Shown here: positions 1-29,512 of the stretch, one piece after another
Position numbering within the stretch: position 1 is the stretch's first letter
Layout of the letters: every line of letters starts with the position of its first letter
Source of the DNA: a virus
Virus record (IMG/VR): IMGVR_UViG_3300025061_000012
Location: 1 to 29,512 of that record
DNA: 29,512 nucleotides
Reading direction: 5' to 3' (one strand)
The notes under the pieces: generated by a model
What the model was told of the DNA's origin: nothing
The model's database searches: none
Seen by the model: the letters and a program-made list of their open reading frames with translations, nothing else
Translations under genes and position numbers: made by a program

Positions 1-127
1 GCATACAATCGCGCCAAATTCATCGCTGAACGTACCGAGATGATGCAGGTTTATGCAGACTACTTGGACGAGTTGAAAGTAAACGATAACGTCATACATG
101 CCATATTCAAGGCAAAAGCACAAAAGA
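1..127. repeat. Terminal direct repeat, left copy (circular overlap)
   Basis: These 127 bases are identical to the last 127 bases of the window (29386-29512). The integrase reading frame passes through both copies without a break, so the ends are the same piece of DNA seen twice. An exact overlap of 127 bases is what a k=127 assembler leaves on a circular contig; that explanation is inference. It is not likely to be a biological terminal redundancy. Confidence 0.93.
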
Positions 128-135
128 TAGGCTAA
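1..135 (+). CDS. int: Tyrosine integrase, C-terminal end (continues from 28204-29512)
   Basis: This is the 3' end of the integrase whose 5' part lies at 28204-29512. The first codons read A-Y-N-R, in which Y is the catalytic tyrosine that makes the covalent 3'-phosphotyrosine link to DNA. The frame runs to TAA at 133-135. Joined across the circle junction the protein is 438 residues, normal for a P4-type integrase. The A-Y-N-R motif followed by a helical tail of about 40 residues is typical of this family. See the entry at 28204 for the other catalytic residues. Confidence 0.92.
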   Translation, partial: AYNRAKFIAERTEMMQVYADYLDELKVNDNVIHAIFKAKAQKIG

Positions 136-154
136 CGCTTGTCTGCAACAACTA

Positions 155-222
155 TGCAAGGCTAGGACTAATTACCCGAACGCCAGTCGTTTTACACACC
201 CTCAGACTGGCACTGCCTTGCA
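155..222. other. Nested inverted repeats just downstream of int
   Basis: Two inverted repeats are nested here. The outer arms are TGCAAGGC (155-162) and GCCTTGCA (215-222). The inner arms are GCCAGTC (182-188) and GACTGGC (205-211). The block sits 20 bases after the integrase stop. It could be an integrase-terminator-like RNA fold, or part of an attachment or excision site. There is no T-run after it, so it is not a standard intrinsic terminator. Confidence 0.5.
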
Positions 223-260
223 CCTTATTTGTTTTCAGGGGTGTGTATGAGGGTATAAGT

Positions 261-1052
261 ATGAATACTTCAAAGTCTTTAGATGTTATCGACCAATCTG
301 TGTTGCTCGCTGAACTGGGTGAGCTAATAGCTCTCTCTGATCATGTAAAAAAACAGACTATCGTCTGTCTTGCTCAAGGAAGGCCTTTGTCTGACGAACT
401 CCTTAAAGCAATCGCGGCTGTTGCTAATATAGAAAAGGAGCTTACGAAAAGTCTTGCTAGGTGTAAAACACGAAGTGCCGAGGATGCAAACCTAGAGGCT
501 AAAGAGGTTGATAGCATCAAAAAACCCGACCAAGAAGCCGAGCTGCAAAAGCAACTTGCTGAACTTCAATTGCGATTAGATGAAAAAGACAAAGCGCTTG
601 AAGCAAAAAATGAAGAGCTGGATGCCTTAAAATCCGAGAGTATCAAGAAGCACGACCAAGAAGCCGAGCTGCAAAAGCAACTTGCTGAACTTCAATTGCG
701 ATTAGATGAAAAAGACAAAGCGCTTGAAGCCAAAGATAAAGAGCTGGATGCCGCGTTGGAGGCAGCTAAGCAGGCTGGCTTGCCCACCAACGATGGCGAT
801 CAGTTAAGTGAGCACGAAGAAATGAGCTATCAAGTTATATCAGGATTGCTTATTCGCCTGCTACTTGCTAAGAAAGGGGTGAACGATAAAGCACCATACC
901 CGAGCGAAGCAGAGATTATTCGTGAAATTGAAGATATAGACCTTTATGGTTACAAGAAAGTGACTCTGGCCAAGCGGTTTAAGCATGCGAGGGAGAAGCT
1001 TGAAAACGAGTTGAAGAAAAAACAACCCGCCAAGTATCGATCTACAGCATAA
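261..1052 (+). CDS. Coiled-coil protein with an internal duplication, function unknown
   Basis: I do not recognise this 263-residue protein. ATG 261 is chosen because GAGGG lies 7 bases upstream; the in-frame GTG at 243 has no such site. The N-terminal 60 residues are helical, and the middle (about 85-165) is a charged, heptad-like coiled coil rich in E, K, L and Q. A 126-bp segment is duplicated in tandem: bases 527-604 are identical to 653-730, giving two copies of a segment built on A-E-L-Q-K-Q-L-A-E-L-Q. The C-terminal 75 residues are basic and helical and may bind DNA (inference). The gene follows int in the same direction and ends before a hairpin-rich gap. Confidence 0.75.
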   Translation: MNTSKSLDVIDQSVLLAELGELIALSDHVKKQTIVCLAQGRPLSDELLKAIAAVANIEKELTKSLARCKTRSAEDANLEAKEVDSIKKPDQEAELQKQLAELQLRLDEKDKALEAKNEELDALKSESIKKHDQEAELQKQLAELQLRLDEKDKALEAKDKELDAALEAAKQAGLPTNDGDQLSEHEEMSYQVISGLLIRLLLAKKGVNDKAPYPSEAEIIREIEDIDLYGYKKVTLAKRFKHAREKLENELKKKQPAKYRSTA

Positions 1053-1120
1053 AGCAAACCAACATGCCAAATGGCATACCAATCCATATCAACTGAGATA
1101 CCAGTCCTAGTAAATTATCG

Positions 1121-1245
1121 TTCACCCACTGGGTGAAGGGTCATTTTCGGGACTTCGGATAGATATGCCCAAGTTTGGGCGCATCTACTCTGACGACGTG
1201 AGTCATCGACCCTCTAATCTTGGTCGCATTTGAAATGTGACCAAG
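1121..1245. repeat. Cluster of three palindromes of the shared hairpin family
   Basis: The palindromes are TTCACCCA-C-TGGGTGAA at 1121-1137, GCCCAA-GT-TTGGGC at 1167-1180, and a longer one at 1219-1245 with 12-base arms starting CTTGGTC and ending GACCAAG. The last contains one G-T pair, which keeps an RNA stem intact. They resemble the palindromes of the plasmid region (24492-24616 and 25584-26183) in having different arms around a CAA-NN-TTG-like centre. Confidence 0.7.
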
Positions 1246-1280
1246 ACTTATCTTATAAATCAGACAACGCAAGAAACAAA

Positions 1281-1312
1281 AAGAGGTGAGCTTAAGTGCT
1301 CACCTCTTTTTT
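1281..1312 (+). terminator. Rho-independent terminator
   Basis: An 11-bp perfect stem AAGAGGTGAGC (1281-1291) and GCTCACCTCTT (1298-1308) encloses the loop TTAAGT and is followed by a run of T. An A-rich stretch lies on the other side, so it could work in both directions. It separates the int/coiled-coil unit from the AlpA-like unit. Confidence 0.85.
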
Positions 1313-1457
1313 ATTGTCAAAAATTCATACCAATATGAAATCTACATACCAAATGATACGCCAGTTTGTATCAAGTGGGATGGTGATAAGCGCCCTAAAG
1401 CCTAAGCTAACAACAGTTGATACCAACAGTCACTAGCAAGTATCAGGAGCTATCAAA

Positions 1458-1697
1458 ATGCTAAGACTATCAGAAGATACACCTCTTACATCTGAATTAC
1501 ACCCTTTGGGTCAAACCCGCGTATTGCCTGCGGCTGAATTGGTAGGCGTAAGCCGTCAAACCTTGCGCCGCTGGTATAGAGCAGGCAAGTTTCCCAAACC
1601 AAAGCAAATCAACGGCATGTTGTTATTCCAAAATTCCGACTTAATTGAATGGTTGGATAACTCTGCCTCAGATACCGAAGAGACACAAGGAGGATAG
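1458..1697 (+). CDS. AlpA-like helix-turn-helix regulator
   Basis: This 79-residue protein has an AlpA/MerR-type winged helix-turn-helix. Residues about 24-45 read V-L-P-A-A-E-L-V-G-V-S-R-Q-T-L-R-R-W-Y-R-A-G-K-F-P, followed by P-K-P and then L-F-Q-N-S-D-L-I-E-W-L, a typical AlpA C-terminal signature. AlpA-type proteins act as excisionase-like factors or transcription activators next to P4-type integrases, and one is encoded two genes downstream here. AGGAG lies about 11 bases before ATG 1458. The stop is followed after 3 bases by the next gene, so the two are co-transcribed. Its role here (excision or early control) is inferred. Confidence 0.8.
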   Translation: MLRLSEDTPLTSELHPLGQTRVLPAAELVGVSRQTLRRWYRAGKFPKPKQINGMLLFQNSDLIEWLDNSASDTEETQGG

Positions 1698-1700
1698 ACA

Positions 1701-1973
1701 ATGACGACTCCACGGCAAACAGTCACAGCGACTCAGAGAAGCACTATTAAAGCGCATTTAATGACGGGTGCAACGATATCAACATGGGAAGCATACGAGC
1801 GCTATCAAATCACAAGCTTGGCGCAGCGCATTTACGATCTAAGAAGGGCTGGCATGGCAATCCATAGCAAGTCTACTGTCGAAAATGGTAAGCGATTCAA
1901 CCTTTATTGGGTTGATGAGGGTGTGAGTGCCCGGAACGTGAACGGCAAGGGCGGCACCCATGCTCAAAGTTGA
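1701..1973 (+). CDS. Helix-turn-helix protein, HTH_39 type
   Basis: This 90-residue phage-type DNA-binding protein fits the HTH_39 pattern: a helix (about 10-20), then I-S-T-W-E-A-Y-E-R-Y-Q-I-T-S-L-A-Q-R-I-Y-D-L-R-R-A-G (about 26-51), then a strand pair reading I-H-S-K-S-T-V and F-N-L-Y-W-V. Members sit in early regulatory regions of many temperate phages, but their exact role is not established. A strong AGGAGG precedes ATG 1701. The stop codon lies inside a palindrome (1961-1979) that recurs in the plasmid region, so its 3' end may be regulated or structured. Confidence 0.8.
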   Translation: MTTPRQTVTATQRSTIKAHLMTGATISTWEAYERYQITSLAQRIYDLRRAGMAIHSKSTVENGKRFNLYWVDEGVSARNVNGKGGTHAQS

Positions 1974-1979
1974 GCAGGG
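1961..1979. repeat. Palindrome copy shared with 24495-24513
   Basis: TGCTCAAAGTTGAGCAGGG occurs here and again, identically, at 24495-24513, 22.5 kb away in the plasmid region. The palindromic part is TGCTCAA-AG-TTGAGCA. This copy overlaps the stop codon of the HTH_39-type gene. Nineteen identical bases are unlikely by chance in a window of this size. Confidence 0.8.
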
Positions 1980-1985
1980 ATATCA

Positions 1986-2039
1986 ATGATGTTGTCTGAA
2001 ATAAGCGCAACCATAGCGGAGTTAATCACCAGTGACTGA
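1986..2039 (+). CDS. Possible 17-residue leader peptide
   Basis: ATG 1986 begins a 17-residue frame (MMLSEISATIAELITSD) with a GGGA-like ribosome site about 8 bases upstream. Its stop (2037-2039) overlaps the GTG start of the next ORF at 2032. That arrangement allows translational coupling. It may equally be a remnant or chance. Confidence 0.3.
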   Translation: MMLSEISATIAELITSD

Positions 2040-2952
2040 TAACAATAAACATTACATACGAATTGAAAGTCTGGCTGTAATTATGACTATTACTCAAGCG
2101 ATAGCACTATCCGGCTGCAACAAGGCTGAATCCGATATCGCTATTATCCACTTAACCAAAGGGCTGCAGACAGGCGCATTGGATAGCAATAATTTCAAGA
2201 TTTTAAATTCTCGCGCACCACGTTTGATGCAGGCTATTGGAGACGGTTTGAATGTGAAGCGCCGAGCGCTAAAGCAAATGGCTCAAGCCGGCGAGTTGAC
2301 AACTGACATTGTAGTCAAGGCTATAGAGTCGCAATTTAACGTAATTAACAGCGAATTTAAGGAGTTACCCATGTCATTAGGTGGCGATAAACCAACCAAC
2401 CAAAGCCCTGTTGCAGCCAGAATCCTAGCCGGATTGTGCGGTGGTGCGGTAGTGATGGTATTTTCATTAACCAACTGTAGCCCAGCAAAAGCAAAGGGTT
2501 ATGTGTTACAGGGTAACGATATTGCGTTACAGGGTAACGATTTTTCGACGCCATATTATGGTAATGGAATTAATGCAAAATTACCCCTTGCTAAATACAA
2601 GGACAATGGTTATGATGGTGTCCTCTCTAAAAACAATAGCGGACGAGCCAACCGTAGTTATTTGGCTTTTTACGTGACTGATAGTAATATGGACTCTCAA
2701 ATCCATACCAACCAATCAGACACAGCCCATGAGTGTTTTAAACGCGAATGGGGAAGTACCCCTTTGTTTATGGTCGCAGATGGACGCGCACCAACCCCCT
2801 ATGAGGGGAAGACATCGCTTAATAAAATAGCCTTCGGGCGAATAAGCGGGGCGGTTGCTATTGTTGCCGAGAGTGATTCCTCTCACCCTATATCTTTATC
2901 GTATAGCGTGATACCTACTCAAAAAACAATAGGAGCTATCCATCATGGGTAA
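2032..2952 (+). CDS. Tape-measure N-terminal domain fused to a membrane/export-like part
   Basis: The 306-residue ORF joins two unlike parts. Residues about 18-118 match the tape-measure N-terminal domain pattern: L-T-K-G-L-Q-T-G-A-L, then A-P-R-L-M-Q-A-I-G-D-G-L-N-V, then L-K-Q-M-A-Q-A-G-E-L-T, ending F-K-E-L-P-M. Residues 130-148 are a hydrophobic segment, followed by a soluble tail of about 155 residues that I do not recognise. ATG 2371 (M114) has a perfect AAGGAG 7 bases upstream, so a separate 193-residue exported protein could start there. GTG 2032 has only a distant GGAG; ATG 2083 is another choice. The domain is absent from this element's own tape measure (20303-23641), so it is not a local duplication. 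It may be a relic or a captured domain. Confidence 0.6.
   Translation: MTDNNKHYIRIESLAVIMTITQAIALSGCNKAESDIAIIHLTKGLQTGALDSNNFKILNSRAPRLMQAIGDGLNVKRRALKQMAQAGELTTDIVVKAIESQFNVINSEFKELPMSLGGDKPTNQSPVAARILAGLCGGAVVMVFSLTNCSPAKAKGYVLQGNDIALQGNDFSTPYYGNGINAKLPLAKYKDNGYDGVLSKNNSGRANRSYLAFYVTDSNMDSQIHTNQSDTAHECFKREWGSTPLFMVADGRAPTPYEGKTSLNKIAFGRISGAVAIVAESDSSHPISLSYSVIPTQKTIGAIHHG
2505..2538. repeat. Two GTTACAGGGTAAC palindromes, 21 bp apart
   Basis: GTTACAGGGTAAC occurs at 2505-2517 and 2526-2538, so the centres are 21 bp (two helical turns) apart. Both lie inside the ORF at 2032-2952. The same palindrome family lies upstream of the RHH gene (25252-25345). Within the protein they encode a repeated L-Q-G-N-D. 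They may be intragenic operators or inserted repeats. Confidence 0.65.
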
Positions 2953-3529
2953 TTCAAACACTGCTGCGTCAAACCAAACCTCTAAAAGCATCACCACCCC
3001 TAAGCCTATCAGTTCAATAGCCAATCAAATAACCTTTGATGCTGGTGATGTTGTTCTGTGCCCGTCTGTAGGTAATGGGATTTATAGACTATTCAATGAT
3101 GAAGAGAATGATTGTCTCTGTTTCACTACTAACAGCAAGACATACCATTATAGATCTGATGGCAAGGTCAGCCGCCATGACACCACCCCTTCTTTGTTTC
3201 ATAACACTCTAGCAAACCGCCAAGCGATAGCCACGCTATACCACGGCGCGCAGCCACAAAAAACTACCGCCAAAACCAACGACATCACCATGTCAGTCGA
3301 AACGCTGAAAAGCATCGCTAGTGAAATGGATGGTGCAAGCCAAGCATTGCATGATGTGGGTCTTCTGTTAAATATGATTTATCGAGAGAAGATAAATCCT
3401 CGTCAAGCCATTGCGCTGGCACGCTTATCTCATGATTCTACCAATACGTGGTCTGAGCTTTTATTCGACAGTTTAGAGTCAGTCAATAACACCCTAGCGT
3501 CTGCTAGCCCTGCCAGCGTAGGAGTGTAA
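2945..3529 (+). CDS. Phage hypothetical protein, two-domain
   Basis: This 194-residue protein is not recognised. Residues 27-95 look like a small beta-rich domain: F-D-A-G-D-V-V-L-C-P, Y-R-L-F-N-D-E, T-Y-H-Y-R-S-D-G-K-V and P-S-L-F-H-N-T. Residues 110-180 are helical. ATG 2945 overlaps the end of the upstream ORF by 8 bases and has AGGAGC about 12 bases upstream. It leads the replication operon, so an early accessory role is likely but not shown. Confidence 0.65.
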   Translation: MGNSNTAASNQTSKSITTPKPISSIANQITFDAGDVVLCPSVGNGIYRLFNDEENDCLCFTTNSKTYHYRSDGKVSRHDTTPSLFHNTLANRQAIATLYHGAQPQKTTAKTNDITMSVETLKSIASEMDGASQALHDVGLLLNMIYREKINPRQAIALARLSHDSTNTWSELLFDSLESVNNTLASASPASVGV

Positions 3530-3531
3530 CC

Positions 3532-3672
3532 ATGAAAAACAGTTACCCATCACCTAAGCAGCGCCGTCGCCACACCAAGCGCAAAAGTCACTACACGAAG
3601 TACCAGTCTGCACGCAAGCCAGCCAAACAAAGCCGCAAGCATGGAGGGAGTGATGACTACCATACCGCGTAA
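3532..3672 (+). CDS. Small very basic protein, 46 aa
   Basis: ATG 3532 follows the previous stop by 2 bases and has GGAG about 8 bases upstream. The 46 residues are very rich in R, K and H (for example K-Q-R-R-R-H-T-K-R-K-S-H), which suggests nucleic-acid binding. The 3' end overlaps the next gene's start at 3653. Operon position and ribosome site support a real gene. No function is assigned. Confidence 0.55.
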   Translation: MKNSYPSPKQRRRHTKRKSHYTKYQSARKPAKQSRKHGGSDDYHTA

Positions 3673-3859
3673 AACTAACAGCCACAAAAAAGCCCAGGCG
3701 ATTAGCCCAGGCTTCTTTGAACTGATAAATACTTTCGCGCTAACTCCACGGCAAGGAATAGCAAATAAGCGAAAATCATTCAGAACAGTGGTTAAAAACC
3801 ACATTAAAGATAATAGCATACCTGACCACGGTATTGCACCTGTTTCAGGGGGCATGTGA
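3653..3859 (+). CDS. Small hypothetical protein of the replication operon
   Basis: The 68-residue frame begins at ATG 3653, 2 bases after GGAGGGAG (an in-frame ATG lies at 3641). It is basic at the N-terminus (T-T-I-P-R-K-T-N-S-H-K-K) and has no motif I recognise. Its stop TGA (3857-3859) overlaps the next ATG (3859), a coupled junction typical of phage early operons. Confidence 0.55.
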   Translation: MTTIPRKTNSHKKAQAISPGFFELINTFALTPRQGIANKRKSFRTVVKNHIKDNSIPDHGIAPVSGGM

Positions 3860-4677
3860 TGCACTACTACACATTTCACCCAAAAGACTATATGAGCAAG
3901 ACAGGCTTCTTGGAGCCTTTGGAGGACTTAGCTTATCGTCGAATGCTGGATTATTGCTATTTGAATGAAAAGCCATTACCGAGTGATGTTGATGAAATCG
4001 CATTGCTAGTAAGTATGCGTTCGCATAGCGATAGCATAGCGGTCGTATTGCGTTACTTCTTTGAGCTTACAGAAGATGGTTATATCAACGATAGAGTTGA
4101 GAAAGAAATAGAGGCTTATCAGGAGAAATCAGAGAAAGCACGCGTATCAGCAAGGGCAAGATGGGATAAAAGAAAGCCAAAAACAGCGCCTAAGACCAAT
4201 GATAGCAATAGCTCATGCGAACGCAATGCGAACGCATCCGAAACGCATGACGGTCGCAATGCTAACCATAAACCATTAACCAATAACCAGGAACCAGTAA
4301 CTAATACTAATGGCGATGATGAAAAAGCCCTGAATATTCCTTTTGATGTTTTTTGGAAGACCTATGCCAAGTCAGTAGCTAAAGATAAGTGCAAGGCTAA
4401 ATGGGAGTCTTTTAGCAACAAGGTACGTGAGCAGATCATGGAGCACTTGCCAGCATACGTTGCTTCAACGCCAACCAAGAAGTTTCGCAAAGACCCTATG
4501 ACTTACCTGAACCGTAAGGGCTGGCTTGACGACATCATTGCTGATGAACCCAATGTCAATCAGCAGACAAAGCCCTCTTACAGCAATATGAACGTAAATG
4601 CAAAGTACGAAGATCCAAATTACGACCCTTTGGATGGATTATCTGGCACAACAGGAGCACCTAATGGAAGTTATTAA
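3859..4677 (+). CDS. DUF1376-family phage replication protein
   Basis: The 272-residue protein opens with the DUF1376 (YdaU-type) pattern: Y-Y-T-F-H-P-K-D-Y, L-E-D-L-A-Y-R-R-M-L-D-Y-C-Y and L-P-S-D-V-D-E-I-A. A helical E-K-S-E-K-A-R-V-S-A-R-A-R-W linker follows, and a C-terminal segment (about 155-225) holds F-W-K-T-Y-A. Such proteins sit just before DnaC- and DnaB-like genes in lambdoid phages and are thought to act in origin recognition, like lambda O; this is inference from position. ATG 3859 has CAGGGGG 7 bases upstream; GTG 3856 is less likely. The 3' end overlaps the DnaC-like gene. Confidence 0.82.
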   Translation: MHYYTFHPKDYMSKTGFLEPLEDLAYRRMLDYCYLNEKPLPSDVDEIALLVSMRSHSDSIAVVLRYFFELTEDGYINDRVEKEIEAYQEKSEKARVSARARWDKRKPKTAPKTNDSNSSCERNANASETHDGRNANHKPLTNNQEPVTNTNGDDEKALNIPFDVFWKTYAKSVAKDKCKAKWESFSNKVREQIMEHLPAYVASTPTKKFRKDPMTYLNRKGWLDDIIADEPNVNQQTKPSYSNMNVNAKYEDPNYDPLDGLSGTTGAPNGSY

Positions 4678-5512
4678 AGAATTATTGCGGATTGATTTAG
4701 GCGAGACCGTTGTGCGTGAGGTCTTAGTTGAGTGCGAAGTCCATGGTCAGGCACTTCATAGAGAAATAGCAGGCAAGATTAATTGCTGTGCATGTAGTGA
4801 AGATAAGCGCATACGTGACAATGAAGAGCGCCTCAAAACCGACCGCGGCATCATGAGAGCGTTAATGCTTGCCAAAATGAAAACTAAGGGCGTGAGCGCG
4901 AACATGGGCCGCTTTAGTGAATGGCAGTACGACTCAGTGAAGGGTGATGATCAGCGCGCCAAAATCGCACAGCTGCAGCAGTACAGTAAAACCATCGATG
5001 GCCGGTCACGCAATATCGTTATTCTTGGCCCTACTGGTACAGGCAAGACGATGTTGGCCAATGCAATCGCGGTCAATCATTACTTGATCAAAGAGCGGTC
5101 GCTGCCAAGCGAGTTTAAGAGCTACAACCAACAAGACTTTTACGACCACACTTGCGAGCTGATAACGTCTTTTGACATTGGTGCGCAGGCAAGGGGGCAT
5201 TGGGGTAATTATCAGGTTAGTGAATATGATTACCTTCAGGAGCTTGTATCGAACGAGCTTTTGATTATTGACGACTTGGGCGCCGGTGACGGTCACGACA
5301 AAGACCGGGCTCGCATTGCTCAGATAATCGCCTTACGTTACAACCGAGCGCCGACCATCATAACCACCAATATGGACATTAAGAGTTTGCGTGAATACCT
5401 AGGCGATAGAGCATGGGACCGCTTACAGCAAAACCTATTGGTGACGCATTGCGATTGGGGTAGCTACAGAACCAAAACATCAGATATTCAGATTGCAGGG
5501 GCTGCCAAATGA
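4664..5512 (+). CDS. DnaC-like helicase loader (AAA+ ATPase)
   Basis: The 282-residue AAA+ protein resembles DnaC/DnaI loaders, which open the DnaB ring at an origin. Residues about 24-44 hold a C-x2-H then C-C-x-C cluster, a possible zinc site. Walker A is G-P-T-G-T-G-K-T (122-129) and Walker B is L-L-I-I-D-D-L-G (199-206). A sensor-1-like T-T-N-M and an R-A-W-D-R-L region with the likely arginine finger follow. ATG 4664 has CAGGAG 8 bases upstream and is preferred over an ATG at 4598 that lies inside the previous gene. Its stop overlaps the next start as ATGA. Confidence 0.9.
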   Translation: MEVIKELLRIDLGETVVREVLVECEVHGQALHREIAGKINCCACSEDKRIRDNEERLKTDRGIMRALMLAKMKTKGVSANMGRFSEWQYDSVKGDDQRAKIAQLQQYSKTIDGRSRNIVILGPTGTGKTMLANAIAVNHYLIKERSLPSEFKSYNQQDFYDHTCELITSFDIGAQARGHWGNYQVSEYDYLQELVSNELLIIDDLGAGDGHDKDRARIAQIIALRYNRAPTIITTNMDIKSLREYLGDRAWDRLQQNLLVTHCDWGSYRTKTSDIQIAGAAK

Positions 5513-6876
5513 TTGACGACCAAAAGAGGTTTATCCAAGTTGAGCAATGCGTACTTAATCAATTGCTTGGCAGAGACGGTGCATTCGATATGGTCAGTGA
5601 CGTTGTTATTGCTGAGGACTTCGACGCGCTAAGACATCAGATTATCTATCAGGCAGTCAGTGATTTAGCGATAGACGGCAAACCTTACGACCAGGTTATG
5701 GTGATGGACCTGCTTGAAGAGCGTAAGCAGCTCAATGAGGATTGCTGCCCGCCGGGTTACTTCGCTCAAATGAGTTTGATACCAAGTATTACGTTCAGTA
5801 GCTTGCGTCACCATGCCCAGCTGGTCAAAGGCCGTTCAATTCGCAGACAGTCTATTGCTCATTTGATGCATGGCATACAGAAGCTTGAGGAGGGGAATCA
5901 TCAGACCATTGATGTGAATAACGATGTTATGAGTGCTATTTCCAACCTTGAAGTGGGTGATACCGATAAAAGTAGCGCTCGAGTAGGCGACTTGATGGGC
6001 GGCATGATTGAGCGTATCGCATCAGCTAGGGATGGCGTCAGCAACTTTATCTCTACTGGATTCCCTGAGCTTGATAACTTGATGATGATTGATGCTGGCA
6101 ACTTGGTTGTGGTCGCCGCTCGCCCTTCAATGGGTAAGACAGCCTTGGTCATGAACTGGCTTTCACATATTGCTAAGTACCGAGAAGGCGAAGCTGTATT
6201 TTTTAGCGTAGAAATGCCACAAGAGCAGGTCATGGACAGGCTGGCAAGCGCCGAGGCTAAGGTTGAGCTGACTTCTATCAGAAAGGGGCAGTTAAGTACC
6301 GACGAATGGGGTCGTATGCAGCGCTTTATCTCGGACCAAGAGAGCATGCCTTTGACCATCGTAGATGAAAAGGATATCAGTATTGCGAAGATACGCACCC
6401 ACTTGAACCGTATAAAGCGGGAAGCTGGCGGGAAGCTATCGGCTATCGGTGTTGATTATCTGCAAATAATGGGCGGGCTTGATGGGCAGTACAAGATTGA
6501 CAACATCGGCAAAGTTACTCGCACGCTAAAAGCATTAGGTCATGAGTTTGGTTGCCCCGTGTTTCTACTGTCGCAGCTAAGCCGTGATGTTGAGAAGCGC
6601 CCAAATAAGCGCCCTATCATGTCTGACTTGCGTGATTCAGGAACGATTGAGCAAGATGCTGACATTATCGCCTTTGTTTACCGTAACGATTACTACGAAC
6701 AAAAAGAGAAAGGTGGCAGCGCCAAGCTTGATGGATCGGCAGAGATTATTTTGGCCAAGAGTAGAAACGGACCTACTGGAACCGTAAGGCTGGGCTTTGA
6801 AGGTCAGTATGTGCGCTTTGCTAACTACATACCAATGATGACCGATTTGGATGAAGTGCCAGAATATGGTGGTTAG
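5509..6876 (+). CDS. DnaB-like replicative DNA helicase
   Basis: This 455-residue protein is a full-length DnaB-family helicase. The N-terminal domain (about 1-150) carries the helical loader/primase-binding fold. The RecA-like C-terminal domain has Walker A A-R-P-S-M-G-K-T (204-211), Walker B I-G-V-D-Y-L-Q-I-M (about 310-318) and the L-S-Q-L-S-R-D-V-E-K-R motif followed by S-D-L-R-D-S-G-T-I-E-Q-D-A-D. It would unwind the replication fork after loading by the upstream DnaC-like protein. The start overlaps the upstream stop (ATGA). This gives the element phage-type fork machinery in addition to the Rep_3 initiator at 26700. Confidence 0.93.
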   Translation: MIDDQKRFIQVEQCVLNQLLGRDGAFDMVSDVVIAEDFDALRHQIIYQAVSDLAIDGKPYDQVMVMDLLEERKQLNEDCCPPGYFAQMSLIPSITFSSLRHHAQLVKGRSIRRQSIAHLMHGIQKLEEGNHQTIDVNNDVMSAISNLEVGDTDKSSARVGDLMGGMIERIASARDGVSNFISTGFPELDNLMMIDAGNLVVVAARPSMGKTALVMNWLSHIAKYREGEAVFFSVEMPQEQVMDRLASAEAKVELTSIRKGQLSTDEWGRMQRFISDQESMPLTIVDEKDISIAKIRTHLNRIKREAGGKLSAIGVDYLQIMGGLDGQYKIDNIGKVTRTLKALGHEFGCPVFLLSQLSRDVEKRPNKRPIMSDLRDSGTIEQDADIIAFVYRNDYYEQKEKGGSAKLDGSAEIILAKSRNGPTGTVRLGFEGQYVRFANYIPMMTDLDEVPEYGG

Positions 6877-6884
6877 TGGTACGC

Positions 6885-6911
6885 CCTGCATCACGATTTC
6901 AGTGACGCAGG
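6885..6911 (+). other. Stem-loop after the helicase gene
   Basis: CCTGCATCAC (6885-6894) pairs with GTGACGCAGG (6902-6911) with one mismatch around a 7-base loop. There is no T-run. It lies just after the helicase stop and may stabilise the early mRNA or attenuate read-through. Confidence 0.45.
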
Positions 6912-6968
6912 TGCTAAAACAGCCTATTACTTTGAACATACCGATACATACATGATTAAGGGCTCCTT

Positions 6969-7322
6969 ATGAAGATTATAAAATTCAATAAAAGAGAATA
7001 CGAAGTTGTCAATTCATGTGAACACGCTCGCATAAATATCGACAGAGCTACTAGAACGATAAGGTGCATGGTTTGTTTTGAGCTACTAGACCCTTTCACT
7101 ACAGCGATTGAGTATGTGGATGGGCTTGATGAGTACAAGGAAAGGCTAGATGCGTATCGAGAAGATTTGATTCGAGAGAAGGCCCGCAATAAGTTGCTTG
7201 CTCGCAAGCTTGAGAATCGCAAAAGAACCAAGTGCGGTCATTGCGCTAAGATGACGAACATCAAAATCAAAGAGCCAACCATTTTGGAAATCCGCGCAGA
7301 AGTAAAAGGGGGTGAAAAGTGA
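6969..7322 (+). CDS. Hypothetical protein with two Cys pairs
   Basis: This 117-residue protein has an N-terminal C-x2-H-type start (S-C-E-H, 16-19), then C-M-V-C (33-36), and near the C-terminus C-G-H-C (88-91). A charged helix of about 45 residues lies between. The spacing suggests one or two zinc-binding knuckles. AAGGG lies about 9 bases before ATG 6969. Its stop overlaps the next start as GTGA, so it is coupled to the candidate late regulator. No function is assigned. Confidence 0.65.
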   Translation: MKIIKFNKREYEVVNSCEHARINIDRATRTIRCMVCFELLDPFTTAIEYVDGLDEYKERLDAYREDLIREKARNKLLARKLENRKRTKCGHCAKMTNIKIKEPTILEIRAEVKGGEK

Positions 7323-7894
7323 TTAGTGTTATAAAAACAAGGTTTGGCGAAAGCCCGTCCTTAGAGCTAACCAATGGGGAGTGGCTCAAAAACGGTATGG
7401 GCGCTAAAACTGCCAACCTTAACGGCGGTCATGGCGGATTATCTCCTGAAATAAACTGGGAGGATAAAGCGGCATCTGTTGCTATGATTGACGACACGCC
7501 AGCCAAATCGCTGGCAAGCATATTGGTATGGGGTGAAGACCCTAATTGGGATTGGTCACGCCATTTTCAGGAGGTGGTTAATTATTTAGCGGCTAACATG
7601 ATTAGGCGTTGCCAAGAAGACGGTCGCGGCGCACCGCAGGCATGCACTCATAGCCTGACGGAGCTAGCATGGCTGATGGCGCGTATGGTGTTACACTTTG
7701 AACTATATGAGTTATGGGATATTTATACAGTTAAAGGGCGATTGGGGTTCTCAGGCATTGCAGTGAAAGCAAGTACGTACACCAATGTATGGCTGACCTA
7801 CCAAAAGCAGATGACCCATGATTTGTTTGATATGGTTGGCAAGGCTGATTACTGTGTTAGCGAGTATCGCAGACAGCTGAATAATCTTAGCTAA
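7319..7894 (+). CDS. Candidate late regulator (antiterminator-like position)
   Basis: I cannot place this 191-residue protein firmly. It starts at GTG 7319 overlapping the upstream TGA, and has GGGG about 6 bases upstream. Residues 70-190 are helical: an aromatic-rich H-F-E-L-Y-E-L-W-D-I-Y region, then a likely helix-turn-helix around S-T-Y-T-N-V-W-L-T-Y-Q-K-Q-M, then helical Y-R-R-Q-L. It is the last gene before a structured leader with several terminators and the whole late operon, which is the usual place of Q-type antiterminators. Position, not sequence, is the main support for that role. Confidence 0.5.
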   Translation: MISVIKTRFGESPSLELTNGEWLKNGMGAKTANLNGGHGGLSPEINWEDKAASVAMIDDTPAKSLASILVWGEDPNWDWSRHFQEVVNYLAANMIRRCQEDGRGAPQACTHSLTELAWLMARMVLHFELYELWDIYTVKGRLGFSGIAVKASTYTNVWLTYQKQMTHDLFDMVGKADYCVSEYRRQLNNLS

Positions 7895-7904
7895 TTGATA
7901 CCGC

Positions 7905-7934
7905 TTGACCCATGACCCCCGAATGGGGTAGTAT
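7905..7934 (+). promoter_or_regulatory. Candidate late promoter
   Basis: TTGACC (7905-7910) and TAGTAT (7929-7934) are 18 bases apart and resemble sigma-70 -35 and -10 boxes. The spacer holds CCCC-GAAT-GGGG, a small hairpin. The site lies directly after the candidate regulator gene and 45 bases before the first terminator of the leader. That layout is like lambda pR'. Only a weak -10 match is visible. Confidence 0.4.
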
Positions 7935-7977
7935 TTGTCATACTGGCTTCAGTCGTAAGTACAGCCAATCAAGTTAT

Positions 7978-8014
7978 AAGCGAAAGACACCTCTCCGGTC
8001 CTTTCGCTTTTTTA
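7978..8014 (+). terminator. Rho-independent terminator, first in the late leader
   Basis: AAGCGAAAG (7978-7986) pairs with CTTTCGCTT (8001-8009), and a T-run follows to 8014. The loop is 14 bases. It would stop transcripts from the upstream unit, or short transcripts from the candidate late promoter. Confidence 0.75.
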
Positions 8015-8121
8015 TTCAGTGCAAATGCTAACGTAAGCAGCAAATGCCTAGTTGACTGACAAAGCGTCCGGTTAAGGTCGTAAACCATAGCAAGGGATGA
8101 TTAAGCGGATAGTACAGCGAA

Positions 8122-8240
8122 GTAGACGTAGAAATCGTCTAGCCCAAGCGTATAGTAGATGAAGCTTTATGTTGAAGCATGGATAACAACAAGCGCTTGT
8201 TGTTATTTGGAATACGGTTAAATTCCGTGCGTCTACCCCA
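8122..8240 (+). ncRNA. Candidate tRNA-like structured RNA
   Basis: GTAGACG (8122-8128) can pair perfectly with CGTCTAC (8230-8236), and C-CCA follows (8237-8240), like an acceptor stem with an encoded CCA. Directly before the 3' strand is a T-arm-like hairpin, TACGG-TTAAATT-CCGTG. However, the 119-base span is too long for a normal tRNA, no canonical D-arm or anticodon loop fits, and the T-loop lacks C56. The 5' strand can also pair with CGTCTA at 8136-8141, within a 12-base near-direct repeat of the 3' end, so two exclusive folds are possible. Confidence 0.4.
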
Positions 8241-8250
8241 ATACCTAAAG

Positions 8251-8281
8251 ACCCACTTATTAAGTTAAGTGGGTTTTTTTA
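8251..8281 (+). terminator. Rho-independent terminator, second in the late leader
   Basis: ACCCACTTA (8251-8259) pairs with TAAGTGGGT (8266-8274), followed by eight T. It is a strong stop about 340 bases after the candidate late promoter. Confidence 0.88.
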
Positions 8282-8416
8282 CACCTGTCTGATTTAGCCA
8301 CAGCCAGCACATGCCAACGAGAAACTGCCAGCAGATGACGACTGCAACATACGATGAGCTGTCAATGACTATCTGATTTGCATGTGATAATGATACGAGT
8401 TGATAGCACCTTTTTT

Positions 8417-8451
8417 GCCCGATATGTGATTTTCCATATCGGGCTTTTTTA
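8417..8451 (+). terminator. Rho-independent terminator before the small-gene pair
   Basis: GCCCGATATG (8417-8426) pairs perfectly with CATATCGGGC (8435-8444), with a T-run at 8445-8450. The T-run is part of a 28-base sequence repeated at 8836-8863. Confidence 0.9.
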
Positions 8452-8468
8452 TGTCTACGATTTAGCAG
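8441..8468 (+). repeat. 28-base leader repeat, copy 1
   Basis: These 28 bases, from GGGC through the T-run to TCTACGATTTAGCAG, are identical to 8836-8863. The repeat covers the 3' half of a terminator and the upstream leader of a small gene. Each copy is followed within 9 bases by an ATG (8478 and 8872). Confidence 0.9.
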
Positions 8469-8477
8469 GGATTGCTC

Positions 8478-8555
8478 ATGGGTCACATAATTGCAGAACA
8501 AAAAGCAAAATCCGCAGCTTGGTCTGCGATGATGAGCGATGGGGTTATGATATGA
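8478..8555 (+). CDS. Possible 25-aa protein
   Basis: ATG 8478 lies just after the 28-base leader repeat, with AGGGA about 8 bases upstream. It encodes 25 residues (helical, A-K-S-A-A-W-S-A-M-M). Its stop TGA overlaps the next ATG (8552) as ATGA. The repeated leader and coupling make it plausible, but it is too short to be sure. Confidence 0.4.
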   Translation: MGHIIAEQKAKSAAWSAMMSDGVMI

Positions 8556-8800
8556 ACTTCTTTCAAAGGTTATTTGCAAAAGATGAATATATTAAAATGC
8601 GGAGGTACCAACTCGCGTGCCAAGAGCTAGATAGGTGGTTGGCAAGCGACCCAAAAGCGGTAATGATAATTAAGCATATTGATGATTACGCTAATGATAG
8701 AAGTGCTCTATGGCCTGATAAATTGCGTAGACAGTTATCTGAGTTAGATAAAAACGATGTCGACAACTCAAAAGGGCCTTTAGAGCCGCCCGTATTTTGA
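8552..8800 (+). CDS. Hypothetical helical protein, 82 aa
   Basis: I take ATG 8552 as the start because it overlaps the upstream stop and begins a compact protein (M-N-F-F-Q-R-L-F). The same frame is open upstream to an ATG at 8378, but that stretch runs through a terminator. The protein is helical and charged (for example R-Y-Q-L-A-C-Q-E-L-D-R-W-L). No family is recognised. A terminator follows at 8820. Confidence 0.55.
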   Translation: MNFFQRLFAKDEYIKMRRYQLACQELDRWLASDPKAVMIIKHIDDYANDRSALWPDKLRRQLSELDKNDVDNSKGPLEPPVF

Positions 8801-8819
8801 TTTTATTAAAAACAAACAA

Positions 8820-8846
8820 GGCCTCACTTTTTAGTGGGCTTTTTTA
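8820..8846 (+). terminator. Rho-independent terminator
   Basis: GCC-T-CACT pairs with AGTG-GGC with a single bulged T, and a T-run follows. It lies between the 82-residue gene and the next small gene, and overlaps the second 28-base leader repeat. Confidence 0.7.
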
Positions 8847-8863
8847 TGTCTACGATTTAGCAG
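8836..8863 (+). repeat. 28-base leader repeat, copy 2
   Basis: Identical to 8441-8468. It carries the T-run of the terminator at 8820 and the leader of the gene at 8872. The duplication of a terminator-plus-leader cassette suggests modular gene insertion by recombination at this shared sequence. Confidence 0.9.
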
Positions 8864-8871
8864 AGAGTGCT

Positions 8872-9036
8872 ATGTGCGAGCTAACTAACCAACAAGCTTA
8901 TGATTACTACAAAAGTTTGAAATCGCCAAGTGCTAAAGATTATTGGCTCAACTTTTTGAAGAGTAGATCTAATAGAGGCGGTAAGGATGCTAAGGGCGCG
9001 CAAGAGCAGCTCGATAAGATTAAGTCTTATAAGTAA
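8872..9036 (+). CDS. Hypothetical protein, 54 aa
   Basis: ATG 8872 follows the second copy of the 28-base leader; AGAG about 7 bases upstream is a weak ribosome site. The 54 residues include Y-D-Y-Y-K-S-L-K-S-P-S-A-K-D-Y-W-L-N-F and a basic tail. No family is recognised. The tRNA starts 5 bases after its stop. The frame is open upstream to an ATG at 8797, but that stretch runs through the terminator. Confidence 0.55.
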   Translation: MCELTNQQAYDYYKSLKSPSAKDYWLNFLKSRSNRGGKDAKGAQEQLDKIKSYK

Positions 9037-9040
9037 TGAC

Positions 9041-9115
9041 GGGCCCATAGCTTAAGGGTAAAGCAACCGACTCATAATCGGCAGATTGAAGGTTCGAGAC
9101 CGTCTGGGCCCACCA
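9041..9115 (+). tRNA. tRNA with CAT anticodon (Met or Ile2)
   Basis: A full cloverleaf is visible: acceptor GGGCCCA/TGGGCCC, D-arm GCTT-AAGGGTA-AAGC, anticodon arm CCGA-CTCATAA-TCGG with anticodon CAT, T-arm GAAGG-TTCGAGA-CCGTC, discriminator A and an encoded CCA (9113-9115). There are two mismatches, at the top of the anticodon stem (A-C) and in the T-stem (A-G), as is common in phage tRNAs. The anticodon stem lacks three G-C pairs, so it is not an initiator. It is either elongator Met or the Ile2 tRNA that reads ATA after lysidine modification. The D-loop is minimal (7 bases). Confidence 0.88.
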
Positions 9116-9178
9116 TATTGAATAACCAGTTTGCCCTCCTTGATTGGTCAGGGTATTTTTTACATGAGGTAAAAAGCG

Positions 9179-9508
9179 ATGGGGCTCAAAGCGCTAAAAC
9201 CAAGACTGCACGAGATAAGCAGTACTGGTATCGATAATCATCAGCCAAAGTCACGATGGGGGCATGGCCGTGGTGGTCGGCCTTGGCGTCGCTTGAAGGA
9301 CAGGATGCTTCTGCGAGATAGGCATACGTGCCAGCACTGCAAGCGAGTAGGTGGGGAGTTGGAGTTAGATCACATTATTAATGTTGCAGCAGGTGGCACG
9401 GATGATGAATCCAATCTGCAAATACTTTGTGTCGACTGCCACAAGATAAAAAGCCAAGTAGAAAGCAGTAATGGTCAATACGGTTTAACAAGTAGAGATG
9501 ATTTCTAG
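9179..9508 (+). CDS. HNH endonuclease (packaging-associated)
   Basis: This 109-residue protein has a complete HNH motif: C-Q-H-C (about 53-56), L-E-L-D-H-I-I (63-69) with the catalytic H, N at about 80 in D-E-S-N-L-Q, and C-V-D-C-H-K (86-91). The four Cys bind a structural zinc. In HK97-type and other cos phages an HNH protein encoded next to the terminase works with TerS and TerL in cos cleavage; it is placed just so here. GAGG lies about 10 bases before ATG 9179. The following 140 bases hold a candidate cos region. Confidence 0.9.
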   Translation: MGLKALKPRLHEISSTGIDNHQPKSRWGHGRGGRPWRRLKDRMLLRDRHTCQHCKRVGGELELDHIINVAAGGTDDESNLQILCVDCHKIKSQVESSNGQYGLTSRDDF

Positions 9509-9532
9509 TTAATCAGTGTTAAATAACCCGGG

Positions 9533-9576
9533 GGGAGGTGATTTTATTTTCCTCTGAAAGCCACAGGACACCTCCC
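9533..9576. other. Candidate cos region (GC-rich inverted repeat)
   Basis: GGGAGGTG (9533-9540) and CACCTCCC (9569-9576) form an inverted repeat with a 28-base spacer, preceded by CCCGGGG. It lies in the 143-base gap between the HNH and TerS genes, where cos sites of HNH-bearing phages are usually found. It is GC-rich in an otherwise AT-rich gap. The cut positions cannot be read from the sequence alone. Confidence 0.45.
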
Positions 9577-9651
9577 TCCATCTCATTTATAAAAAAATTC
9601 TGTCTTTACCGAATATGTTAAAGCACTCCGAAAAAGTTAAAGGAGGTCCTG

Positions 9652-10071
9652 ATGGCGCTCACGCTAAAAAAAAGATTATATGCTGACGCTATCATGGACG
9701 GCGAAACTAAAGCTGATGCTGCCTTAATAGCAGGGTACTCAAAGGCTACAGCCTCGCAAGCGGGTTCAAGATTATTCAAAGATGAAGATATTATTCAGTA
9801 TATCGAAACCAAGACTTCGGAAAAAAAACAGGTCGAAGTTGGTGCGGTCCATGTTAAAAAAAACGTGGTCGACCCTAAAGAAAGGTTGCTGGAATTATTA
9901 AACGACCCAGACCCAAAGATTCAACTGAGCGCGGCCAGCACGCTGATGCCATATATGTACGCAAGAATTGCACCGGCCGGTAAAAAAGTAGGCGAGAAAG
10001 AGCAGGCCATCGAAGCAACTAAGAGTGGCAGGTTTGCAACACTTGGTCAGCAGTCGGACAAAATACAATAA
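9652..10071 (+). CDS. terS: Terminase small subunit
   Basis: The 139-residue protein begins with a phage TerS helix-turn-helix: K-K-R-L-Y-A-D-A-I, then G-E-T-K-A-D-A-A-L-I-A-G-Y-S-K-A-T-A-S-Q-A-G (about 20-41), then R-L-F-K-D-E-D-I. This part recognises the packaging site; the rest would oligomerise and contact TerL. A strong AAAGGAGGTCC lies before ATG 9652. The TerL gene follows after one small ORF. A coding start directly downstream of the candidate cos fits the HK97-type order. Confidence 0.85.
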   Translation: MALTLKKRLYADAIMDGETKADAALIAGYSKATASQAGSRLFKDEDIIQYIETKTSEKKQVEVGAVHVKKNVVDPKERLLELLNDPDPKIQLSAASTLMPYMYARIAPAGKKVGEKEQAIEATKSGRFATLGQQSDKIQ

Positions 10072-10080
10072 GGATTTCCC

Positions 10081-10308
10081 ATGCCTATATTCCCAGATCA
10101 TTACGCTATTAATTTTTATATCAGAAACGATGTAAAGCGGTTTAGTCGCCGCATACTTTCACAAGTTCCAAGCTTTGGCGACACCTTGGTGTTCAATAAG
10201 CAGCGGTATCGCATACATAGCGTAGAGTGGTGCTTGGATTATAACGCGACCAATAGAGAGTATCAGGCGCTCATAAATATAGAAATGATAAAAGCGATGG
10301 GCGAATAA
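10081..10308 (+). CDS. Hypothetical protein between TerS and TerL
   Basis: The 75-residue protein reads as a small beta-rich fold (I-N-F-Y-I-R-N-D-V, D-T-L-V-F-N-K-Q-R-Y-R-I-H-S-V-E-W). AAGGA lies about 7 bases before ATG 10081, 9 bases after the TerS stop. No family is recognised. A terminator at 10350 separates it from TerL. Confidence 0.6.
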   Translation: MPIFPDHYAINFYIRNDVKRFSRRILSQVPSFGDTLVFNKQRYRIHSVEWCLDYNATNREYQALINIEMIKAMGE

Positions 10309-10349
10309 ATCAAAGAATGTACTCCATTAAAATGATAATAGATAACAAG

Positions 10350-10371
10350 CCGCCTTAATGGGCGGTTTTTT
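10350..10371 (+). terminator. Rho-independent terminator before TerL
   Basis: CCGCC-TTAATG-GGCGG (10350-10365) is followed by six T. It lies 14 bases before the TerL start, inside the late operon, so late transcription must read through it. Confidence 0.8.
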
Positions 10372-10385
10372 ATGGGCGACGATAA

Positions 10386-12104
10386 ATGATTACTAAATGG
10401 ACCACGGCGCTACCTGATTGGGAGAAGCGCATAGTCCAGAAAAAATCATTATTGCCTTGCGCGCCGCTCAATCAAGAAGTTGCTGATATTGCATTAAGGG
10501 TTTTTAACAGTCTTATCTTGGTTGATGTGATTGGCAAGCCTACATTGGGCGAAGCGTCGCTCAAGTGGTCATCGGATTTTGTGGCATCTATCTTTGGTGC
10601 GTATGATCCTGAAACCGGCATTCGCATGATTACCGAGTTCATGCTACTTATTGCGAAGAAGAACGCTAAGTCTACGTTGGCCGCCGGCATTATGATGACC
10701 GCGCTTATCTTAAATGAAAGACACAGTGCTGATTTAGTGATTATTGCACCAACCAAAGAGGTTGCCAGCAACTCATTCAATCCAGCTCGAGATATGATAG
10801 CCGCTGATCCTGAATTGTCAGCTATGTTTAACGTGTCAGAGCATACTCGCACCATTACTCACTTAGGTACAAACGCAAAACTAAAGGTTATTGCTGCTGA
10901 ATCAGAGGCGCTGGCAGGTATTAAGGCGTCTTATATATTGGTCGATGAGTTGTGGCTGTTTGGCAAACGAGCTAATGCTGGCTCAATGCTACGTGAGGCA
11001 ACTGGTGGTCTTGCATCTAGACCGGAAGGCTTTGTTATCTACCTAACAACCATGCCTGATGAACCACCAACAGGCGCGATGAAACAGAAATTGGATTATG
11101 CCAGGGGCGTTCGAGACGGAAAGATTGATGATCCTCAGTTTCTAGCCTTGCTTTACGAGTTTCCACAAAAGTATTTAGATGACGAGCTTTATCTCAAGCA
11201 AGAGAATTGGTATATCACCAATCCCAATATGAATGCTTCAGTTAATGAGAAGTATATTGAGCGTGAGTTTAAGAAAGCGGCTGACGAAGGCAAAGAAGAA
11301 TTGCAGGATTTCACTGCAAAACATTTGAACGTTCAAATCGGTGTATCAATGAGGGCTAATAGATGGGCTGCCAGTGAGTTTTGGGAAAAAGCAGCAGCAC
11401 CAACCCCATTTACTTTAGAGCAGCTTATAGAGGCGTCAGAAATCATCACCATGGGCATTGATGGCGGCGGGCTTGATGATTTGTTAGGAATGGCAGTTAT
11501 TGGCCGTCTGCCAACGGTTATCCGTGAGTATGAAGATAAAGTCAGCAAGCAAAAGGTACAGGTTAAGCCGTGGTGGGTATGGACCCGTGCATGGTGCCAT
11601 GAGATAGCATTGGAGCGCCGTAAATCTATCTCTGATACGCTGCGTGATTTTGAGAAGCAAGGCGACTTATCTATTGTCAAAAACATTGGCGATGAAACAG
11701 ATGAGCTCGCCAATATTGCTAAGCAGGTCTTTGACAGTGGCAAACTTAATAAGATTGGACTTGATCCACTAGGTATTGGGGCGCTGATTGATGAGCTCGT
11801 TATGATTGGCATACCAAGTGAGATGCTGATAGGTGTGACGCAGGGCTTTAAGATGTCAGGCTATATTAAGACCGCTGAGAATAAGATTGCGCGTAAAGAT
11901 ATGCTGCACGCTAGTCAAAACATTATGGCGTGGGCGGTTGGTAATTGCCGCACAGTCGTCAGAGGTAGCGGGACGATGCTATCAAAAGCTGAGAGTGGTA
12001 CCGCCAAGATTGACCCAGTTATTGGCATGCTAAACGCAGTCGCACTGATGAGCGAAAACCCTGAAGTTCCTAAATCAGACGTTCCCACAATGTTTTTTGT
12101 TTAA
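10386..12104 (+). CDS. terL: Terminase large subunit, Terminase_1 type
   Basis: This 572-residue HK97-type TerL is full length. The ATPase half has a P-loop at A-K-K-N-A-K-S-T (about 89-96) and Walker B Y-I-L-V-D-E-L-W (about 183-190), followed by the motif-III-like I-Y-L-T-T-M-P. The P-loop carries N-A-K-S where many relatives have N-G-K-S. The nuclease half shows the acidic G-I-D-G-G-G-L-D-D (about 357-365), D at G-L-D-P-L-G-I-G and a late K-I-D-P-V-I-G-M-L-N-A. It would cut and pump concatemeric DNA into the prohead with TerS, portal and HNH. ATG 10386 has only a weak ribosome site (GGGCGA). Confidence 0.94.
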   Translation: MITKWTTALPDWEKRIVQKKSLLPCAPLNQEVADIALRVFNSLILVDVIGKPTLGEASLKWSSDFVASIFGAYDPETGIRMITEFMLLIAKKNAKSTLAAGIMMTALILNERHSADLVIIAPTKEVASNSFNPARDMIAADPELSAMFNVSEHTRTITHLGTNAKLKVIAAESEALAGIKASYILVDELWLFGKRANAGSMLREATGGLASRPEGFVIYLTTMPDEPPTGAMKQKLDYARGVRDGKIDDPQFLALLYEFPQKYLDDELYLKQENWYITNPNMNASVNEKYIEREFKKAADEGKEELQDFTAKHLNVQIGVSMRANRWAASEFWEKAAAPTPFTLEQLIEASEIITMGIDGGGLDDLLGMAVIGRLPTVIREYEDKVSKQKVQVKPWWVWTRAWCHEIALERRKSISDTLRDFEKQGDLSIVKNIGDETDELANIAKQVFDSGKLNKIGLDPLGIGALIDELVMIGIPSEMLIGVTQGFKMSGYIKTAENKIARKDMLHASQNIMAWAVGNCRTVVRGSGTMLSKAESGTAKIDPVIGMLNAVALMSENPEVPKSDVPTMFFV

Positions 12105-12158
12105 GGACCAACTATGTTAATCAGAATTCTAAGGGCTATATTTTGTATGAGGTAAGTG

Positions 12159-12287
12159 ATGAGCGATGACACCAAGGGCACTTGCTTCGCATTGTTTTTC
12201 ATGGCTTTGTTTGCATTGTTTTTATTTGCAAACGACCATAAACAGGGGTTATTGAATGAAACTAATCCTACTGCTACTTGCCGATAA
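12159..12287 (+). CDS. Small single-span membrane protein, 42 aa
   Basis: ATG 12159 has GAGG 6 bases upstream. The 42 residues have a short polar N-terminus (S-D-D-T-K-G-T) and one hydrophobic segment of about 16 residues (C-F-A-L-F-F-M-A-L-F-A-L-F-L-F-A), then a polar tail. This is a one-span inner-membrane protein. It overlaps the next small gene in another frame by 32 bases. Small membrane proteins in a phage could act in lysis, but nothing shows this directly. Confidence 0.55.
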   Translation: MSDDTKGTCFALFFMALFALFLFANDHKQGLLNETNPTATCR

Positions 12288-12369
12288 ATTCTTGCGATAC
12301 ATGGATAGAAAGATTAAAGCTGATGACGAGAAGTTATCTAACGATGGTGACGACGAAATGCTACAATAA
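12256..12369 (+). CDS. Small protein overlapping the membrane protein gene, 37 aa
   Basis: ATG 12256 has AGGGG about 10 bases upstream. The 37 residues start hydrophobic (K-L-I-L-L-L-L-A) and turn charged (D-R-K-I-K-A-D-D-E-K). It overlaps the 42-residue membrane protein by 32 bases in a different frame. The nested layout recalls Rz/Rz1-type pairs, but no lipobox or other motif is present. Confidence 0.45.
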   Translation: MKLILLLLADKFLRYMDRKIKADDEKLSNDGDDEMLQ

Positions 12370-12392
12370 CTCTATTAAACAAGGAGTTATTT

Positions 12393-12599
12393 ATGGAAAG
12401 GGCTTTAAGAAGACTACCAGAATTCAAGGGTTTCATATCGAGATATGACAGCGGTATGGATGCCGTTGTCTTTAATAGTATTTATAATAATTTTACAAAA
12501 GCATATCCATTACACGATGTAATTAATTTTGAACGCATGGGTATGAGGGATTTTTTAGAAAAAGACCTAAATGAAGCCTGTGATAAATACTTTAATTAA
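12393..12599 (+). CDS. Hypothetical protein, 68 aa
   Basis: AAGGAG lies 8 bases before ATG 12393. The protein has a basic start (M-E-R-A-L-R-R-L-P) and a helical end. No family is recognised. It is the last gene before the terminator at 12623 and the capsid maturation genes. Confidence 0.6.
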   Translation: MERALRRLPEFKGFISRYDSGMDAVVFNSIYNNFTKAYPLHDVINFERMGMRDFLEKDLNEACDKYFN

Positions 12600-12622
12600 A
12601 ATTTATTTGAGAGAAAGCTAAT

Positions 12623-12648
12623 AAGCCACTTTAACGAGTGGCTTTTTT
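12623..12648 (+). terminator. Rho-independent terminator before the protease gene
   Basis: AAGCCACT-TTAACG-AGTGGCTT (12623-12644) with a T-run. The sequence just after it (GCCTAAAATTT, 12652-12662) recurs after the terminator at 24408 (24440-24450) and may contain a promoter or leader element. Confidence 0.85.
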
Positions 12649-12678
12649 ATTGCCTAAAATTTATAAACGAGAACCACT

Positions 12679-13329
12679 ATGACAAAAGCGTATAGCGTAC
12701 TAAAGGTTAAAGCGATAACCGAAGACGAAGAAACGCGCACTATCACCGGCATCGCATCGACGCCGAAGCAGGACCGTGATAATGACATTTTAGATATGGT
12801 CGGCGCTAAATTCGCTTTGCCTATTCCTTTACTTTGGCAGCACAACTGCAATCAACCGATTGGCGAAGTTACTGATGCAACCGTCACAGAAGAAGGCATT
12901 GAGATCACTGCCACTATTGTCAAAATCTTAGAGGAGGGCACTCTCAAGAATCGCACTGACGAGGCCTGGCAGTCCATTAAGTCCGGATTAGTCAAGTGTC
13001 TATCCATTGGTTTTAGACCGCTTGAGTACAACTACCTGGAAGACAGTTGGGGTATGCATATCAAAGTTTGGGAATGGTATGAGTTATCTGCTGTCACGGT
13101 GCCTGCCAATCCTGAAGCGGTAATCACTAGCGTTAAAAAAATCAAGCAGGCATTTTCGGATGCTCAAAATCATACAACCCCATCTTCAAAAGTGAAGACC
13201 GAGCCATCGGCAACTGAGCCGCAAACAAAAGCCCCAAGCAGCATCAGCGTTCCAAATTTAAAACAATCTCGAATCATCACCTTAGTTGACCCTAATCAGG
13301 GCAGCATACGCTTACTATCTGGAGAATAA
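12679..13329 (+). CDS. HK97-type prohead protease (peptidase S78)
   Basis: The 216-residue protein matches the S78 family. The catalytic H is in L-L-W-Q-H-N (about 54) and the nucleophile S in K-C-L-S-I-G-F (about 111). The signature W-E-W-Y-E-L-S-A-V-T-V-P-A-N-P-E-A follows (about 134-150). It cuts the scaffold-like N-terminal part of the capsid protein during head maturation. The last 55 residues are a low-complexity linker, usual in this family. The capsid gene starts 3 bases after its stop. The ribosome site (GAGAA) is weak. Confidence 0.92.
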   Translation: MTKAYSVLKVKAITEDEETRTITGIASTPKQDRDNDILDMVGAKFALPIPLLWQHNCNQPIGEVTDATVTEEGIEITATIVKILEEGTLKNRTDEAWQSIKSGLVKCLSIGFRPLEYNYLEDSWGMHIKVWEWYELSAVTVPANPEAVITSVKKIKQAFSDAQNHTTPSSKVKTEPSATEPQTKAPSSISVPNLKQSRIITLVDPNQGSIRLLSGE

Positions 13330-13332
13330 CCT

Positions 13333-14694
13333 ATGTGGGAAAAACAACGTGCGCAAATCCTTGCGACCATCAAGTCTAAGAAAGGCAAACTTCAAGACAT
13401 CATGAAAAAAGCTGCTGACGATGATCGCATAGCTGACGACGGTGAAGAAGATGAAATTGCCGTACTAGAAGCTGAAATCGAACGTCTTAAAACTAATCTG
13501 GCACGAGTCGAAGGTTTTATTGACGACGCCAAGCAAGTCATTACAGACGCGACCCCTGCTGCTGGTGACAACGAAGAAGAAGCAGCCGCAAGCGCTGAAG
13601 GTGCAGCCGACCCAGCAGATGCCGCCAAAAGTGTAACAGTTAAGCCAAACCACGCCAAAAAAGGCATTGGTTTTGCTCAGCTGACAAAAGCGAAAGCTTT
13701 AGCGGTGCTACAACAAAAGAATGGTAATTATGTCAGTCCGCTCGACATTGCCAAGTCGCAAGGCATGGACTCACGCGTCATTCAAGCGCTAGAAAAAGCC
13801 GCCGCCGTGCTGGACACCTCTAACTCAAGCGGCTTGATTGTAGAAAATCAGCTCGCCAATGAGTTTATCGAGATGCTACGCGCTGAGACCATTGTTGATA
13901 AATTATCATCACAGATGCGCGCCGCACCATTTAACGCAACCATCCCGGGTATGGCGACTGGCGGTATTGCCGCTTGGGTTGGTGAAGGCGAAGCAAAGCC
14001 CGCGACCAATCCGACATTCAATACAGTCGAAATCAAGCATCATAAATTGGCTGGTATTGTCGTGCGTACTGATGACTTACTCAAACTATCCACACCAGGC
14101 ACTGACCAAATGCTACGTGACGATATGATTGAGGCGTGTGCTGCACTTATTGATAACACGTTTATTGATACCGGCGCGCAAACCACCAAGCGCCCTGCCG
14201 GTGTGCTCAACGGTGCTACTAAAATCGACCATACTGGTACCACTGTCAGTAATTATAAAGCCGATCTTGCAGCTTTACGCGCGGCATTTATTAGTAATAG
14301 CTTATCATTAAAAGGCGCTTGTTATGTGATGAGCGAAACCCGTGCCAGTGACATAAGCGAGCTAACCGATGCGCTGGGTAATCCATACTATCGTGGTATG
14401 GACGCGCCCTTCGGTGAAAAAACACTCAAAGGCTTAAAAGTCATTGAGTCTGAGACCGCCGCTGATGTCATCGCTTTAATCAAACCGTCTGAGCTGTACT
14501 TGGCAGACGATGGTGCGGTTGAAATTGCATTTAGTGATCAAGCAACTATTAATATGGGCACTGACGCTGAGCAATTGCTAGTAAATTTATGGCAACAAAA
14601 TATGACAGCCATTCGTGCTGAACGTCATATCACTTGGGCGAAACGCCGCGTAACTGCCGCTGCTTATATTGACTACACTAATGTAATTCCATAA
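13333..14694 (+). CDS. Major capsid protein, HK97 fold
   Basis: The 453-residue protein has a coiled-coil, acidic N-terminal part (about 1-115), a delta-domain scaffold likely removed by the upstream protease. The HK97-type capsid domain follows from about residue 155: L-V-E-N-Q-L-A-N-E-F-I-E, then W-V-G-E-G-E-A-K-P, K-L-A-G-I-V-V-R-T-D-D-L-L, and near the end A-I-R-A-E-R-H-I-T-W. It forms the icosahedral shell. GGAG lies 8 bases before ATG 13333. A strong terminator follows at 14727, so the transcript for capsid can be set apart. Confidence 0.95.
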   Translation: MWEKQRAQILATIKSKKGKLQDIMKKAADDDRIADDGEEDEIAVLEAEIERLKTNLARVEGFIDDAKQVITDATPAAGDNEEEAAASAEGAADPADAAKSVTVKPNHAKKGIGFAQLTKAKALAVLQQKNGNYVSPLDIAKSQGMDSRVIQALEKAAAVLDTSNSSGLIVENQLANEFIEMLRAETIVDKLSSQMRAAPFNATIPGMATGGIAAWVGEGEAKPATNPTFNTVEIKHHKLAGIVVRTDDLLKLSTPGTDQMLRDDMIEACAALIDNTFIDTGAQTTKRPAGVLNGATKIDHTGTTVSNYKADLAALRAAFISNSLSLKGACYVMSETRASDISELTDALGNPYYRGMDAPFGEKTLKGLKVIESETAADVIALIKPSELYLADDGAVEIAFSDQATINMGTDAEQLLVNLWQQNMTAIRAERHITWAKRRVTAAAYIDYTNVIP

Positions 14695-14726
14695 AAGAAA
14701 AACCTGTTTAAATTAAGACCGACCAA

Positions 14727-14754
14727 AACCTCAACCATGTGTTGGGGTTTTTTT
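14727..14754 (+). terminator. Rho-independent terminator after the capsid gene
   Basis: AACCTCAAC-CATGT-GTTGGGGTT (14727-14749) with one T-G pair, followed by five more T. It separates capsid from the portal/connector genes. Confidence 0.82.
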
Positions 14755-14822
14755 ATGAGTAGGTATTGGTAGTGCCCTTCCTTCGCTATCCGTATCTACT
14801 CCTAAAAAAATACGAGGTCATT

Positions 14823-15020
14823 ATGAGAATTAAATATATTAAAGACGCGCCAAATGGTCCTGCAGGAATGCTAGATGAAGTCACTGAATTTGAAGGCAAC
14901 GTCTTAGTATTGACTGGATTTGCTGTCGTCGATGACGGTATCAAAATTAAACCATCAATCGAGCCAAAGCCTAAAACCAAATCAAAGGCTAAAGCAACCA
15001 CTAAAACTGATAGCGAGTAA
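14823..15020 (+). CDS. Small protein with K-rich tail, upstream of portal
   Basis: The 65-residue protein starts at ATG 14823 with GAGG about 8 bases upstream; an ATG at 14766 in the same frame lacks a ribosome site. A compact N-terminal half (M-R-I-K-Y-I-K-D, V-T-E-F-E-G-N-V-L-V-L-T-G-F-A) is followed by a tail of alternating K, P, T and A. The protein at 16622 has the same plan, so the two may be related small head-tail accessory proteins. Confidence 0.65.
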   Translation: MRIKYIKDAPNGPAGMLDEVTEFEGNVLVLTGFAVVDDGIKIKPSIEPKPKTKSKAKATTKTDSE

Positions 15021-15025
15021 TAATT

Positions 15026-16327
15026 ATGGGCATGCTTGATTGGTTCACCGGCAAAAAATCTGCAAGCACCGCCCAACCAGTTAATGGCGGTGGTGTTTGG
15101 CATACCATACATGATCCGTTTACCGGCGCATGGCAACGCAACGAAGAGATTGAAGTCAGCAAGAACGACCAGATGCGCCATCATGCCGTGTTTGCTTGTG
15201 TGTCATTGATTACCCGTGACATTGGTAAGCTCAAAATCAAGACTAAAAGAAAGGTTGAGGGCGTCAGTCAGGTCTGTACCAGCTGCATCAACACTTTACT
15301 AGCCAAGCCTAACGACTTTCAAAACTGGCAGCAATTTGCCGAAGCGTGGGCAACCAGTAAAGCCACATCAGGCAACACATATGTGTGGAAAGTCCGCAAC
15401 ATCTATGGCGAAGTATGGAAATTACAGATACTTAATCCTGAACGCACCAAGCCATTGGTCGACCCAAACGGCAATGTGTTTTATCAAGTCCGTAAGGATC
15501 GTTTGTTTGATTTAGATGAGGATGTTGTGCTTCCTGCGTCTGAGATTATTCACGACCGCTTTAACTGCTTCTATCATCCATTGGTTGGCCTGTCACCGAT
15601 CACAGCTTGCGCACTATCAGCCAGCCAAGGCATCAGTATTCAGCGCAATGCTCAAGCATTTTTTGCGAACGCCTCACGACCATCCGGAATATTGGTTGCG
15701 CCGGGGGCAATTACTGAACAGACCAGTAACGAGTTAAAAGAAAACTGGCAAAAAAACTATTCAGGAAAAGGTAACGGTGGCACAGCGGTAATGGGTGATG
15801 GCATGAATTACGTACCAATCTCCGTGGCCGCCAATGACGCGCAACTTGTAGAGCAGTTGAAGCTGTCGGGTGAAATCATCTGTACAGCGTTTAGCGTTCC
15901 CGCTTTTAAAGTTGGGCTTGCAGCATTACCCACTGGCAAGGTAAGCGACCATAACGACATCTACTATAGCGACTGCCTACAGCACTACATAGAATCCATT
16001 GAGACATTACTCAATCAGCACTTGGACTTAGAAGATGGTGTCGAAGTTGAGTTTGATTTAAAAGCCCTACTGCGTATGGATTCAGGCAGTCAGATGTCGT
16101 TCCTGAAAGAAGGTATTGGTGCCGCCATACTATCGCCCAATGAAGCGCGCGCTGAGCTTGGCTACGCAGCGGTATCAGGCGGTGAAAGTCCGATGATTCA
16201 GCAGCAGAACTTTAGCCTTGCTGCTATCGCCAAGCGCGATAGTAGTGCTGATCCGTTCGCCAAAACACCTGCTCCAACAAATGAAGAACCAAAACAAGGA
16301 GAAGATGATGGTTTGGGTAACGCTTGA
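15026..16327 (+). CDS. Portal protein, HK97 type
   Basis: This 433-residue protein matches the HK97-type portal family: A-C-V-S-L-I-T-R-D-I-G-K-L (about 55-67), W-A-T-S-K-A-T-S-G-N-T-Y-V (about 108-120), I-H-D-R-F-N-C-F-Y-H-P-L-V-G-L-S-P (about 174-190), Q-R-N-A-Q-A-F-F-A-N, and the C-terminal N-E-A-R-A-E-L-G. It forms the dodecameric ring at one head vertex through which TerL packages DNA. The start is 5 bases after the upstream gene. Its end overlaps the next gene by 20 bases. Unlike the usual HK97 order, the portal gene comes after the capsid gene here. Confidence 0.94.
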   Translation: MGMLDWFTGKKSASTAQPVNGGGVWHTIHDPFTGAWQRNEEIEVSKNDQMRHHAVFACVSLITRDIGKLKIKTKRKVEGVSQVCTSCINTLLAKPNDFQNWQQFAEAWATSKATSGNTYVWKVRNIYGEVWKLQILNPERTKPLVDPNGNVFYQVRKDRLFDLDEDVVLPASEIIHDRFNCFYHPLVGLSPITACALSASQGISIQRNAQAFFANASRPSGILVAPGAITEQTSNELKENWQKNYSGKGNGGTAVMGDGMNYVPISVAANDAQLVEQLKLSGEIICTAFSVPAFKVGLAALPTGKVSDHNDIYYSDCLQHYIESIETLLNQHLDLEDGVEVEFDLKALLRMDSGSQMSFLKEGIGAAILSPNEARAELGYAAVSGGESPMIQQQNFSLAAIAKRDSSADPFAKTPAPTNEEPKQGEDDGLGNA

Positions 16328-16598
16328 AGACGCAAAGCATCACCTTCGTTATGACGATGATAGTAACGACCCAATGCTGGTGGCTTATATTGCTGCTGCT
16401 GAGGCTGCTATCAATCGATATATAACAGATAAGGTCACGCCAGATACCACTCCTGATATTAAAGTCGCAGCCCTACTGCTAGTTGGTTACTACGACTACC
16501 ACCGCAACATGGATAAAGATATGCCTAGCGATGGTAATTATTTGCCAGCGCCAGTCAGGACTTTACTTTGGCCGTATCGCAAACCAACTGCTATCTAA
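16308..16598 (+). CDS. Head-tail connector, gp6-like
   Basis: The 96-residue protein reads V-T-L-E-D-A-K-H-H-L-R-Y-D, then D-P-M-L-V-A-Y-I-A-A-A-E-A-A-I-N-R-Y, then A-A-L-L-L-V-G-Y-Y-D-Y-H-R, and ends L-L-W-P-Y-R. This is the standard pattern of gp6-like connectors, which form the ring under the portal. I take ATG 16308 because AAGGAG lies 6 bases upstream; ATG 16305 is too close to that site. The gene overlaps the portal by 20 bases. Confidence 0.9.
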   Translation: MVWVTLEDAKHHLRYDDDSNDPMLVAYIAAAEAAINRYITDKVTPDTTPDIKVAALLLVGYYDYHRNMDKDMPSDGNYLPAPVRTLLWPYRKPTAI

Positions 16599-16621
16599 AA
16601 GATGTTTATAAGGAACTGATT

Positions 16622-16837
16622 ATGTATGTACTTACTTTAAAACGCATGATGATTGGCAGAACCATTGTGCAAAAGGGCGAGACTGTTTCTGTCAGCCAAA
16701 ATGAAGGTCATAAGTTATTAAAAAAAGGTGATGTGCTTGCCGTCAAAACTCTAGACCCTGCAGACGCAAAGCCTAAAACAACAAAACCCAAAGTCGTATC
16801 AATCAAAGACGATCCTAAAGATAACGTAGGGGATTGA
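16622..16837 (+). CDS. Small hypothetical protein with K-rich tail
   Basis: ATG 16622 has AAGGAA about 7 bases upstream. The 71-residue protein has a compact half (Y-V-L-T-L-K-R-M-M-I-G-R-T-I-V-Q-K-G-E-T-V) ending in K-K-G-D-V-L, then a P/K/T tail. It resembles the gene at 14823 in plan. It probably is a minor head-tail or decoration-type accessory protein, but this is inference. Confidence 0.65.
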   Translation: MYVLTLKRMMIGRTIVQKGETVSVSQNEGHKLLKKGDVLAVKTLDPADAKPKTTKPKVVSIKDDPKDNVGD

Positions 16838-16842
16838 TAACA

Positions 16843-16971
16843 ATGGCTTGTAAAGGATGCGAGGCCCGCCGTGAGTGGATTAAACAAAGAACCGAAGAAG
16901 CCAGAAAACGAGCAAAGCAACTTATTACCAAGCTTAATAACACTGGTGACCAAACTGGTCGAACAAAATAA
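16843..16971 (+). CDS. Small CxxC protein, 42 aa
   Basis: ATG 16843 begins 42 residues with M-A-C-K-G-C-E-A-R-R-E-W-I-K at the start, a C-x2-C pair followed by a strongly basic helix. Small CxxC/RR-type proteins of this form are seen among connector genes of related phages. GGGGA lies about 8 bases upstream. It overlaps the 81-residue gene (16871) by 101 bases in another frame; both could be made. Confidence 0.6.
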   Translation: MACKGCEARREWIKQRTEEARKRAKQLITKLNNTGDQTGRTK

Positions 16972-17116
16972 CGTACTGATTGAGCAGTCAGCCGAAAAAG
17001 AACGGGTGATATTGCGATTGCTTGATCAGCATGATGAGATATTAAACGAGCTTGTCGAACAGCAAGAAGATGACGATGAGCAAACAGGATCTACCTTTTT
17101 AGATATGGACGGATGA
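16871..17116 (+). CDS. Coiled-coil-like small protein, nested start
   Basis: The 81-residue frame begins at GTG 16871 with GCGAGG about 6 bases upstream, inside the CxxC gene. It is helical and acidic (L-P-S-L-I-T-L-V-T-K-L-V-E-Q-N-N-V-L-I-E-Q), ending in D/E-rich residues. Without it, bases 16972-17117 would be empty in an otherwise tightly packed operon, which supports it as real. No family is recognised. Confidence 0.6.
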   Translation: MSGLNKEPKKPENEQSNLLPSLITLVTKLVEQNNVLIEQSAEKERVILRLLDQHDEILNELVEQQEDDDEQTGSTFLDMDG

Positions 17117-17117
17117 T

Positions 17118-17468
17118 ATGGCAGTAAATGCTGGCGAGTTACGCCATAGAGTGATTATTCAAGAGTATATAAAAGGTGGTCGTGATGATGATGGTTATGA
17201 ATTGCCATCGCAATGGACTGAATACATTAAGCTTTGGGCAAAGATTACACCGCTATCTACCAAAGACTTGTTAAGCGCTCAAGCTGCGGATTCAGAAGTA
17301 ACCGCACGTATGAAAGTGCGTTATCGCACTGACATCGATACGACTATGCGTGTTATTTGGAAGGGCCGTATCTTCGCCATTGACTCACAAGGCTTGGATG
17401 ATAACGACACGGGAGTGGAACATACTACTTTCAACCTAAGTGCTGGGGTCGAAGCATTCAAGGACTAG
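17118..17468 (+). CDS. Head-tail adaptor (joining) protein
   Basis: The 116-residue protein has the head-tail joining pattern: A-G-E-L-R-H-R-V-I-I-Q at the start, W-T-E-Y-I-K-L-W-A-K-I-T-P-L (about 33-46), V-T-A-R-M-K-V-R-Y-R and V-I-W-K-G-R-I-F-A-I-D-S. It closes the connector and docks the tail. It follows the previous stop by one base. Confidence 0.88.
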   Translation: MAVNAGELRHRVIIQEYIKGGRDDDGYELPSQWTEYIKLWAKITPLSTKDLLSAQAADSEVTARMKVRYRTDIDTTMRVIWKGRIFAIDSQGLDDNDTGVEHTTFNLSAGVEAFKD

Positions 17469-17471
17469 GCT

Positions 17472-17975
17472 ATGGCAAACGAAATAACCGGACTCGATGA
17501 GGTTCAAGCAAAGCTACGTCAGCTTGGCAACCAACGTAAGGCTAAGAATGCTGCTACACGATCTTCACGTAAAGCAATGAACATCGTCAAAAAAGCGGCT
17601 GTGCTCAACGCCAAAGCACTCGATGATAAAGACAGCCCTGAGAGGATTTGGAAAAACATTATTACCAAGGCTGGCAAAACCAAAGGTGTTGATAATGTGA
17701 TGATGAAGGTTGGTGTCAAAGGAGGCGCTAGAAATTATGGTAACAATGCAAGCAATAGACGCGCTAATAGAATAGGTCGCAGGTATCAAACCCAAGGAGA
17801 TAAGAAAAACCCCGGCGGCGATACTTGGTACTGGAGATTGGTGGAATATGGAAGTGCAACCAACAACGCTACTCCTTTTATGCGCCCAGCACTGAATAAT
17901 AATACGGATGCGGTGCAAACTGAATTCGCCAGAGCTTATAAAGAAGAGCTTGATAAGGAGATTGCCAAATTATGA
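17472..17975 (+). CDS. HK97 gp10-like neck/tail completion protein
   Basis: The 167-residue basic protein starts I-T-G-L-D-E-V-Q-A-K-L-R-Q-L-G and ends with W-Y-W-R-L-V-E-Y-G-S-A, T-P-F-M-R-P-A-L, the signature of HK97 gp10-like proteins. These work at the head-tail joint with the tail terminator. The stop overlaps the next start as ATGA. Confidence 0.88.
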   Translation: MANEITGLDEVQAKLRQLGNQRKAKNAATRSSRKAMNIVKKAAVLNAKALDDKDSPERIWKNIITKAGKTKGVDNVMMKVGVKGGARNYGNNASNRRANRIGRRYQTQGDKKNPGGDTWYWRLVEYGSATNNATPFMRPALNNNTDAVQTEFARAYKEELDKEIAKL

Positions 17976-18145
17976 GCAACTCAAACGTAACAACCGAGAT
18001 TTTAGAAGATCGTATTTTGATTACTCAAGTTCCGCCCTCTGGTCGTAAGTCTAACGCTGCTATTGTGGAACTTAGCTTTAAAGAATGGGTGTCTTTGTCT
18101 GATGCAATCAACAAGGAATTAGAAGACAAGGCGGGTAAGCTATGA
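17972..18145 (+). CDS. Small neck-region protein, 57 aa
   Basis: ATG 17972 overlaps the upstream stop (ATGA), and its own stop overlaps the next start (18142) as ATGA. The 57 residues read R-I-L-I-T-Q-V-P-P-S-G-R-K-S-N-A-A and end helical. Coupling at both ends within a tight operon makes it very likely real. No family is recognised. Confidence 0.7.
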   Translation: MSNSNVTTEILEDRILITQVPPSGRKSNAAIVELSFKEWVSLSDAINKELEDKAGKL

Positions 18146-18504
18146 GCTTTTTACCTATCTATCGTACGCTTAAAATAGATGCTGACGTAAGCGCTCTGAT
18201 TGATGTTGAAAGTAAAGCGTTTGAAGATATTGCACCGTATGGCACACCGGCGCCTTATGTCGTATGGCAAACCATCAGCGGGCAGGCAAACAATCATTTG
18301 GATGAGCCTGCAAATTTTGACGACACGCAGTATCAGTTGATGGTCTACGCAACAGATGCAAAGACCGCCTATGAGCTACGTGATGCTTGTCGAGCAGCGC
18401 TCGAAAAACAATCTTGGATATCAAATCCATCTATCAGTCTATATGACAGCAAGGCAAAACTTTATGGTCGGGGATTCGATGCAAATTGGATCTTAGAGCG
18501 TTAA
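18142..18504 (+). CDS. Tail terminator/completion protein, DUF3168 type
   Basis: The 120-residue protein matches DUF3168: L-P-I-Y-R-T-L-K-I-D-A-D-V-S-A-L-I, then P-Y-V-V-W-Q-T-I-S-G, then the Y-Q-L-M-V-Y-A-T-D strand and A-Y-E-L-R-D-A-C-R-A-A-L. This family caps the tail tube and joins it to the head. It lies directly before the tail tube gene, the usual order. Confidence 0.87.
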   Translation: MSFLPIYRTLKIDADVSALIDVESKAFEDIAPYGTPAPYVVWQTISGQANNHLDEPANFDDTQYQLMVYATDAKTAYELRDACRAALEKQSWISNPSISLYDSKAKLYGRGFDANWILER

Positions 18505-18533
18505 GAAAACACACTACTCACAGGAATAAAATT

Positions 18534-19031
18534 ATGGCTAAGATTAAAAAAGGCGTACTCACGCAAGGCACGAGTGTTTGGATTAAGCACGGTGAAGCTA
18601 GTGCTGCGATATTAACTAAGATGGCTTGTATTACTGGCATTGTATTGGGTGATGATAGTCCAACCGATATCCCTGACACTTGCTTAGAGGAAGAGGATTC
18701 AGCAACGTCGACTTATGGACTAAATACACCGGGTGAAGGGTCTATCACGATTAATACCGATCCCGAAAACGCTACTCATATCACTTTACTGCAGCTTGCT
18801 GATGACCGTGAAGGTGTAGAAGTATTTGTCGGCTGGTCTGACGGCAAGGTCGTACCAACAATAGAAGCTTTGACTGGCGTAGTAACGCTGCCTGAAGGCC
18901 GTACTTGGACCTCGTTCACAGCCTTGCTGAAAAATAGCGCGCCTACCTTCGATCCTGATTCATTGGTTAAGCATACTGTTTCTATGAAGCGTCAGTCTCG
19001 AGCTATAACAGCCTATAAGACTGTGCCATAA
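18534..19031 (+). CDS. Major tail tube protein
   Basis: The 165-residue protein begins M-A-K-I-K-K-G-V-L-T-Q-G-T and has the alternating beta pattern of siphovirus tube proteins, with S-I-T-I-N-T-D-P, V-E-V-F-V-G-W-S-D-G and R-T-W-T-S-F-T-A-L-L-K. It forms stacked hexamers around the tape measure. AGGA lies about 9 bases before ATG 18534; an in-frame ATG at 18486 lies inside the upstream gene. Confidence 0.88.
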   Translation: MAKIKKGVLTQGTSVWIKHGEASAAILTKMACITGIVLGDDSPTDIPDTCLEEEDSATSTYGLNTPGEGSITINTDPENATHITLLQLADDREGVEVFVGWSDGKVVPTIEALTGVVTLPEGRTWTSFTALLKNSAPTFDPDSLVKHTVSMKRQSRAITAYKTVP

Positions 19032-19061
19032 GCGTACTACTACCCCTGATCAGTCAACAAT

Positions 19062-19081
19062 AAGCCTCTTAATTGAGGCTT
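19062..19081 (+). terminator. Weak terminator-like hairpin
   Basis: AAGCCTC-TTAATT-GAGGCTT (19062-19081) has a good stem, but the T-run after it is interrupted (AACTATTTTT). It may lower expression of downstream genes relative to the tube protein. Confidence 0.5.
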
Positions 19082-19105
19082 AACTATTTTTAGAGGATTA
19101 AAAAG

Positions 19106-19459
19106 ATGTCAAAGTTAAATTTATCAGATATTAAAGCCGGTAGTTTGGTAGGAGAAATCCACAAAGAAACGGTTGAGTTCCACCATAATGGCGAATTGTG
19201 CGAAGTTGATATTCTATTCAAGACCCTTCCATTTATAGAAAGCGAATCGCTACATAATCGCATGAATAACAATGAGAGTGTGGCGGCCGAATGGATTAGC
19301 AAGTCTCTGGTTGATGAAAAAGGAAAATTGCAATTTACACAGCAGCAGGTTGAAAAGAATTTTATTCAACCATTAGCAAATGCCATATTTCATAAAGTAT
19401 GGGGGCTTGACAGCCTAAAAAAGGCGATGGAGAAAGCCAAGGTCAAAAAGGATTCATAG
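19106..19459 (+). CDS. Tail assembly chaperone, G-like (upstream frame)
   Basis: The 117-residue protein lies between tail tube and tape measure, where siphoviruses encode the two-frame tail chaperone (lambda G and GT). It is acidic-basic mixed with L-P-F-I-E-S-E-S-L-H-N-R-M, V-A-A-E-W-I-S-K-S-L-V-D-E-K-G-K-L and F-T-Q-Q-Q-V-E. AGAGGA lies about 8 bases before ATG 19106. Near its 3' end is a classical A-AAA-AAG slippery site (19417-19423). The chaperone coats the tape measure while the tube grows. Confidence 0.85.
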   Translation: MSKLNLSDIKAGSLVGEIHKETVEFHHNGELCEVDILFKTLPFIESESLHNRMNNNESVAAEWISKSLVDEKGKLQFTQQQVEKNFIQPLANAIFHKVWGLDSLKKAMEKAKVKKDS

Positions 19460-19740
19460 CTGGTGAGAGTGAATTGCTGTTTGAGCTTGCGCTGGCTGGT
19501 ATTGGAGGCAATACAATACACCAGGTAAAAACCAATCTAACCATGGTTGAGATAAATCAGTGGGCTGAGTATCGTTCAAGGCGAGGCAGTTTAAACACGG
19601 GTAGACGGGTTGAGCAAACCGCAGCAAATATGATGTCAGTTTATATGGCAGCAGTACATAAGCATGAAATTGAGCCGTTGGAATTAATGCCGTATGAAGA
19701 TGATGTTGAAATTGGTTTTGAGGCACAATTTGACGATTAG
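19411..19740 (+). CDS. T-like part of the tail chaperone, made by -1 frameshift
   Basis: This frame is -1 relative to the G-like gene. It is open from 19411, just after a -1-frame stop at 19408-19410, to TAG at 19738-19740. Slippage at 19417-19423 would join 106 residues of the G-like part to 105 residues here, a 211-residue fusion running 19106-19740. The peptide after the slip reads G-D-G-E-S-Q-G-Q-K-G-F-I-A-G and continues with L-F-E-L-A-L-A-G-I-G. No ribosome site precedes the inner ATG codons, so independent start is unlikely. Confidence 0.82.
   Translation, partial: QPKKGDGESQGQKGFIAGESELLFELALAGIGGNTIHQVKTNLTMVEINQWAEYRSRRGSLNTGRRVEQTAANMMSVYMAAVHKHEIEPLELMPYEDDVEIGFEAQFDD
19417..19423 (+). 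other. -1 programmed frameshift slippery heptamer
   Basis: A-AAA-AAG sits in the right register (zero-frame codons CTA-AAA-AAG). The -1 frame is open across it and the zero frame continues to a stop at 19457-19459, so about 36 bases of overlap remain after the site. It is the same heptamer type used in many tail chaperone genes. Confidence 0.85.
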
Positions 19741-19801
19741 TTTGGATAATTACTTTGTTATACACTACTATCTCTAGATGATTAATTATTTAGAGGTTGT
19801 T

Positions 19802-20167
19802 ATGAAACTATATGTACTGGCTAGTGTAATTGGTTTTAGCTGCTTTAGTGCTAATGCCGCTACAAGTTATGGTGATTATAGAAGCACCCCTTGCGTTAGT
19901 GTCATGCAAGCCGCTGAAATCACTATGAATAATCATCAAGTGGGTCAATCCTTTAAAGAGATGCTTTTGAATAGCACAAAACTCGGCGATAACTTGTCTG
20001 AGAAAACAGGTATGCCATTAAAAGAGGCGCAGCTCTTAACTTATAGGATGGCTAGTTCTGCAATGAAAGAGCCAGTGCATGAAAATTCGTTTTATAAAAA
20101 CGTAGCGGTAAGTAAGTTTTCTTCCGAATACCATACTTTATGCGAGATGAAGCATAGAGGTTTGTAA
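19802..20167 (+). CDS. Small secreted protein, moron-like
   Basis: The 121-residue protein starts at ATG 19802 (AGAGG about 8 bases upstream). Residues 1-18 are a typical signal peptide: M-K-L, a hydrophobic stretch V-L-A-S-V-I-G-F, and a likely cleavage after A-N-A. The mature part is polar and helical with two cysteines, which could form a disulfide in the periplasm. It stands alone between the tail chaperone and the tape measure, with its own terminator (20249). That is the layout of a moron expressed in lysogeny. It might act in superinfection exclusion, but no family is recognised. Confidence 0.65.
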   Translation: MKLYVLASVIGFSCFSANAATSYGDYRSTPCVSVMQAAEITMNNHQVGQSFKEMLLNSTKLGDNLSEKTGMPLKEAQLLTYRMASSAMKEPVHENSFYKNVAVSKFSSEYHTLCEMKHRGL

Positions 20168-20248
20168 CCCTTGAGATATTCACGTCTATACTTAGATGGC
20201 GAATAAAAGCAGAAGAATAATTATTGCCATAATTAACTAGTTTTAAGA

Positions 20249-20277
20249 AGCCCTGATTTATTTCAGGGCTTTTTTTA
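20249..20277 (+). terminator. Rho-independent terminator before the tape measure
   Basis: AGCCCTGA (20249-20256) pairs perfectly with TCAGGGCT (20263-20270), followed by seven T. Confidence 0.9.
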
Positions 20278-20302
20278 TACACAAAATAAGGAAAATGCAG
20301 TC

Positions 20303-23300
20303 ATGGCATCAAGCTCACTTGGCACATTAACATTAGATTTAGCGGTAAGGCTGAGTGAGTTTACTGACGGCCTGTCGCAAGCAGAACGTGAGACAAGGAA
20401 TCGCACACAAGAGATGGGCGATTCCGTTGGTAAATTTAAAGAGAAGTTGATAGATGACCTAAGCGGCACCGCTATCGGCGACGCTGTAGGCTCTCTTAAC
20501 GAAAAACTATCTTCCATCACTGAGGCTTTTGGCGAGAGGGGTTTGGCGGGTGCAGCCACAATAGGTGCGGCTTCTGTTATAGGATCGGTCGTCGCTATAG
20601 GTGCCGGCCTCGTGACATTGGCGTTGCAAACAGCAGAAACAGACCAGCAGCTACAAAGACTGGCAACAAGAGCCAATACTTCTACTGCGAACCTACAGGT
20701 ATTGACAGCAGCTACTGCCGCGTATGGACTGGAAATGGACAGCGTCGGCGATATCTTAGCAGACGCTCAGGAGAAGCTAGGAGAGTTTAGTGCTAATGGC
20801 GGTGGCGGATTGGTTGATACCTTAGAGCTTATGCAAGAAGCCACTAAGAAGACTGATGCAGAGTTAGAAATATTCGGTAAAAGCTTGTCAACAATGGATA
20901 GTGTCGATGCTATCCAAGCCGTCGTAGATGAAATGGAAAAAGCGGATGCGACTACCCAAGAAGTCCGGTTTGTCACTGAATCGCTAGCGAGTGGCCTAGG
21001 TGATATTATACCGCTCTGGGATAATAACGGCGAAGCGCTACGGAACTACGAGCGCGACCTTAATGAAGCTGGCGTAATCAGAACCAAAGAGTCTATAGAA
21101 CAATCTCAGATTTTAGCAAATGAGCTGTCAGGGTTGCAGGTTAAGCTTGAAGGGATGTCTAACGAAATCGTAACAGCCACTTTGCCAGCGATGGTAGGCT
21201 TAATTGAATATATGAAAACAGGTACTACGGACGCGGACGGACTGAGCGATAGCTTGTCTTCTATGGGTGTAGTGGCAGCAGTTATAGCAACCCCTTTTAT
21301 AGGGCTGATGTCGGTATTCAAACAAACAGCAACTGTAGTAGCAGGGTTAATGGGTAGTATTAGCTCTTTGTTTAGCCTTATGTCAAATGTATTGTCTAAT
21401 CCTTTTAAGATAGGTACTTATCTTCAGGAGTATGCAAGATCTACAGGCCAGTTAGGTCAATATATGATAGAAGATATGGCCGCAGAAAGAGATAGGGCTG
21501 TAAATTCCTTACAAACTATTTGGAGCTCTCCTAGGGAGCTAGCCGATAAAAGAGCTGCGCAAAACTATAGCAGTTCTTATGGTAACTACGGCAATAAAAA
21601 TAACGGTACCAATTTTAATTCTATTTTAAATGGTGGCTCTAATACTGCTATTCCTTATAGAACGGGTGGCATTCCTTATGGAACTGGCGCCGCAGCCGAT
21701 GAGATAATTGCTTCACGAGCAATAGCTGATGCTGAAGAAGAAGAAGCTAAGGCCAAAGAAAAAACCGCTAAGGCTAATGACAAGAAGACAGCATCCATTA
21801 AAAAACAAGCGGAAGCCCAAGCTCGCTTGGTGGGTATCAGTGGCGACACTGGGGTGGGTAACGCTCACCTACATGTACAGTATCGTGATAAAAGCCGACC
21901 AGTTAGTGCAGCTGACCTTGCTAGATTTCAGGCAGGTGGCAAGGCTATCACTGACTATAAAATGACATCGGGTTACGGTAAACGCAATACCGGTATCAAA
22001 GGCGCGTCGACCAACCACAAAGGTACTGATTTTGGCGTACCTAAAAATACTCCTATCACAACGAATGTACCAGTAAAAGGCGTTAAGACATGGCTAGATA
22101 AGAAAGGTGGCGGTTATGTCTCTACCGTTACTTTTGGTGATGGTGTTGTCATTGACTTATTGCATCAAATGCCTGGCGTTATGGGTATTGAAAAAGGACA
22201 GACTACTGGTAATTCACAGATAGATGGAGCTATTAAAAACGCAGCCGCTATGCAGCAAAAGTCTGCCGCTGATGCAGCTCGTGCACAAGAAAAAGCCGCG
22301 GCAGATGCAATTAGAGCGCAAGAAGAAATATTGCGCAAGCAAGCCTCTGTCGCTGGCAAGTGGGCTCACGAAAAAGAGAAGATTGAGCTTGATTACCAAA
22401 ACAATGTCACTGAAGTTAAAGAAGCTTACGCTGAAGGTTCCGCTGACTATATTAAATACATGGCTCGCGTAGAAGAAGATTATACCAAAGCCAAAAACGC
22501 AGGACTGCTATCTATTACTGAGAAGTATTTTAGTGAAGAACAAAAAATCCACGACGACCACAAAAAAGAAATAGCAGCTATTGAAAAGGAGTTCGTTGAA
22601 GGCGATCCAAACAGAACGCTTTTTGTTGACCTACAAAAAACTGCCTATGAAAAAGATTTAGAAAACTTTAGATGGGCATCTGGTGCAAAGGCGCGCGAAC
22701 AAGATGAGATGTACCAGTCAATTGCTAATAGCGCTCGCGCCAATAGCATAAATTCCTTGTCCACTGGCTTGGATAGCATGGCTCAACGCACCATGAGCGA
22801 CGATGATTATGCGGTTTGGCGGTTGAGGCAAGACCGCGCCGACGCTTTTGGCTCAGTAAATAATCAGTACAGTGATCGTCAAAAAGAGATCAATGCTAAA
22901 GATGAGCGCGGAAAGGAATATCTGTTACCTGAGCTTGAACGCAATGAATTGTTAGAAATCGCCAAGCAAGAACATCTGGATAATCTATGGGCCATGGAAC
23001 AAGACTATGCATTGAAGCAGCAAACCTTAGACGATCAACTACAAGATGCTAAACTCCAAAATTACGGCACAACATTGGGGGCAATGGGAAGTCTACTTGG
23101 GGCCTTTGCCGGTGAGAATAATCGTATTAGTCAAATGATGTTTTCTGCACAAAAAGGCTATGCGCTCGCCCAAATATTTATGAATAACAAGGTTGCGCTA
23201 TCTGAAGCTTGGGCATCCGCACCATTCCCATACAACGTACCAGCTGTAACGATGGCTGCGCTTGAAACAGGTGCGCTAGCTGCGGCCGCTCAAGCTATAA

Positions 23301-23641
23301 CGCCAATGTTCAGCGGTATTGCCCATGGTGGTCTTGATTACGTTCCAAAAGAGCAAACGTACCTGCTCGATAAGGGTGAGCGCGTACTGTCACCCAATCA
23401 GAATAAAGACTTTACCAATTTCATGCAGGGCAATAAGAATGGTAACGGTTATAGCGGTGATGGTGTTGGTGAAATCAATATCGTTGTAAGTGTAGATGCC
23501 AAAGGCAATAGCTCAGTGACTGGCGATACTGCTAATACCTTTGCTAAAACGATGGCAAAACAAGTAGAGCAAACGGCTCGGAATGTGGTTAGAAAAGAGT
23601 TAATGCAAGGTGGTATGATAGATAAGCGTCTTAGAAGATAA
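20303..23641 (+). CDS. Tape measure protein with a permuted M23 peptidase domain
   Basis: This 1112-residue protein sets tail length. The N-terminal part is helical; hydrophobic stretches lie at about 80-115 and 320-360. At about 505-630 is an M23-type peptidase with its motifs in unusual order: G-D-T-G-V-G-N-A-H-L-H comes first (H522, H524), then S-G-Y-G-K-R and H-K-G-T-D (H572, D576), then L-L-H-Q-M (H621). In ordinary M23 domains the H-x-H motif comes last. All five key residues are present, so activity on peptidoglycan during entry is plausible. Residues 640-950 are charged coiled coil. The end (A-H-G-G-L-D-Y-V-P, L-L-D-K-G-E-R-V-L-S-P) is typical of tape measures. Ribosome site AAGGAAAA is somewhat far from ATG 20303. 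Confidence 0.93.
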   Translation: MASSSLGTLTLDLAVRLSEFTDGLSQAERETRNRTQEMGDSVGKFKEKLIDDLSGTAIGDAVGSLNEKLSSITEAFGERGLAGAATIGAASVIGSVVAIGAGLVTLALQTAETDQQLQRLATRANTSTANLQVLTAATAAYGLEMDSVGDILADAQEKLGEFSANGGGGLVDTLELMQEATKKTDAELEIFGKSLSTMDSVDAIQAVVDEMEKADATTQEVRFVTESLASGLGDIIPLWDNNGEALRNYERDLNEAGVIRTKESIEQSQILANELSGLQVKLEGMSNEIVTATLPAMVGLIEYMKTGTTDADGLSDSLSSMGVVAAVIATPFIGLMSVFKQTATVVAGLMGSISSLFSLMSNVLSNPFKIGTYLQEYARSTGQLGQYMIEDMAAERDRAVNSLQTIWSSPRELADKRAAQNYSSSYGNYGNKNNGTNFNSILNGGSNTAIPYRTGGIPYGTGAAADEIIASRAIADAEEEEAKAKEKTAKANDKKTASIKKQAEAQARLVGISGDTGVGNAHLHVQYRDKSRPVSAADLARFQAGGKAITDYKMTSGYGKRNTGIKGASTNHKGTDFGVPKNTPITTNVPVKGVKTWLDKKGGGYVSTVTFGDGVVIDLLHQMPGVMGIEKGQTTGNSQIDGAIKNAAAMQQKSAADAARAQEKAAADAIRAQEEILRKQASVAGKWAHEKEKIELDYQNNVTEVKEAYAEGSADYIKYMARVEEDYTKAKNAGLLSITEKYFSEEQKIHDDHKKEIAAIEKEFVEGDPNRTLFVDLQKTAYEKDLENFRWASGAKAREQDEMYQSIANSARANSINSLSTGLDSMAQRTMSDDDYAVWRLRQDRADAFGSVNNQYSDRQKEINAKDERGKEYLLPELERNELLEIAKQEHLDNLWAMEQDYALKQQTLDDQLQDAKLQNYGTTLGAMGSLLGAFAGENNRISQMMFSAQKGYALAQIFMNNKVALSEAWASAPFPYNVPAVTMAALETGALAAAAQAITPMFSGIAHGGLDYVPKEQTYLLDKGERVLSPNQNKDFTNFMQGNKNGNGYSGDGVGEINIVVSVDAKGNSSVTGDTANTFAKTMAKQVEQTARNVVRKELMQGGMIDKRLRR

Positions 23642-23681
23642 GCTTGCTATTGGAGCAGCTTTGCATAAGAAGGAGATGGTT

Positions 23682-23978
23682 GTGAGCGATATTGACAGTA
23701 TAGCGGAAGGTTTTGGAGAGGGCGTTAAGCCTTTGTTAGAAACTATGGTTAGCCTAGATTATGCAAATACCTTTTTGGTCTCGGTGTTAGTGAAACACTT
23801 GATTGATGAAGGTGTTATTAGTCTTGATAAATACTTGGCGAGCAACAAACACTACGAAGAATTGCTTAAAGAAGGGTTTTTAAGGCAGGACCCTGAAAGT
23901 GAATCAGCGCAACAAAACGTGATGATGCTTGAAAAAACCTTTGCTGGCCACAGAAGTGATCTTGCCAAACCTGAGTGA
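23682..23978 (+). CDS. Hypothetical protein after the tape measure, 98 aa
   Basis: I take GTG 23682, which has AGGAG 6 bases upstream; ATG 23676 is too close to that site, and a TTG at 23661 extends the frame. The protein is acidic and helical (I-D-S-I-A-E-G-F-G-E-G-V-K-P-L-L-E, V-L-V-K-H-L-I-D-E-G-V-I-S). No family is recognised. It lies where lambda-like phages have small tail genes, 40 bases after the tape measure. Confidence 0.6.
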   Translation: MSDIDSIAEGFGEGVKPLLETMVSLDYANTFLVSVLVKHLIDEGVISLDKYLASNKHYEELLKEGFLRQDPESESAQQNVMMLEKTFAGHRSDLAKPE

Positions 23979-24000
23979 GAGATTTTATTATTAATTGGAA

Positions 24001-24025
24001 AAACCACCTTAATCGGTGGTTTTTT
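24001..24025 (+). terminator. Rho-independent terminator
   Basis: AAACCACC-TTAATC-GGTGGTTT (24001-24022) with three more T. It lies only 6 bases before the minor tail protein start. Confidence 0.82.
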
Positions 24026-24030
24026 AATGG

Positions 24031-24378
24031 ATGAAATATATGACATTGAGAACGTTTACATGGTGCATCAATGCAGGTGCGACGCAAAATACCGAGATTA
24101 GAACCAATACCACACGCTTTGGCGATGGTTACGAGCAAGTTTCCAGCTTTGGTATCAATAATGCCCGTAAGTCATGGCAATGCTCAAAAACAGCATTGTC
24201 GCCCGAGATTAATGAAATACATGACTTTTTGTTAGAACATAATGGCGTAACTCCGTTTATTATGACTATCGATGGTGAAACTAAGACGTACCGTACTGAA
24301 GGTGATATCAGCAAGAGCCACATTAGTGGCAAAGTTTGGCAAGTGTCGTTTAATATCCGACAGGCCTTTGTTCCTTAG
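24031..24378 (+). CDS. Minor tail protein, lambda gpM-like; last tail gene
   Basis: The 115-residue protein matches the phage minor tail (gpM) family: F-T-W-C-I-N-A-G-A, R-F-G-D-G-Y-E-Q-V-S-S-F-G-I-N-N, W-Q-C-S-K-T, and the close G-K-V-W-Q-V-S-F-N-I-R-Q-A-F. ATG 24040 (M4) may be the true start, because GGATG would then serve as ribosome site. In lambda-like phages gpM is followed by L, K, I and J. Here it is followed by a strong terminator and plasmid DNA, so the tail operon is cut short. Confidence 0.88.
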   Translation: MKYMTLRTFTWCINAGATQNTEIRTNTTRFGDGYEQVSSFGINNARKSWQCSKTALSPEINEIHDFLLEHNGVTPFIMTIDGETKTYRTEGDISKSHISGKVWQVSFNIRQAFVP

Positions 24379-24407
24379 TTTTGATAAAAACCTATCTGCA
24401 CGATGAA

Positions 24408-24437
24408 AAGCCCACCTAAACAGGTGGGCTTTTTTTT
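24408..24437 (+). terminator. Strong terminator closing the late operon
   Basis: AAGCCCACCT (24408-24417) pairs with AGGTGGGCTT (24422-24431) around AAAC, with eight T. It marks the border between phage and plasmid modules. Confidence 0.93.
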
Positions 24438-24491
24438 GTGCCTAAAATTTGATAAACAAACCGCCAAAGAGATGGGTGAGCAGTTATAAGA

Positions 24492-24616
24492 CCCTGCTCA
24501 AAGTTGAGCAGGGGTGGCGAGTTGATAACACTGCTCAACTTTGAGCAGTCGGCATATAGGGTCTCCTCAAGCAAATTTGGATGCATCTATTTAAATACCC
24601 CCAAACTTGGGGGTAT
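24492..24616. repeat. Palindrome cluster at the phage-plasmid border
   Basis: Three perfect palindromes share a CAA-NN-TTG centre with different arms: CCCTGCTCAA-AG-TTGAGCAGGG (24492-24513), ACTGCTCAA-CT-TTGAGCAGT (24530-24549) and ATACCCCCAA-AC-TTGGGGGTAT (24595-24616). The last one and its upstream GGATGCATCTATTTA recur in diverged form at 25859-25893. Confidence 0.8.
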
Positions 24617-24780
24617 CTCCTAATCAACCACAACAAACTAAGCGCTATTCAGAATATATAATTTTGGCGGCTATCGCCTATCCTGCGATAGACAAATGGG
24701 GTCATTTTGTCGGCGTAAGCCTATCCTGCAATCAAAGAAAACAGGTAACAAACGAAGCTGAACCACTTAAATAATAACCT

Positions 24781-24880
24781 TAAGTTGTCTTAGGTTGTCT
24801 TAGGTTGTCTATAGTTGGATTGGCTGGCTTAATATTCAAATATTGGTTGTTTTAGGTTGTTTTAGGTTGTTTTAGGTTGT
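24781..24880. repeat. Tandem arrays of 10-bp units (TAGGTTGTCT, TTTAGGTTGT)
   Basis: TARGTTGTCT is repeated three times at 24781-24810, and TTTAGGTTGT three times plus one variant at 24841-24880. Both share the core TAGGTTGT at exact 10-bp steps. This looks like an iteron or centromere array bound by a small DNA-binding protein. Confidence 0.9.
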
Positions 24881-24940
24881 TTGCCCTCTTGCTGCTTCAC
24901 AAAATCTCACATTGAGAGTGAATCACCACCACAGTTTACG

Positions 24941-24990
24941 TTCTAATACGTTCTAATACGTTCTAATACGTTCTAATACGTTCTAATACG
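24941..24990. repeat. Tandem array of five 10-bp units (TTCTAATACG)
   Basis: TTCTAATACG is repeated five times without error, with partial units on both sides (ACG before, TTC after). The unit differs from the neighbouring arrays but the 10-bp period is kept. Confidence 0.95.
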
Positions 24991-25027
24991 TTCAAAATCT
25001 TATATCGCTGACGCTATCGCAAAAGTA

Positions 25028-25073
<46 letters not shown>

Positions 25074-25251
25074 AGGAATATAGGAATATAGAAATACAGG
25101 AAGCAGAAAAGGCAAATTATAAATATTGGAATAATTCGAACGCTTTATATAGCAAGCCCGTCCAAGGAATAATAAAATAAATAGGAAGCAAGAATTGTAA
25201 TAACCTTAGTAGGGGTCACATTTGAAATGCTGCCCTTGGTGATGCTGGCAC

Positions 25252-25345
25252 GTTACACGGTAACAAGTGACAGGCCTAACTATTAACTGATAAGTTACAC
25301 GGTAACGGAGTAACTCAACGCTACTGACTAATGTTACAGGGTAAC
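25252..25345. promoter_or_regulatory. Candidate operators of the RHH gene
   Basis: GTTACACGGTAAC occurs at 25252-25264 and 25294-25306 (42 bp apart), and GTTACAGGGTAAC at 25333-25345, five bases before the RHH start and covering its likely ribosome site (AGGG). Arms GTTAC/GTAAC are conserved while the centre varies. The position strongly suggests autoregulation. The same palindrome occurs twice at 2505-2538. Confidence 0.65.
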
Positions 25346-25350
25346 GCCAT

Positions 25351-25578
25351 ATGAAAGAATTACAGCGCAGAAAAGCAACCTTCCCACTTGCCAAGAGCAA
25401 TGCTCAGCGGCAAAAGGAGTACAGACAGCGGCAGAAGAGTAAGCAGGCTGTCAGGATTGATATGTACTTAGATAATGACATTCACTACATGCTTGAGCAG
25501 TTGGCAGAGAATGGCGATACCGACATGAGAACAGTCTTAAGCACCATCATTAAGAAAGAGTATGCTGAGCAGTTATAG
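25351..25578 (+). CDS. Ribbon-helix-helix DNA-binding protein (plasmid regulator)
   Basis: The 75-residue protein has a basic N-terminal part (N-A-Q-R-Q-K-E-Y-R-Q-R-Q-K) and then an RHH fold: strand A-V-R-I-D-M-Y-L (31-38), helix A I-H-Y-M-L-E-Q-L-A-E-N-G (42-53), helix B T-V-L-S-T-I-I-K-K-E (about 60-69). Proteins of this form are common next to plasmid rep genes as copy-number or partition regulators (CopB-like in plan). No ParA-type ATPase is visible anywhere, so it would act alone. The start sits 5 bases after a GTTACAGGGTAAC palindrome, implying self-control. Confidence 0.8.
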   Translation: MKELQRRKATFPLAKSNAQRQKEYRQRQKSKQAVRIDMYLDNDIHYMLEQLAENGDTDMRTVLSTIIKKEYAEQL

Positions 25579-25583
25579 TCCAA

Positions 25584-26183
25584 CCCCCAGTGGGGGATGA
25601 ACACTGCATTACCGGTAACGCTGATATGACCTTCAACACCTTTATAATAAAAGTTCTGCATTTGAAGTGCGGAATACATGGGTCCATCCTCAGTTTGAGG
25701 TTAGATAAACGACATCCTCAAACTGAGGAAGTTGATTTATAGGGTCTCCTAGAAAATAGTAGACCCCTGGGGCGTACCATCTGGTACACCCAAACCTATA
25801 GTACCCACAACCCTCATTGATGGATGTGTAAAAGGTGCTGACGAGATGCATCCAAATTTGGATGCATCTATTTAGATGCCCTCAAACTTGAGGTTATCTT
25901 TATATAGACGTTTCCACCAATGGTGGCAGCGTTTATTTGCGGAAACGAAGGGGTGTCGTATTTTTGACGATACCCCCTAAAAAGCATTATTAGGTTATTA
26001 GCTGACGTGGTGCATACTAAAAAAACCATCTGCAAAATAGCCTAGGCAAACTTAATGGAATTGTATTTGTTTAGCAGACACAAAGGTTTGGGTTTTCAAT
26101 TCAGTCACTGCCCAACTTTGGGCAGTGAGGTCACGTTCGTCATTATGACGAACCCCTGATAGTTGGCCAATAAAATTGGCCAA
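25584..26183. repeat. Dense family of perfect palindromes with varying arms
   Basis: Members include CCCCCA-G-TGGGGG (25584-25596), CCTCA-GTT-TGAGG (25688-25700) and CCTCA-AAC-TGAGG (25716-25728), GTACCA-TC-TGGTAC (25774-25787), a perfect 24-bp palindrome with arms GATGCATCCAAA (25845-25868), CCTCAA-AC-TTGAGG (25880-25893), CCACCA-A-TGGTGG (25914-25926), a longer hairpin at 25950-25976 with one G-T pair, CACTGCCCAA-CT-TTGGGCAGTG (26106-26127), GTTCGTCAT-T-ATGACGAAC (26135-26153) and TTGGCCAAT-AAA-ATTGGCCAA (26163-26183). The arms change together while the symmetric form is kept. Confidence 0.85.
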
Positions 26184-26360
26184 TATTGGAAACACTGTAT
26201 CAATTGAGGTGATAACTCTGATTCCCTCGAACCTTACCGCTTTAAAATATAGTTAGCTGTATGGTCAATCATTACGTTTTAGTGATAGATGGTTTTTCTT
26301 ATCAAAAATAAAAACCATCACCAGTTTATTGAACGTGACTGTGTTTGCCTAGGCTATTTT
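26034..26360. repeat. Pair of 18-bp inverted repeats (MITE-like segment)
   Basis: AAAATAGCCTAGGCAAAC at 26034-26051 is the exact reverse complement of 26343-26360. They enclose 291 bases that hold three of the palindromes and a hairpin with 10-base arms GATGGTTTTT/AAAAACCATC (about 26288-26319). No target-site duplication is seen at the edges. It could be a miniature element or a large origin hairpin. Confidence 0.6.
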
Positions 26361-26528
26361 TAATAGGTTTATCAGCACATTCTGAGTTAGTTATAATTAG
26401 GTTTACCTTGCTCACTAATCATATTGAAAGATATAAGTATTAATAAAACAAATAGGTTTTTAATGCTTTTAATGTTTTTAAAGCTTTTACGTGCTCTGTA
26501 GCCTTTGGTGCGTAAGGCTTTCAACCCC

Positions 26529-26616
26529 CATTCAAGGACGTTTATCGACCCATTCAAGGACGTTTATCGACCCATTCAAGGACGTTTATCGACCCATTAA
26601 GGGACGTCTATCGACC
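26529..26616. repeat. Four 22-bp iterons of the Rep_3 origin
   Basis: Four head-to-tail 22-bp repeats sharing the core AAGGACGTTTATCGACC lie at 26529-26550, 26551-26572, 26573-26594 and 26595-26616. The first three are identical; the fourth has AAGGGACGTCTATCGACC. Iterons spaced by 22 bp just upstream of a Rep_3 gene are the classic binding sites for initiator monomers and for copy control by handcuffing. Confidence 0.93.
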
Positions 26617-26650
26617 TTTAAGGGACAAATTTACAATAAATGTCCTTTAA
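26617..26650. promoter_or_regulatory. Inverted repeat between iterons and rep (likely rep operator)
   Basis: TTTAAGGGACA (26617-26627) and TGTCCTTTAA (26641-26650) form an inverted repeat with one mismatch. It shares the AAGGGAC part of the fourth iteron. Rep_3 proteins repress their own gene as dimers on such half-iteron palindromes. Confidence 0.7.
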
Positions 26651-26699
26651 TGTGTTATCATTCATCAATCGATAGTTAAAGCTAAAAGGATGTTTTGAT

Positions 26700-27647
26700 A
26701 TGGCAAGACAGCAAATGGTGGTTAAAGATAACAGCATGATAGGCGCAAGTTATAGTCTTGGCGTGGCAGAGCAGCGAATTATATTTCTAGCTATTGTTGA
26801 AGCGCGTGAACAAGAAACTCTTATCAAAGCGGGCGGGTTGCTAAGAATAAGCGCGCAGAACTACGCTAAGCAATTCAATGTAGAAAAACACACTGCGTAT
26901 AAGGTGTTAAAGGGAGGTGCGGATGGGCTGTATGATGCAGAGTTCAACTATAGTTATGCAGATAAAAAAACGGGTAAGCTATTCCATGCCCGTAGTCGTT
27001 TTGTGCAAAAGATTGCTTATGCGGATGAATTAGGCTGTGTCGAGCTTGTTTTTGCCGAGGACGTGGTGCCACTAATCACAAGACTTGAGGAGCGCTACAC
27101 TGAGTACGAGCTCAAGCAGGTCAGCGCTCTGCAAAGTGAGTACGCTATAAGGCTGTATGAGCTGCTGATCCAGTGGCGTAGTGTAGGCAAAGTACCTACC
27201 ATGGATTTAGAAGAGCTTCGAAGCAAGCTGGGCGTGGCAGAAGGGAGTTACAAGGAGATGAGCGACTTTAAAAAGCGCGTGCTCAAACTGGCTCTTTCTC
27301 AAATCAATAGCTTCACAGATATCATTGCCGACTACGATCAAGTTAAGAGTGGACGAAAAGTTACAGGTATATCATTTCGGTTTAAACACAAGCCAACTCC
27401 TAAAGCTGAAAAACCAAATGAGGCCGTCAATGACAATGCTTTTATAAAAATGACGCCTGACCAAATAGGCACTTTCAGCAAAAAGCTAGCTGCATTACCT
27501 GAGCTTGGCAGCAATGCGCCAATTGGAATGAGTGGGGCTGACTTTGTTGCAATGGTTGCTAATGACCTCAGAGACGCGGCCAAACAGAAAAAGTATCATA
27601 AGTACTTAGCAAAATTAGGGTTTAAGGCAGCAAAGAGCGAGGCTTAA
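26700..27647 (+). CDS. Plasmid replication initiator, Rep_3 family
   Basis: The 315-residue protein matches Rep_3 (RepB-type) initiators with two winged-helix domains. The N-terminal domain has V-V-K-D-N-S-M-I-G-A-S-Y-S-L-G-V-A-E-Q-R-I-I (about 7-28) and Y-A-K-Q-F-N-V-E-K-H-T-A-Y-K-V-L (about 51-66). The middle shows Y-T-E-Y-E-L-K-Q-V-S-A-L-Q-S-E-Y-A-I-R-L-Y-E-L-L-I-Q-W, the family signature, and F-K-K-R-V-L-K-L-A-L-S-Q-I-N. It binds the iterons and opens the origin. AAAGGA lies 9 bases before ATG 26700. It shows that the element can replicate as a plasmid. A C-terminal extension of about 70 residues is not recognised. Confidence 0.95.
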   Translation: MARQQMVVKDNSMIGASYSLGVAEQRIIFLAIVEAREQETLIKAGGLLRISAQNYAKQFNVEKHTAYKVLKGGADGLYDAEFNYSYADKKTGKLFHARSRFVQKIAYADELGCVELVFAEDVVPLITRLEERYTEYELKQVSALQSEYAIRLYELLIQWRSVGKVPTMDLEELRSKLGVAEGSYKEMSDFKKRVLKLALSQINSFTDIIADYDQVKSGRKVTGISFRFKHKPTPKAEKPNEAVNDNAFIKMTPDQIGTFSKKLAALPELGSNAPIGMSGADFVAMVANDLRDAAKQKKYHKYLAKLGFKAAKSEA

Positions 27648-27679
27648 GCCAAGCAAAAAGCCCAATAAATACAAAAAAC

Positions 27680-27703
27680 AGCCTACTTAATTGTAGGCTT
27701 TTT
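27680..27703 (+). terminator. Rho-independent terminator after rep
   Basis: AGCCTAC-TTAATT-GTAGGCT (27680-27699) with a T-run. It isolates rep from the region upstream of int. Confidence 0.88.
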
Positions 27704-28203
27704 ATTGCTAGCCACATAAGCAAGGTCAAAAAGCACCCATCCCAAGCAAAAAGTTATAAATGCTACCAACTGCCCGGCAATCGATAGTTAAACAATCGCT
27801 AATACTGTAAGTGCAACATTCCCCAAAAAGCTACGCACTTACCACCACTACGACTTATTGGATGCCCGTGTTACGTCTGGTTATACAAACGGCTTTCTAA
27901 AAATATTTGATATTAGCTACCAAAATGGCTACCAAAAACGACTAATCAAATAACAAACCTATAATTATCAATATCTAGAGAGGTTAAAGCAGGTACTGAT
28001 TAGGTAAATGCTTACTGGTATCAGGTGGTATCTAGTGGTATCATGAGTCTTGTTGTCAATAATTAGAAGGCCTTGAATATTAGTGAATATTCGACCTTAA
28101 GCCAATGTTTGCAGTAGGTCATTATAAAAGCTACCAAGGCGGCTACTCATAACAACAATAGTAACGGCTGTTTATTCGGCTACCAATGGTAAGGGCTACC
28201 ATC
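27704..28203. promoter_or_regulatory. Gene-free region upstream of int with repeated motifs (candidate attP area)
   Basis: No gene is visible. GCTACCA occurs at 27762-27768, 27916-27922, 27929-27935, 28130-28136, 28179-28185 and 28195-28201, with a variant at 28142. TGGTATC occurs three times at exact 10-bp steps (28016-28042). Repeated short motifs beside a tyrosine integrase are typical of arm-type integrase or Xis sites, so attP may lie here. The core crossover sequence cannot be recognised; no tRNA 3' end is present. Confidence 0.5.
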
Positions 28204-29512
28204 ATGGCAAAACCAAAACCAAAACCAATAACCACTGCTAACCAAATAGATAAAGCCATTACTGAGGCCGTCAAAAACGGCAAAACCGTGTCTTTGCCAA
28301 TCGCAGGATTTAAAGGACTGGAGATAAGAATAAGACCTTCAGGAAGCGGCAGAGGTGCAACCACCACATTCAGGCACCGCTACAAATCACCCTATGTGAA
28401 TAAGCGCCCATACATGACCATAGGGACCTACCCTTACACGACACTAGCCCAAGCGCGGGTTAAACATACTGAGAATATGGTGCTGCTAGACCAAATGATT
28501 GACCCAATAGCGCAGCGTGATGCCGATCATAAAGCCAAGGTGCAAGAGCTGACGCACGGCTTTAGCGATGTTGCCCAGCAGTGGATAGACAAAGAATCTG
28601 ACGGTATGTCACACCAAACCTTAACCGGCTGGAATCGTGCCGTGCAATCAGGCATTGAGGCGTGGGGCAAAGACATCCCTATTAAAAACATTACCCGCTC
28701 AATGATATTGAAGCTCTGCGAGGACGTGGCAAGGGACACGCCTGCCACCGCTAAGCGTATGGCAAATGTTTATAAGCGTATTTTTAGTTATGCCCTTATG
28801 CGCGAATTGGTTGATGTGAACCAAGCCGCCGAAATAGCAGGTCAGTTAAAGACCAATAAGGTTGTTCACCAGCCTGCCATTATTAAGCCCGGTCCCTTTG
28901 GTAAATTATTGCGCGATATCGATGCAATGCCACACATACATGAGCGCACAGCACTACAGCTTATAGCGCTACTGTTTGCCCGCGTTGGTGATATGAGCGC
29001 TGCAAAGTGGAGTGATATAGATTTTGATGCCGCCCAGTGGACGTTTACACCTGAAAAGTCAGGCAGTCGTACCGATATGGTTGACGAGTTGGTAGTACCG
29101 CTACCCAAGCAGGCTATTGCGCTACTTAAAGAGCAATACGAGTACACAGGTCATCGCGAGTATGTCTTCCATAACCAACGACGAGTAAGACGCAGCGCGC
29201 CGCATCTGAATAGCGCAAATCTAAGCCGTAAGCTTGGTTTGATTAATAAGGGGCGCTACAAGGGCGTGCACGTTCCGCATGGCTTTAGGGCATCCGCATT
29301 AACAATGTTGCAAGAGCAGCTTGGTTACCCTAACCACTTGGCAGACGCCGCACTCGGTCACGCAGTCAAGGACACCAATGGAGCGGCATACAATCGCGCC
29401 AAATTCATCGCTGAACGTACCGAGATGATGCAGGTTTATGCAGACTACTTGGACGAGTTGAAAGTAAACGATAACGTCATACATGCCATATTCAAGGCAA
29501 AAGCACAAAAGA
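28204..29512 (+). CDS. int: P4-type tyrosine integrase (5' part; ends at 1-135)
   Basis: The reading frame starts at ATG 28204, runs to the window end, and continues at base 1 to a stop at 135, giving 438 residues. The N-terminal part holds the arm-binding domain (L-E-I-R-I-R-P-S-G, F-R-H-R-Y, M-T-I-G-T-Y-P-Y-T-T-L-A-Q-A-R). The core-binding domain follows (about 115-220), then the catalytic domain: R260 in L-F-A-R-V-G-D-M, H359 and R362 in H-G-F-R, H386 in L-G-H, and Y396 in A-Y-N-R. The family integrates into and excises from tRNA-type sites. GGGCTACC upstream of the start is a weak ribosome site. No frame break is visible. Confidence 0.94.
   Translation, partial: MAKPKPKPITTANQIDKAITEAVKNGKTVSLPIAGFKGLEIRIRPSGSGRGATTTFRHRYKSPYVNKRPYMTIGTYPYTTLAQARVKHTENMVLLDQMIDPIAQRDADHKAKVQELTHGFSDVAQQWIDKESDGMSHQTLTGWNRAVQSGIEAWGKDIPIKNITRSMILKLCEDVARDTPATAKRMANVYKRIFSYALMRELVDVNQAAEIAGQLKTNKVVHQPAIIKPGPFGKLLRDIDAMPHIHERTALQLIALLFARVGDMSAAKWSDIDFDAAQWTFTPEKSGSRTDMVDELVVPLPKQAIALLKEQYEYTGHREYVFHNQRRVRRSAPHLNSANLSRKLGLINKGRYKGVHVPHGFRASALTMLQEQLGYPNHLADAALGHAVKDTNGAAYNRAKFIAERTEMMQVYADYLDELKVNDNVIHAIFKAKAQK
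29386..29512. repeat. Terminal direct repeat, right copy (circular overlap)
   Basis: These 127 bases match 1-127 exactly. See the left copy. Read as a circle, this stretch occurs once. Confidence 0.93.

Follow-up and report, generated by a model that had tools for sequence, protein, structure and literature searches.

The Tape Measure Gene and Its Setting

The DNA analyzed here, referred to as the window, is the whole 29,512-base stretch of an IMG/VR virus record. The only long open reading frame (ORF) spanning the M23-like motifs was found at positions 20303..23641 on the plus strand. It encodes a protein of 1112 aa that matched PHROG families 1506, 2854, 13674 and 339 (tail length tape measure), with a best E-value of 9.9e-86. 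Genes for the head maturation protease, the major head protein, the portal and the neck are located on its 5' side. The gene itself follows those for the major tail protein and the tail assembly chaperone and precedes a minor tail protein gene. Thus, the product is identified as a tape measure protein both by PHROG homology and by its position in the tail module, and the PHROG matches together with the neighboring head and tail genes indicate a siphophage-type tape measure. Since the closest counterparts of the M23-like domain among bacterial contigs were found in Psychrobacter (83% for L007 and 75% for L008), the phage probably infects Psychrobacter or a close relative of it.

In the 3' part of the window (24378-29512), the tail module ends after one minor tail gene, which is followed by 2.3 kb without a long ORF. 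A Rep-type replication gene (26700-27647) lies 3' of this gap, and an integrase-like ORF extends from 28186 to the window end. In the near relative L139, similarity to the window ends at 24452, where the tail module stops. Because similarity is lost at the same place, the two may have the short tail module in common, as parts of an element that was reduced or rearranged.

Motif Order and Parts of the Domain

The earlier note, made from the sequence alone, had placed an M23 peptidase domain with rotated motif order and a complete set of metal and catalytic residues inside the tape measure. The ORF translation bore this out. The motifs HLH (522-524), SGYGKR (556-561), HKGTD (572-576) and LLH (619-621) follow each other in this order within the 1112-aa ORF matching the PHROG tape measure families. 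As judged from sequence, HLH, HKGTD and LLH provide all metal and catalytic residues, and they are conserved in relatives. A second HxH past residue 621, which would have completed an ordinary domain, is absent; apart from HLH, the ORF contains no HxH.

The permuted domain comprises aa ~506-640 (21818..22222; like all features below, on the plus strand). It begins with the element RLVGISGDTGVGNAHLHVQ at aa 508-526 (21824..21880), which aligned with the end of the canonical domain in HHalign (query 9-46 on canonical 84-120) and is the counterpart of the C-terminal GQxIGxSGxTGxSxGPHLHxE of ordinary M23 peptidases. Within this new N-terminal element, GISGDTG precedes H522-L-H524 (21866..21874), which by homology provides the catalytic His and the third zinc ligand. 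The HL of this motif is invariant in 36 diverse relatives. The old C- and N-termini are fused by a linker of aa 527-555 (21881..21967) that includes SAADLARFQAGGK. It is mostly without a canonical M23 counterpart, and the alignment to the doubled profile described below spans it as an insertion.

The ordinary M23 domain begins at the motif S556-G-Y-G-K-R561 (21968..21985), of which S, G and R are invariant in the 36 relatives. H572-KGT-D576 (22016..22030) would supply two zinc ligands by homology; its H and D are likewise invariant, and this part of the domain aligned with the canonical start (HHalign query 73-143 on canonical 3-76). L619-L-H621 (22157..22165) is the counterpart, by homology, of the lone active-site His. 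Its L and H are invariant in the 36 relatives, and LLH or FLH occurs in 130 of 130 distinct domains. The new C-terminal end, EKGQTTG at aa 630-636 (22190..22210), was placed by its sequence and by the matches to 3slu. It resembles the VKxGQ turn ahead of the GISG strand in ordinary M23 domains, and the first 3slu piece stops at chain residue 300 while the next starts at 307.

The domain is flanked by two Ala/Glu/Lys-rich segments that, from their sequence, probably form coiled coils. The preceding segment comprises aa ~470-505 (21710..21817), and a helix was predicted in it at residues 2-18 of the AlphaFold2 model built from 13 sequences. The following segment comprises aa ~641-699 (22223..22400).

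Sequence Profiles Support Circular Permutation

In a phmmer search against PDB sequences, ShyA was matched in two segments whose order was swapped (query 43-155 on chain 219-325 and query 21-58 on chain 322-360), and TagE was matched in out-of-order pieces as well. Similarly, a profile of 36 permuted domains matched 3slu with profile positions 68-138 on chain residues 227-300 and 4-38 on 307-340. Only a few residues thus lie between the cut ends in the ordinary protein.

For profile comparisons, canonical HMMs were built from ordinary M23 domains and then doubled. In HHalign, the 36-domain permuted profile gave two out-of-order matches to the single canonical profile (E-values of 1.5e-15 and 6.6e-7). 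Against the doubled canonical profile, it gave one continuous match (query 9-143 on 84-203, probability of 99.3%, E-value of 4.5e-20), and a second canonical alignment led to the same outcome. With HMMER and a 12-sequence HMM, the window domain scored 58.5 bits in one stretch of the doubled model (hmm 87-217 of 254), as compared to 40.8 and 9.7 bits in two out-of-order pieces of the single model. Ordinary M23 controls gained nothing from doubling this HMM. With a second, trimmed HMM that was doubled, the HMMER match of the window domain was not in one stretch, being split at the linker.

Pfam Peptidase_M23 scored the window domain at 20.3-21.3 bits, i.e., below the gathering cut-off of 28.7, in a partial match covering only the H..D..H part. 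A partial match below threshold is expected of a rotated domain. The domain possesses HxxxD, HxH, the lone His and whole-domain homology to M23 irrespective of order, and it departs from the family in the chain order HxxxD - H - HxH and in its Pfam score.

Predicted Structure

AlphaFold2 models were obtained from 13 sequences (pLDDT 76, pTM 0.73) and from 36 sequences (pLDDT 83, pTM 0.80), the latter with the predicted strands in rotated order. When the first model was compared to the PDB by VIA-align, LytM, lysostaphin, ShyA and other M23 enzymes ranked first. Scores were modest: LytM was aligned with a Z of 6.1 over 86 aa at 2.8 A (model 48-144, i.e., aa 537-633, on LytM 185-271), and lysostaphin with a Z of 6.1 over 88 aa at 2.7 A. 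The C-terminal part of LytM with its HxH and the first 47 residues of the model with HLH were left unmatched. At a Z of about 6, this pattern of matched and unmatched parts of the model is more informative than the score. For the second model, lysostaphin ranked first (Z of 5.6).

Plain Foldseek found no PDB match at E <= 0.001; as a sequential aligner, it is expected to give this outcome for a permuted fold as well as for a wrong one. In a viral structure library, four matches at E < 1e-3 were obtained, all to large phage proteins, including the S-TIM5 'virion structural protein and packaging' and an uncultured tape measure.

Relatives Share the Permuted Order and Are under Selection

The earlier note had suggested searching for other tape measures with the rotated order, and such proteins were found in Psychrobacter, Acinetobacter and Moraxella phages. 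In total, 294 fetched loci with 130 distinct domains keep the permuted order, 51 of the domains being in ORFs of tape measure size and 79 in stand-alone proteins; this set was collected by homology and filtered by motif order, with contigs refetched in overlapping scans, and thus is a description rather than a census. A completing HxH was present in none of the 294 loci. The third-ligand position reads HLD in 121 and HLH in 9 of the 130 distinct domains, all of which possess H..D and LH. Across 36 sequences with identities down to ~25%, the residues H, L, S, G, R, A, S, H, D, G, L and H are invariant.

Psychrobacter contigs and IMG/VR contigs have HLH in permuted order, while Acinetobacter phages such as R3177 and the Moraxella phages Mcat18-23 have HLD. 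In another genome of the same taxonomic order (L103:568-3417), the tape measure carries the permuted M23 domain with HLD, followed directly by an SLT transglycosylase domain (E-value of 2e-11). Among weaker tblastn matches, the permuted order was further recognized in Synechococcus phage S-EIVl and in contigs of aquatic viruses, where the domain occurs in many stand-alone proteins of ~220 aa. The S-EIVl family also led to rejection of the notion that the permutation is confined to tape measures.

Among bacteria, full-length permuted matches were limited to two genomes, G001 and G199, in the order sample (294 genomes) and to G001 in the samples at class and phylum level. A widespread occurrence in bacteria was therefore rejected, the other listed matches being partial and mostly limited to the H..D part that is common to ordinary M23. 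Several of the early matches, from cyanophage, fecal, Listeria and Vibrio sources, proved on checking to have the ordinary order.

In Moraxella phage Mcat18 (L019, ~6150-6260), a 1-nt deletion at HRGID, within the permuted domain, breaks the tape measure into two ORFs. This break is common to several Moraxella phages (also L134, Mcat21 and Mcat22), and an ATG shortly after it starts the second ORF. With a frameshift within the domain in four Moraxella records, the domain may be dispensable there. Compared with window positions 21770-22300, one of the families PHROG 20119 and 20905 stops and the other starts within the permuted domain, apparently because these families were built from such split tape measures.

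With synonymous divergence (pS) near saturation, pN was 0.13-0.21 in the domain, as compared to 0.31-0.55 in most flank comparisons; in one upstream flank comparison (with L002), pN was lower than in the other flanks. The permuted domain is thus under strong purifying selection. Taken together, sequence profiles, conservation, purifying selection and AlphaFold2 models strongly support the view that aa 506-640 form a circularly permuted M23 domain.

Proposed Function and Alternative Explanations

M23 enzymes bind zinc via HxxxD and HxH (PMC8269130), and by sequence every counterpart of these zinc-motif residues is present in the window domain. Activity has been shown for EnpA, an M23 domain in a tape measure (PMC8269130). 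For a fragment of the T5 tape measure pb2, periplasmic peptidoglycan digestion, perhaps with refolding, was proposed (PMC10038345). Moreover, two relatives carry a second cell-wall enzyme domain in the same protein, namely SLT in L103 and Phage_lysozyme2 in S-TIM5 gp111. By analogy to other tape measures with wall enzymes, and given SLT in L103, a local opening of peptidoglycan at infection appears plausible.

The following scheme is proposed. The cut in an ordinary domain would have fallen in the GQ-x-V / x-I-G turn, just ahead of the strand with HxH, and the linker of ~29 residues would have fused the former termini. The resulting phage-borne subfamily would now be present in tape measures of Moraxellaceae siphophages and in S-EIVl-like stand-alone proteins. 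In the window phage, the domain would be carried in the tail with the tape measure and released with it at infection. Zinc would be held by H524, H572 and D576, catalysis would rely on the histidines H522 and H621, and local cutting of peptidoglycan peptides would allow passage of the DNA. As a whole, this reading of a complete, single permuted M23 domain, with a probable single origin and a predicted role in zinc-dependent wall cutting at infection, is very probable.

Some M23 homologues are inactive. The permuted fold might have lost catalysis and act in the tail as a structural element or in binding the wall, and both the Asp as last zinc ligand in 121 of the 130 distinct relatives and the frameshift in the domain of some Moraxella phages point in this direction. 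However, the equivalents of H522, H572, D576 and H621 are invariant across two very divergent clades, the clade of the window has the full HLH set, and purifying selection on the domain is strong. Ordinary-order phage M23 domains (L287 and L286) can likewise have Asp as the final residue of this motif. Overall, loss of catalysis is unlikely. The human gut phage scaffolds L286 and L287 carry HCD (L286) or HLD (L287). HLD was therefore rejected as a consequence of the permutation; Asp as third metal ligand is not tied to it.

The earlier note had further supposed that the permuted enzyme is tuned to pass the tail tube and to refold on delivery. Such an adaptation to threading would fit the position of the domain within a tape measure, between helical segments, and the new termini at one turn, which might make it a side lobe on a continuous rod; refolding has likewise been put forward for the enzyme of the T5 tape measure (PMC10038345). 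In contrast, the same permutation exists in stand-alone proteins, and ordinary-order M23 domains are found inside other tape measures, including that of EnpA (PMC8269130). Since tape measures thus do not require the permutation and are not its only carriers, the supposition found no support here and is quite improbable. In a milder, possible version, the domain would hang out as a side lobe between the helical segments, owing to the location of both ends at a single turn.

It is highly improbable that recombination placed two halves, left over from ordinary M23 domains in tandem, side by side without their forming one folded domain: although tape measures are mosaics and S-TIM5 gp111 has an extra upstream GQxIG-type segment as expected from duplication and trimming, the parts together make very nearly a single domain (HHalign 9-46 on 84-120 and 73-143 on 3-76), cut and linker are the same in 130 distinct sequences with the halves always together, AlphaFold2 predicts a folded domain (pTM 0.80) and the ~220-aa stand-alone protein is mainly this domain.

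Comparison with Known Systems and Significance

The complete permuted domain favored here shares SxxGxR, HxxxD, the lone LH, HxH and probably the predicted beta fold with the M23 peptidases (PF01551) LytM, lysostaphin and ShyA, which were among its best PDB sequence and fold matches. It differs from them by the HxH strand coming first, the new linker between HxH and SGYG and the weak Pfam score. Ordinary-order M23 domains are likewise present in tape measures, presumably for local wall opening, namely in SPbeta-type Bacillus phage SPbetaL5 (L394), the Thermus P23-45-type (L393), Listeria B054 (L242) and EnpA. Unlike the window domain, these have the order HxxxD ... H ... HxH, the HxH of B054 being HVH.

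The open-access literature searched yielded no permuted M23, LytM or lysostaphin domain, but only permuted NlpC/P60. In that family (YaeF/Poxvirus G6R and LRAT-like groups), natural permutation swapped the order of the catalytic residues (PMC6403190). Permuted NlpC/P60 resembles the window domain as a permuted cell-wall peptidase fold, but is a cysteine peptidase of unrelated fold. The permuted M23 form is present in many phage records without a published description found in the open-access literature searched. As family models of ordinary order under-score or halve the domain, tail-borne wall-cutting enzymes are missed or mis-drawn; most Pfam M23 scores of permuted domains fall short of the cut-off. 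The clade allows tests of the route by which an enzyme becomes permuted in nature, of Asp as a substitute for the third zinc ligand and of the importance of new ends for enzymes traveling in the tail.

Origin of the Permutation

An IQ-TREE phylogeny was calculated from 73 domains and 112 columns, with the two pieces set in common register, and was midpoint-rooted. All permuted domains were split from all ordinary ones with a UFBoot of 98, and the tape measure type and the S-EIVl type, both on the same side of the root, were each supported with 100. The permutation probably happened once, in the common ancestor of the phage-borne subfamily, within the limits that short alignments set to the tree.

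Cyanophage S-TIM5 gp111 (YP_007006114.1; L392:2129-5122) is a virion structural protein that, like the window protein, has HLH (within aa 516-547) ahead of SEHGSR-HTGVD-LAH (577-643). Unlike the window protein, it contains an extra upstream M23 segment of the GQxIG type (aa 430-464, Pfam E-value of 2.1e-7) and, after the permuted motifs, a phage tail lysozyme domain (Phage_lysozyme2). This arrangement is suggestive of a less-trimmed duplication intermediate, the HMM pieces other than the Pfam match being weak. An active permuted M23 subfamily of single origin, carried by phages and serving in tape measures as well as in free virion proteins to breach the cell wall at infection, with S-TIM5 gp111 as its less-trimmed form from duplication and truncation, is somewhat favored.

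AHV82231.1 of Synechococcus phage S-EIVl has the same permuted order (GAHLDVR near residue 23, then SEFGKR, HEGID and LLH) and is collinear with the Acinetobacter tape measures (E-value of 3e-5). It differs from the window protein as a stand-alone protein of 248 aa with HLD and a longer linker. Its annotation, 'peptidase M23 family', is silent on the permutation. In a sub-clade of the stand-alone proteins (L276-L283 and L290-L303), HPAHD, HQAHD or HLGQD replaces HxGxD, with H and D being kept.
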